From Luteibacter sp. (GTDB lineage Bacteria; Pseudomonadota; Gammaproteobacteria; Xanthomonadales; Rhodanobacteraceae), in NCBI RefSeq assembly GCF_009912395.1, contig NZ_WNDO01000029.1, forward strand, positions 1 to 64,000: a DNA stretch of 64,000 nucleotides. The letters are read 5' to 3'. Numbering within the stretch: the stretch's first letter is position 1; the number at the start of each line of letters is the position of its first letter. The notes under the pieces were generated by a model. That model was not told the DNA's origin, did not search any database, and saw only the letters and a list, made by a program, of their open reading frames with translations. The translations under genes were made by a program, and so were the position numbers. Below are positions 1-64,000 of the stretch, one piece after another.

Positions 1-72
1 TCGCAACAGTGCCTGCTGCCTGAACTCCAGGCTGAACTCCTGCCCCTTTCTGCCTGCCTTGCTCTTGGTCAT
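1..72 (-). CDS. IS3-family transposase OrfA, N-terminal fragment (window edge)
   Basis: Only 24 codons are visible. The start is ATG at 72, preceded on the minus strand by TAGGAGGTGGACG, an excellent Shine-Dalgarno. The peptide begins MTKSKAGRKGQEFSLEFRQQ. A basic N-terminus followed by an F-S-x-E-F-R-x-x-A pattern is how OrfA helix-turn-helix proteins of IS3 elements usually start. The position just inside the terminal inverted repeat fits the family. No catalytic domain is in view, so the call rests on the N-terminus and the IS end together. Confidence 0.65.
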   Translation of the reverse strand, partial: MTKSKAGRKGQEFSLEFRQQALLR

Positions 73-136
73 CGTCCACCTCCTATTGCGATAGTTAATC
101 GCTTATAGGGGTGTCCGTGAAACGGGGGCAAGATCA
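1..136 (-). mobile_element. IS3-family insertion sequence, left end (continues off the window)
   Basis: The sequence read on the minus strand from 136 begins TGATCTTGCCCCCGTTTCAC, which resembles the TG-starting terminal inverted repeats of IS3-family elements with a GTTTCACGGACACC-like tip. About 60 bases further in, after a strong ribosome binding site, a transposase-like reading frame starts and runs out of the window. The outer boundary is therefore placed at 136. The other end and the target duplication are outside the window, so subgroup and completeness cannot be given. The element interrupts the oxidoreductase gene at 134-1372. Confidence 0.75.
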
Positions 137-1372
137 ACCGTCGCCGCGGACGAGGATGTGGACGTGGGCGACGGTGCGCGCGAGGAACACTGCCGCCTGA
201 CCAGCGCTGTTGCCGCCACCGACCACTACCACTTCCTCGCCGGCGCAGAGCGTGGCTTCCATCGCCGTGGCGGCGTAGTGGATGCCCTGCCCTTCGAAGC
301 GTTCGTAGTCGACCTGCACCAGTTTGCGATAGCGCGCGCCCGTGGCGATCACCACCGAGCGCGCGGAGACGACGCTGTCGTCGTCGAGGTGCAGGCGGTA
401 TGGATGGCTGCTGCAATCCATGCGTTCCACCGAACGGGCGATGGCCATGTGCGCGCCGAACTTCATCGCCTGCACCTGGGCGCGGCCGGCCAGCGCCTGG
501 CCGGAGATGCCGGTGGGGAAGCCCAGGTAGTTTTCGATCTTGGAGCTGGTGCCGGCCTGGCCGCCGGGGGCGAGAGCTTCGAGCACCAGTGTGTCGAGAC
601 CTTCCGAGGCGGCGTACACGGCGGCGGCGAGGCCGGCGGGGCCGGCGCCGATCACGGCCACGTCGTAGACGTGGGTGCCGTCGAGTTCAATGGTGATGCC
701 CAGTTCGTCGGCCAGCGCACCCGTGGAGGGACATCGCAGCACACGGCGATCGGGCAGGATCACCACGGGGCATTCGGACGGATCAAGGCCGAAGCCGTCG
801 ATGAGGTGGCGGGCGTCGTCGTCCACGTCCGTATCCAGCAGGCGATACGGATAGCCGTTGCGGATGAGGAAGCTGCGCAGGCGCACGGTGTCGGCGGCAT
901 GGGCGGAGCCGGCGAGCGTCACGCCGCCCTGCCCGGTCTGGATCAGGCCCACACGGCGCAGGATGAAGGCACGCATGATGATCTCGCCGATGTCCGGCTC
1001 GGCGGAGACCATCTTCCGGAAGCCCGCCGGGTCGATGCGGACCAGGTGGGTATCGGCGCCGGTGCGGCCGTTGACCATGGCCTGGCGCTCGCTGAAGAGG
1101 TCCACCTCGCCGGTGAACTGGCTGGGGCCGTGCACATTGAAGATGCGCGGGCTGCCGTCCTCGGCGTGGTCGTAGATCTCGATGCAGCCATCGAGGATGA
1201 AGAAGTAATCCACCCGGCGCTGGCCGCGCTGGAAGAGGATCGTGCCGTGGGGGACGTGTTCCTCCTGGCCGTAGGCGGCGATCCGTCCCGCCATCTCGGT
1301 ATCGAGGCGGGGGAAGGTCTGCTCGCGACGGTTCAGGGGGCTGGACGGGTCGTTCTCGGACGGCTTGGACAT
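134..1372 (-). pseudogene. Cyclic-nucleotide-domain FAD oxidoreductase (thioredoxin reductase-like), 3' end removed by IS
   Basis: The 412-residue product starts at ATG 1372. A cNMP-binding (Crp-like) domain occupies roughly residues 20-140 (FDG-type barrel with GEVDLFS). A short linker domain follows, then a thioredoxin-reductase-like flavoprotein: VIGAGPAGLAAAVYAA FAD-binding glycine loop near 240, GGQAG, ATGARYRKL, and VVVVGGGNSAGQAA for the NADPH fold near 390. Family members of this architecture are about 550 residues, so roughly the last quarter (end of the NADPH domain and the C-terminal FAD contact) is missing. The stop codon at 134-136 is the first TGA of the IS3 terminal repeat, so the insertion itself ends the frame. 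The classical CxxC is not seen, as in many members of this fused family. Probably non-functional (inference). Confidence 0.8.
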
Positions 1373-1473
1373 CGGGGTGTTCCGGGGCGGGTGGAGCCAG
1401 CGACGCGAGCGGGAGTTTTGTCCGCCATCATGCCTGCGTAGACTCCTTGCGCAAACCTGCCGTCGAGTCCTTC

Positions 1474-2370
1474 ATGAACCCATCTGCGCCACCCCGTCCC
1501 GATCGCCTCGCGCGCATCGTCCGCTCGCCCCTGGGACGGATCGTCATCTTCTTCATCACCACCGCGCTCATCGGCCTGGCCTCCGGCCGGGTCTACTCGG
1601 CCCTGGGGCTGCCGCATGGGCAGCTCGCCTTCCGCGATGTCACCCCGCTGATCGCGTTCTTCCGCCTGTTTCCCGCGGTGCTGGCGTACTGGCTGCTCGT
1701 CCGCTTCATCGAGTCGCGCAAGGTGTCGGAACTGGCGCCGCGCAAGGCCGTACCCCATCTGCTGATGGGCATGGCCGGTGGCGTCGCGGTCTTCTCCCTG
1801 ATCGTCGGCGCCCTCTGGGCTCTGGGCGCCTACCGGGTGGACGGGGTCAACCACAACTTGGACTGGCTGGGTCCGATCCTGGTGATGGGCGTCGGCGCGG
1901 GTGTGGGCGAGGAGATCATCAGTTGCGGCATCGTGTTCCGCATCGTGGAGGAAGGCCTGGGCACCTGGGCCGCGCTGCTGGTGTCGGCGGCGCTGTTCGG
2001 TGGCCTGCACCTGGCCAACCCCAATGCCACCACCTGGGTCGCCGTGGCCATCGCGATCGAGGCCGGCCTGTTGATCGGCCTGCTCTTCCACCTGACCCGC
2101 TCGCTCTGGGCCTGCATAGGCGCCCATGCCGCCTGGAACCTGACGCAGGGTCTTGTCTACGGCATCCCGGTGTCGGGCTTCGAACAACGGGGCCTGCTCG
2201 CCTCCCACATGGAGGGCCCGAACTGGGTGACCGGCGGTGCCTTCGGCGTGGAGGCGTCGGTGGTCAGCGTGGGCATCTGTTCCATGGTGACCGCGCTGTT
2301 CCTCTCCCTGGCGCTTCGCCGGGGTAGCCTGGTGCCTCCGCCGTGGCGCCGGAGCGCGCCAACCGCCTGA
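1474..2370 (+). CDS. CPBP-family intramembrane metalloprotease
   Basis: A 298-residue multi-pass membrane protein of the CPBP (CAAX protease/bacteriocin-processing, Abi) family. The three family motifs are present: GEEIISCGIVFR (Glu-Glu...Arg), FGGLH and HAAWN. These supply the glutamates and histidines that bind the catalytic zinc or act as base in Rce1-type enzymes. Hydrophobic segments cover most of the chain. ATG 1474 is chosen; an in-frame TTG at 1447 would add nine polar residues and has no better ribosome site. The substrate is unknown. It stands alone, about 100 bases before the signalling operon. A second CPBP protein lies at 15734-16612. Confidence 0.8.
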   Translation: MNPSAPPRPDRLARIVRSPLGRIVIFFITTALIGLASGRVYSALGLPHGQLAFRDVTPLIAFFRLFPAVLAYWLLVRFIESRKVSELAPRKAVPHLLMGMAGGVAVFSLIVGALWALGAYRVDGVNHNLDWLGPILVMGVGAGVGEEIISCGIVFRIVEEGLGTWAALLVSAALFGGLHLANPNATTWVAVAIAIEAGLLIGLLFHLTRSLWACIGAHAAWNLTQGLVYGIPVSGFEQRGLLASHMEGPNWVTGGAFGVEASVVSVGICSMVTALFLSLALRRGSLVPPPWRRSAPTA

Positions 2371-2474
2371 CGGATCGCGGATAATGTGGACACGACCATG
2401 GAAGGGTCACATTGTTTCGATGTACTACCGAAGGGGCTGTCCGCCCCACGTTCCCGCCCCTCACCGGTCATCGC

Positions 2475-5400
2475 ATGTCCTCTGAAGAAAAGCAGCGTCA
2501 CTGGCTGGCCGACCAGCCCCTCCAGCGCAAGATCGTGATCGCCATCGGCGCGCTTCTCGTGCTGTTCGTGGCGGCATGCATCGCCAACCTCATCTCCATG
2601 GGACGGGAAAGCGAGACCCGCAGTTGGTCGCGCCATACCTACGTGGTGCTACTGACCCTGGCCGATGTGGGCGGGGACGCGCAATCGCGCCAGGTCGCGT
2701 CGCGGGGCTACCTGCTCAACCTGTCCAACGACGAGTACGCGGACTTCGAGACGGCCGACCGCGACCTCGCGACCAGCGTCGGCAAGCTGCGCCAGCTCAC
2801 CTCGGACAACCCGCTCCAGCAGGGACGCATCGATCGCCTCCAGGAAATGCTCGATCGCTGGAAGACCGAAGTGAAGACGATGGCCCTGGACCCGATCCGG
2901 GCCACGGGCACGGAGATCACGCCGGAGAGCCTTGTCGCCCGCGACACCATCCGCCGAAGCTACCTGGCGCGTCGCACCGTCCTGATGACGGACATCCGCA
3001 AGCTCATCGACGACATGTCGGACACCGAGGAAAAGCTGCTCGACCTCCGCAACGGCGAACTCGACAGCACGCTGAAGACCACCAAGTACCTCAATATCGC
3101 CTCGCTGGTGATCTGCCTGCTGTTCGGCGCGGCGGTCATCATGATGACCTTCCGCCTCATCACGCGCCCCATCGTCCGCATGACGGAGCTGATGACGCGC
3201 CTGGCCGCGCACGACCACAGCATCGAGGTGCGCCAGCTGAGCCGCCGCGACGAAATCGGCGAGATCGCCCGCGCGCTCCAGATCTTCAAGGAAATGGCGA
3301 TCGAGACGGCCGGGCAGACCTGGCTGAAGTCCGTGGCTTCCACGGTGTCGAGCAAGCTGCAGGAAGCCACCACCTACCGCGACTTCGCCGATACGCTGGT
3401 CACCGAGCTGGTGCCCGCGCTCAAGGCCGGCGTCGGCGTCTTCTACCTGTTCCGCGAAGAGACCTCGCGCCTGGAGCTGATCGGCAGCTACGGTTTCAAG
3501 CAGCGTCGCCACGTCACCACCGAGTACGCGCTGGGCGAAGGCCTCGTGGGCCAGGTGGCGATCGAGCGCAGCACGATCGTGCTGCAGGACGTGCCCGACG
3601 ACTACACCCGCATCCACTCGGGCACGGGCGAAGCGTCGCCGCGTAGCGTTGTTTTGGTGCCGGTGGTGTCGCGCGACACGCTGCTGGGCGTGATCGAGAT
3701 CGCCAGCTTCGCGCATCTGTCCGCCGTGGAAGAACGCCTGCTCGACGAGCTGATGCCGGTGGTGGCGCTGTCGCTGGAGAACCTCACCCGCGCGCTGCGC
3801 ACCAGCGTGCTGCTGGGCCAGACGCAGAGCCAGGCCGACGAGCTGCGCGCTTCCGAGGAAGCCATGCGCCGCCAGCAGGAAGACCTGCGCGAGACCAACG
3901 AAGAGCTCAAGAACAAGACCGCCGAGCTGGAGGAACAATCCCAGCGCCTTGTCGCTTCGGAGGAAGAATTGCGTGTGCAGACCGAAGAGCTGCACGCGTC
4001 CAACGAGGAACTGCGCGAGAAGAGCGTCACCCTCAACCAGCAGAAGGACGCCCTGGAATCCCTGCAGAAGGAAACCCAGGACAAGGCCGAGGAACTGGCG
4101 CGCGCCAGCCAGTACAAGTCCGAATTCCTCGCCAACATGTCGCATGAGCTGCGCACACCGCTCAACAGCCTGTTGATCCTGTCGCGCAGCCTCGCGGACA
4201 ACGACGAGCACAACCTTACCGGCGAGCAGGTCGAATCCGCGCGCATCATCCACGATGCCGGCAGCAACCTGCTGCGCCTCATCAACGACATCCTCGACCT
4301 GTCCAAGGTGGAGGCCGGCAAGATGGAGCTGATGCTCGACGGCTTCTCCCTCACCGACCTTGCCCGCACCCTGGGCCGCACGTTCAACCACGTGGCCCAG
4401 GAAAAAGATCTTCGCTTCGTGGTCGAGTTGCAGCCGGGCCTGCCTGAGACGATCCGCACCGACGGCGGCAAGCTGGAACAGGTGGCGAACAACCTGCTGA
4501 GCAACGCCTTCAAGTTCACGTCCGAAGGTAGCGTCGCCTTGCGCATCGCGCGGCCGGTGGCCGGCGCCACGCTGCCGACGGGCATGGACCCCGCGCATAC
4601 GGTGATGATCGCCGTCACCGACTCGGGCATCGGCATTCCCGCCGACAAGTTCGAGCGCGTGTTCCACGCCTTCGAACAGGTGGACGCGAGCACCAGCCGC
4701 CAGTACGGCGGCACGGGCCTGGGCCTGGCCATCTCGCGGCGCATCGCCAACCTGCTGGGTGGCGACATCACGCTGGAAAGCGAGGCCGGCAAGGGCAGCA
4801 CCTTCACCATCTTCCTGCCTGACGAGGCGCCCGACAGCGGCACGCGTCCGGAGCCGGTGCCGCTCCAGCAGGCCGCCGCCGAGGCCACCCTGCCCCTTTC
4901 GCCCTCCCTCATCGCGGACAGCATCGCCGACGACCGCGCGTCGCTGTCGCCAGGCGACACCGCGATCCTGGTGGTGGAAGACGACCCCGCCTTCGCGCGC
5001 ATCCTCGCGGACATGATCCATCGCAAGGGTCACCGCGTGCTGGCCGCGGGCGATGGCGAATCCGGCCTCGCGCTGGCCCGGCAGTATCGCCCCACCGGCA
5101 TCCTGCTCGACGTCATGCTACCGGGCATGGACGGCTGGACCGTCATCGAGCGCCTGAAGGCCGACGCGGGTACGCGACACATCCCGGTGCATTTCATTTC
5201 CGCCACGGACGACTCGACCCGCGGCCTCGAACTTGGCGCGGTGGGTTTTCTCACCAAGCCGGTGAGCCGCGAGTCCATTTCCGCCGCCTTCGAGCGCCTG
5301 CTGCATTTCGCGAGCGGACGTACGCGCCACCTGCTGGTAGTCGACGACGACGCCAGCGCGCGTGCCGCCGTGCGCACGTTGCTGAAGGACGATTCGGTGG

Positions 5401-6128
5401 CAATCGACGAGGCCGCCTCGGGCGAGGAAGCCCTCGAACGCTGCACCGCCACCGCCTATGACTGCATCGTGCTCGACCTCGGCCTGCCCGGTATGTCGGG
5501 CATGGAGTTCCTCGAGCACCTGTCGCGCAGCGGGCATACGCCGCCGGTGGTGGTGTACTCAGGTCGCGATCTTTCCCGCGAGGAAAGCATGCGCATCCGC
5601 CAGTACACCGACAGCATCGTGGTCAAGGGCGCTCGCTCGCCGGACCGCCTGCTCGACGAGGTCAGCCTGTTCTTGCACTCGATCCGCCATGGCGGCGGCG
5701 CGCGCTCGGAAGCGGCAACGCCGGCGGGCGGCGTGGACGAGGCCACCTTGCGTGGCCGGCGCCTGCTCCTGGTGGACGACGACATGCGCAACCTGTTCGC
5801 GCTGTCGAAGGTGCTGCGCGCGAAGGGTATCGAGGTGACGATGGCGCAGGACGGCCAGAAAGCCCTCGACACACTGGACAAGGATCCCGCGATCGAACTG
5901 GTGCTGATGGACATCATGATGCCCGTGATGGACGGCTACGAGACAACCCGCGCCATCCGTGCGCGGCCGGCCGTGGCCAAGGTGCCGATCATCGCGCTCA
6001 CGGCGAAGGCGATGCGCGGCGACCGCGAGAAATGCCTGGAAGCGGGCGCCAATGATTACCTGTCCAAGCCGATCGATATCGACCGCCTGCTCTCGATGAT
6101 CCGCGTCTGGCTGCCGGCAAGGACCTGA
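2475..6128 (+). CDS. Hybrid sensor histidine kinase with GAF domain and three receivers
   Basis: A 1217-residue inner-membrane kinase. A first membrane helix (about 20-41) is followed by a helical periplasmic domain resembling CHASE3, a second helix (about 207-227), HAMP (230-275), GAF (about 295-440), and a long charged coiled coil (445-545). HisKA carries H557 in FLANMSHELRTPLNS. An HATPase domain (about 660-790, GTGLGLAIS) follows. Three receiver domains start near 830, 950 and 1093 (VVEDD, VVDDD and LVDDD with LDVMLPGMDG, LDLGLPGMSG and MDIMMPVMDG). The second receiver has SIVVKGA where the conserved lysine region sits; the first and third have clear TKP/SKP. ATG 2475 was preferred over TTG 2412. 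It heads a run with CheR, CheB and a GGDEF protein, spaced 1 base then overlapping, so it probably drives methylation-linked and c-di-GMP output rather than chemotaxis. Confidence 0.9.
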   Translation: MSSEEKQRHWLADQPLQRKIVIAIGALLVLFVAACIANLISMGRESETRSWSRHTYVVLLTLADVGGDAQSRQVASRGYLLNLSNDEYADFETADRDLATSVGKLRQLTSDNPLQQGRIDRLQEMLDRWKTEVKTMALDPIRATGTEITPESLVARDTIRRSYLARRTVLMTDIRKLIDDMSDTEEKLLDLRNGELDSTLKTTKYLNIASLVICLLFGAAVIMMTFRLITRPIVRMTELMTRLAAHDHSIEVRQLSRRDEIGEIARALQIFKEMAIETAGQTWLKSVASTVSSKLQEATTYRDFADTLVTELVPALKAGVGVFYLFREETSRLELIGSYGFKQRRHVTTEYALGEGLVGQVAIERSTIVLQDVPDDYTRIHSGTGEASPRSVVLVPVVSRDTLLGVIEIASFAHLSAVEERLLDELMPVVALSLENLTRALRTSVLLGQTQSQADELRASEEAMRRQQEDLRETNEELKNKTAELEEQSQRLVASEEELRVQTEELHASNEELREKSVTLNQQKDALESLQKETQDKAEELARASQYKSEFLANMSHELRTPLNSLLILSRSLADNDEHNLTGEQVESARIIHDAGSNLLRLINDILDLSKVEAGKMELMLDGFSLTDLARTLGRTFNHVAQEKDLRFVVELQPGLPETIRTDGGKLEQVANNLLSNAFKFTSEGSVALRIARPVAGATLPTGMDPAHTVMIAVTDSGIGIPADKFERVFHAFEQVDASTSRQYGGTGLGLAISRRIANLLGGDITLESEAGKGSTFTIFLPDEAPDSGTRPEPVPLQQAAAEATLPLSPSLIADSIADDRASLSPGDTAILVVEDDPAFARILADMIHRKGHRVLAAGDGESGLALARQYRPTGILLDVMLPGMDGWTVIERLKADAGTRHIPVHFISATDDSTRGLELGAVGFLTKPVSRESISAAFERLLHFASGRTRHLLVVDDDASARAAVRTLLKDDSVAIDEAASGEEALERCTATAYDCIVLDLGLPGMSGMEFLEHLSRSGHTPPVVVYSGRDLSREESMRIRQYTDSIVVKGARSPDRLLDEVSLFLHSIRHGGGARSEAATPAGGVDEATLRGRRLLLVDDDMRNLFALSKVLRAKGIEVTMAQDGQKALDTLDKDPAIELVLMDIMMPVMDGYETTRAIRARPAVAKVPIIALTAKAMRGDREKCLEAGANDYLSKPIDIDRLLSMIRVWLPART

Positions 6129-6129
6129 G

Positions 6130-6969
6130 GTGGACGTTGAGGACATTGAAATCCAGTTGTTCGTGCGCGCCATGCAATTGCGCCACGGGCACGATTTCAG
6201 CGAGTACGCGCCGGCCTCCCTCAAGCGGCGCGTGCAGCAGCTCGTGCGCACGCACGATACCGGCACCATCATTGAGCTGGTGAACCGCATCCTGCACGAA
6301 GACGATTTCCTGCCGCGCGTGATCGAAGGGCTGTCGGTGCCGGTCTCAGAGATGTTCCGTGATCCGGCGGTGTTCCGAGCGCTGCGCGACAAGGTGCTCC
6401 CGGTGTTGGCCTCCTATCCGGAGATCAATATCTGGCAGGCGGGCTGCGCGCACGGACAGGAGGTCTACTCGCTGGCGATCCTGCTGGAAGAAGCCGGGCT
6501 CTACGAGCGCTCGCGTATCTACGCCACCGACTTCAACGATGCTGCGCTGGCGATGGCCACCGAAGGCATCTATGCCACGCGCGATGCGCGCGAGTGGTCG
6601 CGCAACTATATCGAAGCCGGTGGCGCGCACTCGTTCAGCGATTACTACAGCGCACGATACGACTTCATCAAGCTCGACCAGCGGCTGCGCCGCAACGTCA
6701 CGTTCTTCAACCACAACCTCGTCACCGACGAGGTGTTCTGCGAGGCGCACCTGATCCTCTGCCGGAACGTGCTGATCTACTTCAGCAATGCGTTACAGGA
6801 CCGGACGCTGGGCCTGTTCCGCGACAGCCTCGTGCGTGGCGGCGTCCTTTGCCTGGGCACGCGCGAAAATATCGATTTCTCGCCGGCAGCGGCGGGTTTC
6901 GCCGACATCGACGGCGCGTTGCGGATCTACCAGGTCGGTGGTTCCGGTGCGAGGCCGCTGCGCAAATGA
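6130..6969 (+). CDS. CheR-type protein-glutamate O-methyltransferase
   Basis: A 279-residue cytosolic SAM-dependent methyltransferase. The N-terminal helical CheR domain (about 1-70) precedes the catalytic domain with WQAGCAHGQEVYSLAILL (SAM loop, a variant of the GCSxGEE pattern), YATDFNDAAL and LILCRNVLIYF. It starts at GTG 6130, one base after the kinase stop, with AAGGA about six bases upstream. The stop overlaps the next start by ATGA. There is no methyl-accepting receptor in the window, and the upstream kinase has a coiled coil between GAF and HisKA that could be the methylated partner; this is inference. Confidence 0.87.
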   Translation: MDVEDIEIQLFVRAMQLRHGHDFSEYAPASLKRRVQQLVRTHDTGTIIELVNRILHEDDFLPRVIEGLSVPVSEMFRDPAVFRALRDKVLPVLASYPEINIWQAGCAHGQEVYSLAILLEEAGLYERSRIYATDFNDAALAMATEGIYATRDAREWSRNYIEAGGAHSFSDYYSARYDFIKLDQRLRRNVTFFNHNLVTDEVFCEAHLILCRNVLIYFSNALQDRTLGLFRDSLVRGGVLCLGTRENIDFSPAAAGFADIDGALRIYQVGGSGARPLRK

Positions 6970-7535
6970 GCACGCGGTCGGCCATCGCGATGGGATGCAG
7001 CGCGGGAGGGCTCCTGGCCCTCGAACGCGTTCTGCCCGGTCTCGATCCGCGCCTGCCCGTGCCCGTGGTGATCTGCTGCCACACGGGATCGCCCGACGTG
7101 TCCCTGCTGGTGGAACTGCTCCAGCATCACTGTCCGTTGCCCGTGGCCGAGGCGCGCGAACGCGCGGCCATCGATCCGGGTACCGTGTACGTCGCCCCGA
7201 CCGGCTATCACCTGCTGGTGGAAAGCGACGCCCATTTTTCCCTCAATGTCGATGCGAAGGTGGCCTACTCGCGCCCATCGATCGACGTGTTGTTCGAGAC
7301 CGCAGCGGCCGCATGGCAGGGTGGGCTCGTCGCCGTACTGATGACCGGCGCCAATTCCGACGGAGCCCACGGCCTGAAGGCCGTGCGCGACGCGGGAGGC
7401 TACGCCGTGATCCAGGACCCTTCCTCCGCCGAAGTCGATGTCATGCCGCTTGCCGGCCTGGAGGTGGCAGGCGCCGACGCCTGCCTACCGCTGGACGCCA
7501 TCGCGGCCGAGCTCAACCGATTGTGTATGTCATGA
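6966..7535 (+). CDS. CheB-type methylesterase, catalytic domain only
   Basis: A 189-residue stand-alone CheB esterase domain. The catalytic triad is visible: S12 in GCSAGG, H39 in ICCHTGS and D132 in TGANSDGAHG. Classical CheB has an N-terminal receiver that this protein lacks, so its activity must be controlled in another way, perhaps by interaction with the hybrid kinase receivers. The ATG at 6966 overlaps the cheR stop, and its own TGA overlaps the next ATG, so the three are likely translationally coupled. Confidence 0.87.
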   Translation: MSTRSAIAMGCSAGGLLALERVLPGLDPRLPVPVVICCHTGSPDVSLLVELLQHHCPLPVAEARERAAIDPGTVYVAPTGYHLLVESDAHFSLNVDAKVAYSRPSIDVLFETAAAAWQGGLVAVLMTGANSDGAHGLKAVRDAGGYAVIQDPSSAEVDVMPLAGLEVAGADACLPLDAIAAELNRLCMS

Positions 7536-8524
7536 ATACGATGCGCCCCAAGATCCTCGTCGTCGACGATACCCCCGCCAACCTCGTCGCGATGCGCCGC
7601 CTGCTCGCACGTTCCGAGGCCGAGATTTTCGAAGCCTCCAACGGTAACGATGCGTTGGTGCTATGCCTCGATCACCAGTTCGCGCTGGTGCTGCTCGATG
7701 TGAACATGCCCGAGATGGATGGGTTTGAAGTCGCCCAGCTGATCTCCGAGAACGACCATCTCAGCGAGACGCCGATCATCTTCGTCACGGCGGCCTACTC
7801 GGACGACATCAACCGCATCAAGGGCTACACGGCCGGCGCGGTGGATTACATCGCCAAGCCGATCAACGACGTGATCCTGCAGTCGAAGGTGAAGATCTTC
7901 CTCGAACTGTACAAGGCGCGTGCGTTGCTTCAGCAGGCGCTCGACGAGCTGTCGCAGCGTAATGAGCAGCTCACTCGCGAAGTGGCCGAGCGCACTCGCA
8001 TGGAACAACTGGTTCGCCACCAGGCCATGCATGATGCGTTGACCGGCCTACCGAATCGCGTGCTGTTTCGCGAACGCCTGGAAAGCGCCATCGATACCGC
8101 GAACACCGGCGGACCGTCGTTCGCGTTGGCCTATCTCGATATCGACGGGTTCAAGGGCGTGAACGACGGACATGGCCACGCGGCCGGCGACGAACTGCTG
8201 AAGGCTATCGCGTCACGCATCGACGCACGCACGCGAGGCACGGACACCGTGGCGCGCCTGGGTGGCGACGAGTTCGCGATCCTCCTTAACGACACCTCCG
8301 ATGGTGATGCGGCTCTCGCTCGATGTAAGGCCTTGTGCGAGGTGATCGCCGAGCCTTATGTGTTGAATGTGGCCGACCTACGTATTCCTGCTCGGATCGG
8401 GGCGAGCATCGGCGTGACGCTGTTCCAGCAGGGCGATATCTACGATCGACTCGTCGCCTCGGCGGATGAAGCGATGTATGAGGCCAAGCGAAACGGTAAG
8501 AACCGGAGTGTGTTGGGCGTTTAG
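7532..8524 (+). CDS. Receiver-GGDEF diguanylate cyclase
   Basis: A 330-residue cytosolic response regulator. The receiver (about 5-125) has ILVVDDT, LDVNMPEMDG and AKPIND. A short coiled coil (130-160) leads to the GGDEF domain with intact ARLGGDEFAIL active site. An RGTD inhibitory site lies exactly five residues before GGDEF, so product inhibition by c-di-GMP is expected. A likely phospho-input is the three-receiver kinase that heads the operon. The ATG overlaps the cheB stop (ATGA). This is the last gene of the run; no U-rich terminator follows, but a pair of hairpin-forming repeats does. Confidence 0.9.
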   Translation: MNTMRPKILVVDDTPANLVAMRRLLARSEAEIFEASNGNDALVLCLDHQFALVLLDVNMPEMDGFEVAQLISENDHLSETPIIFVTAAYSDDINRIKGYTAGAVDYIAKPINDVILQSKVKIFLELYKARALLQQALDELSQRNEQLTREVAERTRMEQLVRHQAMHDALTGLPNRVLFRERLESAIDTANTGGPSFALAYLDIDGFKGVNDGHGHAAGDELLKAIASRIDARTRGTDTVARLGGDEFAILLNDTSDGDAALARCKALCEVIAEPYVLNVADLRIPARIGASIGVTLFQQGDIYDRLVASADEAMYEAKRNGKNRSVLGV

Positions 8525-8563
8525 AGCTGTAGCGGCGTCCTGGCGAAAACCGACCGCATCGCA

Positions 8564-8633
8564 CTGGGTTCCAGCGTTCGCTGGAACGACGGATCGCGAG
8601 CTCGTCGTTCCTGTGAAAACAGGAACCCAGCGC
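8564..8633. repeat. 70-bp hairpin-rich intergenic repeat, copy A
   Basis: This stretch is repeated almost exactly at 8711-8780 (one mismatch, A/T, noticed in the middle). It begins CTGGGTTCC and ends GGAACCCAG, which are complementary. Inside are GTTCCAGCG-TT-CGCTGGAAC and TTCCTGT-GAAA-ACAGGAA, both perfect hairpins. It lies downstream of the diguanylate cyclase and could serve as a transcript end for either convergent gene. Confidence 0.8.
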
Positions 8634-8710
8634 CTCGGTTCGCCAGCATGGCGAGGGCGTCGCATCGGCTTTACGTACGAGGCCGCGGCGCGATAACCGA
8701 TCGCCTCGCG

Positions 8711-8780
8711 CTGGGTTCCAGCGTTCGCTGGAACGACGGTTCGCGAGCTCGTCGTTCCTGTGAAAACAGGAACCCAGCGC
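8711..8780. repeat. 70-bp hairpin-rich intergenic repeat, copy B
   Basis: Second copy of the element at 8564-8633, direct orientation, 147 bases downstream. It keeps both inner hairpins, including a GAAA-loop stem. The rest of the 8525-8808 gap holds no credible gene. Confidence 0.8.
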
Positions 8781-8808
8781 GATGAAAACGGTGTTCGCGA
8801 CGCGCTCC

Positions 8809-9696
8809 CTACGGCTTTCCTTCCAACGTTCCAAGAAACGCCTCCAGCACCGCCCCGCGATATCGCTGCCGATGCAACAACACCGATAACGTACGGCGCA
8901 GATCGAGAAACGGTGTCTGCAACACCTGCAACCGTCCGGTTTGCACCGCGTCGGTCACCGCCACCTCTGGCAGGCAGGCGATACCGAGCCCGGCGATCAC
9001 CGCCTGCTTGATCGCTTCGGACTGATCCAGTTCCAGCACCGTATGCCCTTCGGGCAATTCGGCGAGCGCGCGTTCGCTGAGCGCACGTGTCGCGGAACCG
9101 CGTTCGCGCAGCACCCAACGCTCCCCGGCGAAATCCTCGCGACGCAAGCGCTTCTTCCCCGCCAGCGGATGGGAAGGACGCGCACAGACGACCAGCCGGT
9201 CCTCGCGCCACGGGCGCGACTCCAAGGCAGGATGCGTGACCGGCCCTTCCACGCAACCGATGTCATAGGCATGGTCCAGTACGCCCTGGGCAATCTGCGC
9301 GGTGTTCGCCACGCCCAGTCGCAACGACACGCCGGGATGGGCCTCGGCGAATGGCCCCAGCAGATCGCCCACGAGGTAGTTGCCGACGGTGTTGCTCGCG
9401 CCCACGCCGATCTCGCCGGTCAGCTCCGTGGTGCCGCCCTGTGCGCGCCGACCGAATTCCGCATGACGCTCGATCAGCTCACGAGCCAGCGGCAGCAACT
9501 CGCGCCCACGATCGTTGAGCCGGAGCCGGCCGCGCTCGCGGTCGAACAAGGGGGCACCGATCTGCCGCTCCAGTTCGGCCAGCGCCATGGAGGCAGCGGG
9601 CTGGCTGAGGAACAGCCGCTCGCTGGCGGCCCTGACGCTGCCGGTGGTGGCAATGGCGACGAAGACGTCCAGTTGGCGGGGGCTGACGCTATGCAT
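8809..9696 (-). CDS. LysR-family transcriptional regulator, divergent from yeiH-like gene
   Basis: A 295-residue LysR protein. The N-terminal winged helix-turn-helix (about 5-65; F-x-A-x-x-T-G-S and SQPAAS...L...LG-like pattern) is followed by a substrate-binding fold with IGVGASNTVGNYLV and an extended C-terminal lobe. It is divergently transcribed from a YeiH-family transporter, the same arrangement as yeiE/yeiH in enterics, which suggests it controls that gene (inference). A T-N11-A dyad lies in the shared promoter. The effector is not identified. Confidence 0.87.
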   Translation of the reverse strand: MHSVSPRQLDVFVAIATTGSVRAASERLFLSQPAASMALAELERQIGAPLFDRERGRLRLNDRGRELLPLARELIERHAEFGRRAQGGTTELTGEIGVGASNTVGNYLVGDLLGPFAEAHPGVSLRLGVANTAQIAQGVLDHAYDIGCVEGPVTHPALESRPWREDRLVVCARPSHPLAGKKRLRREDFAGERWVLRERGSATRALSERALAELPEGHTVLELDQSEAIKQAVIAGLGIACLPEVAVTDAVQTGRLQVLQTPFLDLRRTLSVLLHRQRYRGAVLEAFLGTLEGKP

Positions 9697-9705
9697 AAGT
9701 AAGAT

Positions 9706-9720
9706 TTATACACTGAATAA
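9706..9720. promoter_or_regulatory. Candidate LysR box in the lysR/yeiH divergent region
   Basis: TTAT-ACACTGA-ATAA is an inverted repeat that contains the T-N11-A spacing typical of LysR binding sites. It lies ten bases from the LysR start in an AT-rich island between the two divergent genes. Binding is inferred. Confidence 0.45.
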
Positions 9721-9788
9721 ATCATTTTCAATATGCTTATGAGTGGCCGCGCCGGACAATTCACCTGTCCCAAGCAAGGATTCACCCC

Positions 9789-10808
9789 GTGGCCGCCGTC
9801 TCCCTCCCCCATACTCCGTCCGAACCCTCCCGCCTTCCCGGCGTCGCCCTCGCCTTCGCCGTGGCCGCCGTCGCCTATGGTCTCGGCCGCCTGATGCCCC
9901 TGGTGGGCGGCGCTGTCTGCGGCATTGTCCTCGGCATCCTCGTCCGTCATTTCGCGCCGCCTTCGGCGCGCTTCCAACCAGGTATCCGCTTCGCCTCGAA
10001 GCAGGTGCTGCAATGGTCGATCATCGCGCTGGGCTTCGGCCTCAGCCTCACCCAGGTCGCGCATACAGGTATGGAGTCGCTGTCGGTGACCCTCGCCACC
10101 GTCGCGGCGGCGGGTCTGGCTGCCTGGGGCCTGGGTCGCCTGCTGCGTGTCCACGACATGCTGAAGCTACTGGTCGGTGTCGGCACCGCGATCTGCGGCG
10201 GCTCGGCGATCGCCGCGGTGGTGCCCATCGTCAAGCCGGACGAGCACGACACGGCATTCGCGATCTCCACCATCTTCCTGTTCAACCTCGTCGCGGTGCT
10301 GACCTTTCCCGCGCTGGGTCACTGGCTCGGCCTGTCGGACCTGGGCTTTGGCCTCTGGGCAGGCACGGCGATCAACGACACCTCGTCCGTGGTGGCCGCC
10401 GGCTACAGCTACAGCCATGCTGCCGGCGATTACGCCACCATCGTGAAGCTGACGCGTGCCACGCTGATCATCCCGATCTGCCTGGTCATCGCGCTGGTCG
10501 TCGCATGGAAACAGAAGCGCGGCGGCGCAGGCGACTTCAGTCTCGCGAAGATCTTCCCGTGGTTCATCCTGTGGTTCCTGGTCGCCTCGGCCGTGCGTAC
10601 GGCTGGTGTGATTCCGGAAGCCGCGCTGCCGGTGATCCACTTCGTCGCGGAGTGCCTGATCATCGTGGCGCTGACCGCCATCGGCCTCTCCGCCGACCTG
10701 CGCCGCATGGCCTCGACCGGCCCTCGCCCGATCCTGCTCGGCCTCGGTGTATGGGCGGCGGTGGCGCTGACCAGCCTGCTGGTGCAGCACCTGATCGGCC
10801 GCTGGTAA
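9789..10808 (+). CDS. YeiH/UPF0324-family putative sulfate exporter
   Basis: A 339-residue inner-membrane protein with about ten hydrophobic segments. Family signatures include GFGLSLTQV, GVGTAICGGSAIAAV, and WAGTAINDTSSVVAAG in the conserved core. The start is GTG 9789 with AAGGA eight bases upstream. Homologues are annotated as putative sulfate exporters; the substrate is not proven for most. Regulation by the divergent LysR protein is likely. Confidence 0.85.
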   Translation: MAAVSLPHTPSEPSRLPGVALAFAVAAVAYGLGRLMPLVGGAVCGIVLGILVRHFAPPSARFQPGIRFASKQVLQWSIIALGFGLSLTQVAHTGMESLSVTLATVAAAGLAAWGLGRLLRVHDMLKLLVGVGTAICGGSAIAAVVPIVKPDEHDTAFAISTIFLFNLVAVLTFPALGHWLGLSDLGFGLWAGTAINDTSSVVAAGYSYSHAAGDYATIVKLTRATLIIPICLVIALVVAWKQKRGGAGDFSLAKIFPWFILWFLVASAVRTAGVIPEAALPVIHFVAECLIIVALTAIGLSADLRRMASTGPRPILLGLGVWAAVALTSLLVQHLIGRW

Positions 10809-10815
10809 GTCTTAC

Positions 10816-10883
10816 TGTAGGAGCGCGCTTGCGCGCGATGGGGGCTGCCACGAGCACCCATCGCGCGCAAGCGCGCTCCTACA
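10816..10883. repeat. REP pair (head-to-head 24-bp units)
   Basis: TGTAGGAGCGCGCTTGCGCG and its complement form the two ends of this element, separated by a 20-base loop region. It sits between the convergent yeiH-like and arginase-fold genes, where the stable stem may act as a transcript end. The same unit recurs at six other sites in the window. Confidence 0.85.
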
Positions 10884-10888
10884 TGGAT

Positions 10889-11749
10889 TCAGCGGTGGAT
10901 CGAGGCCAGCAGGCGGATGTTCAACGCGTGCTGTTGCGCCTGCCAGGCGGCAAGGCGGGTCGGGTCGATGTCTTCCTGGCCGTCCATCGCGCTGAGGCGG
11001 CGTTTCCACCAGGTGGTGTACTGGTAGCGGGAGATCTCGCCGGTGACGTCGCTGCCGATCACGCGACCGCGCAGCGAGTCGATGATCGCGCAGCCGCCGG
11101 CTTCGCTGAGCGTGCCCTGGTCCCAGTTGGTCATGGCGACATCGGGTGCATAGGCATCCTTGTCAATCGACAGGTACGTCGGTTCGCTGCTGCCCATCTG
11201 CCCATCGACGAAGGCATCGACCATCGCCTCGGACGACGTGAAGCTACGGAACGCATGGCCGAGACCGACACGGGACGCCCAGCCAACATCCACGGCATTG
11301 GACCAATAGGTGAGCTTGCCGGCACGCAGCGGACCCAGGTAGTTCTCCCAGGAATGGCCGCGCCCGATATCCGATGAGGTGATGCCGATGACATGCACAT
11401 GCGAGACGCGCGGCATCATCGCCACCCGGCGCACCCACGAACCGCAATGCACGCCGAACGGGAAGCGCATGTTGTCCGGGTGGTTGTCGAGCACCACCAC
11501 CTGGAATCGTTCACTGCCCGGCACGCGCTCGATCAGCGGCCAGGTCAGGTGATGGAAATCGCCACTGCCGAGGAACACGGTGCCATGCTCGCGCGGCAAG
11601 GTGTCGTTGATCGCGCGGGAAAAGCGCTGCATGTTGCTCAGGGAGCAACCGAAGCGGATCGTCTCTTCCCACTCGCGCAACGGCAACACGATGCGCCGCG
11701 CCAGGGGGCCGAGCGAGCCGTCGATATCAAGAACGACCGGCTGCCGCAT
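10889..11749 (-). CDS. Arginase/ureohydrolase-fold protein, last gene of a four-gene operon
   Basis: A 286-residue cytosolic protein. I recognise the arginase-superfamily metal site from motif spacing: GSGDFHH (63-67, histidine ligand), DNHPD (D88, H90, D92), and SIDKD (D196, D198). All six expected metal-binding positions are occupied, so hydrolase activity on a guanidino or amide group is plausible. The surrounding sequence is divergent, and neither arginase, agmatinase nor formimidoylglutamase can be assigned. Start ATG 11749 lies inside the upstream gene (23-base overlap). It follows a phosphatase, an aminotransferase and an acyltransferase on one transcript, so it may finish or edit a small nitrogen-containing metabolite (inference). 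Confidence 0.65.
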   Translation of the reverse strand: MRQPVVLDIDGSLGPLARRIVLPLREWEETIRFGCSLSNMQRFSRAINDTLPREHGTVFLGSGDFHHLTWPLIERVPGSERFQVVVLDNHPDNMRFPFGVHCGSWVRRVAMMPRVSHVHVIGITSSDIGRGHSWENYLGPLRAGKLTYWSNAVDVGWASRVGLGHAFRSFTSSEAMVDAFVDGQMGSSEPTYLSIDKDAYAPDVAMTNWDQGTLSEAGGCAIIDSLRGRVIGSDVTGEISRYQYTTWWKRRLSAMDGQEDIDPTRLAAWQAQQHALNIRLLASIHR

Positions 11750-12791
11750 CGTGGGCCTCCCATTGGCTATCGGATTCGAAATGGTGGGCGAAACGCCTGA
11801 GCACCGTGCGCAAGATGGGATTGCGCACGAACACGGCGTGTCGCGTGAGGTGGAAGCGCGCACCGAGCTGCGCCTTCACCTCCGGATCGGTCCAGCCGGC
11901 CACGTAGTGGCTGAGCCCGCGCTCCAGCGCGTACTCCAGGTTGACGAACCAGCTGACGAAATAGAGATCGAGGTCGCGCGCCGCCGGATACGAGAAGCCG
12001 ACGTACTTGTCGAGCAGCTTGCCGTCGTGCTCGTAGCAGAGGTTCCAGCCGATCAGCGCATCGTCCGCGTAGTAACTGAAGACGACGGCGCCCGGATCGC
12101 GCAGCACGGCGGCGAAGAAGTCGCGACTGAGCTTGTCGAAGTGGATCTCGCTCTGATCGTAGACGTTCTCGAACATCCGATAGTAGGTATCGACCATCGC
12201 ATCGGTGGCGAAGGCGTCACCCGTGAAAATGCGCTCCACGCGAAGCTTTTCGCGCGAACGCAGCTTGCGACGGAGGTTCTTCCGTCGCGACGACGATAGG
12301 CGCGACAGATAGTCGTCGATCGACGTGAAATCGATAGGCACGTAAGCCAGCGCCTGGCCCTCGACGATGATGTAGCCCACGTCGCGGGCGGCGTCGACGA
12401 AGCGCTCCGTCCATGCGCGATCGGCCGCTGAGGTAAGCGGCGAATCCAGCGCGAGGTCCTTCACGATCAGCAGCGGGTTCTCGCTGCCGAACTGGCGGAT
12501 CCAGTCACGGGCCACCTTCACCGGGTCGCTGGAGGCGACGAACAGCGAATACTCCGACACCGTGGTGCCGGCGAAACAGGTTCGCTGGGTGAGCAGGCGC
12601 TTGAGCACGCCCTGCAGCGGCCATGACGCAACACGCCGACGAAGGTCTTCGTCGGCGGTCGTGAGGAGGTCGAACGGCGCCACGAAAAGTGGCGCGCCAT
12701 CCGCCGCGGGGATGGGATGGAACAACGGCGGCGGATGGCGCCGGAAGTGCCCGAGCAGGGAATCCGGCTCGAGCTGGTTCACGAACGCCAC
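11727..12791 (-). CDS. FemAB/GNAT-like acyltransferase
   Basis: A 354-residue cytosolic protein resembling the double-GNAT acyltransferases grouped with FemAB and BioF2-like families. Seen are the basic SSRRKNLRRKLR segment (about 165-177), the YYADDALIGWNLCYEHDGKL strand-turn-strand (about 239-258) where GNAT folds bind acyl-CoA or acyl-tRNA, and a C-terminal AGWTDPEVKAQLGA that matches the terminal part of this fold. Start GTG 12791 is 18 bases past the aminotransferase stop. The donor and acceptor are unknown. In context it may acylate the amine made by the upstream aminotransferase. Confidence 0.6.
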   Translation of the reverse strand: MAFVNQLEPDSLLGHFRRHPPPLFHPIPAADGAPLFVAPFDLLTTADEDLRRRVASWPLQGVLKRLLTQRTCFAGTTVSEYSLFVASSDPVKVARDWIRQFGSENPLLIVKDLALDSPLTSAADRAWTERFVDAARDVGYIIVEGQALAYVPIDFTSIDDYLSRLSSSRRKNLRRKLRSREKLRVERIFTGDAFATDAMVDTYYRMFENVYDQSEIHFDKLSRDFFAAVLRDPGAVVFSYYADDALIGWNLCYEHDGKLLDKYVGFSYPAARDLDLYFVSWFVNLEYALERGLSHYVAGWTDPEVKAQLGARFHLTRHAVFVRNPILRTVLRRFAHHFESDSQWEAHDAAAGRS

Positions 12792-12809
12792 CGGGTCTTT
12801 ACCGATCGA

Positions 12810-14216
12810 TCAGCCGGCGCGCTTGGCCAGCGTCAGGAGCTGGTCGAGCAGTGCGATGGCGAGGTCGATTTCATCGTGGCTGATGTCGAGCGACGGCGCG
12901 AACGTGATGACGTTCTTGTACCAGCCGCCCACGTCGAGCACGAGGCCGATCTTCTTGCCTTCATGGGTGAGGCCACCGGCCAGGCCGATGTCGACCATGC
13001 GGTCAAGCAGCGCCTTGTTCGGCGTGAAGCCGTCGTCGGTGCAGATCTCGGCGCGCAGCGCGAGGCCGAGGCCGTCGACGTCGCCGATTTCCTTGTGACG
13101 CTTCTGGAGGTCACGCAGGCCTTCGAGGAAGTGCTTGCCCTTCTCCGCGACCTTGGTTTCGTAGTCGAGCTCGTAGCCCATCTTGATCACTTCCAGGCCC
13201 AGGGCGGTGCCCAGCGGATTGGAGTTGAACGTCGAGTGGGTGGAGCCCGGCGGGAACACGGTCGGGTTGATCAGCTCTTCACGCGCCCAGATGCCCGACA
13301 GCGGGTTCAGGCCGTTGGTGAGGGCCTTGCCGAAGACGATGACGTCCGGCGTGACGCCGAAGTGCTCGATCGACCACAGCTTGCCCGTGCGCCAGAAGCC
13401 CATCTGGATTTCGTCGACGACCATCAGGATGCCGTACTTGTCGAGCACCTTCTTGAGGTCGATGAAGAAGTTCTTCGGCGGGATGACGTAGCCGCCGGTG
13501 CCCTGGATCGGCTCGACGTAGAACGCGGCGTATTCGGCCTCGCCCACCTTCGGATCCCACACGCCGTTGTATTCAGTTTCGAACAGGCGCTCGAACTGGC
13601 GCACGCAGGCGTCGGAATATTCTTCCGGCGTCATGCCCTTCGGGCGACGGAACGGATACGGGAACGGGATGAACTGCGCGCGCTCGCCAAAGTGGCCGAA
13701 GCGACGACGGTAGCGGTAGCTGGAGGTGATGGACGACGCACCGAGGGTACGGCCGTGGTAGCCGCCTTCGAAGGCGAACATCAGGCTCTTGCCGCCACGG
13801 GCGTTACGCACGAGCTTGAGCGAGTCTTCCACCGCCTGCGCGCCACCCACGTTGAAGTGGCAGCGGCCGTCGAGGCCGAACTTCTGCTTGGCGTCGACTG
13901 CGATGGTCTTGGCGAGTTCGATCCTGCCCTGGTGCAGGTACTGGCTGGCCACCTGCGGCAGCAGGTCGATCTGCGACTTAAGGCGATCGTTGAGGCGCTT
14001 GTTGCCGTAACCGAAGTTGACCGCCGAGTACCACATCTGCAGGTCGAGGAACGGGATGTTCTCGCTGTCGTAGATGTAGCTGCCTTCGGCGTGACGGAAG
14101 ATCTTCGGCGGGTCGACGTAATGGACGGTGTCACCGAAGGAGCTGTACTTGGCTTCGTCGGCGAGCAGGGTCGCGTCGTCGATCACGACGTCGGAGTTCT
14201 TGGCAAACACGTTCAT
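12810..14216 (-). CDS. Class III PLP-dependent aminotransferase
   Basis: A 468-residue cytosolic aminotransferase. Recognisable elements are the FNVGGAQAVEDSLKLVR phosphate-side motif near 121, GGYHGRTLGA near 151, VVDEIQMGFWRTG with the PLP-stacking aspartate D268, and K297 in FGKALTNG as the Schiff-base lysine. The long insertion around 165-225 is unlike ornithine or GABA aminotransferases, so the substrate is not assigned. The start at 14216 overlaps the phosphatase stop (ATGA), giving translational coupling. A longer upstream extension of the frame is rejected because it overlaps the phosphatase gene. Confidence 0.85.
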   Translation of the reverse strand: MNVFAKNSDVVIDDATLLADEAKYSSFGDTVHYVDPPKIFRHAEGSYIYDSENIPFLDLQMWYSAVNFGYGNKRLNDRLKSQIDLLPQVASQYLHQGRIELAKTIAVDAKQKFGLDGRCHFNVGGAQAVEDSLKLVRNARGGKSLMFAFEGGYHGRTLGASSITSSYRYRRRFGHFGERAQFIPFPYPFRRPKGMTPEEYSDACVRQFERLFETEYNGVWDPKVGEAEYAAFYVEPIQGTGGYVIPPKNFFIDLKKVLDKYGILMVVDEIQMGFWRTGKLWSIEHFGVTPDVIVFGKALTNGLNPLSGIWAREELINPTVFPPGSTHSTFNSNPLGTALGLEVIKMGYELDYETKVAEKGKHFLEGLRDLQKRHKEIGDVDGLGLALRAEICTDDGFTPNKALLDRMVDIGLAGGLTHEGKKIGLVLDVGGWYKNVITFAPSLDISHDEIDLAIALLDQLLTLAKRAG

Positions 14217-14929
14217 GCAGAAAGTTCCTGGGAGCTCGGCAGGGAGGTGGGGATGACGGCCTGCGGAGGCAGGCGACCGTCGAGCAAAGCGGGAAGCAGC
14301 TCGAGCGCCTCGTCGAAGCTGGCGATCGGAGCGTAAGGAATACCGGCGGCGCGGCAGTGTTCGATCAGGCGGTTCTTGGCGAACACGAAGTCGACGCGGT
14401 CGGCCGCGCAGAAGTCGGAGGCGCCATCGCCGATCAGCAGCGTCTTGCCGCCACGCGCCTTGGCCGAGGCCACGCGGGCGCACTTGCAGGTGCCGCTGCG
14501 GCAGCCCGGGGCGCTGAACGGCGAGGTCAGGTTCCACTGGCGCGGACCGGCCTGGTTCAGGTGGTTGGCCACGGTGGGCAGGCTGGCGATGCCGTGGTTG
14601 GCGAGGATCGCGTGGATCGCGTGGTCCAGGCCGTCGCTGACGATCTCCATGGGGATGCCATGGGCAATCGTGGCCTTCACGAACGCGGCGAAGCCGTGGT
14701 CGATGCGCAGGCCAGAGAGGTGGCGGTCGAGCTGCGGGCGATCCATGTCGAGCAGGGCGACCTGGCCGGCCATGCACACGGCCGAACCGATGACACCTGC
14801 GCGCCAGTCGCGCTCGAGGACTTCCCAGCCGGGACGGCCGAAATTGTCGAGCAGCGAATCGATGACGTCTTCCACGGCGATGGTGCCGTCGAAGTCGCAG
14901 AGGATGTTCCAGGAGGAGTTGCTCACCAC
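14213..14929 (-). CDS. HAD-IB phosphatase, MtnX-like
   Basis: A 238-residue cytosolic HAD phosphatase. The nucleophile motif is CDFDGTIAVED with D12 and D14, the second motif IVSDG lies near 98, and IGDGASDFCAA gives the distal acidic residues. A cysteine-rich GCRSGTCKCAR segment in the middle resembles MtnX/HAD-IB relatives that act on small phosphoesters. Methionine salvage partners are not nearby, so a different substrate is likely. It heads the four-gene operon. The start is GTG 14929 or the next codon, also GTG; no strong ribosome site separates them. Confidence 0.75.
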   Translation of the reverse strand: MVSNSSWNILCDFDGTIAVEDVIDSLLDNFGRPGWEVLERDWRAGVIGSAVCMAGQVALLDMDRPQLDRHLSGLRIDHGFAAFVKATIAHGIPMEIVSDGLDHAIHAILANHGIASLPTVANHLNQAGPRQWNLTSPFSAPGCRSGTCKCARVASAKARGGKTLLIGDGASDFCAADRVDFVFAKNRLIEHCRAAGIPYAPIASFDEALELLPALLDGRLPPQAVIPTSLPSSQELSA

Positions 14930-15061
14930 GTCGTTACAGCCTTATTCCAGGTTGATGTAAAGGCTACGTGAGCATCCTTTCCGATCCCTTTCCCTACCGT
15001 GAAGGCCCGATATACGGGAGATGTGGCATTCTCGCGCCCCTTTCCCGACAAGGTTCCATGC

Positions 15062-15823
15062 ATGCGTCGCTGGCTCATCGCCGTCTCCGTGCTTATGTTG
15101 GCCTGCTCCGCCGCTCACGCCGAGGATCAGGCCCCGACCTATGCATTCGGTGCCGGCATGCAACGCATGCCCACCTGGCAAGGCTCGAAAGACCACCGCA
15201 ACCAGGCGATTCCGTATGTGGACATCGACCTGCCGGGGACCGGTGAATTATCCACTACAGACGGCTTAACAATCGACCTTTTGGGTGATGACCGTTGGCA
15301 CGGGGGCATTTACGGCAACTGGCTGTGGGGCCGGACCCATGACGATCTGGGCCATCTGGGCGGCAAGGTGGCCTCGCTTTCACCACGATTCATCGGCGGC
15401 GGCTACCTCGAATACGACATCGACAAGCGGCTCACCGTGGGCGCCCACGTGGCCCACGACCTCGATGGGGCGGGCTCCTATTGGGGTATCTATGCCGATT
15501 ACCAGCTGCCGAACGTCTGGTACATCGAGCACTCGCTCGAGGTGCTGGTGGAAGGCATGGATGGGGCGGCGATGCGGCGTTTCTTCGGCATCACGCCAAC
15601 CGAGGCGGACAACCTGGGCACGCGCCCCTGGCATCCCGGCGGTGGCAGGCAGCAGACCAGCCTGGGCTACGACGCGTTCATCCCCACCTCCAAGCGCACC
15701 GGCTTCGCCCTGGGTCTCACTTATGGCCGGCTGCTAGGCAATGCGGCCGCCAGCCCGCTGGTGCGCCGCTTCGGCAACCGGAACCAGTTCACCCAGACCC
15801 TGGCCTTCGTCTACCACTACTGA
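15062..15823 (+). CDS. MipA/OmpV-family outer-membrane protein
   Basis: A 253-residue precursor with a Sec signal peptide (MRRWLIAVSVLMLACSAAHA, cleavage after AHA near 20). The mature part has alternating aromatic and polar strands, GGGYLEYDID and LGYDAFIPTSKRTGFALG, ending in an aromatic residue (FVYHY), as expected for a beta-barrel. MipA was first described as a scaffold for MltA and PBP1B, but most homologues are of uncertain role. The ATG at 15062 is chosen because it starts the signal peptide. Its last 90 bases overlap the convergent CPBP gene. Confidence 0.8.
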   Translation: MRRWLIAVSVLMLACSAAHAEDQAPTYAFGAGMQRMPTWQGSKDHRNQAIPYVDIDLPGTGELSTTDGLTIDLLGDDRWHGGIYGNWLWGRTHDDLGHLGGKVASLSPRFIGGGYLEYDIDKRLTVGAHVAHDLDGAGSYWGIYADYQLPNVWYIEHSLEVLVEGMDGAAMRRFFGITPTEADNLGTRPWHPGGGRQQTSLGYDAFIPTSKRTGFALGLTYGRLLGNAAASPLVRRFGNRNQFTQTLAFVYHY

Positions 15824-16612
15824 GCATCGTCTGGCCGGTTCGGGATCGGCCTCGCCGCCCTCGTCGACGGACGGAATGGCGAACATGACGCCAAAAAGGA
15901 CCAGGTGAGCCGCTGCCGACAGCACGTCGGAGCACCGCGGCGACACGGTCTCGAACGGCAGGATGTCGCCGATGAGGATATTGGCGAGGTTCCAGCCCCA
16001 GTGCAGGCCCACCGCCAGCCAGAGCGAGCCCGTGCGCACCACCGCCGTCGCATAGGCCAGGCCGAAGCAGAACAGCATGACCAAACCCGGCAGGCCACCG
16101 CCCAGGCGGAACACGTGGTTGGCCACATAGAGGGCCGACGAGGCCAGCACGAACACCCAGGCCGCCGGCCAGCGAGGGCGGATGGCGCGCCAGAGGAAGC
16201 CGCGCGTGAGGATGTCCTCAGCGATCGACGGCAGGAAGGTCACCAGCAGTGCCCAGGGGATCGATGACAGGAAGGACACGGCGCCGATAGGCGTGGCGTC
16301 GCGTGCGCGGGCCGCGTAGATATCGAGCGCCATACCCACGCAGACAGCCACGTACTTCACCAGCAGCGCCAGCATGAGGCCGCCCACCAGCATCACGGGG
16401 GCCGCGCGGCGCCACTCCAGCGCATAGGCATCGTAGCCACGGAAGCCAAGCCAGCGACCCACGGGCCACGCGGCGGCGACCATGGCGGTCATGAAAGCGG
16501 CCTGGACCCAGAAAAGGCCCAGCAGGTGGCCGCCGATACCCTCGGCGCCCTGGTACAGAACGAACAGGAGCGCGAACGCGAGCACGGCGCGCCGATGGTC
16601 GTTCGGTGGCAT
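15734..16612 (-). CDS. CPBP-family intramembrane metalloprotease, second copy
   Basis: A 292-residue polytopic membrane protein. The CPBP motifs are AEDILTRGFLWR (here Glu-Asp rather than Glu-Glu), ANHVFRLGG and LHWGWNL. The acidic change is conservative, so activity is possible but not certain. The C-terminal 45 residues are polar and encoded antisense to the end of the MipA gene; the stop TAG is at 15734. Start ATG 16612 is preferred over an upstream in-frame extension of basic residues. No operon partner is evident. Confidence 0.75.
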   Translation of the reverse strand: MPPNDHRRAVLAFALLFVLYQGAEGIGGHLLGLFWVQAAFMTAMVAAAWPVGRWLGFRGYDAYALEWRRAAPVMLVGGLMLALLVKYVAVCVGMALDIYAARARDATPIGAVSFLSSIPWALLVTFLPSIAEDILTRGFLWRAIRPRWPAAWVFVLASSALYVANHVFRLGGGLPGLVMLFCFGLAYATAVVRTGSLWLAVGLHWGWNLANILIGDILPFETVSPRCSDVLSAAAHLVLFGVMFAIPSVDEGGEADPEPARRCSVVVDEGQGLGELVPVAEAAHQRAGGRIA

Positions 16613-16700
16613 GGATTCCCCGGGGACTGGACGCGCAGGCGCGAAGCTTACGGGTCGCAGGACCTTGCGCGCCACCGACTTTGCGTGAGGACTAACGCAT

Positions 16701-17015
16701 TCAGCGGTCGTCGCGGGTCCAGATGGCGCCGTTTTCTTCCTTCACGGGGAACGTCGCGACCGGCTCGTAGGCCGGTGGGCAGGTGACCTCGCCCGTGCGC
16801 ACGTCGAATCGCGCACCGTGCCGCACGCATTCCACCTCGTGGCCGATGACCGGGCCGCCGGCCAGTTCGCCGCCGTCGTGGGTGCAGACGTCCTCGATGG
16901 CATAGAGGTCGCCATCGATGTTGTACACGGCGATGGCCGTGTCGCCATCCCAGGCCACGCGGTATTCGCCCGGCAGCAGCTCGCTGCGCGTGCCGACGCG
17001 GATCCAGCTGTCCAT
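16701..17015 (-). CDS. Rieske-type 2Fe-2S ferredoxin
   Basis: A 104-residue cytosolic protein. The cluster ligands are CTH (about 43-45) and CVRH (about 63-66), the Cys-x-His and Cys-x2-His pattern of a Rieske site. It matches the small ferredoxin subunits of ring-hydroxylating or non-heme iron oxygenases, but no oxygenase is adjacent. Its ATG overlaps the GNAT stop (TGATG), so the two are cotranslated. Position just past the SUF operon suggests the gene may travel with Fe-S assembly. Confidence 0.85.
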   Translation of the reverse strand: MDSWIRVGTRSELLPGEYRVAWDGDTAIAVYNIDGDLYAIEDVCTHDGGELAGGPVIGHEVECVRHGARFDVRTGEVTCPPAYEPVATFPVKEENGAIWTRDDR

Positions 17016-17545
17016 CAACCGAGCGCCTTCACGAGGTATTCGAAGCGCAGGTCGTCGCGCTGCGGCAGGCCGAAGCGATCGTCGCCGTACGGGAAGGGCT
17101 TGGTGCGGCCGGTGCGCGCGTAGCCGCGGCGCTCGTACCAGGCGATCAGCTCGTCGCGGATATCGATCACCGTCATTTCGACACGCTCGCAGGACCACTC
17201 CTGCAAGGCGATGCGCTCGGCCTCGGCCATGACGAGGCGACCGATGCCCGTGCCCTGGAACGGTGGGTGGACCGAGAACATGCCGAAATAGCAGACCGGA
17301 CCCTGGCGCTCGATGTAGCACGAGGCCGCCACCATGCCATCGCGCTCGAGCAGGACGAAGCGACCGTTGTCGCTGCCAAGGAGTTCTTCGATTTCCACGG
17401 TGTCGGTACGACGTCCGTGGAGGAAATCGGCCTCGGTGGTCCAGCCGGCCCGGCTGGCGTCGCCGCGGTAGGCGGATTCGACCAGAGCGGCGATGACGGA
17501 GGCGTCGGCGAGGGTGCCGGAGCGGAAGATGTGTTCGGGGGTCAT
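17015..17545 (-). CDS. GNAT-family N-acetyltransferase
   Basis: A 176-residue cytosolic acetyltransferase. The acetyl-CoA binding motif A is clear: MFSVHPPFQGTGIGRLVMAE (about 94-113), followed by the YERRGYARTGRT motif B near 137. The N-terminus begins with a typical IFRSGTLADASVIAALV strand-helix. The substrate is unknown. It is coupled to the Rieske ferredoxin downstream and separated from sufS by a REP pair, so it probably has its own transcript. Confidence 0.8.
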   Translation of the reverse strand: MTPEHIFRSGTLADASVIAALVESAYRGDASRAGWTTEADFLHGRRTDTVEIEELLGSDNGRFVLLERDGMVAASCYIERQGPVCYFGMFSVHPPFQGTGIGRLVMAEAERIALQEWSCERVEMTVIDIRDELIAWYERRGYARTGRTKPFPYGDDRFGLPQRDDLRFEYLVKALG

Positions 17546-17572
17546 GTCCGAATTCTATCGCTTTGGCTGGCT

Positions 17573-17639
17573 ATCGCGCGCAAGCGCGCTCCTACAGGTT
17601 TAGCGCGCTTTCTCGTGTAGGAGCGCGCTTGCGCGCGAT
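17573..17639. repeat. REP pair in reversed (tail-to-tail) order
   Basis: Two 24-bp REP units flank a 19-base spacer. Unlike the other sites, the CCTACA unit comes first and the TGTAGG unit second, so their GTAGG ends face inward. It lies between sufS and the GNAT gene, both on the minus strand. Confidence 0.85.
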
Positions 17640-17646
17640 GGCCCGA

Positions 17647-18894
17647 TCAGAGCAAAAGCTTCCTGACCCGCCCGATGGCCTCGATGAAACCATCCACCTC
17701 GGCCTTCGTGTTGTAGAACGCCAACGAGGCACGTAGCGTGGCCGGCACGCCGAAGAACTGCATCAACGGGTGCGCGCAGTGGTGACCCGAGCGCACGGCG
17801 ACGCCCTGGAGATCGAGCAAGGTCGCCATATCGTTGGCGTGGGCACCTTCGATCAGGAACGAGATCACCGGCTCCTTGTCTTTCGCGCGACCGAAGATCC
17901 GCACGCCCGGCACGCTTTCCAGCGCCTGGGTGGCATAGGCCAGCAGGTCCTGCTCGTATGCCTTGAGGCGATCGAAGCCGATGCCTTCGAGGTAATCGAT
18001 GGCCGCCTTCACACCCGCGAAACCCGCGATATTCGGCGTACCCGCCTCGAAACGATGCGGCGGATCGGCGAACACGGTGCCGTCGAAGCGCACCTCGCGG
18101 ATCATCTCGCCGCCACCGAAGAACGGCGGCATCGCCATCAGGTGTTCGCGCTTGGCCCACAAGGCACCCGTGCCGGTCGGCGCGAGCATTTTGTGGCCAG
18201 TGATCGCGTAGAAATCGCAGCCCAGGGCCTGCACGTCGATAGGACGATGCGGGGCAGCCTGTGAGCCGTCCACGAGCAGCGGAATGCCGCGCTTGCGGCA
18301 TTCGCGGGCGATCTCGCGCACGGGATTCACGGTGCCGAGCACGTTGGATACGTGCGTGACGCAGGCCAGCTTCACGTCCGGCGTCAGCAGCTTGAAATAT
18401 TCCTCGAGGATCAGCTCGCCGTTGGCGTCGATCGGCGCGGCCTTCACCGTGGCGCCCGTGCGCTCGGCAACCAGCTGCCACGGCACGATGTTGGCGTGGT
18501 GCTCCATCACCGTGGTGACGATGGCATCGCCCGGCTTCAGCTTCGGCAGCGCGTAGCTGTAGGCCACGAGGTTGATCGACTGCGTGGTGCCCGAGGTAAG
18601 GATGACCTCGTCACGCGACGGCGCGTTGATGAAACGCGCGATGGCATCGCGGGCGCCCTCGTAGGCCGACGTAGCCTCTTCACCGAGCTGGTGCACGGCG
18701 CGGGCGACGTTGGCGTTGTGCTGGCGATAGTGCCGGTCGACCGCCTCGATGACCGACAGCGGCTTCTGGCCGGTGTTGGCGTTGTCGAAGTAGATCAGCG
18801 GCTTGCCGTGCACGGTGCGCGACAACAGCGGGAAATCGGCGCGGATGCGCTCCACGTCGAGCGGCAGGACGGCCGGTTCGGGCTTGGCGTTCAT
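17647..18894 (-). CDS. sufS: SufS cysteine desulfurase
   Basis: A 415-residue PLP enzyme that removes sulfur from cysteine for Fe-S cluster assembly. PLP lysine lies in TGHKMLAPTGTG, and the persulfide cysteine in RSGHHCAHPLMQ near the C-terminus, typical of the SufS (group II) subclass. YFDNANTGQKP and TSGTTQSINLVA are the usual N-terminal signatures. It starts 14 bases after the sufD stop and closes the SUF operon. No SufE or SufU partner is present in the window, so its sulfur acceptor must be elsewhere. Confidence 0.95.
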   Translation of the reverse strand: MNAKPEPAVLPLDVERIRADFPLLSRTVHGKPLIYFDNANTGQKPLSVIEAVDRHYRQHNANVARAVHQLGEEATSAYEGARDAIARFINAPSRDEVILTSGTTQSINLVAYSYALPKLKPGDAIVTTVMEHHANIVPWQLVAERTGATVKAAPIDANGELILEEYFKLLTPDVKLACVTHVSNVLGTVNPVREIARECRKRGIPLLVDGSQAAPHRPIDVQALGCDFYAITGHKMLAPTGTGALWAKREHLMAMPPFFGGGEMIREVRFDGTVFADPPHRFEAGTPNIAGFAGVKAAIDYLEGIGFDRLKAYEQDLLAYATQALESVPGVRIFGRAKDKEPVISFLIEGAHANDMATLLDLQGVAVRSGHHCAHPLMQFFGVPATLRASLAFYNTKAEVDGFIEAIGRVRKLLL

Positions 18895-18908
18895 GGCTGG
18901 CTCCGGAC

Positions 18909-20225
18909 TTATTCGGTGACGCTGGTCGGCAGGTGCGCCACCAGCAGTTCACCCAGGTGCTCACGCAGGGCTTCGTTCGACAGGGACTCCAGCGCGGCAC
19001 GACAGAACGCCAGCGTCAGCAGGCTGCGCGCCTGGACCAACGGGATGCCGCGCGAACGCAGGTAGAACAACGAACGCTCGTCGAGTTGGCCGATGGTGGC
19101 GCCGTGCGCGGCCTTCACCTCGTCGGCGTAGATCTCGAGTTCGGGCTTGGTGTCGATCTCGGCCTGGGCCGAGAGCAGCAGGTTCTTGTTGCTCAGCGAG
19201 GCATCGGTGCCGTCGGCACCTTCCGCGACAACGATGGCACCACGGAACACGCCACGCGAACGCCCGTCAGCGATGCCGCGCCAGAGCGCGTCGGACGAGG
19301 TGTCGCGGGCCCTGTGATGGATTTCGAGCTGGGTGTCGACATGCTGGCGACCCGACAGCGCGAACACGCCACGCGTATCGAAACGCGCGCCGTCGCCGAG
19401 CACTTCGGCGGTCAGTTCGTGGCGCACCAGGGCGCCGCCCAGCTCCACGGCATGGACCGTGACACCGGCTTTCGCATCCAGGCGGACATGACCGCGGCGG
19501 ACCAGGGTCGTGGCGGCCGAGGCATCCTGCAGCAGCACGAGGCCGAGCGTCGCGCCCTCGCGAACCGCGTAGTCGGCGACCACGGTGCCCAGCTGCGCGC
19601 CGTCACCGACGGACACGAAATGCTCCACGACCTCGGCGTGCGCGCCCTTCCCCACTTCCACCAGCACGCGGGCGTGCCAGGCGGTATCGGGCTGGAGGCC
19701 GCTGGAAACATGGACGATATGCAACGGCTTCGCCATGCGCGCGTCGTCGGCGACGCGCAACACCACGCCATCCGTTGCCAGCGCGGCATTCAGATGGGCG
19801 AAGGCATCGGCCGCGCCACGGCGATAGCGGTTCGCCAACGCGAAACGCAGCGGCTCCGGCTGGGCCACAAGCGCGACGGCGAGGGACGACAGCTCGACGC
19901 CATGACCGGCATCGAGCGAGGAAAGATCGGCGCGAAACACGCCATCGACGAACACCACCCGGGCGCCATCGACTCCGGGCAACACGACCGGCACCACCGG
20001 GGCGGACGCGGCGATGCCGGCGTCGGCCAGGGCGAACGAACGCTGGGCCAGCGCACGCAACGGCGTGTATTTCCAGGCTTCGTTACGGCTTTCGGGCAGG
20101 CCGGCATCCGCGAAGGCGTCGAGGTTCTCGCGACGGGCGGTATCCAGCCACGCGATGCCGCTGGCCGGCACGGTCGCGGCGGCGTCCAGCGCCGCCCGCA
20201 CGAACGGGGATGGCGCGGTGGTCAT
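18909..20225 (-). CDS. sufD: SufD, Fe-S scaffold complex subunit
   Basis: A 438-residue cytosolic subunit of the SufBC2D scaffold. The C-terminal SUF beta-helix domain shows KAAHGATIGQLDERSLFYLRS with the conserved histidine, and RGIPLVQARSLLTLAF. The N-terminal half is variable, with NEAWKYTPLR, a pattern common to SufD. The start ATG 20225 overlaps the sufC stop (ATGA). Confidence 0.93.
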   Translation of the reverse strand: MTTAPSPFVRAALDAAATVPASGIAWLDTARRENLDAFADAGLPESRNEAWKYTPLRALAQRSFALADAGIAASAPVVPVVLPGVDGARVVFVDGVFRADLSSLDAGHGVELSSLAVALVAQPEPLRFALANRYRRGAADAFAHLNAALATDGVVLRVADDARMAKPLHIVHVSSGLQPDTAWHARVLVEVGKGAHAEVVEHFVSVGDGAQLGTVVADYAVREGATLGLVLLQDASAATTLVRRGHVRLDAKAGVTVHAVELGGALVRHELTAEVLGDGARFDTRGVFALSGRQHVDTQLEIHHRARDTSSDALWRGIADGRSRGVFRGAIVVAEGADGTDASLSNKNLLLSAQAEIDTKPELEIYADEVKAAHGATIGQLDERSLFYLRSRGIPLVQARSLLTLAFCRAALESLSNEALREHLGELLVAHLPTSVTE

Positions 20226-21028
20226 GCCGGCGCTCCGGCGAGGTCAGCCTTGCGCAGTTCCGGATGCGTGTCGGCGAGCCAGGCGTAGCCTTCGGCCTCG
20301 AGCTTGAGGGCGAGGGTCTTGTCGCCGCTCTCCACAATGCGGCCACCGGCCAGCACGTGGACGAAGTCCGGCTCGATGTAGTCGAGCAGGCGCTGGTAAT
20401 GCGTGACGACCAGGAACGAGCGGTCCGGCGAGCGCAGCGCGTTGACGCCTTCGGCGACCTGCTTGAGGGCGTCGATGTCCAGGCCGGAATCGGTTTCGTC
20501 GAGGATGGCGAGCTTCGGTTCGAGCACGGCCATCTGGAAGATCTCGTTGCGCTTTTTCTCGCCGCCCGAGAAGCCCTCGTTGACGGCGCGATGCAGCAGT
20601 TCGTCGGAGATCTGCATGATTTTCAGCTTCTCGCGCACCAGCTTGAGGAAGCGCATCGAGTCCAGTTCGTCTTCACCGCGGAACTTCCGCTGCGCGTTGA
20701 GCGCGGCACGCAGGAAGTAGGTGTTGTTCACGCCGGGGATCTCAACCGGATACTGGAACGCCAGGAACACGCCGACGGCGGCGCGTTCTTCCGGTTCCAG
20801 CGCCAGCAGGTCGCGGCCGTCGAAGGTGACCGAGCCTTCGGTGACCTCGTAGCCGTCGCGACCCGAGAGCACGTTGCCCAGGGTGGACTTGCCGGTGCCG
20901 TTGGGCCCCATGATGGCGTGCACTTCGCCGGGCTTCACCTCCAGCGAGAGGCCTTTCAGGATCTCCTTGCCTTCGATGCGGGCATGGAGGTTGTCGATCT
21001 TGAGCATGTGCATGGCGGTGCTGTCCAT
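20222..21028 (-). CDS. sufC: SufC, Fe-S assembly ATPase
   Basis: A cytosolic ABC-type ATPase without membrane domains; it drives SufBCD conformational change. Walker A is GPNGTGKST, the signature FSGGEKKRNEIFQM, Walker B LAILDETDSGLD, with the H-loop in VVTHYQRLL. The usual family start MLKIDNLHA is at 21007. I list ATG 21028 because it overlaps the upstream stop as TGATG; 21013 and 21007 are alternatives. Length from 21028 is 268 residues. Confidence 0.93.
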   Translation of the reverse strand: MDSTAMHMLKIDNLHARIEGKEILKGLSLEVKPGEVHAIMGPNGTGKSTLGNVLSGRDGYEVTEGSVTFDGRDLLALEPEERAAVGVFLAFQYPVEIPGVNNTYFLRAALNAQRKFRGEDELDSMRFLKLVREKLKIMQISDELLHRAVNEGFSGGEKKRNEIFQMAVLEPKLAILDETDSGLDIDALKQVAEGVNALRSPDRSFLVVTHYQRLLDYIEPDFVHVLAGGRIVESGDKTLALKLEAEGYAWLADTHPELRKADLAGAPA

Positions 21029-21434
21029 CAGGGCGTGAGGTGCGAGAGCGCGTCGAGCGCGTCGTCGCGGCGATCCCAGGGCACGAAAATGTGATCGTGC
21101 AGGAACGCGGAAACGGGGTTGCAGGGAATGCCGCACTTGGCCAGCGCGGCGGAAACGGCGGCCATCATGCCGACGGCGGTAAGGCTGGACTGCACGCGCA
21201 GCGTGATGCAGGCCCAGCGCATGCGCTCGCCGGCCTCGTCGTCGGGATGCACGTCGACGATGAGCGTGGTGCCTTCGTCTTCGCGGAACATCATCAGCGC
21301 CTCGGCCATGCGCTCGCGCGCCTTTTCGTGCGAGACGTGCAGGAATCGCTTGGGCACCGGATGCAGCACCGGATCCAGCGCGGCCAGCAGCGCGCGCAGG
21401 TCGGTGAGCCCCGGAGCGGAACCCACGATACCCA

Positions 21435-21435
<1 letters not shown>
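21028..21435 (-). CDS. ACT_3 (COG3602-like) domain protein inside the SUF operon
   Basis: A 135-residue cytosolic protein. Its layout matches the ACT_3 family: an N-terminal DLRALLAALDPVLHP, MMFREDEGTTLIV, ITLRVQSSLTAVGMMAAVSA and a C-terminal NPVSAFLHDHIFVPW. ACT domains bind small ligands, often amino acids. Start and stop both overlap neighbours by TGATG, so it is made at a fixed ratio with SufB and SufC. A role in sensing or delivering cysteine is attractive but not shown. Confidence 0.75.
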
Positions 21436-22909
<1,474 letters not shown>

Positions 22910-22913
<4 letters not shown>

Positions 22914-23362
22914 GCGTTTGCCTGCGCGGCACCGGCCGCGCCAATGGCCGGCGCCGCAGGGCGGCCGGCCAGCATCTGTGCCAGGGTCATGCCGCGCAGC
23001 ACGCCACCGATGGCCCCGGATACGGACTGCCAGCTACCGCTGACGCCGCACTGGGACTGCCGGTCGCACTGGCCATGGGCCATGCTGCATTCGGTCAACC
23101 CGATGGGACCTTCCATCGCCTCGACGATATCGGCGAGGCTGATCGCCTCCGCCGGTCGCGCCAGGCGGTAACCGCCGTTGACCCCGCGGAACGAATCCAC
23201 AAGGCCCGCATGCCCCAGCAGCTTCAGCAGCTTGGAGACCGTGGGCAGCTCCAGCCTCGCCTCGTCGGCGATCTGGGCGGTGCTGAGGACATCGGCGGGG
23301 TGCGCGGCGATGCAGGTCATCACCACGGTCGCATAGTCTGTCAGTCGGCTGACACGGAGCAT
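22910..23362 (-). CDS. Rrf2-family SUF regulator (IscR/SufR-like)
   Basis: A 150-residue Rrf2 transcription regulator. The winged helix occupies about 1-80 ([43 protein letters not shown]). Three cysteines in [14 protein letters not shown] (about 94-107) match the 2Fe-2S ligand set of IscR-type regulators, so it should sense Fe-S status. ATG 23362 is used; an upstream in-frame extension is not family-like. It leads the SUF operon and likely represses its own promoter at 23390-23429. Confidence 0.9.
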
Positions 23363-23389
23363 CGGGGATAGGAAGGCAGTCGAAATCAG

Positions 23390-23429
23390 ACCAAAATGGT
23401 ACTGTTTTCCCGTCCGACGTGCAATGCAC
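23390..23429 (-). promoter_or_regulatory. Candidate SUF operon promoter with two small palindromes
   Basis: On the minus strand TTGCAC and TACCAT are separated by 17 bases, a fair sigma-70 match, 34 bases before the regulator start. The -10 overlaps ACCA-AAA-TGGT (23390-23400) and the -35 overlaps GTGCA-A-TGCAC (23419-23429). Either dyad could be an Rrf2-type operator. The rest of 23363-23664 holds a weak opposite-strand TATCAT at 23507 and nothing else recognisable. Confidence 0.4.
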
Positions 23430-23664
23430 ATTAAATTACGGCTGGGGCAATGCTTGAGAATGAAAGGGGATCAGAGCATTCTTGGCCCGCCGAAAGCTTG
23501 GGCGGTTATCATGTCCGTGCCGGACGAGAGGTCCCCACCGGCAGCCCACCCACGGAACGCGTTTCACGCGTCCCTGGCCCGGTTCTCTCGCCACCTGATT
23601 TCCCCCGAACGTGATCGATCCGACCATCGCGTCCGGGCCTCCATCGTCCTGTACAGGAAGTTAC

Positions 23665-25116
23665 GTGTTCGCCCAATTGTCGCCGTCTCGCTGTCCGGCA
23701 GACAGGAACCAACGTAAATCCGGCGCACGGCGCCTCCTGCTCCGGGCCTCGATGGTGGGGCTGACGATAGCTGTCATGACAGCATGCGCGAGCATTGCGC
23801 CTCCCGACCTCAAGACCGATCTTCCCGCGCAATACCGCAACGCGACGCCGAATGAAGGCGCCGCCGCGACACCCGACCTGCGCGGCTGGTGGCACGTTTT
23901 CGGCGACGCGCAGCTCGACCGGCTCGTCGACGACGCCCTGGCCTCCAATCTCGACCTCCAGCAGGCCGCCGAGCGCATCCGCGCCGCGCGCCTGCTGAAC
24001 CGCCACAGCGGCGACCGCTTCCTGCCCAACCTGCACGCGCGCACCAACGACGCGATCGATCCCGACGCCAGCGCCTCGTTCTTCATCGCAGGCTTCGATT
24101 CCACGTGGGAACTGGGCCTGTTCGGCTCTTATAAGGGCGCCAAGCGTGTCGCCCAGGGTGACTTGGACAACGCCGAGGCCTCCTTGCAGGGTGCCCGCGT
24201 CAGCCTGATCGCCGAAGTCGTCCGCCAATGGATCGAACTGCGTGCCGCCCAGCAGCAGGAAATCCTGCTCCAGCGCACGGTGGACGGCCAGGCGGAGCAA
24301 CTGCGCCTGCTCGGCGTTCGCCAGGGCCTGCGCCTGGCCTCCACGCAGGATGTCGCTCAGGCACGGGCGGCCGAGGCACAGGCACGTGCCGCCCTGGCCG
24401 ATCCGCGCAAGGCCGCCAACGCGGCCGCTCAGCAGCTCGCCCTGCTGCTGGGTCGCAGCGAACCCGATCCGGCCTGGCTCGAACCCGGCGAATTGCCCCA
24501 CCTGGGCGAGCTTCGCGTGCCTACCGCACCCGCCGACCTGGTCCGCACGCGACCGGAGATCGCCGCCGCCGAGGCCAACGTGCTGCGCGCCGCCGGCGAA
24601 CTCGGCGTGACCCGCGCGCAGATGTACCCGAACCTCCAGATCGGCGCGGCCATGCAGTGGTCGACCGACATCACCAGCTATCGCCGCACGCGTTCGCGCG
24701 GCATCTTCTCGCTGGGTCCGGTAATCGACATCCCGCTGTTCGACTGGGGCAGCCGCGTCGCCGCCGCCCATGCGAAGGGCTACGAATTGAAGGCGGCCGT
24801 GCTCGCGTATCGACAGGCCGTCTTGCAGGGCGTGGCCGAGGCGGAAACCGCCATGGGCGATCTGCAGCAGTCGTACGAGCGCGAACAGGCTAATCGCGAG
24901 GCCACCCAGGCGCTGACCGCCGGCGTCGCGGCACTGAAGACCCGCGTCGACCTCAAGCTTGCCAGCCCGCTCGAGGCCCGCCAGGGCCAGATCGACAGCG
25001 ACCGCGGCGAACTGACCCTGCTCCAGGCGCGGACGGAACGCGACCTCGCCTACGTATCGCTATACAAAGCCTTGGGCGGCGCCCCGCTGCCACCGGCGCA
25101 CGAAGGCGATCACTGA
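23665..25116 (+). CDS. Outer-membrane efflux lipoprotein (NodT/TolC-type)
   Basis: A 483-residue protein if started at GTG 23665, which has AGGAAG four bases upstream. A hydrophobic stretch ending in the lipobox MTAC (about 35-38) should be lipidated. Two OEP repeats follow, with WWHVFGDAQLDRLVDDAL, FDSTWELGLFGSYKG, and FSLGPVIDIPLFDWG, the standard pattern of RND/ABC outer-membrane factors. ATG 23752 is possible but would leave almost no basic n-region. Next gene starts two bases after its stop. It provides the exit duct for the ABC permease, ATPase and adaptor downstream. Confidence 0.85.
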   Translation: MFAQLSPSRCPADRNQRKSGARRLLLRASMVGLTIAVMTACASIAPPDLKTDLPAQYRNATPNEGAAATPDLRGWWHVFGDAQLDRLVDDALASNLDLQQAAERIRAARLLNRHSGDRFLPNLHARTNDAIDPDASASFFIAGFDSTWELGLFGSYKGAKRVAQGDLDNAEASLQGARVSLIAEVVRQWIELRAAQQQEILLQRTVDGQAEQLRLLGVRQGLRLASTQDVAQARAAEAQARAALADPRKAANAAAQQLALLLGRSEPDPAWLEPGELPHLGELRVPTAPADLVRTRPEIAAAEANVLRAAGELGVTRAQMYPNLQIGAAMQWSTDITSYRRTRSRGIFSLGPVIDIPLFDWGSRVAAAHAKGYELKAAVLAYRQAVLQGVAEAETAMGDLQQSYEREQANREATQALTAGVAALKTRVDLKLASPLEARQGQIDSDRGELTLLQARTERDLAYVSLYKALGGAPLPPAHEGDH

Positions 25117-25118
25117 CC

Positions 25119-26252
25119 ATGGTCGCCCTCGCCCGCAAGACCCTCATCTACGAATGGCGCCGCTTCCTTCCCGCGATCCTCGCGGTGGGGTTCGCCGGCC
25201 TGCTCCAGTTGCTCCAGGCTGCCCTGGTGCTCGGCATCTTCGGCAGTTCCAGTGTCTACATCACCGGCTCGTCCGCCGACCTGTGGGTCGGGTATCCCGG
25301 CACGCAGAGCGTGAACCTGGGCCGCGCGATCGACAACGGCGTGGAGATGCGCCTGCGCATGGATCCCGCGGTGACCAAGGTCGAGCCGTTCCAGTGGGTC
25401 GATTCCGACTGGCGTGGACCGCAGGACACCGGCGGCGTCTCCGTGTTCGTCTCCGGCATCGACACGCGCCCCGACGGCATGATGTTTTCCAAGGCGCTGT
25501 CGCCGGAACTGCGCGCACGACTCGTGGAACCGGACGCGGTGATCGTGGATCGCGCCGACCTCGACAACCTCGGCGTCGGCATCGGCGGTGTCGCCGCCAT
25601 CAATGGTCATCGCGTACGCGTGGTGGGCGTCAGCAGCGGCCTACGCGCGCTGGGTGGCGTCAACATCGTCGCCTCGCTCGACACCGCACGGCGCATCGAC
25701 ACGGCTCCCGCGGACAGCAATCGCACCACCTACTTCGTCGCCCGCGTGGCCGACCCGTCGCAGGCCCACGACATCGCCAGGCGACTGCGCGGTGCGGCGT
25801 CGTTCGGTCGCTACGACGTCTGGACCGCCAAGAGCTTCGCGCACCGCTCGCAGATGTACTGGATGCTCGACACCGGCGCTGGCGCCGGCGTGCTCTTCCT
25901 CGCGGGCATCGTCTTCCTGGTCGGCGCCGTGATCACCAGCCAGACGCTCGTCGCGGCGGTGGTCGGTTCCGTGCGCGAGTACGCCACGCTCAACGCGCTC
26001 GGCGTCGGCGTCGGCGCCCTGCGACGCGTCGTCATGGAACAGGCGTTCTGGGTGGGCGCGATCGGCCTGGTGGGAAGCATGGCGCTCGGCGCCGTATTCC
26101 TGCTGGTCGCGAGCCACTACAGCGTGCCCGTCGCGCTCAGCCCGGTGGCCACGCTGGCCTGCCTCGCCCTGGTCATGGCCCTGGCCATCGTTTCGGGCCT
26201 CGCGGCCATGCGCAGCCTGCGCCGCGCCGATCCCGCCACCCTGCTCCGGTGA
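25119..26252 (+). CDS. ABC transporter permease, FtsX/DevC-type
   Basis: A 377-residue inner-membrane protein. One N-terminal helix (about 18-40), a periplasmic domain (45-240) with Ser-Ser-Val start and conserved ADLWVGYPGTQS, then three helices near 250-280, 300-330 and 340-365 give the FtsX/MacB topology with four spans. It ends in RRADPATLL, a common end in this family. It follows the efflux protein by two bases and is itself followed by the ATPase, so one complex is likely. Confidence 0.83.
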   Translation: MVALARKTLIYEWRRFLPAILAVGFAGLLQLLQAALVLGIFGSSSVYITGSSADLWVGYPGTQSVNLGRAIDNGVEMRLRMDPAVTKVEPFQWVDSDWRGPQDTGGVSVFVSGIDTRPDGMMFSKALSPELRARLVEPDAVIVDRADLDNLGVGIGGVAAINGHRVRVVGVSSGLRALGGVNIVASLDTARRIDTAPADSNRTTYFVARVADPSQAHDIARRLRGAASFGRYDVWTAKSFAHRSQMYWMLDTGAGAGVLFLAGIVFLVGAVITSQTLVAAVVGSVREYATLNALGVGVGALRRVVMEQAFWVGAIGLVGSMALGAVFLLVASHYSVPVALSPVATLACLALVMALAIVSGLAAMRSLRRADPATLLR

Positions 26253-26257
26253 CCGCG

Positions 26258-27028
26258 ATGAACGCCCGCCCCTCATCCCCGTCAGGCATCGCGCTCCAGG
26301 CGCGCGGCATCCACAAGTCCTTCGTGTCCGGTCGCGTGCGCAGCAGCGTGCTGCGCGACCTGTCCATCGATATCGAAACGGGTGAACTCACCCTGATCTC
26401 GGGGCCGTCGGGCTGCGGCAAGAGCACGCTGCTGGCGATCCTGAGCGGCTTGCAGCCGCCTGATGAGGGCAGCGTGCACGCCCTCGGCGAAGACCTCTGC
26501 ACCTACGACACGCGCAAGCTCGAGCGCTTCCGCCTGCACCACACCGGTTTCGTCTTCCAGGGCTTCAACCTGTTTCCCGCGCTCAGCGCCGTCGAGCAGG
26601 TGGAGCTTCCGCTGCATTATCTCGGCCTGGCCCCCAGCGAAGCCAAGCGCCGCGCGGCCCAGTCGCTGGAAGAGGTGGGCCTGGGGCCGCGCATGCGCCT
26701 GCGCCCGTCCGAACTCTCCGGCGGCGAGAAGCAGCGCGTGGCCATCGCGCGCGCGCTGGCCAAGGAGCCCGAGCTGTTGTTCGCCGACGAGCCCACCAGT
26801 GCGCTGGACGCCGCCAACGGCCAGATCGTCATCGATATCCTGCACCGCATCGCCCGCAATCACGGCACCACCGTGCTGTGCGTCAGCCACGACCCGAGAC
26901 TGGTCAGCCACGCCGACCGCGTGCTGACGATGGAAGACGGACGCATACTCAGCGATCGTCGCCAGCAGAGCCCCCTGCGTCCGACCACCGGGACCGACAC
27001 CCCCGGCACCGAGGAAACCGCTCCATGA
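26258..27028 (+). CDS. ABC transporter ATP-binding protein (LolD/DevA-type)
   Basis: A 256-residue cytosolic ATPase. Walker A GPSGCGKST, Q-loop FVFQGFNLFPALS, signature LSGGEKQRVAIARAL, Walker B LLFADEPTSALD and H-loop CVSHD are all intact. ATG 26258 is used; an in-frame GTG at 26249 that overlaps the permease stop is an alternative. The stop overlaps the adaptor start (ATGA). MacB-like systems export peptides, glycolipids or siderophores; substrate unknown. Confidence 0.9.
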   Translation: MNARPSSPSGIALQARGIHKSFVSGRVRSSVLRDLSIDIETGELTLISGPSGCGKSTLLAILSGLQPPDEGSVHALGEDLCTYDTRKLERFRLHHTGFVFQGFNLFPALSAVEQVELPLHYLGLAPSEAKRRAAQSLEEVGLGPRMRLRPSELSGGEKQRVAIARALAKEPELLFADEPTSALDAANGQIVIDILHRIARNHGTTVLCVSHDPRLVSHADRVLTMEDGRILSDRRQQSPLRPTTGTDTPGTEETAP

Positions 27029-27966
27029 ACGCCCGCCCCTTCCTTCCGCTCGCCGCCGTCCTCGCCGCCGCGCTGGGTCTCGCCGCCTGCTCGCATGGCG
27101 ATGCCGCGCCGACGGCCGCCAGCGCGACGCCTGCCCCGGCATACGCCGCGGTGGCCCGCGGCCGCATCGACGTGGAAGGCGGAATGATCAACCTGACCAT
27201 GCCCCGCGAAGGTGTGGTCGCCGAGGTGGCCGCCCATGAAGGCGACAAGGTGCGCAAGGGCCAGCTCCTGGCCGCGCTCGACACCGAACCAGCGAAGCTG
27301 GCCGTCAGCGCCGCCGAGGTCGAGCAGGCCCAGGCGCAGGCCCAGATCAAGCCGCTCGAAGGGCGCCTGAAGGCCGCACAGCAACACGCCAAGCGCCTCA
27401 GCGACGCCGCCGCCGCGGGCGCGGGTGACGGCCAGAGCGCCGACGATGCCCATACCAGCGCAGCCCAGTTGGAAGGCGAACTGGAAGGCGCCCGCGCCAA
27501 TGCCGCGCTCGCGACGCAGAAGCTCGCCTCCGCCCGCTACGAACTGGCCCAGCATAGCCTGCGTGCGCCGATCGCCGCAGAAGTGGTCCGCCGCACCGTG
27601 CAGCCCGGCGCCAGCGTGTCCCCGCAGTCGGGCACCGCGTTCGTGCTGCTGCCCGAGAAGTCGCGCATCGTCCGCGCCGAACTCAACGAGTCCTTCGTCG
27701 GCATCGTGCATCCGGGCATGGTCGCTCAGGTGGTGGACGACAGCGGCAACGACCAGACACCCATCGCCGCCCACGTGCTGCGCATCGGTTCGGTCTTCAG
27801 CGCCAGCACCCTGGAAGACGATCCGATGGTGCGCGCCAACTCCCGCGCCGTGGACTGCGTACTGGTCTTCGACAACCCGGACGGGCAGGCCATGCGCATC
27901 GGCCAGCGCGTACTGGTGCGCTTCATGGGCGATGGCAAGCCGAGCGCAGGCAAGCCGGCGAACTGA
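27025..27966 (+). CDS. HlyD-family periplasmic adaptor lipoprotein
   Basis: A 313-residue membrane-fusion protein. The N-terminus is a lipoprotein signal with lipobox LAAC (cysteine near 22). A lipoyl-like half (REGVVAEVAAHEGDKVRKGQ), an Ala-Gln-rich coiled-coil hairpin (about 90-175), the second lipoyl half (LRAPIAAEVVRRTVQPGASV) and a barrel follow. It links the permease to the outer-membrane factor. It overlaps the ATPase stop by four bases and ends the operon. Confidence 0.88.
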   Translation: MNARPFLPLAAVLAAALGLAACSHGDAAPTAASATPAPAYAAVARGRIDVEGGMINLTMPREGVVAEVAAHEGDKVRKGQLLAALDTEPAKLAVSAAEVEQAQAQAQIKPLEGRLKAAQQHAKRLSDAAAAGAGDGQSADDAHTSAAQLEGELEGARANAALATQKLASARYELAQHSLRAPIAAEVVRRTVQPGASVSPQSGTAFVLLPEKSRIVRAELNESFVGIVHPGMVAQVVDDSGNDQTPIAAHVLRIGSVFSASTLEDDPMVRANSRAVDCVLVFDNPDGQAMRIGQRVLVRFMGDGKPSAGKPAN

Positions 27967-28065
27967 TACGCATTGCACCATCAGCGGGCGCGAAACCGCC
28001 CTTATATAGTGCAAATCATCCCATCCGCTCATCTCCATGTCGCGGCGCACAAGGCGTCGCGATGC

Positions 28066-28081
28066 TGGCATGCATCCTGCT
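28066..28081 (+). promoter_or_regulatory. Sigma-54 (-24/-12) promoter of glnK-amtB
   Basis: TGGCATGCATCCTGCT has GG and GC separated by ten bases, as required for RpoN promoters, and gives a leader of about 25-35 bases before glnK. A TGCACC half-site at 27974 and an AGTGCA half-site near 28008 resemble NtrC-site halves, placed upstream as enhancers would be. Nitrogen control by RpoN/NtrC is expected for this gene pair. Confidence 0.6.
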
Positions 28082-28083
28082 GA

Positions 28084-29752
<1,669 letters not shown>

Positions 29753-29774
29753 GCCCGTCGGCACGATACGCGCC

Positions 29775-29842
29775 TGTAGGAGCGCGCTTGCGCGCGATTC
29801 GGGCTTACTGCGGCCCCCATCGCGCGCAAGCGCGCTCCTACA
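29775..29842. repeat. REP pair (head-to-head)
   Basis: Two complementary 24-bp REP units with a 20-base centre, 22 bases after the amtB stop. A likely 3' stabiliser or terminator for the glnK-amtB mRNA. Confidence 0.85.
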
Positions 29843-30077
29843 AGGCAGCAAGTCATCGCAAGTCCTTGCGATGAGAATATATTCATATTCGGCAGAATCA
29901 TGCCTGAGATATAACTGTCACAACACATTCACGATAATTTGATAATCGCAAAATGTTGCTCTAGAACGGTAAGAACCTGACGTACGCCGTCTGTCGCTGG
30001 GTAGGTCGACAGACGACGAAAACGAGGTATCACCCGCGGCGTTCCCCCATAGACGCCGCTTATCCGTTCATGAATCG

Positions 30078-30098
30078 GGACCCTGTCACCCAGGGTCC
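30078..30098 (+). promoter_or_regulatory. Hairpin just before the TonB receptor ribosome site
   Basis: GGACCCTG and CAGGGTCC pair around a five-base loop, followed after three bases by the AGGGG ribosome site and then ATG 30114. A second small stem (GGCGT...ACGCC) lies upstream. The AT-rich 29880-29960 stretch probably holds the promoter. The hairpin could protect the ribosome site or the mRNA; no riboswitch family was recognised. Confidence 0.4.
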
Positions 30099-30113
30099 GG
30101 TAGGGGCTTTTGC

Positions 30114-33100
30114 ATGTTTCACTCCTCTTCCGTCCGCAGCTTCCTGCGTCCCACCGCGCTCGCCATCGCCCTCGGGCTGACCCTGGCGGGCAACGCGCAC
30201 GCGCAGTCGAACGCCTCGGGCGTCGTCTTCGGCCGTGTCTCGGCTGACCAGGGCACCGCGGTGCACCTGGAAAACCTCGACACCGGTCTCAGCCGCGACA
30301 TCACGGTCGACGCCGAGGGCCGCTACCGCGCCTCGTCGCTGCCGATCGGTCGCTACAAGATCTCCGTGATGCGCGACGGTACCACCGTGAGCACCCGTGA
30401 GAACGTCACGGTGCAGGTCGGTACCGGCGTGGATGTCTCGTTCGTCACCGAAGCCGCCACCAGCGCGTCGGCGCAGAGCCTCGAAGGCGTGCAGGTCACC
30501 GGCAACGTACTGCCGTCCATCGACGTCTCGTCGGTCGACTCGCGCACCGTGCTCACGTCCGAACAGCTGCAGAAGCTGCCGATCGCCCGCGACGTCACCT
30601 CGGCTGCCCTGCTCGCCCCGGGCGCCGTCGGCGGCGACGGCCGTTACGGCAACGTCGCGTCGTTCGGCGGCGCCTCGGCAGCGGAAAACCAGTACTACGT
30701 CAACGGCTACGCCGTGACCAATGCGCTCACCGGCCTGGGCCTCACCAGCCTGCCCTACGACGCCATCGACCAGCAGCAGATCTACACCGGTGGCTACGGC
30801 GCCGAGTACGGTCGCTCCACCGGCGGCGTGGTCAACATGATCACCAAGCGCGGCGGCAACACCTGGAAGGCCGGCGGCCAGATCGTCTACACCCCGAGCG
30901 GCCTGCGCGACACCCCGCGCGACATCTACCTGGTCAACGGTTCGTTCTACCAGGATCGCCACAAGAACAAGAGCACGGCCACCGAGTACTCGGCCTACGT
31001 CAGCGGCCCGCTGATCAAGGACAAGCTGTTCCTCTACGCCACCGGCGACTTCATCAAGACGGACGGCTTCACGCGCGGCTCCACCGCCGCCGCGACCGAC
31101 ATGAACTGGGTGACGAAGACCAGCCGCTGGCTCGCCAAGATCGACTGGAACATCACGGACAACCACCTGCTGGAACTCACCGGCTTCAGCGACAAGACGA
31201 CCGAGAAGGACCAGATCTACGGCTACAGCTATGCGACGGGCCAGCGTGGCGCGTATCGCGGTTCCATCAGCACCAAGAACTACGGTGTCGCCGGCGCCAC
31301 CCCGGGCGGTGACGTCTACATCGGCAAGTACACCGGCTACCTCACCGACAACCTGACGGTGAACGCGCTGTACGGCCGCACCACCTCCGATCACGTGCAG
31401 AGCACCAGCAGCGTGGGTGGCAACTGCCCGCTGATCAGCGGCAACTACACCCAGAACGGCAAGACGATCTTCCCGCCGAACTGCTACCTGCAGGGCCAGA
31501 TGCTCGCCCCGGGTGCCAAGGACAAGACCCACGGCTGGCGTCTCGACGTCGAATACCGCCTGGGCGACCACGACATCCGCGCCGGTCTCGACAACCAGAC
31601 GCTGGAGTCCTTCGCAGGCAACTACTACGAGGGTCCCGAGTCGGGTCGTGGCAAGGGCGGTAGCTACTACTGGACCTACGGCGACCTCGGCAAGGACAAG
31701 AACGGCAACATCATCCGGACGATCAGCGGTTACCCCGACGTCCTGTTCCCGCAGGGCACCACCAAGTTCGTCCAGCGCACGTACTACTACGCCGCGTCGA
31801 ACGTGAAGACGGTGCAGGAAGCGCAGTTCATCGAAGACCACTGGCAGATCAACGATCGCTGGCTGGCCTACATCGGCCTGCGTAACGAGCAGTTCAAGAA
31901 CATCAACGGCAACGGCGATGTCTACGTGAAGCAGCGCCACCAGTTGGCACCGCGCCTGGGCATCACCTGGGACGTCTTCGGCGACTCGTCGCTGAAGGTC
32001 TACGGCAACGCCGGCCGCTACCACCTGGCCATCCCGTCCAACGTGGCCGTGCGCGCCGCATCGGGCTCCTACTACCTGCGCCAGTACGGCACCTTCGACA
32101 GCATCGATCCGGTCACCGGCGAGCCGATCGGCTTCAAGCCAAACGGCATTGAGCGCCCGTCGAACGGTCACGACGGCACCCAGCCGGACCCGCGCACCAT
32201 CGCGGCCAAGGGCATGGGCGCCTACTACCAGGATGAATACATCCTGGGCTTCGACAAGATGCTGGACAACGAGTGGACCGTGGGCGCCAAGGCCACGTAC
32301 CGCAAGCTGAAGAGCTCCATCGACGACTTCTGCGACTCGCGCCCGTTCAGCAACTGGGGCAAGCGCAATGGCGTCGACATGAGCAAGGCCACCATCTCGG
32401 GCTGCTATCTGTTCAACCCGGGCAAGAGCAACACGTTCCAGGTGGACATGGATGGCAAGGGCAACTTCCGCGATGTCACGCTCACCAAGCAGGACTTCAC
32501 CAACAACGGTATCGGCTTCCCGGAACTGAAGCGTCAGTACTACGCCCTGAACCTCTACGCCGAGCACCAGTTCAGCCACAAGTGGTACGCGAAGTTCGAC
32601 TACGTGTTCTCGCGTAGCTACGGCAACTCCGAAGGCATGCTGAAGTCCGACATCGGCCAGCGCGATCCGTCGGTGACCCAGGATTGGGATGCTCCGGAAA
32701 TCATGGTCGGTTCGAACGGCCCGCTGCCGAACGATCGCAAGCACCAGTTCAAGGCGTACGGCTACTACCAGATGACCCCGGAATGGCTGTTCAGCGCCAA
32801 CCTGGTCGTCGCATCGGGTCGTCCGGTGAACTGCATCGGCGTCGCCCCGGGCGATCCGATCCGTTACGGTGCCGCGTACTTCTACTGCGACGGCAAGATC
32901 AGCCCGCGTGGTTCGCGCGGTCGCCTGCCGTGGACGGAACAGCTGAACATCGGTGCCGAATGGCGGCCGGCCTTCGCCGACCACAAACTCGGCTTCAACA
33001 TCGACGTGTTCAACGTGTTCACGCAGCAGCGCAAGACCAGCGTGATCGAAGTGGGCGAAAGCTCGGCGGGCGCACCGGTCGTGACGTACATGCGTCCGAT

Positions 33101-33152
33101 CACGTTCTCGACGCCGCGTTACTTCCGCTTTGCGGTGCGTTACGACCTCTGA
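30114..33152 (+). CDS. TonB-dependent receptor, Oar-like with N-terminal carboxypeptidase-regulatory domain
   Basis: A 1012-residue outer-membrane precursor. The signal peptide ends around AHAQ (30). A beta-sandwich carboxypeptidase-regulatory domain (about 35-105, VFGRVSADQG) comes first, then a plug (about 120-240, with LQKLPIARDVTSAALL and YGAEYGRSTGGVVNMITKRG) and a 22-strand barrel ending in YFRFAVRYDL with a hydrophobic final residue. A clear TonB box is hard to name; EGVQVTG near 124 is the candidate. Substrate unknown; Oar-like receptors in xanthomonads are often tied to peptide or carbohydrate uptake. It stands alone, with a strong terminator downstream. Confidence 0.87.
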   Translation: MFHSSSVRSFLRPTALAIALGLTLAGNAHAQSNASGVVFGRVSADQGTAVHLENLDTGLSRDITVDAEGRYRASSLPIGRYKISVMRDGTTVSTRENVTVQVGTGVDVSFVTEAATSASAQSLEGVQVTGNVLPSIDVSSVDSRTVLTSEQLQKLPIARDVTSAALLAPGAVGGDGRYGNVASFGGASAAENQYYVNGYAVTNALTGLGLTSLPYDAIDQQQIYTGGYGAEYGRSTGGVVNMITKRGGNTWKAGGQIVYTPSGLRDTPRDIYLVNGSFYQDRHKNKSTATEYSAYVSGPLIKDKLFLYATGDFIKTDGFTRGSTAAATDMNWVTKTSRWLAKIDWNITDNHLLELTGFSDKTTEKDQIYGYSYATGQRGAYRGSISTKNYGVAGATPGGDVYIGKYTGYLTDNLTVNALYGRTTSDHVQSTSSVGGNCPLISGNYTQNGKTIFPPNCYLQGQMLAPGAKDKTHGWRLDVEYRLGDHDIRAGLDNQTLESFAGNYYEGPESGRGKGGSYYWTYGDLGKDKNGNIIRTISGYPDVLFPQGTTKFVQRTYYYAASNVKTVQEAQFIEDHWQINDRWLAYIGLRNEQFKNINGNGDVYVKQRHQLAPRLGITWDVFGDSSLKVYGNAGRYHLAIPSNVAVRAASGSYYLRQYGTFDSIDPVTGEPIGFKPNGIERPSNGHDGTQPDPRTIAAKGMGAYYQDEYILGFDKMLDNEWTVGAKATYRKLKSSIDDFCDSRPFSNWGKRNGVDMSKATISGCYLFNPGKSNTFQVDMDGKGNFRDVTLTKQDFTNNGIGFPELKRQYYALNLYAEHQFSHKWYAKFDYVFSRSYGNSEGMLKSDIGQRDPSVTQDWDAPEIMVGSNGPLPNDRKHQFKAYGYYQMTPEWLFSANLVVASGRPVNCIGVAPGDPIRYGAAYFYCDGKISPRGSRGRLPWTEQLNIGAEWRPAFADHKLGFNIDVFNVFTQQRKTSVIEVGESSAGAPVVTYMRPITFSTPRYFRFAVRYDL

Positions 33153-33168
33153 TAACTACAACTGTATC

Positions 33169-33200
33169 GGCTCCGTGCGAATCTCCCATCGCACGGAGCC
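33169..33200 (+). other. Inverted repeat after the TonB receptor gene
   Basis: GGCTCCGTGCGA and TCGCACGGAGCC form a perfect 12-bp stem with an eight-base loop, 17 bases after the stop. No U run follows; the true terminator is the next hairpin. Confidence 0.6.
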
Positions 33201-33213
33201 ACTTTCCCAGATC

Positions 33214-33243
33214 GACCCGGCTGAAAGGCCGGGTCTTTTTTTT
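33214..33243 (+). terminator. Rho-independent terminator of the TonB receptor gene
   Basis: GACCCGGC and GCCGGGTC flank a short loop and are followed by eight T residues. A classical intrinsic terminator on the plus strand. Confidence 0.92.
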
Positions 33244-33264
33244 GCGCCGGTATTAACACACGCC

Positions 33265-33343
33265 TGTAGGAGCGCGCTTGCGCGCGATCCGCGGCAGCGG
33301 CAACCTGGCCGCTACGCGGATCGCGCGCAAGCGCGCTCCTACA
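33265..33343. repeat. REP pair with extended stem
   Basis: Head-to-head REP units. The pairing continues inward with ATCCGCG...CGCGGAT, making this the longest stem of the set. It lies between the convergent TonB receptor and nucleotide-sugar dehydrogenase genes. Confidence 0.87.
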
Positions 33344-33372
33344 GGTACATAGGATCGCGAGGATGCGATCCG

Positions 33373-34650
33373 CTACAACCGACCGTCTACCGTGTCTTGC
33401 GGCAAGACCGACTTCACGTCGTAAAGCACAGCGCCCGGTTTGCCGAACGCGCGGATCTTCTCCGGTCCGAAGGCGCGAAATTCGTCGTGGGCCACGGCGA
33501 CGATCACAGCGTCGTAGGCACCTTCGTCGATCGTCGCGACCGGGTGCACGTCGTACTCGCGCTCGCACTCCTCAACGTCGACCCATGGATCGTAGACATC
33601 GACATGCGCCATCGATTGGCGCAGTTCGCGAACAATATCGATCACACGCGTATTGCGCAGGTCAGGGCAGTTTTCCTTGAAAGCAAAGCCGAGCACGAGC
33701 ACGCGCGCGTCGACGATGTGCAGGCGACGCTCGCTCATGAGGCGGATGACGCGATCCGCCACGTAGGTGCCCATGCGGCTATTGATCCGTCGTGCGGCCA
33801 GGATCAGTTCCGGGTGATAGCCGGTGACTTCCGCCTTGTGCGTCAGGTAGTACGGATCGACGCCGATGCAATGGCCGCCGACCAGGCCGGGCCGGAACGG
33901 CAGGAAGTTCCACTTCGTACCTGCCGCCTCCAGCACTTCGCCGGTATCGATACCCAATCGGTTGAAGATCAGCGCCAGTTCGTTGACCAGGGCGATGTTG
34001 ACGTCGCGCTGCACGTTCTCGATGACCTTGGCGGCCTCGGCGATGCGCACGGATGAGGTCTTGTGGGTGCCGGCGCGGATGATCGTGCGGTACAGGGCAT
34101 CGACGCGCTCGGCGGCATCCGGCGTGGAGCCCGAGGTCAGCTTGCGGATATCCACCACGCGGCGGGCGTGATCGCCCGGGTTGATGCGTTCCGGGCTATA
34201 GCCGCAATGGAAATCGACGTTGAAGACCAGCCCCGACCCACTTTCCAGGATCGGCACGCACACCTCTTCCGTGGTGCCCGGATAGACCGTGGACTCGAAG
34301 ATGACCAGGTCGCCCCGCTTGAGCAGTCCGCCAAGCATGCGGCAGGCCCCCTCCAGCGGAGAAAGGTCGGGCCGCTGGGCTTCGTCGATGGGGGTCGGCA
34401 CCGTCACGATGTAGACGTTGCAGGCTGCCAGGTCGGCCAGATTGCCGCTGTAGCGCAGGCGAGACGCGGCGGCGAGGGCGACACCGTCGACTTCCCGGGT
34501 GTGATCGTGGCCTTCGGACAGCTCGGCAAGCCGGGCCGGGTCGATGTCGAAGCCCAAGGTGTCGAAATACTTGCCGAACTCGACGGCCAAAGGCAGGCCG
34601 ACGTAACCGAGACCGACGATGCCGATCCGCGGATCAGGGGTAAGAGCCAT
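33373..34650 (-). CDS. UDP-sugar 6-dehydrogenase, TviB/WbpA-like
   Basis: A 425-residue cytosolic NAD-dependent oxidoreductase that oxidises C6 of a UDP-hexosamine to the uronate. GIVGLGYVGLPLAVEF is the NAD loop, TVPTPID and ESTVYPGTTEE the central motifs, and GLVGGHCIGVDPYYL holds the catalytic cysteine. KTSSVRIAEAAKVIENVQRD and the C-terminal domain fit the TviB branch that uses UDP-GlcNAc or GalNAc. Start ATG 34650 is used; upstream frame is not conserved-looking. Here it has no polysaccharide cluster around it. It is divergent from amgK. Confidence 0.87.
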   Translation of the reverse strand: MALTPDPRIGIVGLGYVGLPLAVEFGKYFDTLGFDIDPARLAELSEGHDHTREVDGVALAAASRLRYSGNLADLAACNVYIVTVPTPIDEAQRPDLSPLEGACRMLGGLLKRGDLVIFESTVYPGTTEEVCVPILESGSGLVFNVDFHCGYSPERINPGDHARRVVDIRKLTSGSTPDAAERVDALYRTIIRAGTHKTSSVRIAEAAKVIENVQRDVNIALVNELALIFNRLGIDTGEVLEAAGTKWNFLPFRPGLVGGHCIGVDPYYLTHKAEVTGYHPELILAARRINSRMGTYVADRVIRLMSERRLHIVDARVLVLGFAFKENCPDLRNTRVIDIVRELRQSMAHVDVYDPWVDVEECEREYDVHPVATIDEGAYDAVIVAVAHDEFRAFGPEKIRAFGKPGAVLYDVKSVLPQDTVDGRL

Positions 34651-34787
34651 GTGGCGCCCAGGTCGTCCAAAAGAAACGAAGCGTACACGCCGGAGCCCCG
34701 CCGTAGTACCACTGCGCCCCCTGCTGGCTATCGCCAGGGCCGTCAAACCCTCTAAGCTCGCCGTTCGCAGCCACCACGATCCGCCGA

Positions 34788-35798
34788 ATGACCCTCACCG
34801 ACCGTTCTGCCGCACGCCTCGACTGGGCTCGCCACGCCACCGGCCTGCCCTCCCTGGTGCTGGAATCCGCCTCGGAGGACGCCAGTTTCCGCAGCTACTG
34901 GCGGGGGTACGTCGACGGCCAGCCGGTCATCGTGATGGATTCGCCACCGGATCGGGAAAATCCCGCGCCGTGGATCGATATCGGCAAGCGCCTGCACGAG
35001 GCCGGCCTGCACACACCCACCGTCATGGTCGCCGACCTTGAACAGGGCTTCCTCCTGATCGAGGACCTGGGTACGCGTACCTACCTGCCCGAGCTGAACG
35101 AACACTCGGTGAACCAGCTTTACGGCGACGCATTGGACGCGTTGCTGCGCATGCAGTCGCACGTAGGCACGGAAGGGCTCCCCGCCTTCGATCACGCCTG
35201 GCAGACCATGGAAATGGAGCTGATGCCGACGTGGCTGCTGGAGAAGCATCTTGGCGTATCCCTCGCCTGCGGCGAGTGGGATGTGATCGAGAACGCTTTC
35301 ACGGCAATCATGCACGCCATCGCGGAGCAGCCGCGCGCGTTCATGCACCGCGATTACCACAGCCGTAACTTGCTGGTGACCGCGGAACGCTCACCCGGCG
35401 TCATCGATTTCCAGGGCGCCATGTCGGGGCCGATCACCTACGATCTCGCCTCCTTGCTGCGCGACGCCTATATCGTGTGGGACAACGAGCGCGTGGAAGG
35501 CTGGGTCGAGGCATACCGCCTGCGTCTGCTCGATGCCCACCTGATCGACGACACCGTGGATGCCGATCGTTTCCGTCGCTGGTTCGACCTGACAGGCCTG
35601 CAACGCCATATCAAGATCCTCGGCCTGTTTTGTCGACTTTGCTATCGCGACGGCAAGAGTCGTTATCTCGACGACCTTCCCCTGGTGCTTCGCTACGTGC
35701 TAGACACCGCACGTCGTCATGCGGACACCGCGAAACTCGCCGACCTGATCGAAGCGAAGATAGGCGACCGCGACATCCGCGTGGCAAACCACGCATGA
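34788..35798 (+). CDS. amgK: AmgK, N-acetylmuramate/N-acetylglucosamine kinase
   Basis: A 336-residue cytosolic sugar kinase of the aminoglycoside-phosphotransferase fold. Brenner's motif HRDYHSRNLL (H-x-D, catalytic) and the metal-binding IDFQGAMSGP are intact. In Pseudomonas and relatives AmgK phosphorylates MurNAc at C1 to bypass de novo UDP-MurNAc synthesis. The next gene is the matching uridylyltransferase murU, with an ATGA overlap, which makes the assignment strong. Confidence 0.88.
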   Translation: MTLTDRSAARLDWARHATGLPSLVLESASEDASFRSYWRGYVDGQPVIVMDSPPDRENPAPWIDIGKRLHEAGLHTPTVMVADLEQGFLLIEDLGTRTYLPELNEHSVNQLYGDALDALLRMQSHVGTEGLPAFDHAWQTMEMELMPTWLLEKHLGVSLACGEWDVIENAFTAIMHAIAEQPRAFMHRDYHSRNLLVTAERSPGVIDFQGAMSGPITYDLASLLRDAYIVWDNERVEGWVEAYRLRLLDAHLIDDTVDADRFRRWFDLTGLQRHIKILGLFCRLCYRDGKSRYLDDLPLVLRYVLDTARRHADTAKLADLIEAKIGDRDIRVANHA

Positions 35799-36475
35799 GG
35801 CATGCACTGATCCTCGCGGCAGGCCGTGGCGAACGCATGCGTCCCCTCACCGATACGACGCCGAAACCGCTGCTGCTTGTGCACGGCAAACCGCTGATCG
35901 CGCATCACATCGAGAAGCTCGCCGCCATCGGCGTGAACACCATCGTGGTGAACACCGCTCATCTCGCGGATCGTTTTCCGGAAGCGCTCGGCGACGGATC
36001 GCAGTGGGGCGTGCGCATCCATTATTCCTACGAAGGACCCGAACCGCTGGAAACCGGCGGTGGCATGCTCAAGGCGCTTCCACTGCTCGGCGACAAGCCG
36101 TTCATCGTGGTGAGCGCGGATATCTGGAGCGACTTCGATTACGCCACGCTACCCGCCGAGCCATTGGAACTGGCGCACCTGGTGATGGTGCCCAATCCCA
36201 AATTCCATCCCAAGGGCGATTTCTCGCTATGTGGAGATCGCCTTCACGATAGCGATGCGCCACCGGACGCGGAGCGCCTCACCTTCGGCAACATCGGCGT
36301 GTATCGACGCGAACTGGTGTCCAGCGAAGCACCAGGCAAGTTCCAGCTCGGTCCGCTTTATCGTCGCGCGATCGCTCAGGGGCGTCTCACAGGCGAGAAA
36401 TACACCGGTTTCTGGCGCAACGTCGGCACACCTGCTCAGCTCGACGAGTTACGCGATGTGACGCGTCAGCGTTGA
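35795..36475 (+). CDS. murU: MurU, N-acetylmuramate alpha-1-phosphate uridylyltransferase
   Basis: A 226-residue cytosolic nucleotidyltransferase. The signature is LILAAGRGERMRPLTDTTPK near the N-terminus; TGGGMLKALPLLGD and VVSADIWSD give the nucleotide and metal sites. With AmgK it turns recycled MurNAc into UDP-MurNAc. The start overlaps the amgK stop. Confidence 0.9.
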   Translation: MRHALILAAGRGERMRPLTDTTPKPLLLVHGKPLIAHHIEKLAAIGVNTIVVNTAHLADRFPEALGDGSQWGVRIHYSYEGPEPLETGGGMLKALPLLGDKPFIVVSADIWSDFDYATLPAEPLELAHLVMVPNPKFHPKGDFSLCGDRLHDSDAPPDAERLTFGNIGVYRRELVSSEAPGKFQLGPLYRRAIAQGRLTGEKYTGFWRNVGTPAQLDELRDVTRQR

Positions 36476-36482
36476 TGGTGCG

Positions 36483-36710
36483 CTACTGGATGGATTCTGA
36501 CGCCAAGGTTCGCAATCGCTCGCGACCGAGTTCGAACGCTTCGTTATAGGCGCTGGTGACGTCCGAATAGTCTTGCGTGCCATCGGCGGCGTCGATTTCT
36601 TCACCGATGTGATCGAGGATCCGGTAGCTCGATCGGTAGAACAGCACGCCATCAGAATCGTGATGCTTCACGGCCTTGGCCACTACGCGAAACTTACTAT
36701 GATTTTCCAC
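36483..36710 (-). CDS. Small hypothetical protein
   Basis: A 75-residue soluble, acidic, helical-looking protein. GTG 36710 is chosen because GGGGGAGG lies nine bases upstream; the longer frame to 36812 has no ribosome site and a less plausible N-terminus. Mentions of YRSSYRILDHIGEEIDAADG and a C-terminal ELGRERLRTLA are the most distinctive parts. No family was recognised. It lies between murU (convergent, seven bases) and motB. Confidence 0.55.
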   Translation of the reverse strand: MENHSKFRVVAKAVKHHDSDGVLFYRSSYRILDHIGEEIDAADGTQDYSDVTSAYNEAFELGRERLRTLASESIQ

Positions 36711-36766
36711 TGCGGTTTTCCTCCCCCAGGCAACCGATACTGACGCGGGAAGATGACCGTTGCAAG

Positions 36767-36786
36767 TGGCCCCTGTTGCGGGGCCA
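36767..36786. other. Short hairpin downstream of motB
   Basis: TGGCCCC-TGTTGC-GGGGCCA gives a seven-base stem 59 bases past the motB stop. There is no T run on the minus strand, so its role as terminator is doubtful. Confidence 0.3.
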
Positions 36787-36844
36787 AGACGGCAGGTGTG
36801 AAGCAAGTGCATGAATGGCCGTCCATTTCATGCGGGCATGCAAC

Positions 36845-37852
36845 TCAGCCGTTGCGCGCCATCCCGATCGACACCGCCGCCGCACCGACCGGAGCGGCCG
36901 TGGCGGTGGGTGCAGCGCCTTCCGGATGCGCCTGCTCCGAGACATGAGGCGTCGGCGCCGGCGACGTCGTGGGTTCTCCCGCGACTTCGGGGGACAACGC
37001 CGCCTTCGCGGCCTGCTGCGTCATCACTACGATGCTGATACGACGGTTGATCGCCGACGAAGGGTCGTTCTTGTCGAACGGCACCGAGGCCGCAAGACCC
37101 ACGACACGCGCCACCTTGGCGGGCTGCATGCCCCCATCCACCAGAGTGCGTCGTGCCGCGTTCGCGCGATCAGCGGAAAGCTCCCAGTTGCCGTATGCAC
37201 TGTCTGCGCGCACATAGGGGGCATTGTCGGTATGGCCCGATATGCTGATCTGGTTCGGCACCTGGTTGATGAAGCCGGCCAGTTCGTGAAGGATCTGCAC
37301 GGTATACGTTTTCAGCGCACCGCTGCCCGTGTCGAACATCGGCCGGTTCTGCTTGTCCACGATCTGGATACGCAGTCCTTCGGACGTGATATCCAGCAGC
37401 AGTTGATCCTTGTACGGCGCCATGGCGGGGCTATTCGCGATCGCGTCCTGCAAGTCCTTCATCAGCTGTTCGAGGCGCTTCTTTTCCTTTTCCTTCGCCA
37501 GGCGATCCACCTCGGTATCGGAGGGCTTGGCGAAGGCTTGCTGGTCGCCCGGGCCCTTCGGCAGGTCCATCGCACCACCAAGCTTGATCATGCTGGTGCT
37601 CGCGCCGCCCGGCCCCATCTTGCCCGACGGCGCCATGGTCGATTGGCCCTGGGCCATGCTGGGATTCTTGAAGTACTCGGACACCGCCGCACGCTGCTGT
37701 TTCGTACCCGCACCCACCAGCCACATGACCAGGAAGAAGGCCATCATGGCGGTGACGAAGTCGGCGTAGGCGACCTTCCATGCGCCGCCATGGTGGCCAT
37801 GGCCACCCTTGCGACGTCGACGGACGATGATGACCTGCTTCAACTCGCTCAT
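36845..37852 (-). CDS. motB: MotB flagellar stator protein
   Basis: A 335-residue inner-membrane stator subunit anchored to peptidoglycan. The cytoplasmic basic N-terminus is followed by one membrane helix with the proton-carrying D31 in YADFVTAMMAFFLVMW. A Lys/Glu-rich linker leads to an OmpA-like domain (about 170-285) with SGHTDNAPYVR and NWELSADRANAARR. The C-terminal 50 residues are Ala/Pro-rich. It follows motA by six bases. Confidence 0.93.
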   Translation of the reverse strand: MSELKQVIIVRRRRKGGHGHHGGAWKVAYADFVTAMMAFFLVMWLVGAGTKQQRAAVSEYFKNPSMAQGQSTMAPSGKMGPGGASTSMIKLGGAMDLPKGPGDQQAFAKPSDTEVDRLAKEKEKKRLEQLMKDLQDAIANSPAMAPYKDQLLLDITSEGLRIQIVDKQNRPMFDTGSGALKTYTVQILHELAGFINQVPNQISISGHTDNAPYVRADSAYGNWELSADRANAARRTLVDGGMQPAKVARVVGLAASVPFDKNDPSSAINRRISIVVMTQQAAKAALSPEVAGEPTTSPAPTPHVSEQAHPEGAAPTATAAPVGAAAVSIGMARNG

Positions 37853-37858
37853 GGCGAC

Positions 37859-38713
37859 TTACCGCGCGGCCTTCAGGTGGGCCTCGAGGTCCTGGAAGCT
37901 CGGGCGCGTGCTCGAGTTCAGCGACTTGCGGGCGAATTCCACGGCGACCATGGGGTTGTAGCCGCGCAGGTTGGCCATCAGGGCCACCTTCACGCACTCA
38001 AAGGCCTTGCCGTCGGTGGTGACGCGCGACTCCATCGCCGCCGAGAGCGGCCCGATGAAGCCGTAGGAAAGCAGGATGCCCAGGAAGGTACCGACCAGGG
38101 CGCCCGCGATATGCTGGCCGATGGCTGCCGTATCGCCCTCGATGGATTGCATCGTGATGACGATGCCCAGCACCGCGGCGACGATACCGAAGCCCGGCAA
38201 GGCATCGGCCATCTTCTGCACGGCGAGCGCGGGCGCCAGGGCCTCGTGATGATGGGTTTCCAGCTCCACCTCGAGCAGTTGCTCAAGTTCGTGCGGATCC
38301 ATGCTGCCGCCCACGATCAGGCGCAGGCAGTCGGTGATGAAGTCGATGAGGTGATGCTCCGCGACCAGACGCGGATAGGCGGAGAACAGCGTGCTGTTCG
38401 CCGGATCCTCGATATGCGCCTCCATGCCCAGCTGCCCTTCCTTGCGCATCTTGGTGAAGATGTCATAGAGCAGCGAGAGCAGGTCCACGTAGTCCTGCTT
38501 GCGGTACTTGGGGCCCTTGAGCAGGGCGATGCCCTCGCTCGCGGAACGCTTCACGATGTCCATCGAATTGGCGCTGATGAACGCACCCACGGCCGCGCCG
38601 AAGATGATCAACAGCTCATAGGGCTGCCACAGCGCGCCGATGGTGCCGTGTGAAAGAACATAACCGCCCAGCACCGAGACCAGGACGACGATCGAACCGA
38701 TAATGACCAACAT
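37859..38713 (-). CDS. motA: MotA flagellar stator protein
   Basis: A 284-residue inner-membrane protein with four helices (about 1-22, 32-50, 170-190, 200-222). The cytoplasmic loop carries KYRKQDYVDLLSLLYDIF and the torque-associated charged residues. PGFGIVAAVLGIVITM and VGTFLGILLSYGFIGPL are conserved. It forms the proton-driven stator with MotB. Confidence 0.93.
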   Translation of the reverse strand: MLVIIGSIVVLVSVLGGYVLSHGTIGALWQPYELLIIFGAAVGAFISANSMDIVKRSASEGIALLKGPKYRKQDYVDLLSLLYDIFTKMRKEGQLGMEAHIEDPANSTLFSAYPRLVAEHHLIDFITDCLRLIVGGSMDPHELEQLLEVELETHHHEALAPALAVQKMADALPGFGIVAAVLGIVITMQSIEGDTAAIGQHIAGALVGTFLGILLSYGFIGPLSAAMESRVTTDGKAFECVKVALMANLRGYNPMVAVEFARKSLNSSTRPSFQDLEAHLKAAR

Positions 38714-38793
38714 GACTTCACTTCCTCCCAGTCGTCTCCCTTATCGGCTGGTTGCCCGCCAAATTGAGGAATTCCATCACGATTTGTCACGAA

Positions 38794-40131
38794 TCACTCC
38801 GGAAGTGTGAGCGGTCCCGGATAACGCGGAAAGACGAGCCGAATTCGCGTACCGATTCCCGCCTCGCTCTCTATTTCGACACCGCCGCCCGCTCGCGCCA
38901 TGGTGCCGTAGACCTGGGCCAGACCAAGGCCGGAACCGCCCTCCTTCGTGGTGAAGTAGGGCTCGAACAAACGCTGCCTGACTTCCTCCGGCATGCCGCC
39001 GCCCGTGTCGGCGATGCTCACGTAGACCTGCGTGCCGCCGCTGCCTGGCTCACGCAGGGAAAGTTCATGCGGCGGCAATGCTGGCCGTTCGCCGATCTCG
39101 ATGCGGATATCACCCGTGTTGCCCATCGCATCGCGGGCGTTGAGGCAGACATTCATCAGCGCCTGTTCCAAGGCGTGGCGATCCGCCCAGACCGGCAGGG
39201 CGCCTGACGGCCGCGACACATCGATGCCGACGCGCCCTCCCATGCCGTGGCGTGCGAAGTCGGCAAAGTTGCTCACCAGCTCCCCCAGGTCGACCGGCTC
39301 GGCCCGCTCGGGCTGGTTCCTGGCGAAGGCCAACAGGCGTCGGGTAAGCGCCGTCGCGTGACGGGCACCGTCCATCGCATAAGCCAGCATCCGGCGCTGG
39401 CGCGAGGTCAGGTCGGCGGTTTCGTCCTCCAGTCCGGAAAGGCTGACGATCACCGTCTGCAGCATGTTGTTGAAATCGTGGGCGACACCGCTCACCAGCT
39501 GGCCGATGGCCTGTTGCTTCTGTGCCTGCAGAGCGGCGGCTTCCGCCAGGTCGCGGGCGCGATGGGCCATGTCCAGTTGCTCGCGGATGCCAGCCAGCCG
39601 GCTCTCGGCGTCCTCGCGGGCACCGTGTTCGGATTCGAAGCGTTGGAGCAGCGTGCCGTAACGACTGGAGGCACTGAGCGAGCGCGCCATCGACTCGTTG
39701 AGCCGGTCCTGAAGCAGTTCGTTGATCGACTCCAGCGCCGTCTGCAGCTGTACCCGTTCGGTCACGTCACGGCTGATGACGATGAAATGATCCAGGGTGT
39801 CATCGGCGACGACGGGCGCCACCATGACCTCCCACCAGCGCGACACACCGGCCGCCGTGTCGCGGGGGCTGACGAAATCGACCCGCTCACCGGTAGCCGC
39901 CCTGTCCAGGGCGCGCGCGACCATGTCCCTGGCTTCCGCCGGCCACAGATCGACCCATCGCCGCCCCACCAACTGGTCGGGTCCGTCCGGCGCCAACGCC
40001 GCACATCCCAGGCCTGCGACGAAACGGATCGTGCCGTTTCGGTCCAGTTCCTTCATGCAATCGGCCGAAGCCTCGACGAATTGTCGGTACCGCCCATCCC
40101 CTTCGCTCATGGCTCGCCCGTGCTTCGTCAT
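38794..40131 (-). CDS. PAS-domain sensor histidine kinase
   Basis: A 445-residue cytosolic kinase with no membrane helix. PAS (about 10-115) precedes a coiled coil (120-200), HisKA with GVAHDFNNMLQTV (His in HDFNN), and HATPase with NVCLNARDAM, ADTGGGMPEEV and EGGSGLGLAQVYG. ATG 40131 is used; 40110 (MSEGDG) is equally possible. A lone receiver starts 116 bases away on the opposite strand and is its likely partner. Proximity to motAB hints at motility control but is not proof. Confidence 0.85.
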   Translation of the reverse strand: MTKHGRAMSEGDGRYRQFVEASADCMKELDRNGTIRFVAGLGCAALAPDGPDQLVGRRWVDLWPAEARDMVARALDRAATGERVDFVSPRDTAAGVSRWWEVMVAPVVADDTLDHFIVISRDVTERVQLQTALESINELLQDRLNESMARSLSASSRYGTLLQRFESEHGAREDAESRLAGIREQLDMAHRARDLAEAAALQAQKQQAIGQLVSGVAHDFNNMLQTVIVSLSGLEDETADLTSRQRRMLAYAMDGARHATALTRRLLAFARNQPERAEPVDLGELVSNFADFARHGMGGRVGIDVSRPSGALPVWADRHALEQALMNVCLNARDAMGNTGDIRIEIGERPALPPHELSLREPGSGGTQVYVSIADTGGGMPEEVRQRLFEPYFTTKEGGSGLGLAQVYGTMARAGGGVEIESEAGIGTRIRLVFPRYPGPLTLPE

Positions 40132-40247
40132 CCCCCTGAACACCTCTATGACGCTCCGCCGGGTGGTCGCCTGTCAAGCCATGGTTCTCACGCCATCCCG
40201 ACAAGCGAAAGTGGACAGTGCGAGCGAAGCTTCCGCATGGAGCCGGC

Positions 40248-40634
40248 ATGGCCACCAAGGGACCCGTACTGGTCGTCGAAGACGATCGCAATGTGCTCGA
40301 CATCACAAGTTTCGTCCTCGAGACGGCAGGCTACGACGTGTTCAAGGCGATGAGCGCCCGGGAGGCGCTCGTCGAACTGGGATTGCACCGCGATATCCTG
40401 CTCGTGCTCACCGATGTGAACATGCCGGGCGATATGGACGGCATCGAACTGGTGCGCGAGCTACGCCGGCAGGGCAACCCCGTCCGCTGCGTGGTGGTGT
40501 CCGGCGATGCGTATCATGCCGCCGACCGGCTGGGCGACTTGGCGCCCTTCCTGCCCAAGCCGTACGACAGGCAAAGCCTGCTCCGGGCCATCGAGGACGC
40601 CATGCCTCCTCACCACCACGTGCATCGCCACTAA
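40248..40634 (+). CDS. Single-domain response regulator
   Basis: A 128-residue CheY-like protein. VLVVEDDRNV (acidic pocket), TDVNMPGDMDG (phosphoacceptor aspartate), VVSGDA and LPKPYD (lysine) are all present. GGAG lies six bases before ATG 40248. There is no output domain, so it must act by protein contact or phosphotransfer. Ends in a His-rich HHHVHRH tail. Confidence 0.85.
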   Translation: MATKGPVLVVEDDRNVLDITSFVLETAGYDVFKAMSAREALVELGLHRDILLVLTDVNMPGDMDGIELVRELRRQGNPVRCVVVSGDAYHAADRLGDLAPFLPKPYDRQSLLRAIEDAMPPHHHVHRH

Positions 40635-40643
40635 GGCCGAGAC

Positions 40644-40940
40644 TCAGTCCGCGTCGTGTGTTGTCTCGGCCGATTCGCCCGGACGGTCGTCGTCGAAGCC
40701 CGTCTCGCCCTCGGCGAACACGGGCGTGCCGTCTTCCTCCACGCCGAGTACGAGCCCCAGCGCTTTCTCGACCGCCTCGGCGGCGACGCCTTCGTCGCGA
40801 AAGCTACGGTTCTCACAAACCGCGAAGTAACTGGGAAAACCGCGCCCCTCAGGATGGGACGAGATCAAGGTGGTGAAACGGCTGCCTTCCTTCACCACGA
40901 GGGTGCGGAGGATGAAGCCTGGAAATTGGCGCTCAGCCAT
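40644..40940 (-). CDS. Conserved-looking hypothetical protein
   Basis: A 98-residue soluble acidic protein. GAAGG lies eight bases before ATG 40940. The first half (FPGFILRTLVV, SRFTTLISSHPEG, YFAVCENRSF) has a beta-rich look; the last 30 residues are Glu/Asp-rich. No domain recognised. It is convergent with the receiver gene, with nine bases between. Confidence 0.5.
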   Translation of the reverse strand: MAERQFPGFILRTLVVKEGSRFTTLISSHPEGRGFPSYFAVCENRSFRDEGVAAEAVEKALGLVLGVEEDGTPVFAEGETGFDDDRPGESAETTHDAD

Positions 40941-41143
40941 CGGTACGAACCTTCACAAAAGTAAACATCAATCAGGGCGGGGATTTGTGCCATGTCTTGC
41001 ATGGAACATCTTATGGGTCAAGGACATTGTTCAGGTTATGGGCACTTGCCCAGCAAGTTCTTGTAGGGTATTTCCTACATCAAGCGCCGTCACACCGAAT
41101 TCACGGCGGCGCGACACCGCAGAAACAGGGGCAGTACATACGC

Positions 41144-41383
41144 ATGAACGTCACCACCACCACGTCGCCATCCCGGCGCCTGGCGTGGGCCGCCGCCGCC
41201 GTGCTCGCGATTGTAGGCCTCCTCGGCCTTGCGCTCGCGCCCAGGGTGGCCGCCGCGGTCTCTCGCACAGCGATCCAGATGGTATACGCCTGGTTGTGCG
41301 CGTCACTCGTCGGATCCGCCTACGTCGTGGTCACACTGGCCAACGACGCCGAGGGCGCCCTCGAGGAAAGCGACGACCACTGA
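41144..41383 (+). CDS. Small two-span membrane protein
   Basis: A 79-residue protein. A basic start (SPSRRL) leads to two hydrophobic helices (about 12-34 and 42-64), then a short acidic tail (EGALEESDDH). It lies in its own stretch before a strong bidirectional terminator. No family assigned; 40941-41143 upstream holds no other gene. Confidence 0.5.
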   Translation: MNVTTTTSPSRRLAWAAAAVLAIVGLLGLALAPRVAAAVSRTAIQMVYAWLCASLVGSAYVVVTLANDAEGALEESDDH

Positions 41384-41406
41384 ATCTCAGGGACGGGGTT
41401 GTGACC

Positions 41407-41443
41407 ACAAAGAAAAACCCGCCATCGGCGGGTTTTTCTTTGT
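41407..41443. terminator. Bidirectional intrinsic terminator
   Basis: ACAAAGAAAAACCCGCC and its exact complement flank a three-base loop. The stem gives T-rich tracts on both strands, ending the small membrane-protein gene on the plus strand and secF on the minus strand. Confidence 0.93.
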
Positions 41444-41461
41444 CCGTATGGACACGTCGCC

Positions 41462-42430
41462 TTACGGGCGGCGCTCCAGTTCCGGATCTTCCTTGGTACG
41501 CGGCATGAGGTCCTGCTTGGACACGCCGAGCCACAGAAGGATCGGGCTGGCGACGAAGATCGACGACAGCGTACCGACCAGGATACCGATCAGCATGGTG
41601 ATGGCGAAGCCATGCACCACCGGACCACCGATGAAGAACAGCGCGGCCATCGTGATACCCGTGAACAGCGAGGTGATGATGGTTCGCGACAGCGTGCTGT
41701 TGATGGAGCGGTTCAGCACTTCTTCCGGCGTGGCGTTGCGGCTGGAACGGAACAGTTCGCGGACGCGGTCGAACACCACCACCTTGTCGTTGATCGAGTA
41801 ACCGACCACGGCGAGCACCGAGGCGAGCACCGTCAGGTCGAACTCGCGCTGGGTCAGGGCGAAGATGCCCAGGGTCACGAGCACGTCGTGGATTTCGGTG
41901 GCGAGCGCCGCGATGGCGAAGCGCTTCTCGAAGCGGATCCAGAGGTAACCCATGATGCCGACGATCACGAAGATCACGGCGACGATACCGTCGCTGCGCA
42001 GCTCCTCACCGACCTGCGGGCCAACGAAGGAGTAGCTCTTCATGGATGCGTCGGGACGAGCCACCTTGATCGCGGCGAGCACGTCGGCAGCCACCTTCGA
42101 AGCGACTTCGTCACCCTTCTCGGAGGTACCGGCCTGCTTGCTGTCGTCCTTCGGCTGAAGGCGCACGGTGACCTCGCGGTTACCGCCCACCGCCTGCACG
42201 AGCGGATTTTCCAGACCACCCGTTTCCAGGGCAGTACGCACATCGTTGGTGTCGACGGGGTTGGTGAAGTCCACCGAGACGGCGACGCCGCCGACGAAGT
42301 CCTGGCCGTAGTTGAAGCCGCGCACGCCGATCAGCGCCACGGAGGCCACCATCAGCAGGACGGCCAGGCCGATGGAGAAGCGGCGAAGGCCGAGGAAGTT
42401 GAAATTGGCGTTGTGGTTGAAGATTTCCAT
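41462..42430 (-). CDS. secF: SecF, protein-export membrane protein
   Basis: A 322-residue inner-membrane protein with six predicted spans and a periplasmic domain (about 40-135). GYSINDKVVVFDRVRE is the conserved transmembrane 4-5 signature, with DFTNPVDTNDVRTALE in the periplasmic part. It assists Sec translocation with SecD and YajC using the proton gradient. It starts 13 bases past secD. Confidence 0.95.
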   Translation of the reverse strand: MEIFNHNANFNFLGLRRFSIGLAVLLMVASVALIGVRGFNYGQDFVGGVAVSVDFTNPVDTNDVRTALETGGLENPLVQAVGGNREVTVRLQPKDDSKQAGTSEKGDEVASKVAADVLAAIKVARPDASMKSYSFVGPQVGEELRSDGIVAVIFVIVGIMGYLWIRFEKRFAIAALATEIHDVLVTLGIFALTQREFDLTVLASVLAVVGYSINDKVVVFDRVRELFRSSRNATPEEVLNRSINSTLSRTIITSLFTGITMAALFFIGGPVVHGFAITMLIGILVGTLSSIFVASPILLWLGVSKQDLMPRTKEDPELERRP

Positions 42431-42443
42431 GGCGTCCCTCCCG

Positions 42444-44321
42444 TCAGACCGACAGGGTCTTGAGCTTGCGGCCGCCGTGGATCAGCGCCGTGATGGCATG
42501 GGTCACCGTCACCGACGTGAACATCGAGGTGAGGATACCGATGAACAGCGTGACGCCGAAGCCCTTGATCGGGCCGGAGCCCATGGTCATCAGGCCGAGC
42601 GCCGCGAGAAGATGGGTGACGTTGGCGTCGAGAATCGTTGCCCAGGCCTTGTCGTAACCCGTACGAATCGCCGCCAGCGGCGAGGAGCCGTTGCGCAGTT
42701 CCTCTCGTATGCGTTCGCAGATGAGCACGTTGGCGTCGATCGCCATACCCAGCGTCAGCACGATACCGGCGATGCCAGGCATCGTAAGCGTCACGTGGAT
42801 CAGCGACATCACCGCCACGAGCAGCACGAGGTTGAAGAACAGGGCGATGTCGGCAACGAGGCCGAAGAGCTTGTAGTAGATGGCCGCGGCGACGAGCACG
42901 AGGCCCAGGCCGAGCATCACCGCCTTGAAGCCCTTGTCGATGTTGTCGGCGCCCAGGCTGGGACCGATCACGCTTTCGCTGACGATGTCGACCGGTGCTG
43001 CCAGCGAACCGCCGCGCAGCAGCAGGGCCAGCTCCGAGGCTTCCGAGTCCGACGGCAGGCCGTTGGTCTGGAACTTCTTGCCGAACGGGCTGCTGATGTT
43101 GGCGTAGTTGACGACTTCCTCGGTGATCTTCGGCGTCTTCACTTCCTTGCCGTCGACCACCTTGGTGTCGACCGTGCGCGTGATGTAGAGCACCGCCATC
43201 GGCTTGCCGACGTTGTTGTTGGTGAAGTCCTGCATCTTGCGTGCGCCGGCGCTGTTGAGCGTGACGCTCACGTTCGGCGAGCCGTTCTGCTGGTCGCGAC
43301 CGGACTGGGCGTCGATCAGCTCGTCACCGGTGGCGATGATCGACTTGCTGAGCAGGTACGGACGCTGGTGGTCGCGATCCCAGTACAGCTTGGCGTCCGG
43401 CGGGATGTTGCCCGAACGGGCGGCGTCGAGCGCCTGCTGCGGCGTGTAGAGACCTGCGCGGTACTGCAGCGTCGCCGTGGCGCCGATGATCTTCTTGGCT
43501 TCGGCGGTGTCCTGCACGCCCGCCAGGTCGACGACGATCTGGTTGGCGCCCTGCTGCTGGATCAGCGGCTCGGACACGCCCAGCGCGTTCACGCGCTGGC
43601 GCAGCGTGGTCACGTTCTGCGCGATGGTGGCCTGGGCCAGCTCGCGCAGCTTGGCCGGCTTGACCGTGGCGTTGAGCACGTAGCGGTTGCCGCTGGACGA
43701 GCCGTCGGCCACCTGGAGGTCCGGGTAGTCGGCGCCGATGGCGGTCACCGCCTGCTGGCGATCGGCGTCCGTGCGCAGCACGAGGTTGACGCCCTGGCCG
43801 CGCGCGTTGCGGGTGACCGAGTCGTAGTTGACCTTCTTCTCGCGCAGCAGCGCGCGGATGTCGTCGGTGTACCGATTTTCCTGGGTGTCGATGACGGCGT
43901 TCTGGTCGACCTCCATCAGGAAGTGCACGCCGCCCTGCAGATCGAGGCCAAGCGGCATCGAGTTGGCGTTGATCGCCCGCAGCCACGCCGGCACGGTCGA
44001 GGCCTGGTTCAGCGCCACCGTGTAGTCGTCACCCAGACCCGTGCGCAGTGCGTCCGACGCCTTGGACTGCGCGTCGGTGCTGCCGAAACGGGCGAGCATG
44101 CGGCCGGCCTTGTCATCGATGTCGATCGTGGCCGCCGGCACCTTGGCGGTATCGAGCAGCGCCTGCACCTTGCTCTTCAGCGTGGCGTCGACCGCCGCGC
44201 CGCGGTTACCCGAGATCTGCACCGCCGGCTGCGGCGAGAAGGCGTTCGGCAACGCGTAGACGATGCCGAACAGCAGCACGATCACGACCAGCGCGTACTT
44301 CCAGCGTGAAAAATCACTCAT
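42444..44321 (-). CDS. secD: SecD, protein-export membrane protein
   Basis: A 625-residue inner-membrane protein. The first helix (about 9-26) is followed by a large periplasmic P1 region with GLDLQGGVHFLMEVD, an NVTTLRQRVNALGVSEPL segment, and five C-terminal helices with ADIALFFNLVLLVAV and GMAIDANVLICERIREELR. It sits between yajC and secF, the usual order. Confidence 0.95.
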   Translation of the reverse strand: MSDFSRWKYALVVIVLLFGIVYALPNAFSPQPAVQISGNRGAAVDATLKSKVQALLDTAKVPAATIDIDDKAGRMLARFGSTDAQSKASDALRTGLGDDYTVALNQASTVPAWLRAINANSMPLGLDLQGGVHFLMEVDQNAVIDTQENRYTDDIRALLREKKVNYDSVTRNARGQGVNLVLRTDADRQQAVTAIGADYPDLQVADGSSSGNRYVLNATVKPAKLRELAQATIAQNVTTLRQRVNALGVSEPLIQQQGANQIVVDLAGVQDTAEAKKIIGATATLQYRAGLYTPQQALDAARSGNIPPDAKLYWDRDHQRPYLLSKSIIATGDELIDAQSGRDQQNGSPNVSVTLNSAGARKMQDFTNNNVGKPMAVLYITRTVDTKVVDGKEVKTPKITEEVVNYANISSPFGKKFQTNGLPSDSEASELALLLRGGSLAAPVDIVSESVIGPSLGADNIDKGFKAVMLGLGLVLVAAAIYYKLFGLVADIALFFNLVLLVAVMSLIHVTLTMPGIAGIVLTLGMAIDANVLICERIREELRNGSSPLAAIRTGYDKAWATILDANVTHLLAALGLMTMGSGPIKGFGVTLFIGILTSMFTSVTVTHAITALIHGGRKLKTLSV

Positions 44322-44381
44322 GTATTACGTTCCATGAAGGCGACCACATCCGGCCGCGACTGCGCACGGGTGGGGGAAGCC

Positions 44382-44636
44382 TCAGGACTTCTTCAGGCTG
44401 CCCTTCGGCAGCACCTGGGTGATCGAGCCCTTCTGCACCTGGACGACGGTGCCCGGGGCGATCTCGACACGGACGAACGACTCGCCCACGTCCTCGATGC
44501 GGCCGGCGAGACCACCGCCCATCACCACTTCGTCGCCCTTGGACAGGGCGGCGAGCAGCGCGCGATGCTCCTTCTGGCGCTTCATCTGCGGGCGGATCAT
44601 CATGAAATAGAAGATGCCGAACAGCACCGCCATCAT
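44382..44636 (-). CDS. yajC: YajC, Sec accessory protein (5' end apparently frameshifted)
   Basis: The open frame gives 84 residues from ATG 44636: MMAVLFGIFYFMMIRPQMKR is the single membrane helix with the family's Arg-Pro-Gln signature, then KGDEVVMGGGLAGRIEDV and a C-terminal VLPKGSLKKS. YajC proteins are usually about 110 residues with an N-terminal stretch before the helix. That stretch is found in another frame: ATG 44736 begins MSLTTFATVAQLG, and removing one C of CCC at 44698-44700 joins it to ATNAAAGAQQGGALGLSPLI in the YajC frame (117 residues total). So either the base is a sequencing error or the gene starts late. Between tgt and secD as usual. Confidence 0.85.
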   Translation of the reverse strand: MMAVLFGIFYFMMIRPQMKRQKEHRALLAALSKGDEVVMGGGLAGRIEDVGESFVRVEIAPGTVVQVQKGSITQVLPKGSLKKS

Positions 44637-44878
44637 GATCAGCGGGGAAAGGCCGAGGGCTCCGCCCTGCTGAGCGCCGGCGGCGGCATTGGTGGCACCC
44701 TAGCTGTGCAACGGTGGCAAACGTCGTAAGGCTCATCGGATTTCTCGCAAGTCATGGAACAGCCAAGAAAAAGCGGCCGTTCGCGTAAAAAGATCGTGGA
44801 TTATGCCACGCGCCCCGGCGGTTATGAACCGCACCCCGTCAAGGCTTTTGGGGGCGACGCAGCCGCCCCGCAAGGCCT

Positions 44879-46096
<1,218 letters not shown>

Positions 46097-46154
46097 TTAC
46101 ATCCATAGGAGCGTGCCCATCCGGGGTGCGCCCAGGCCCTCGGAGGACCTGCCC

Positions 46155-47309
46155 TTGATCATCCAGCCGACCAGTCTCGCCGCCCAGCTATGGGCCGGCG
46201 CGGCCGCGGGTACCACGGCCGCCGTCGACGCATGGCGGGTGGGGACCCTGCTGTCGGTACGGGTCATGGGACAGAACGACGTGGGCAAGCTGCTCCTGGA
46301 CATCGGCGGCCTGACGGTCGAGGCCGACGCCGCGGGGACCCAGTTGCCACAACAGTTCCAGGTCCGCGTGCTTACCCAGGGCGCCCAGCCGCAACTGGAA
46401 GTGCTGGCCGGCAGTCTCGACGAACGGGTCGCGATGCAGGGGCTGCGTGAACGCCTGCCCCTGCAGAACGGCTATGCCCCGCTCCTGGGCGTACTGGCCG
46501 CACTGGCCCGCAGCCCCACGGCCCGGGCGCTGCCCGCGCCGTTGCGGGCGGCACTCGCCACCCTCGAAGCGTCCATCAACAAGCCGGCCGACGTGAGCAC
46601 GCCGCTGGGCATGAAGGAGGCCATCGCCCGCAGCGGCAGCTTCCTCGAAGCCCACCTCGCCCAACCGGACGAACCGACCCCAGCCGCCGACGACTTCAAG
46701 GCGGCCCTGCTTGCGCTGCGCCGCGCGCTGGCCGACCTGCCGCCGGCGCGCCCCGGACTGGCGCCGCCGCGAACCCTGGTCGACACTCCCCCGCCGCTGG
46801 CGCAGCGCGCCTTGGTGGCGCAACCGCGCGCTGCGGAACTCGCGGTCGCTGAGGACGACGCGGACGGACTCATCGCGAACCTGCGTACCGACGTGCGCGC
46901 CGCACTCTCCCGTGTGGAGATTGCCCAGTTGGAGTCCCATCCGCAGAACGGATTGTGGATGGTGGAGATCCCCCTGGCTGGCGTGCGTGGGTACGACGTG
47001 CTCCAGTTGCGCATCGAAGAAGGCAAGCCAGGGCCCGGCGAATCGGAAGGCGCCTGGACGATCGGTTTCGCCATCGATCCGCCGACACTGGGCGCGATCC
47101 AGGGCGAGATCCATCTGCGCGTGCCGCGCGTGTCGGTACGACTCTGGGCACAGCACGACACCACCGTCGGCCGCCTGGAAGACGGCTTCCTGTCGCTACG
47201 CCACCAGTTGGAAAAGAGCGGCCTGCAACTCGACCAGTTCTCCTGCACGCACGGCCTGCCCGCGCCGACCAGCGCGTACAGCTCCGTCCTGCTCGAAGCA
47301 CGCGCATGA
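46155..47309 (+). CDS. FliK-like flagellar hook-length control protein
   Basis: A 384-residue protein. The N-terminal half is Ala/Leu/Pro-rich and low in conserved sequence, as in hook-length rulers. The C-terminal Flg_hook domain (about 280-370) shows PQNGLWMVEIPLAG, LRVPRVSVRLWAQ and LRHQLEKSGLQLDQF. TTG 46155 is preferred over GTG 46113 because GGAGG lies eight bases upstream; GTG 46113 has a ribosome site only one base away. Overlaps the next gene by ATGA. Confidence 0.75.
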   Translation: MIIQPTSLAAQLWAGAAAGTTAAVDAWRVGTLLSVRVMGQNDVGKLLLDIGGLTVEADAAGTQLPQQFQVRVLTQGAQPQLEVLAGSLDERVAMQGLRERLPLQNGYAPLLGVLAALARSPTARALPAPLRAALATLEASINKPADVSTPLGMKEAIARSGSFLEAHLAQPDEPTPAADDFKAALLALRRALADLPPARPGLAPPRTLVDTPPPLAQRALVAQPRAAELAVAEDDADGLIANLRTDVRAALSRVEIAQLESHPQNGLWMVEIPLAGVRGYDVLQLRIEEGKPGPGESEGAWTIGFAIDPPTLGAIQGEIHLRVPRVSVRLWAQHDTTVGRLEDGFLSLRHQLEKSGLQLDQFSCTHGLPAPTSAYSSVLLEARA

Positions 47310-47569
47310 CCCAGACGCTTCCTTCTCCCCGACGCAGCGTGACGCTGCGTCTCGCCTCCCCCACCAGCAACGGCCATACGCAGCGGATCGACGCCGACGG
47401 GGTGAAGTCGATGCTGGAGCGCGCACAGGCGCTCGGCCTTGCGCCGCAACTGGATCCGCAGATCGCCACGCTGCTTGCCGCCGTGCGATTGCGTGACGAC
47501 GTGCCGCCGGAGCTCTACGCCGCGCTCGCGGCGGTGGTGGGCACCTTACTGGCCTCCGCAGCCGACTGA
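47306..47569 (+). CDS. FlhB C-terminal-domain homologue (FlhX/YlqH-like)
   Basis: An 87-residue cytosolic protein that corresponds to the cytoplasmic end of FlhB/YscU: VTLRLASPTSNGHTQRIDADG, then GLAPQLDPQIATLLAAVRL and DDVPPELYAALAAVVG. The NPTH autocleavage motif of full FlhB is absent. Such stand-alone copies can partly substitute for the FlhB C domain in substrate switching. Coupling to FliK by an ATGA overlap supports that role. Confidence 0.75.
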   Translation: MTQTLPSPRRSVTLRLASPTSNGHTQRIDADGVKSMLERAQALGLAPQLDPQIATLLAAVRLRDDVPPELYAALAAVVGTLLASAAD

Positions 47570-47620
47570 ACGCACCCTGCGCGCGACTGCATGTTGCGAT
47601 ATCGCCTAAGGCGCCCACTC

Positions 47621-47712
47621 TGTAGGAGCGCGCTTGCGCGCGATCCAATCCGCGATATCGCCTGACCCTTGCCCCACCGCCAGCGTCCATCGCGCGCAAG
47701 CGCGCTCCTACA
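47621..47712. repeat. REP pair, first of two in tandem
   Basis: Head-to-head REP units with a 44-base centre. A 12-base motif GCGATATCGCCT occurs at 47596, inside at 47652, and again at 47763 in the neighbouring pair. Confidence 0.85.
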
Positions 47713-47729
47713 AGAAAAGCCGCCTGTCA

Positions 47730-47805
47730 TGTAGGAGCGCGCCTTGCGCGCGACCGTATGTTGCGATATCGCCTGTACCTGTCGCGCGCAGGGCGCGCTC
47801 CTACA
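47730..47805. repeat. Variant REP pair, second of two in tandem
   Basis: Units read GCGCGCCTTGCGCGCG, one base longer in the core than the main family, so a diverged REP subtype. Lies just after the murD2 stop, on its 3' side. Confidence 0.8.
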
Positions 47806-47813
47806 AAAAAAGG

Positions 47814-49166
47814 TCAGGCGATGCCCATGCCCTGGATCGAGGCAGCCGAGGGTTCGAAGCCGGCCAGTTCGGCGAAGCGACGACCGCGTTCGGCGTAGTC
47901 CTTGAACTGGTCGAAACTCGGCGCGCCCGGCGAAAGCAGCACGCAACCATCCTGACCCAGCACATGCCGTGAAGCCGCCACCGCCGCCGCGAGGTCGGTC
48001 ACCCGGTGCACGTTGGGCACGCCCGCCGCCTCCAGCGCCGCCGCGATGCGCGGTCCGTTGGCCCCTTCGCAGACGATCGCTTCCGGCGTGTGCACACGCA
48101 TGGCGTCCACGAACGGCGCCCAGTCGAGGCCGCGATCGTGACCGCCGACGATCAGCGCCACGCGTTGCGCGCCGACACTCTCCAGTGCGGCCAGGCTCGC
48201 CAGCGGCGTGGTGCTGATCGAGTCGTTGATCCAGTGCAGGCCATGGCGCTCGCCCAGCGGTTGCAGGCGATGCGGTAGCGGAGAAAACGTGGACAGCGCA
48301 GGCACCGACGCACGTGCGTCGAGGCCCATGAGCTCGAGCGCCGCCAGCGCCGCGCAGGCATTGATCGCGTTGTGCAGCCCGGGGGCGGAAACCTGCGTCG
48401 CCAGCGCGATACGCTCGTCGCCGCGACAGATGAACCCGTCGGCGACATGCCACCCGGCGAGATCGCCGAAGGTGTGCAATCCACCGTGCCCGCTCGCACG
48501 CTCTAGCAACGCCGGCTGCGCCGCGTTCACGAGCACATCCTTCGAGGCCGCCAACAGTTTGAGCTTGTCGTCGATGTAGCGCTCGCGCGAGCCGTGCCAG
48601 TCGAGGTGTTCTTCATAGAGACTGGTCACCACGCCGAGATCGACGCCACTGGCTTCGCCCGTCTGGTAGCTCGACAGCTCGATCACCCACAGGTCGGCGA
48701 CACCGTCGTCGAGTTCGAGCATCGGCAAGCCGATATTGCCGGCAAGCGCAGTACGTATGCCCAGCGAGCGCGCAAGATGCGCCAGCAGCGCCGACGTGGT
48801 GCTCTTGCCCTTCGTACCCGTGACGGCAACGGTGCGCACGTCGCGATGCGACGAAAACCACAACGCGGTGCCGGAGGTGAAACGCGTACCACGCTCCTTC
48901 GCCGCCAGCAGTTCGGGCCGATAGGCGGAAATGCCGGGCGACTTGATGACGATGTCATAGCGGGACAACGCGTCGGCGTCCGGCGCGATTGCATGAACCG
49001 CGATGGCCGGAAAATCCGTGCGTGCCGCATCCGCTTCGTCAGCGGAGCAATACAGATCGACCGCCTGCCCGGGCAGGTGCCGCGCCAGCGCGTTCAGCGC
49101 GGCACGCCCTTCCCGACCGAAACCCCAGACAGCGACACGCCGCCCCGCGAGGTCAGCCCAGAGCAT
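47814..49166 (-). CDS. murD2: MurD2, UDP-MurNAc-L-Ala L-glutamate ligase
   Basis: A 450-residue cytosolic Mur ligase. VTGTKGKSTTSALL is the ATP loop, ELSSYQTGEASGVDLGVVTSL and LDWHGSRERYIDDK the central motifs, with WINDSISTTPLASLAALESV replacing the usual NDSKATN of MurD. The change and the adjacent murL match the Xanthomonas MurD2 type that adds L-Glu rather than D-Glu. Overlaps murL by 14 bases. Confidence 0.85.
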   Translation of the reverse strand: MLWADLAGRRVAVWGFGREGRAALNALARHLPGQAVDLYCSADEADAARTDFPAIAVHAIAPDADALSRYDIVIKSPGISAYRPELLAAKERGTRFTSGTALWFSSHRDVRTVAVTGTKGKSTTSALLAHLARSLGIRTALAGNIGLPMLELDDGVADLWVIELSSYQTGEASGVDLGVVTSLYEEHLDWHGSRERYIDDKLKLLAASKDVLVNAAQPALLERASGHGGLHTFGDLAGWHVADGFICRGDERIALATQVSAPGLHNAINACAALAALELMGLDARASVPALSTFSPLPHRLQPLGERHGLHWINDSISTTPLASLAALESVGAQRVALIVGGHDRGLDWAPFVDAMRVHTPEAIVCEGANGPRIAAALEAAGVPNVHRVTDLAAAVAASRHVLGQDGCVLLSPGAPSFDQFKDYAERGRRFAELAGFEPSAASIQGMGIA

Positions 49167-50502
49167 CCAGCGCTCCGCGCAGGCGTTCCGGCACCAGGTG
49201 CGAGGTACCGGGCGTCAGCCAGGGCTCGATGGGCAGTTCGTCCTTGTCCAATTGCGGCAGGATCTCGCGATGGAAACGCGAGACGAGCGTGTCCTCGCGC
49301 CATTCGGGACGTTCGGCCAGCGCGGCCAGCGCGGCACGCGCCTCCGCGCCTTCACCGACGCATTCGAACGGCTTGTGGTCCTTGTATTCCAGCAATGCGT
49401 CGAACGCGCCTGCCAGGGATTCGTCGTCGAGCAGGTTGCGGCCGAAGATCGACAGCAATCGCGGCTTGGGCATGAACGGCGCCAGCGCGAGAAAGACGAA
49501 ATGGCATTTCGGGCACTGCCCGCACCAGCGGTCCGCAGGCTTGGGCCCAAGGATCTTGAAGTTGCGGTTGCAGCTGGAGAACACGTTGAAATACTCGCCA
49601 CCCAGGCGCGCGAACGCACTGGTCACCGCCAGTTCCGACCACGGCCGCAGCAGCGAGCAGTAGTCGAGGTCGGCAGCGACGTGCGAATGCAGGTAGTCGT
49701 GCAGGGTCTTCTCGAATCCGAAGCCCTTGCTCCACTGATGGTTCACTTCCTGGCCGTCGTATTCCAGCGTCGCCACGGATGCCGAGCGCTCGTTGGCGAA
49801 GACGATGGAGTCGTAACCGTAGAGGATCGCGGCCAGCGCCAGGATCGCGGAATTGATCGCGGTGACCGGGATGTGCCCGTTCCATGCGCCAAGACGATTC
49901 AACTCGAACAGGCCCGGCGCGAGTTCGCGCGAGATGTTCAGCGTGGACAGTCCCGTACGCGCCGCGCACTCGGCGATCAGCGGCGAATTGCCGACCCATA
50001 CCGCCGTGGCTTCCGCACCGATGGATTTCACGGCCTCGACCGCGACCACCGAATCCTTGCCACCGCCGATCGGCAGCAGCGAGCGGTGCGGCAGGCCGAT
50101 GGCCGGTGCCTTGCCGCCGCCCTTGCCTTCGAAGGGAAAGCGGATACGGCCACGCAGGTCGAGACGGTTGCGATAGGCGAACTCGGCCAGTCCATGCAGG
50201 TACAGCGCGTCGGCGAGCGACGCGCTGTCCTCGTCGAGGGGTTCGCCCTCGACGACGATGGAAGCCGGAATACCGGCCTTGTAGTAGCTGACGCCGGCGA
50301 CCAAATGAAGCAGGCGCAGGGCCGCCGCGAAGGCGGCCTCGCGTCCGGCCGGCACCTGGGGGGCACCGGGGAAGGTCACGCGCTCGACCAGCTCGGGGCC
50401 GTTGTCGAACGCATAGGCCAACTCCGCCACGCCATCGACGAAGGCATGGCGGACGAAGCGGAAGCGTTCGCTTCCGCGCGGATCGGTGAACTGGGTTGTC
50501 AC
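49153..50502 (-). CDS. murL: MurL, UDP-MurNAc-L-Ala-L-Glu epimerase
   Basis: A 449-residue cytosolic protein of the MurL type described from Xanthomonas, which inverts the terminal L-Glu to D-Glu in an ATP-dependent reaction. LLPIGGGKDSVVAVEAVK resembles a PP-loop/nucleotide site, FANERSASVATLEYDGQEVN is a distinctive core, and CNRNFKILGPK...WCGQCPKCHFVFLAL is a cysteine cluster. Start GTG 50502 overlaps the lysAC stop (GTGA). Together with MurD2 it would make glutamate racemase (MurI) dispensable. Confidence 0.87.
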   Translation of the reverse strand: MTTQFTDPRGSERFRFVRHAFVDGVAELAYAFDNGPELVERVTFPGAPQVPAGREAAFAAALRLLHLVAGVSYYKAGIPASIVVEGEPLDEDSASLADALYLHGLAEFAYRNRLDLRGRIRFPFEGKGGGKAPAIGLPHRSLLPIGGGKDSVVAVEAVKSIGAEATAVWVGNSPLIAECAARTGLSTLNISRELAPGLFELNRLGAWNGHIPVTAINSAILALAAILYGYDSIVFANERSASVATLEYDGQEVNHQWSKGFGFEKTLHDYLHSHVAADLDYCSLLRPWSELAVTSAFARLGGEYFNVFSSCNRNFKILGPKPADRWCGQCPKCHFVFLALAPFMPKPRLLSIFGRNLLDDESLAGAFDALLEYKDHKPFECVGEGAEARAALAALAERPEWREDTLVSRFHREILPQLDKDELPIEPWLTPGTSHLVPERLRGALDALG

Positions 50503-53111
50503 GGCAGGATCACCTCGTCGGCCTCGTCACGCAGGTTGTACCGCGATGCCATGGCGGCACCGTAGGCACCAGCCTGCGCGATCAGGATCACATCGTCCTC
50601 GCGGGATTCGGGCAGGCGCCGGTCGGAACCGAGGATATCCCCTGACTCGCAGATCGGGCCGACCACCTGGTACATCGTGGTGGCGGGTTCGCCGAAGCGC
50701 GAGAGGTTGGCGATCTCGTGCCATGCGTCGTACAGCGCCGGGCGGATGAGGCTGTTCATGCCCGTGTCGATGCCGAGGTAACGCACGTTGGCGCCCTTTT
50801 CCTTTTCCTGCGTGACCTTGGCCAGCAGGACGCCGGCGTCGGCGACGAGGTAGCGGCCCGGCTCCATCCACAACTGGAACTGCGGATAGGCCTGGCGCAC
50901 CGAGGTTATGATCCGGTCGAGGGCGACCATGTCCAGCGGCGTCTCGCCCGGATGGGACGGCACGCCGAGCCCGCCGCCGATGTTCAGCACCGCGATGGTG
51001 CCGATGCGCTCGGCGAGCGCGGCGAACTGCGAATACACCTCGCCCCAGTGACCGGCATCGAGGATGCCCGAACCCAGGTGGGCATGCAGGCCAATCACCC
51101 GCGCACCCGCCGCGTCGGCAAGACGCAGGAAGCGATCCACGTGCTCGATGGGCACGCCGAACTTGCTGCCCGTGCCGCCGGTCTTCACCTTGTCGTGGTG
51201 GCCGAGGCCACGCCCCAGGTCCACGCGCAGCATGATGTCGCGACCGGCGAACATGTCGCCCCAGTGCTCGATCGGATGCAATGCATCGATGGTGATGGTG
51301 GCGCGGGTTTCCAGCGCGGCGGCGAAGTCGCGACGCGAGGCGAAGTTGGGCGTGAACAGCAGCGGCGCACTCTCGGGCACCACGGCGGACACTGCCGCCA
51401 GCTCGCCCGGCGAGACGCATTCAAACGCGAAGCCTTCTTCCGCCAACGCGCGCAGGATCGCCGGATGCGTGTTGGCCTTCACCGCGTAATGCACGCGATC
51501 CACGGCCTTCAGCGACTTCACCCGACGCGCCTGGGCACGCACGGTCGGCAGATGGTAGACGTAGCGCGGCGTGCGCTCGCGGGCCAGTTCGAGCAGGCGC
51601 GGACGCTCGCCCTGCCACCACGCGGCGGCGGGCAATGCTTGCTCACCGCTGCCGTAGAGCGACTGCCAGCTCGGACCGAACACCATGCTGTCGTCGGTGC
51701 GCAGGGCACCGGCACCGATCAGCAGTTCGTGCAGGCGCGGCAGCATGTTGTCGACGACGTCCTCGTCCACCACGAAGGTGAGGTTGAGGTTGTTCGACGA
51801 CTGCGAGATCAGATGCACGCGCAGCTGGCCGAATTCGGCCAGCACACCCGACAGTTTGTGCAGCATCGAACGCATGCCACGACCCACCAGGGTGATGGCG
51901 GCGCAGGACGCGATCACCTTCACCCGGCAGACGCGGGCCAGGTCCGCCGCGAGGGCGGCGATGGCGTCGGAGTCGAGCAGGTTCTCGGTGGGATCGAGCG
52001 ACACCGTCACGTTGGTTTCGGCCGAACCGATGAGATCCACCGAAAGGCCATGGCGCTTGAAGGCATCGAACACGTCGGCGAGGAAGCCGACCTGCTGCCA
52101 CATGCCGACCGATTCCATCGAGATGAGCGTGATGCCCTTGCGCGCGCTGATCGCCTTCACGCTCGGCGCATGCTCGCGTACCTCGGGGCCGATCACCGTG
52201 CCCTCGAGTTCGGGACGGTTGGTGTCCTTCACCAGCAAGGGCACGCGCGGCTCGCGCAACGGCGACAGGCAGCGCGGATGCAGCACTTTGGCGCCGGTGG
52301 AGGCGATTTCCTGGGCTTCTTCGTAGTCCAGGCGCTGGAGCAGGCGCGCACCGGCGACCTGCCGGGGATTGGCGCTGAACATGCCGGCCACGTCGGTCCA
52401 GATCTCCACGCGCGCCGCCGCCAGCAGCGCACCGAAGTACGCCGCCGAGGTATCCGAGCCACCGCGCCCCAACAGCACCGTGCGGCCGTCGTCGTCCCGG
52501 GCGATGAAGCCCTGGGTGATGAAGACCTCGCCACGCTCCGCCAGCGCGGCCGAAAGCGCCGCGTCGTGGTGGGGCTCGACCATGGCCGAGAGCAGGCGGG
52601 TGCGCTCGTTCTGGTTCGGCAAGGCAACGGCATGCAGGCACTCGCGCGCGTCCACCCACGTGGTGGGCAGGCCGTTGGCACTGAGGAAAGCCGCACCGAG
52701 GGCGCTGGACATCAGCTCGCCATGCGCCTGCACGGCGGCCTGCCAGGCCAGCTCGCCCAGCACGGACGATCCGGTATCGGCGAGATCCGCGAGGTCGGCA
52801 AGGCGGGCGCCCAGGGTCTGTGGCATCGCCAGCGACATCTCGGCGAGTAGGGCGTGGTGACGATCGGCCAGTGCGGAGGCCGCATCCGAGCGGCGTTTGG
52901 GTTCGGAGTGAGTGCAAAGCTGTTTCAGGCCGTCGGTGATACCGGACAGGGCCGAGACCACGATCAGCACGCGTGCGCCTTCGGCGCGGCGGCTGGCGGC
53001 CAGCTCGAGGATATTGCGCCAGCGTGCGGCGGTGGCCACGGAGGTGCCGCCGAACTTCATGACGATCCAGGGCGCGTTGACAGTCAACGGCGCGTTTGCG
53101 TTCTCGCTCAC
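50499..53111 (-). CDS. Bifunctional aspartate kinase/diaminopimelate decarboxylase
   Basis: An 870-residue cytosolic fusion. The N-terminal aspartokinase (about 1-450) has VMKFGGTSVATAARW, FIARDDDGRTVLLGRGGSDT and ACT regulatory domains. The C-terminal decarboxylase (about 480-870) has YAVKANTHPAIL with the PLP lysine, LHAHLGSGI, WMEPGRYLVADAG, and CESGDIL. It joins the first and last steps of lysine synthesis, a fusion known in xanthomonads. GTG 53111 is used. Coupled to murL and murD2, it groups the DAP and D-Glu supply for peptidoglycan. Confidence 0.93.
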   Translation of the reverse strand: MSENANAPLTVNAPWIVMKFGGTSVATAARWRNILELAASRRAEGARVLIVVSALSGITDGLKQLCTHSEPKRRSDAASALADRHHALLAEMSLAMPQTLGARLADLADLADTGSSVLGELAWQAAVQAHGELMSSALGAAFLSANGLPTTWVDARECLHAVALPNQNERTRLLSAMVEPHHDAALSAALAERGEVFITQGFIARDDDGRTVLLGRGGSDTSAAYFGALLAAARVEIWTDVAGMFSANPRQVAGARLLQRLDYEEAQEIASTGAKVLHPRCLSPLREPRVPLLVKDTNRPELEGTVIGPEVREHAPSVKAISARKGITLISMESVGMWQQVGFLADVFDAFKRHGLSVDLIGSAETNVTVSLDPTENLLDSDAIAALAADLARVCRVKVIASCAAITLVGRGMRSMLHKLSGVLAEFGQLRVHLISQSSNNLNLTFVVDEDVVDNMLPRLHELLIGAGALRTDDSMVFGPSWQSLYGSGEQALPAAAWWQGERPRLLELARERTPRYVYHLPTVRAQARRVKSLKAVDRVHYAVKANTHPAILRALAEEGFAFECVSPGELAAVSAVVPESAPLLFTPNFASRRDFAAALETRATITIDALHPIEHWGDMFAGRDIMLRVDLGRGLGHHDKVKTGGTGSKFGVPIEHVDRFLRLADAAGARVIGLHAHLGSGILDAGHWGEVYSQFAALAERIGTIAVLNIGGGLGVPSHPGETPLDMVALDRIITSVRQAYPQFQLWMEPGRYLVADAGVLLAKVTQEKEKGANVRYLGIDTGMNSLIRPALYDAWHEIANLSRFGEPATTMYQVVGPICESGDILGSDRRLPESREDDVILIAQAGAYGAAMASRYNLRDEADEVILP

Positions 53112-53213
53112 GGGACTCTTCGGTTGGTGGGGAAAGCGGTAGGCCGGTGAAACCCGGCAAATTCTCCGAAGTGTTGCGCTGCAACGGGAAAAAGGCAAAC
53201 GCCCTTCCGCCTC

Positions 53214-53296
53214 TGTAGGAGCGCGCTTGCGCGCGATCACGGCTGCGACCGAAATTCCTGCTTCGCCGGGCTATCGCGCGCAAGCGCGCTCCTACA
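53214..53296. repeat. REP pair (head-to-head)
   Basis: Two 24-bp REP units with a 35-base centre, located between the divergent lysAC and permease genes, close to both promoters. Confidence 0.85.
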
Positions 53297-53364
53297 ATTC
53301 CTTGCGTCCGCCTGTGGGCCGCGCCATCCTCCACGGCCATCCATCCCGAACCGCGACGACACCC

Positions 53365-54678
53365 ATGGAAAACCCCGGCTACGCCCGCCGCCTCACCCTC
53401 ATGGACGCCGCGCTCATCGTCGTCGGCGGCATCATCGGCGGGGGGATCTTCCTCAATCCGGGCATCGCGGCACAGCGCACCGACTCGGGACTGGTGCTAC
53501 TCGCGCTCTGGATCGCGGGTGGCCTGCTCACCCTGGTGGGCTGCCTCTGCTACGCCGAACTGGGCGCCCGTCGTCCCGAGGCCGGCGGCAGCTACGTCTA
53601 CCTGCGTGAAGCCTTTGGACGCCTGGCGGGCTTCCTGTTCGGCTGGACGATGCTGCTGGTGATCTACAGCGGCAGCGCGGCCGCCGTCGCGACCATCTTC
53701 GGCAGCTACGCCACGTCGGTGTTCGGGCTTTCGCCCAGCCTCGTGAAGCCCCTGGCCGTCGGCGCGCTGGTCTTCGTCACCGGGATCAACCTGTTCGGCA
53801 TCCGCCTGGGCGCGCAGATCCAGAACGTCTTCGCCATCCTCAAGCTGGCGGCCATTGCCGTGCTCGTGGTCACCGGACTGGCGTTCGCCGGCGCGGGCAC
53901 CACCCAGGCGCTCGGCGCCTCCGCCGCGCCGACTTCGGGCAACCTCGCCGGCGCCCTGCTGCCGGTGCTGTTCGCCTTCTCGGGATTCAGCTACCTCAAC
54001 AACCTCGCCGGCGAGGTCCGCGAGCCGCAGAAGACCCTGCCGCGCGCGCTGGTGCTCGGGATGCTGGTGGTGATCACCGCCTACGTGCTCACCAACTACG
54101 CCTACCTCGCGGTGCTCGGCCATGACGGCCTCGCCGCCAGCCAGGCGCCCGCCGCCGACGTGATGAGCAGGGTGTTCGGCGCGTCCGGCGCGAAGATCAT
54201 CGCCATCGGCATCGCGATCTCGACCCTGGGGTTCTGCAACATCACCCTCGTGGCCGGCGCACGCGTACTCCAGGTCATGGGCGAAGACGGCCTGTTCTTC
54301 TCCGTGGTGTCACGCCTGCATCCGCGCCACCGCACGCCGAACATCGCCCTGATGATGCTTTCGGGCTGGGCGATCTTCCTGGTCCTGGCCGCCAACTACG
54401 GACAGTTGCTCGACTTCGCCACGTTCGGCGACTGGGCCGCCTACGCCGTCACCATCGCCACGCTGTTCTGGTATCGCCGACGGACGGCCGAGCGACCGGC
54501 CTTCGTCACCCCCGCCTACCCGCTGCTGCCCTTGCTGTTTCTGGCGACGGTGATCGCAGTGGTGGCCTTCTACACCTGGTCCAAGCCGCTCAGCGCGGGC
54601 GTCGTGTGCCTGGTGGTGCTTGCCGAATTGCCCGTGTACGCCGTGTGGCGCCGGCTGTTCAGCCAAGTCGCTCGCTGA
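53365..54678 (+). CDS. APC-family amino-acid permease
   Basis: A 437-residue inner-membrane transporter with about 12 helices. DAALIVVGGIIGGGIFLNPG is the APC helix-1 signature, with CYAELGARRPEAGGSYVYL and FAFSGFSYLNNLAGEVREPQ. Substrate not determinable. ATG 53365 is chosen over the longer frame that runs into the REP pair. Confidence 0.87.
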   Translation: MENPGYARRLTLMDAALIVVGGIIGGGIFLNPGIAAQRTDSGLVLLALWIAGGLLTLVGCLCYAELGARRPEAGGSYVYLREAFGRLAGFLFGWTMLLVIYSGSAAAVATIFGSYATSVFGLSPSLVKPLAVGALVFVTGINLFGIRLGAQIQNVFAILKLAAIAVLVVTGLAFAGAGTTQALGASAAPTSGNLAGALLPVLFAFSGFSYLNNLAGEVREPQKTLPRALVLGMLVVITAYVLTNYAYLAVLGHDGLAASQAPAADVMSRVFGASGAKIIAIGIAISTLGFCNITLVAGARVLQVMGEDGLFFSVVSRLHPRHRTPNIALMMLSGWAIFLVLAANYGQLLDFATFGDWAAYAVTIATLFWYRRRTAERPAFVTPAYPLLPLLFLATVIAVVAFYTWSKPLSAGVVCLVVLAELPVYAVWRRLFSQVAR

Positions 54679-54679
54679 A

Positions 54680-54715
54680 CAGCTGAACGGATGCCACAAT
54701 GCATCCGTTCAGCTG
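54680..54715 (+). other. Perfect 15-bp stem-loop between permease and FeS subunit genes
   Basis: CAGCTGAACGGATGC and its complement flank a six-base loop. It starts one base after the permease stop, and the AGGAAAG ribosome site of the next gene follows directly. No T run, so not a classic terminator; it may control passage or translation of the downstream operon. Confidence 0.65.
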
Positions 54716-54725
54716 AGGAAAGCAG

Positions 54726-55280
54726 ATGGCACAGCAAGGCCCGACGTCTCCCGTACCCGTTCCCACCGCCCAGGATGCCCATCAGCCGGCGCCCAAGCCC
54801 GTACGCGAAGGCATCGATCTGATCGTCAACGACAAGCGCTACCGGCACACCGGCGACAAGGCCATGCCCTTGCTCTGGTACCTGCGCGACGTCCTTCGCC
54901 TGACTGGCGCCAAGTACGGTTGCGACCAGGGCGACTGCGGGTTCTGCACGGTGATCGTCGACGGCAAGGCCGTGGCCTCGTGCCAGACGAAGATGGAAAA
55001 GCTGTCCGGCAAGCGGGTGACCACCGTGGAAGGGCTCGCCGACAAGGACGGCAAGCTGCATCCCGTGCAGCAGGCCTGGATCGACGAGGACGCCATCATG
55101 TGCGGCTTCTGCCAGCCGGGCCAGATCATGGCCGCCGTCGACCTGCTCTCCCGGCAGAAGAATCCCTCCGATGCCGACATCGACAAGATCGGCAACCTCT
55201 GCCGCTGCGGCAGCTATGGCCGTATCCGCAAGGCGATCAAGCGCGCCGCCGACACCCTGAAGAAGGACGGCAAGGCATGA
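54726..55280 (+). CDS. 2Fe-2S subunit of a molybdenum hydroxylase (IorA-like)
   Basis: A 184-residue protein with two [2Fe-2S] domains. The plant-ferredoxin-type site is CDQGDCGFC...SC (about 66-88), and the helical second site is MCGFCQPGQ and CRCGSY. A 28-residue Pro-rich N-terminus is unusual. It passes electrons from the molybdenum subunit to an acceptor. The stop overlaps the partner gene by ATGA. Confidence 0.9.
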   Translation: MAQQGPTSPVPVPTAQDAHQPAPKPVREGIDLIVNDKRYRHTGDKAMPLLWYLRDVLRLTGAKYGCDQGDCGFCTVIVDGKAVASCQTKMEKLSGKRVTTVEGLADKDGKLHPVQQAWIDEDAIMCGFCQPGQIMAAVDLLSRQKNPSDADIDKIGNLCRCGSYGRIRKAIKRAADTLKKDGKA

Positions 55281-57553
55281 GCGGCGAGATCCGTCTTTCC
55301 CGCCGCCGCTTCCTGAAGTACGCCGCCGGCGCGGCCGGCGCCCTCGTGATCGGCATCGGCAGCGTCGACGCCGCCGAACGCCCGGTGCCGCTGGCCCTCT
55401 TGGGCGACACCTGGAAACAGGTGGGCCCCTATCTGCGCGTGGCCGCCGACGGCCGCGTGTTCATCGGCGTGCGCGATCCCGACAACGGCGAAGGCACCGC
55501 CACGTCGCTGGCCCGGATCATCGCCGAGGAAATGGACGCCGACTGGAGCCGCGTGGTCGTCGAGCCCCTGGGCCTGGGCGTCACCGTCGACAACGACAAG
55601 GCGAAATTCCTCTACGGTCACCAGCGCAGCGGCGATGCCACCAGCATTCCGGCCGCGTGGGCCGACCTGCGACAGGCCGGTGCCTTGGCTCGCTGGCTGC
55701 TTCTGCAGGCCGCCGCCCGCCGCTTGGGCGTTCCCGCCGATCAGCTGCGCGGCGAAGCTGGCATGGCCATCGCCGCCGACGGTCGCCGCATCTCCTACGC
55801 CGACCTCGCCTCAACTGCGGCCGAGATCGAGGCGCCCGCCACCCCGCCGCCGCTCAAGGCCGCCGAGCGCTACCAGCTCATCGGCCAGCCAGCCGGCGAT
55901 GTCGACGCGCACGCCGTCGTCACCGGTTCGCTCGCCTATGCCTGCGACGACAACATCGGCGACCCGGTGATCGCCGTGCTGGCCCGCTGCCCGTATCCCG
56001 GCGGCACGCTCGACCAGGCGGATCGCGACGCCGCCAGCCGTCTTCCGGGCGTGCACGCCGTCATCGACCTCACGCCCGAACAGGGCCAGCCCGCCGGCCT
56101 CGCCGCGCAGGCGCCGGCCATCGTGGTCCTCGCGAGCGATACGTGGACGGCCCTGTCGGCACGCGCCGCCCTGAAGGCCACCTGGAAACCCGGCCCGAAC
56201 GTCGAGCCTTCCGCCGGCACATTGGAGCAGCAGGCGCTGAACCTGTTCGGCGATGAACAGGCTACGCCGATCACCGTGCGCAACGATGGCGATGTCCTGG
56301 CGACCCGCAAGAAGGCGGCGCGCGCGCTGGAAGCCACCTATGTGCAGCCGTGGGTGGCCCACGCCACGGCCGAGACGCCCAATTGCATCGTCCGGCTCGA
56401 TCCGGATACCAGCATCACGGTGATCGCGGCGACGCAGGCCCCGCTCCAGGTCTATTCGGTGGTCCAGCGCATGACCGGCCTGAAGCCCGACCAGATCGAC
56501 ATCCGCGTACCGCGCGGCGGTGGCGGCTTCGGGCGTCGCCTCGAGGCCGACTACGTCGCCGAGGCGGTCGCCATCGCGCTGGCGAAAAAACCCGACACCA
56601 TCCGCAATCGCCCCATCAAGGTGATGTGGACCCGCGAGGACGACCTGGCGCACGACTACTACCGCCCCATGGCGGTGCACCGCCTGAACGCCTCGCTGGA
56701 TAAAAAGAAGAACATCATCGGCTGGCACCAGCGCATGGCCAGTCCCTCCGCGCTGGTCAATCGCAACGTGCCCGACAACCGTCTGTGGCAGTCCGAACTG
56801 GTGCCCGACGCGCTGCCTGCCGGCCTGGTGCCCAATTTCCGCAGCGACTGGTATCCGCTGTCGTCGCAGCTCCAGCGCGGCGAATGGCGCGGTTCGCCGC
56901 ATGTCACGCCCACCTTCGCCAGCGAAAGCTTCATCGACGAACTCGCGCATTCGCTGAAGGCCAACCCGCTGGATTTTCGCCTCGCTCTGCTCGGTGACGC
57001 GCGCCAGCTGGCCTACAACGGACGCGGCGGCCCCATCGACACCGGCCGCCTGGCCAACGTGCTCAAGCTCGCGGCCGACAAGCTCGACTGGAGCCGCTGG
57101 CTGCGTAGCGAGAACGGCCTGGGCATTGCCTGCGCCTACGTATTCGGCGCCTATGTCGCGCACGCCATCGAGGTGGCGCCGACGCAGGATGGCGTGGATA
57201 TCTTGCGCGTGGTCGTCGCGGCCGATGTCGGCCGAGTGATCAATCCGAAGGGCCTCGAAGCCCAGCTGCAGGGCGCGACGATGGACGCGTTGTCCACTGC
57301 GCTAAGCCTCGCCATCACCGTCAAGGACGGCAAGGTCCAGCAGACCGGCCTGCGTGACTACGCACTGTCGCCGACCCAGCCCATGCCCAACGAGGTGGAG
57401 ACGATCATCGTCCCCTCCACCGCCGAACCGGCAGGTGCGAGCGTCGTCGGCGTGCCGTCCGCGGCACCCGCCCTGGCCAACGCCGTGTTCCGTGCCACCG
57501 CCGTTCGCGTGCGCAGGTTGCCGCTGCTGCGCGAACTGGCGCGACTGCGCTGA
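55277..57553 (+). CDS. Molybdopterin-binding subunit of an aldehyde/isoquinoline oxidoreductase (IorB-like)
   Basis: A 758-residue protein of the xanthine dehydrogenase superfamily, single-gene large subunit. The Tat signal is SRRRFLKYAAGAAGALVIG. RVPRGGGGFGRRLEADYVAE and QPWVAHATAETPNCIVRL are molybdopterin-binding signatures. With the FeS subunit it makes a periplasmic two-subunit hydroxylase. Substrate not assignable (isoquinoline, aldehyde or nicotinate-like). No maturation or cytochrome subunit lies next to it. Confidence 0.88.
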   Translation: MSGEIRLSRRRFLKYAAGAAGALVIGIGSVDAAERPVPLALLGDTWKQVGPYLRVAADGRVFIGVRDPDNGEGTATSLARIIAEEMDADWSRVVVEPLGLGVTVDNDKAKFLYGHQRSGDATSIPAAWADLRQAGALARWLLLQAAARRLGVPADQLRGEAGMAIAADGRRISYADLASTAAEIEAPATPPPLKAAERYQLIGQPAGDVDAHAVVTGSLAYACDDNIGDPVIAVLARCPYPGGTLDQADRDAASRLPGVHAVIDLTPEQGQPAGLAAQAPAIVVLASDTWTALSARAALKATWKPGPNVEPSAGTLEQQALNLFGDEQATPITVRNDGDVLATRKKAARALEATYVQPWVAHATAETPNCIVRLDPDTSITVIAATQAPLQVYSVVQRMTGLKPDQIDIRVPRGGGGFGRRLEADYVAEAVAIALAKKPDTIRNRPIKVMWTREDDLAHDYYRPMAVHRLNASLDKKKNIIGWHQRMASPSALVNRNVPDNRLWQSELVPDALPAGLVPNFRSDWYPLSSQLQRGEWRGSPHVTPTFASESFIDELAHSLKANPLDFRLALLGDARQLAYNGRGGPIDTGRLANVLKLAADKLDWSRWLRSENGLGIACAYVFGAYVAHAIEVAPTQDGVDILRVVVAADVGRVINPKGLEAQLQGATMDALSTALSLAITVKDGKVQQTGLRDYALSPTQPMPNEVETIIVPSTAEPAGASVVGVPSAAPALANAVFRATAVRVRRLPLLRELARLR

Positions 57554-57579
57554 TCCTTCCCAGGCTCCCGAGGTATCGC

Positions 57580-58344
57580 ATGACGCATTCATCGTTGACC
57601 TCGGGATCGCCGACACCCCGTACCGACGCCGACCTCGTCGGCAGCAACAAGCGTTTTTACGACGCCCTGTGGTCCGAGGCGAAACTATTCGCGCCGGAGC
57701 GCTTCAACACCTGGCCCCTGGTCAGCGAACTGGCGGCCGCCAGCACGCATCGGCTGGAAATCGCACCGGGTCTACGCCCGCGCATGCCGCTAGCGGATAC
57801 CCAGTTCGTCGATCTCAGTCGCCCTGCCCTCGCCGAACTGGCACGGCACGGCGCCAAGGTGGCGAACGCCATGATCGGCGCGCTGCCCTTCCCGGATGCC
57901 AGCTTCGATTTCGTCTGCGCCCTCGACATCCTCGAGCACGTGGTGGACGACAAGGGCGCGCTCGCCGAACTAGCCCGCGTCTCGACGCCCGATGCCCGCC
58001 TGCTGATCTCCGTCCCGCTGGATCCCGAGGCCTGGACGGCCTTCGACGACTTCGTGGGGCATTACCGCCGCTACGAGCCGGAAGCCATCCGCGCCCTGCT
58101 CGCCAGCCATGGCTTCACGATCGAGCGCAGCGCCGTCTACGGCATGCAGCCGAAGTCCTCCCGGCTACTCGACCTCGGCCAGTGGTTCCTGACCCACCAG
58201 AGGGCGCGCGCCATGTGGTGGTACAACAAGGTGTTCATGCCGCTGGGCGTGCGTTTCCAGAAGCCGCTGAGCTTCGAACCGGGCTTCGAACCGGGTCCCG
58301 GGGTGGACGAAGTCCTGCTGGTCTGCCGCAAGGCCGCCACTTAA
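57580..58344 (+). CDS. Class I SAM-dependent methyltransferase
   Basis: A 254-residue cytosolic methyltransferase. The SAM loop is HRLEIAPGLRPRMP (variant of E-x-G-x-G), followed by DLSRPALAELARHG, SFDFVCALDILEHVVDD and LLISVPLDPEAW. The C-terminal YEPEAIRALLASHGF is common in Methyltransf_11 members. Substrate unknown. It follows the hydroxylase by 26 bases. Confidence 0.8.
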   Translation: MTHSSLTSGSPTPRTDADLVGSNKRFYDALWSEAKLFAPERFNTWPLVSELAAASTHRLEIAPGLRPRMPLADTQFVDLSRPALAELARHGAKVANAMIGALPFPDASFDFVCALDILEHVVDDKGALAELARVSTPDARLLISVPLDPEAWTAFDDFVGHYRRYEPEAIRALLASHGFTIERSAVYGMQPKSSRLLDLGQWFLTHQRARAMWWYNKVFMPLGVRFQKPLSFEPGFEPGPGVDEVLLVCRKAAT

Positions 58345-58423
58345 ATCGAGTAAAAACAGGGGCTTTACACATGGCGCGCCGCAACTGGTTATGATGCGCC
58401 ATCTCCCCGCCCCCGGAACCGGC

Positions 58424-59707
58424 ATGCTCTACCTCATGCACGAATGGCAGCGCTCGATGCTCAGCCCGCTTACCTATTGGGCCGAAGCCAGCGCGAAGAT
58501 GTTCGGCGACGCCGCCAGCCCCTTCGCCCGCATGCCGGGAGCCGACCGTGCCGCGGCGGGTTACGAATTGATGTTCCGGCTGGGCAAGGCCTATGAGAAA
58601 CCCGCGTTCGATATCCACAGCGTGCACGCCCACGGCCACGACGTCGCCATCGTCGAGCAGGTCGCCATGGCGAAGCCATTCTGTACGCTCAAGCGCTTCA
58701 AGCGGTTCTCCGACGACCAGTCCACCGTCGACAAGATGAAACACGACCCGGCCGTGCTGGTCGTGGCGCCGTTGTCCGGCCATCACTCCACCCTGCTGCG
58801 CGACACCGTGCGCACCCTGCTGCGCGACCACAAGGTGTACATCACCGACTGGATGGACGCGCGCATGATTCCCGTGGAGGAAGGCGCCTTCTCGCTGGCC
58901 GACTACGTGTCGTACATCGAAGAATTCATCCGCCATGTCGGCGTGCATCGCGCCCACGTGATCTCGGTCTGTCAGCCCACCGTACCCGTGCTGGCCGCCG
59001 TCTCGCTGATGGCCGCGCGCGGTGAGGACACGCCCGCGTCGCTCACCCTCATGGGCGGCCCCATCGATACGCGCAAGAGCCCCACCAGCGTCGACAACCT
59101 CGCCACGACCCGTCCGCTGTCATGGTTCAGCAGCCAGCTGATCCACAAGGTGCCCTACCAGTATCCGGGCGCCGGCCGCGACGTCTATCCGGGCTTCCTG
59201 CAGCACGCCGGCTTCCTCGCTATGAATCCCAGCCGCCACCTCATGTCGCACTGGGATTTCTACGAAAACCTGCGCAAGGGCGACCTCGACGACGCCGAGG
59301 CGCATCGCAAGTTCTACGACGAGTACAACGCCGTGCTCGACATGCCGGCCGAGTATTACCTCGACACCATCGAAACGGTGTTCCAGGAACACCGCCTGCC
59401 CAAAGGCACGTGGGAAGTGAACGGCGAACTGGTGCGTCCGGCGAAGATCAAGAACACCGCCCTGCTCACCATCGAAGGCGAACTGGACGACATCTCCGGC
59501 CCCGGCCAGACCGAAGCCGCGCACGGCCTCTGCAAGGGCATCGCGAAGAAGCAGAAGAAGCACATCACCGTCGAGGACGCTGGTCACTACGGCATCTTCA
59601 GCGGACGTCGCTGGCGCGAGATCGTCTACCCCGACGTGCGCGACTTCATCAAGACCTTCGACAAGGGCAACAGCAATACGGGCGCCAAGGGCACCCGCAA
59701 GGCTTGA
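58424..59707 (+). CDS. phaZ: Intracellular polyhydroxyalkanoate depolymerase PhaZ
   Basis: A 427-residue cytosolic alpha/beta hydrolase that degrades stored PHB. The nucleophile is a cysteine in VISVCQPTVPVL, as in the Ralstonia-type PhaZ, with the aspartate/histidine region in EGELDDISG and VEDAGHYGIFSGRRW. ATG 58424 (MLYLMHEWQRS) matches usual family starts and has GGAA five bases upstream; ATG 58391 is the alternative. No PHA synthase lies in the window. Confidence 0.88.
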   Translation: MLYLMHEWQRSMLSPLTYWAEASAKMFGDAASPFARMPGADRAAAGYELMFRLGKAYEKPAFDIHSVHAHGHDVAIVEQVAMAKPFCTLKRFKRFSDDQSTVDKMKHDPAVLVVAPLSGHHSTLLRDTVRTLLRDHKVYITDWMDARMIPVEEGAFSLADYVSYIEEFIRHVGVHRAHVISVCQPTVPVLAAVSLMAARGEDTPASLTLMGGPIDTRKSPTSVDNLATTRPLSWFSSQLIHKVPYQYPGAGRDVYPGFLQHAGFLAMNPSRHLMSHWDFYENLRKGDLDDAEAHRKFYDEYNAVLDMPAEYYLDTIETVFQEHRLPKGTWEVNGELVRPAKIKNTALLTIEGELDDISGPGQTEAAHGLCKGIAKKQKKHITVEDAGHYGIFSGRRWREIVYPDVRDFIKTFDKGNSNTGAKGTRKA

Positions 59708-59775
59708 AGCCAGACGGGCATGACTGTGTCTTCCCCGACATGCCCGCTACGTCCTCATCGTCTCAGGAAACGGAA

Positions 59776-61521
59776 TCACTCATTCGTGTTCTCGCCCTGA
59801 AGAGACCGACCGACAACGAAGGCCGGTGCGAAGAATGCCTCCAGGCTGTTTCCATCCAGGAGATCGCGAAGCTGTTTACGCCACACGGATAGTGTGGGCG
59901 AGACGTCTGGGGATTCCGTAGGAGACGGAACGACAGGGTCGTTGAGGCATTCGGTCAATTGCGTCGTCGGTGTGCGGCCATCGAGAAGAAAACGCGCCGT
60001 AGTTCGCTCGATGCAAGGATGATCGGTCATCGCGAAGAGCCCATGCTCGGAACTATCGCGCAGCACGAGTGCCTTCGCATTCGGCAGCGTATTGAGCATA
60101 CGCAAGGCTTGGGACACTGGCGTGATCGTGTCGAACTCCGCTGCAAGGATAAGGATCTTTCCTGCGCGGGCGAGCCGCTCCTGCGGGGGCTTCACCGCAT
60201 TGGGACCATGTGCGAATACACAGGAATTCATGAGCCCCGCGCTGGGGCGGGCCGGATAGTCGCGTACCTGGCGCGCAATGATGTCCTGCCACACTCCGGC
60301 ATCCCGCGTCGCCTCCGTGTCGTTGCAAGGAATCGCATTGAGCACGGCCGATCGCGAGGAGAGTTGACCGACCCGAGGGTTCACCGCAAGGAAGATGCGT
60401 TCCAGCGATTGGTGAGCTGCCGCACTCGCACGAGCATTGACGACAGTGTCCTCGCTGAATCGCCATTGATCGATACGCGACGCCACCCCCTGCTTGTCCA
60501 GCAGGGGCTCCGCTTGAAGCCAATCGGACACGGCCTTGGCGGCCATGAGATCTTCCGGTGCGTCGAAGTAACGTACCCATGCCTCATGTACGCGCGGCAC
60601 CAGCCCACGCAATACATCGCGGACTGCATTTTCGTCATCGCCAAGTCCATACAGTGAAGGGGTCCGGATGGCCGGCGCCGCGACCCGGCGGTCGAAGATA
60701 TCCTGAAGGGCTGGCCCCACAGATAGATGGTTTTCCTCGAACGTGGATGTGAAGTCCATCGTCGAGTCGAGCACCATGCGACCGACCTTTCCGGGATACG
60801 TGGCGCCGTACCAGGCGCCGATCCAGGTGCCGTACGAGACCCCGTAATAGTTGAACGTCGGGCTACCAAGGGAACGGCGCACCAGTTCATGGTCATAGAC
60901 GGTTTGCTCGGTCGAAATGTAGGGATACTTGGGATCGCTACGACAACCATCGCTGATTCGCCGTGCATAAAGGTCCCATTTCGCCCTGTGGATCGCCGTG
61001 CGATTGACCATGATGGAATCGACCCGAGGCAGGTCGACGGGACAATCCAGGCGCGAACTCGCACTCATTCCCCTGGGAACCACAGCAACGATGTCGAAGG
61101 CGTCGAGAACACGTTTCTTATCGCCATGGATCGGATCGCCCGGTGGCGCATTCAACCAGAACGCCGCGAGCACGCCCGCGAATTCTCCCGCATCGCCTCC
61201 CGGACCGCCCGGATTCACAAATAGCGTGCCTCGCCGCTTCGACACATCGGCTACCGAGATCCGCACCACCGACAGCGTGATGTCGCCCTCGTCGGGACGA
61301 TGGTGATCGAGCGGTGCGGAGAGCGTGCCGCATTGCAGCCTGTCACCCAATGCCATGGCGAACAGCGCGATTTTTCCACTGCTGCAGCGCTCCCATGTGA
61401 TCTCGCGGGCCTGGATATCGGGTACCGCAAAGGCGTCGGCACGATGGGCGTATGCTGGCAACGCCGCCAGGGCAATGCCTAGGGTGCCGGTAGCGATCAG
61501 GGATCTGGAGCGATGGGACAT
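59776..61521 (-). CDS. Secreted alpha/beta hydrolase, tripeptidyl-aminopeptidase-like (S33)
   Basis: A 581-residue precursor. The signal peptide runs through LGIALAALPAYAHA (about 30). The alpha/beta fold has NPGGPGGDAGEF oxyanion loop, YYGVSYGTWIGAWYG with the catalytic serine, and a TAP C-terminal domain with LILAAEFDTITPV (aspartate) and SSEHGLFA (histidine). The region VVPRGMSASS differs from the usual DPRGTG. ATG 61521 is chosen because it starts the signal; it lacks a strong ribosome site. Confidence 0.82.
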   Translation of the reverse strand: MSHRSRSLIATGTLGIALAALPAYAHRADAFAVPDIQAREITWERCSSGKIALFAMALGDRLQCGTLSAPLDHHRPDEGDITLSVVRISVADVSKRRGTLFVNPGGPGGDAGEFAGVLAAFWLNAPPGDPIHGDKKRVLDAFDIVAVVPRGMSASSRLDCPVDLPRVDSIMVNRTAIHRAKWDLYARRISDGCRSDPKYPYISTEQTVYDHELVRRSLGSPTFNYYGVSYGTWIGAWYGATYPGKVGRMVLDSTMDFTSTFEENHLSVGPALQDIFDRRVAAPAIRTPSLYGLGDDENAVRDVLRGLVPRVHEAWVRYFDAPEDLMAAKAVSDWLQAEPLLDKQGVASRIDQWRFSEDTVVNARASAAAHQSLERIFLAVNPRVGQLSSRSAVLNAIPCNDTEATRDAGVWQDIIARQVRDYPARPSAGLMNSCVFAHGPNAVKPPQERLARAGKILILAAEFDTITPVSQALRMLNTLPNAKALVLRDSSEHGLFAMTDHPCIERTTARFLLDGRTPTTQLTECLNDPVVPSPTESPDVSPTLSVWRKQLRDLLDGNSLEAFFAPAFVVGRSLQGENTNE

Positions 61522-61660
61522 GGGCGCGACACCGTCGTGTGATGGAATCCCGCAGGCTACGCAGGCGTCCCGGCGCACCGTATCGGTATTCGCCATCAAC
61601 ACCTGCCGGCGAGGGCTGAGCCCTTTGCGATCATCCGGATCAGGCGCGCTCGAGGACGTC

Positions 61661-62362
61661 TCACCAAGGCACCATCCGACCGCGATAGTCCAGGTATCGC
61701 AGGCCCGGCGTGCCCCGCTGCGACAGCAGCACGTCCACGAGGCTTGGAACGCTTTCCTCGATGGTGAGCGGCGCTTCCGCGCCGCCCAGTTCGGTACGGA
61801 CCCAGCCCGGCGCCATCAACAGCATCGCTCGCGACGATCCGGCATGGCGCGCCGCGAAGCTACGCATGCACATGTTCAGCGCCGCCTTGCTTGCCCGATA
61901 GACCTCACGTTGGCCCCCTTCGTTGTTACCCACGCTGCCCTGCCCCGACGACATCACGCCGACGATGCCATCCGTCGGCACGAGGTGCTCTAGCGCCTCG
62001 ACGACTCGCATCGGGCCCAGCGTGTTGGTCAGCATCACGTGCATGAAATCGTCTGTCGCGACCTCGCCGATCGTTTGCGTCGGGTCGCGGTTGGTCGTGC
62101 CTGCATTGACGAAGAGGATGTCGAAGGCCCGTCCGTGAAGGCGCTCGTTCAGCGCGGTGATCTGCCCCTGTTCGCAGATGTCGATCACCTCGATGTCGAC
62201 ACGGCCGGGATGCGCTTCGGCCAGGGCATGGAGCGGTGTGCGGTCACTGCCACGGCGCACCGTGCCGACGACGTGCCAGCCCTTCGCGAGGAATTCGACG
62301 GCCATCGCATGGCCGAGGCCACGCGAAGCACCAATGAGGAGGATGGAGGGTGTGGATGCCAT
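61661..62362 (-). CDS. Short-chain dehydrogenase/reductase
   Basis: A 233-residue cytosolic NAD(P)-dependent oxidoreductase. GASRGLGHAMA is the cofactor loop, FVNAGTTN the NAG motif, VMSSGQGS the catalytic serine and YRASKAALN the catalytic Tyr-Lys. Length is normal for a classical SDR. Divergent from a LysR regulator with a shared operator. Substrate unknown. Confidence 0.88.
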   Translation of the reverse strand: MASTPSILLIGASRGLGHAMAVEFLAKGWHVVGTVRRGSDRTPLHALAEAHPGRVDIEVIDICEQGQITALNERLHGRAFDILFVNAGTTNRDPTQTIGEVATDDFMHVMLTNTLGPMRVVEALEHLVPTDGIVGVMSSGQGSVGNNEGGQREVYRASKAALNMCMRSFAARHAGSSRAMLLMAPGWVRTELGGAEAPLTIEESVPSLVDVLLSQRGTPGLRYLDYRGRMVPW

Positions 62363-62433
62363 GGGACGCTCCTTGAATGTCGTGACCCGAAGCATGCTGC
62401 GCCTCGCCCAAAACTTGCACAAGACGCACGAAA

Positions 62434-62452
62434 TGCAAATTATGTTTGCATA
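62434..62452. promoter_or_regulatory. Perfect palindrome in the SDR/LysR divergent region
   Basis: ATGCAAA-TTATG-TTTGCAT, a perfect seven-base inverted repeat in an AT-rich patch, 31 bases from the LysR start. The best candidate operator for the LysR protein. Confidence 0.55.
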
Positions 62453-62482
62453 TGGCGCCATGTATGGGCTTATCCTTGCGAC

Positions 62483-63406
62483 ATGGACACTATCGACCTG
62501 AACCTCCTGACCGCCCTGGACGCCCTGCTCGCCGAAGGCAGCGTGACCCGTGCGGCCCATCGCCTGAACCTCAGTGCCTCGGCCATGAGCCGTACGCTCA
62601 CCCGCCTGCGTGAGGCCACGGGCGATCCGCTGCTGGTGCGTGCGGGCCGGGGACTGGTTCCCACTCCCCATGCCATGGCGCTACGTGATCGCGTGCACGC
62701 CCTCTCACGGGACGTGCATACGGTGCTCAGCCCCGCGACCGACAGCGTGGATATGGCCTCTCTTGAGCGCACGTTCTTCCTGCGCGCGAACGAGGCGTTC
62801 ATCGCGTTCTTTTCGGTCCCCCTGCTTCGGACCATCGCCGAGACGGCTCCCCACGTACGCCTGCGCTTCATGCCGAAGCCCGACAAGGATGCGACGCCCT
62901 TACGCGAAGGACGGCTCGACCTGGAAATCGGTGTCGTCGAATCGCCACTGCCGGAGATGCGCGCCCAGCCGCTCTTCGAGGACGCACTGGTCGGTGTGGT
63001 GCGTGACGACCATCCGCTCGCCGCCGAGCGAAGGCCGAGTGCGGAACGCTTCGTGTCTTTCGGACATGTGGTGGCATCGCCCAAGGGCGAGATGTCACTC
63101 ACAGTGGACGATGCACTGAGCGCACGCGGCCTCAAGCGCGACGTGCGTGTCGTCGTGCCTGGCTTCCCCGATGCCCTGCGCATCGCGCGCCACACCGACC
63201 TCATCGCGACGGTGCCGCGCTCCTGCCTCGGCCACGCACTGACGACCGGCGAATCCCCGAGCGCAGGGCTCGTTACCTTCGAGATTCCCGTGGATACGCC
63301 ACGCTTCACTATTTCGGCCATCTGGCATCCGCGCATGGATGCCGATCAGGCGCATCGATGGTTGCGCGATGTGGTGATGTCGCTGTGTCGGCAGGCGTAT
63401 CCGTAG
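62483..63406 (+). CDS. LysR-family transcriptional regulator
   Basis: A 307-residue LysR protein of the NodD/PcpR-like branch (begins MDTIDLNLLTALDALLAEGS). The winged HTH (about 8-66) has VTRAAHRLNLSASAMSRTLT. The effector domain includes FLRANEAFIAFFSVPLL and GVVRDDHPLA. Divergent from the SDR gene; likely regulates it. Ends before the DnaA-box-rich array. Confidence 0.88.
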   Translation: MDTIDLNLLTALDALLAEGSVTRAAHRLNLSASAMSRTLTRLREATGDPLLVRAGRGLVPTPHAMALRDRVHALSRDVHTVLSPATDSVDMASLERTFFLRANEAFIAFFSVPLLRTIAETAPHVRLRFMPKPDKDATPLREGRLDLEIGVVESPLPEMRAQPLFEDALVGVVRDDHPLAAERRPSAERFVSFGHVVASPKGEMSLTVDDALSARGLKRDVRVVVPGFPDALRIARHTDLIATVPRSCLGHALTTGESPSAGLVTFEIPVDTPRFTISAIWHPRMDADQAHRWLRDVVMSLCRQAYP

Positions 63407-63426
63407 GGTGCCATCGCGCCCGGGTT

Positions 63427-64000
63427 TGGTCATGCATTGACCAGGGAAACGCAACGCGTTGATCGGCATATCGGTTTGGGGGTTATCCACATCGTTATGC
63501 AGCGCGTATCCACATTCGGTGTGGATAAAACACGTAGTGTGCGAGCACTCGGCAACTGGTCATTCGCTAACCAGTGTGATGCAAGTCGTTGACGGCGAAG
63601 CCGGGAACAGGGTTATCCACACGCTTATGCAGTCACTGTCCACATTCGCTGTGGATATCGCGCACGAGGTGGCGAAGGATTAACCAGCATAAGCCAAGTC
63701 GTTGACCGTCAAGGCGGGATGCGACTTGTCCACATCCTTATGCAGCGCGTATCCACATTCCGTGTGGATAAACGCCTGGGCACCGTACGAGGTGTTCGTT
63801 GGTCACGCAGTAACCAAGGCGATGCAAGTGACTGACACGCAAGACGCGATGCGGCTTATCCACATGCTTATGCAGTCGCTGTCCACATTCGCTGTGGATA
63901 TCGCGGGGCGCGTGGTGAAAAATTAACCAGCACAACGCAAGTCATTGCTACTGAAAGCCGATTTCGACTTGTCCACACGCTTATGCAGGTGCTTTCCACA
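63427..64000. repeat. Higher-order tandem repeat rich in DnaA-box-like motifs (runs off the edge)
   Basis: Units begin at forward boxes 63483, 63613, 63726, 63856 and 63969, with spacing 130, 113, 130, 113 (243-bp super-period). Each full unit has TTATCCACA or TTGTCCACA, then TTATGCAG, then TATCCACA or TGTCCACA, a five-base loop and TGTGGATA(A). TGTGGATAA at 63520 and 63763 is the exact reverse of the DnaA box. A second motif, TGGTCA-N5-TGACCA or TGGTCA...TAACCA, lies in the long units (near 63558 and 63800) and at 63427-63443, with only TTAACCAG in the short ones. A conserved GCAAGT-x-x-TTGAC-like stretch follows. The apparent small ORFs here are just the repeat read in one frame. The tandem end is not in view. 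Confidence 0.9.

Follow-up and report, generated by a model that had tools for sequence, protein, structure and literature searches.

An array of DnaA-box modules at the end of the window

The window, by which we mean the whole stretch of DNA analysed (bases 1-64000 of the 73,418-b contig C22 of a Luteibacter genome), ends inside an array of five copies of a ~103-bp module flanked by two converging genes, a LysR-family regulator that stops just ahead of it and a transporter on its far side, and the fifth copy ends 14 bp past the window (Table 1). Throughout, family, order and class denote Rhodanobacteraceae, Xanthomonadales and Gammaproteobacteria, the source lineage of the window DNA. Counting both strands, TTATCCACA occurs five times in the 64-kb window, all within the array (expected 0.11; 0 of 100 shuffles reach five), and 15 near-consensus DnaA boxes with at most two mismatches, six of them exact, lie at the array.

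Table 1. Coordinates of the five units, the neighbouring genes and the related loci of the same genome
Feature	Position	Strand	Description
Unit 1	63427..63528	+	From profile and alignment: Fis-like dyad TGGTCA-n5-TGACCA 63427-63443; box1 63483-63491; box2 TTATGCAGC 63495-63503; box3 63506-63514; box4 (reverse) 63520-63528
Unit 2	63557..63658	+	Dyad 63557-63573; box1 63613-63621; box2 63625-63633; box3 63636-63644; box4 (reverse) 63650-63658
Unit 3 ("short")	63670..63771	+	Dyad, left half degenerate, 63670-63686; box1 TTGTCCACA 63726-63734; box2 63738-63746; box3 63749-63757; box4 (reverse) 63763-63771
Unit 4	63800..63901	+	Dyad 63800-63816; box1 63856-63864; box2 63868-63876; box3 63879-63887; box4 (reverse) 63893-63901
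Unit 5 ("short")	63913..64014 (window cuts at 64000)	+	Dyad, left half degenerate, 63913-63929; box1 TTGTCCACA 63969-63977; box2 63981-63989; box3 63992-64000; box4 64006-64014 (from L006)
LysR-family regulator gene	62483..63406	+	PF00126, PF03466; stops just ahead of array
Transporter gene	L006 6024-7142	-	PF03600; far side of array, beyond window; converges on array
Second locus, same genome	C23:232,268-232,685		Three modules; between PP2C gene and converging dnaQ-like frame (frame named by eye)
Third locus, same genome	C4:4,781-4,831		One degenerate module
Related single-copy site, same genome	C34:33,796-33,818		Upstream of priA

The first-pass annotation, made from the window alone, had marked five forward boxes that coincide with box1 of the five units, those at 63726 and 63969 being TTGTCCACA and not TTATCCACA. 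The repeated motif and stem that it described are also there, TTATGCAG and TNTCCACA-N5-TGTGGAT being present in all five units (the fifth completed from L006, a fetched locus that extends to the contig end). Its alternation of 130- and 113-bp units holds within the window, where it comes from linkers of 20, 1, 20 and 2 bp between the profile's unit ends, and does not extend to arrays in general: across 55 loci, 41 of 85 successive unit spacings are 111-132 bp and the others range up to 3,519 bp. It erred in taking the TGGTCA half-site to be missing from the short units, which have TGGCGA or TGGTGA there instead.

In the sequence past 64000, unit 5 ends at ~64014, the profile search of L006 found no further unit, and no replication gene was recognised among the reading frames adjoining the array in the window and L006. 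Tandem Repeats Finder missed the array. dnaA lies on a different contig, with DnaA boxes between it and the next gene. Of the marks of an oriC, no adjacent dnaA/dnaN was recognised at the array and no obvious AT-rich stretch that could serve as unwinding element lies near it in the sequence read, the AT-rich part being judged by eye alone. An ordinary oriC was rejected because dnaA is located elsewhere, and the earlier reading of the repeats as DnaA boxes outside an ordinary oriC fits the evidence. Elsewhere in the window, one long minus-strand frame (50499-53240) matches PF00696 and PF22468 (amino acid kinase and ACT) as well as PF02784 and PF00278 (pyridoxal-dependent decarboxylase) and is apparently an aspartate kinase fused to a diaminopimelate decarboxylase. 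Beyond the window, two adjoining minus-strand stretches at L006 7199-8600 are similar and look, by eye, like tandem paralogues.

Searched with a profile of the unit, the 55 loci fetched from 23 genomes gave 140 copies that score above 30 bits (excluding one shorter match on the reverse strand, at 17.6 bits); the 139 that exceed 50 bits were aligned. The aligned module is sharply bounded, at 103 bp, and consists from the left of the dyad TGGTCA-n5-TGACCA, a linker with GCAACGCAAGTnnnTTG, ~20 bp, box1 (TTRTCCACA), 3 bp, box2 (TTATGCAG), box3 (NTNTCCACA), 5 bp and box4, which is TTATCCACA on the opposite strand. Boxes 1-3 run in the same direction, with gaps of 3 bp between box1 and box2 and 2 bp between box2 and box3 (start-to-start 11); box3 starts 23 bp from the start of box1, and box4 faces box3 across 5 bp. 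Box2 (TTATGCAGG) has two mismatches to the DnaA consensus. Within the set mismatch limits, the four boxes stand at constant offsets in 137 of the 139 units. Mean information over the 139 units is 1.65-1.82 bits in the boxes, 1.56 in six core columns of the dyad and 1.22 in the linker motif, and falls to 0.46 bits in the 19-column spacer, 0.12 at the dyad centre and 0.12-0.14 outside the module. Binding positions that are near-invariant amid spacers that are near-random indicate that the sites are kept by selection and not by recent copying alone; fixed sites with mostly free intervals are the mark of selected protein-binding sites. The first-pass annotation had reasoned that copies with unconserved boxes would speak for a neutral repeat, and the opposite was found, the boxes being conserved and the spacers free.

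The conserved dyad columns G22, Y25, A26, T32, R33 and C36 coincide with the Fis consensus, given as GnnYAnnnnnTRnnC in PMC4245941. Of the 138 units that could be anchored (one could not), 110 match the strict consensus, 108 at a single position, and these matches are predicted sites; in the 108 units the 15-mer of the dyad ends 40 bp before box1 and 52 bp before box2. The linker between dyad and boxes (columns 43-55) conserves CAA-N4-tTG and does not conserve the WAT part of the IHF consensus, which GCAACGCAAGTnnnTTG thus fits only in part. Both IHF subunits, alpha and beta, are encoded in the genome (above NCBIfam cut-offs), as is a Fis-like protein of 90 residues, which scores best against the Fis family, at 74.5 bits with a cut-off of 99, and exceeds the cut-off of PF02954.

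Distribution of the arrays and their position in the genome

A strict module pattern with at most two mismatches matched all 23 genomes of the genus, 3-10 times each (control 0), and the profile likewise gives 3-10 modules per Luteibacter genome, so the array, whose count in relatives the first-pass annotation had seen as informative, recurs in all genus genomes searched. The exact pattern occurs in 18 stretches of named genomes, all Luteibacter, and none of the 210 remaining family genomes matched the strict pattern with TTATGCA. We dropped the view that the module is confined to Luteibacter when a looser pattern and the unit profile found diverged arrays in another genus of the family (g6), where six loci were fetched (L214-L219; best profile match E 6e-12). 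These arrays have modules of the form CTRTCCACA ... TCCACA-N5-TGTGGAAAA with a period of ~117 bp (L218, e.g. 4552-5251) or ~160 bp (L214, L215, L217), and L218 shares with Luteibacter a box1-to-box3 distance of 23 bp.

By their flanks, the 55 Luteibacter loci form groups that recur in several species (~14, 7, 6 and 5 loci, plus pairs), along with many singletons. This suggests that arrays are inherited vertically and turn over; one further genome has the window array (L006 and L057). The 18 array positions used from nine single-contig genomes (two of them within a single G103 locus) lie at 15.9-39.2% of genome length from dnaA, a pattern that is suggestive and not a test, as several of the 18 are orthologues; the related single-copy site of the same nine genomes lies 7.8-10.1% from dnaA. 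The group A locus L059 has its array upstream of miaA; a miaA-containing operon also lies close to E. coli datA, and we do not use this likeness to the group A arrays as evidence. The window array, the C23 array and that of the group B locus L050 (between a YkuD gene and sucD) lie between converging genes. One study holds that the position of DARS and datA relative to oriC matters and that transcription through them is harmful (PMC5010248), with which the converging-gene setting of this genome's two larger arrays agrees.

In 7 of the 55 loci (L057 6291-7086, L071 5751-6440, L090 5873-6784 and others) the modules are interspersed with REP-like GTAGGAGCG palindromes, and REP-like heads number 30 in 66.8 kb around arrays against 20 in 613.6 kb elsewhere. 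Several other identities were tried for the module and rejected: GTAG-type REP elements stand beside some arrays and are separate from the module, the module ends are not complementary, by eye, as integron attC sites would have them, and the search for tRNA or tmRNA returned only a tRNA-Ser, in L007.

A single-copy relative in Xanthomonadales

E. coli DARS1 and DARS2 are DnaA-reactivating sequences, which promote the release of ADP from DnaA and raise ATP-DnaA and initiation. Their map positions are 0.81 and 2.97 Mb (PMC5742627), and by these positions and the three-box arrangement we located their cores in MG1655 as TTATCCACT-5-TGTGGATAA-3-TGTGTATTA for DARS1 and TTATTCACC-5-TGTGGATAG-3-TGTGAAGAA for DARS2. 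Boxes I and II are opposed, their head-to-head contact stimulates ADP release, and their spacing is equal in DARS1 and DARS2, according to two papers (PMC8682772, PMC5742627). An opposed pair of this kind, TTATCCACA-N5-TGTGGATAA, occurs in 295 of 298 genomes of the order, mostly once (at most one mismatch; reversed-pattern control 0), in 227 of 233 of the family, again mostly once (at most two mismatches; control match in 3 genomes), and, likewise mostly once, in 191 of 276 of the class (at most one mismatch; control match in one genome). With gaps of 0-20 allowed, the gap among the matches listed was 5 in 72 of 75 and 17 in three. DARS-like sequences are described from E. coli-like species in PMC5010248 and PMC4585315, and the opposed pair with its 5-bp gap extends in the class beyond such species.

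Of these loci, 103 were read. Luteibacter supplied 23, three further family genera (g2-g4) 20, and the other order families and the class 30 each. The 30 order loci come from part of three other families; for family f2 (Xanthomonas-type), a large share of the order sample, the sites were counted only. Dropping 21 loci, 8 with an off-centre site (the contig end cuts the locus) and 13 without a site by the strict expression, left 82 single-copy sites, 43 of them from four family genera. Box III, with at most two mismatches, stands at gap 3 in 78 of the 82 sites and at each of 16 other offsets in 0-5 of them. By its sequence, the single-copy site has the arrangement of a DARS core, with boxes I and II opposed at 5 bp and box III at gap 3.

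In the 88 nt on the side of box III, the strict Fis-like dyad is present in all 23 Luteibacter sites (all 51-52 bp from box III), in 18 of 22 other sites of the order (17 at 51-52 bp), in 8 of the 18 from the class (51 bp in 5 of them) and in just 2 of 19 sites of genera g2-g4, many of which have a form like TTGGTGAAATTTCACCAA; the low counts in the last two groups make the protein that binds the dyad uncertain. On the opposite side the dyad was found in no Luteibacter and no other order site and once in each of the remaining two groups. We conclude from these sites that the order carries an element with the predicted DARS core and, in most of the sites read, a flanking dyad at a fixed distance.

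All 43 family loci have priA within the ~3-kb locus (20/20 in the three other genera, 23/23 in Luteibacter), and the family sites read lie upstream of priA and share its direction, with 96-428 bp from the site to the start of the PriA alignment. Among the other loci, priA is within the ~3 kb in 8 of 30 of the order and 8 of 30 of the class, and a priA link across the whole order was therefore dropped in favour of one that holds just for the family sites read. Family f9 of the order often has 2-4 DARS-core sites per genome, and the one in L160 adjoins a polA-like frame, by eye; among the places listed for this family, three have box chains with a 17-bp outer gap.

Proposed function and comparison with known systems

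We lean, with modest confidence, towards the array being a set of tandem amplified DARS-like DnaA-control modules that would act in nucleotide exchange, in titration or in both. DnaA would bind the strong boxes of the module, two opposed protomers on box3 and box4 would meet head-to-head, and Fis, possibly together with IHF, would bend or anchor the flank. ADP would then leave, and the apo-DnaA released would take up ATP, so that the array would recharge DnaA between initiations, while its boxes would additionally titrate DnaA. The genome has DnaA, IHF and Fis-like genes; DnaA binding, nucleotide exchange and an effect on initiation at the array are what we infer. A wider proposal, which we put forward only tentatively, is that DARS may not be an enterobacterial speciality, its core being near-universal in this order and common in Gammaproteobacteria, and that Luteibacter, with diverged arrays in its sister genus, may have made amplified mid-replichore Fis-DnaA arrays in which the number and position of modules govern DnaA recharging, as a distributed dose control of initiation.

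Titration is the main rival to a DARS-like role, since every module has strong boxes. As a pure sink, datA-like or of the box-cluster type and with no nucleotide exchange, the array would draw on its dense strong boxes, those 15 near-consensus ones at the window locus among them, and on its several copies per genome, and clusters of DnaA boxes that repress initiation are described in PMC4585315 from Bacillus subtilis and Streptomyces coelicolor. Titration alone does not explain why the opposed pair keeps strictly to 5 bp, why the dyad distance is fixed or why 137 of 139 units keep their phasing, and we think it unlikely as the whole account, although titration and a DARS-like role may both hold. 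The datA-like titration site suggested by the first-pass annotation fits the evidence, and DARS is the closer match, by the 5-bp opposed pair and the Fis-like dyad at a fixed distance. A neutral or selfish repeat dispersed with REP-type elements would account for the many loci whose flanks are unlike those of any other fetched locus, and for the denser REP-like heads around arrays, though these are in just 7 of 55 loci; given the position-specific constraint with free spacers, the several locus groups that share both flanks (the largest of ~14 loci) and the presence in 23 of 23 genus genomes, we hold it improbable.

That the module is a DnaA/Fis operator controlling neighbouring genes is suggested by the single-copy relative upstream of priA and in its direction at the family sites, and by the L059 array upstream of miaA, but the window, C23 and L050 arrays lie between converging genes and flanks vary among many loci, which makes an operator decidedly improbable. 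The cluster of DnaA boxes also recalls a secondary chromosomal origin or an integrated plasmid or phage origin, two of which, the secondary origin and the plasmid, the first-pass annotation had entertained; given that dnaA and its neighbouring boxes are on another contig, that the module stands at three loci of the genome, and that beside the array we recognised no replication gene and saw by eye no obvious AT-rich stretch, any such origin is highly improbable. A structural RNA with two hairpins, likewise among the earlier suggestions, seems to us extremely improbable. Both dyads could form stems with 5-nt loops, and columns 100/122, outermost in the box stem, pair slightly more often than shuffled columns do (0.37 vs 0.31; 5 of 500 shuffles reach it), the rest of that stem varying so little that it says nothing on pairing. 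The Fis-like dyad stem, however, has no compensatory change and pairs no better than shuffled (35 of 139 units have C-A at columns 25/33), and an RNA gene was rejected on this result and on the lack of any Rfam match at the arrays (40 kb around three loci).

The DARS-like reading bears on the reach of the DnaA switch (datA/DARS) beyond E. coli and its near relatives and on how switch and titration divide the control of initiation. Luteibacter offers a natural dose series, module number (3-10) and oriC distance differing between species, and the single-copy site with its exact DARS core spacing is a clear and testable DARS candidate in this order. Among the matches listed in a search of titles and abstracts, from which subscription journals were mostly outside, there was no DARS in this order and no tandem DARS.

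E. coli datA is a cluster of DnaA boxes outside oriC that lowers initiation potential and shows IHF-dependent hydrolysis of DnaA-bound ATP. The array is likewise a DnaA-box cluster outside oriC, but the 1-kb datA stretch scanned has no 5-bp opposed pair (at most one mismatch), its own opposed pair having a gap of 3 bp. The clusters of B. subtilis and S. coelicolor, which hold back initiation, resemble the array as box clusters outside oriC and are set apart, by description, by its fixed tandem module, Fis-type dyad and gammaproteobacterial host. The likeness to DARS goes further. Box4 and box3 correspond to boxes I and II, opposed across a 5-bp gap (137/139 units) as in DARS1 and DARS2, and further boxes (box2 and box1) follow in tandem past box II in the direction of box3. 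E. coli DARS2 requires IHF and has IHF and Fis sites in the flank beyond box III; the same flank of the array has the Fis-consensus dyad (110/138 units). Like DARS, the arrays lie away from oriC and terminus, at 16-39% of the genome from dnaA in the nine genomes, the E. coli distances from oriC being 20.6% for DARS2, 32.9% for DARS1 and ~10% for datA.

The arrays differ from DARS in being tandem where DARS are single sites, with an extra fourth box in each compact ~103-bp module, a dyad 52 bp from box2, and 3-10 modules per Luteibacter genome at loci that differ between species. The gap between boxes II and III is 2 bp in place of 3 (start-to-start 11 vs 12). The two tandem gaps of the module, 2 and 3 bp, match the 2-3 bp given in PMC8682772 as the interval best for cooperative head-to-tail DnaA binding; box III of the array is one base off, and we therefore file it as DARS-like and not as DARS. 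One unit had no blastn match in E. coli genomes at E 10, and box geometry alone is in common. On sequence grounds the simplest account of the Luteibacter arrays is that they would be amplified DARS-like sites, with the dyad distance of the single-copy site, one more box and a II-III gap one base tighter.
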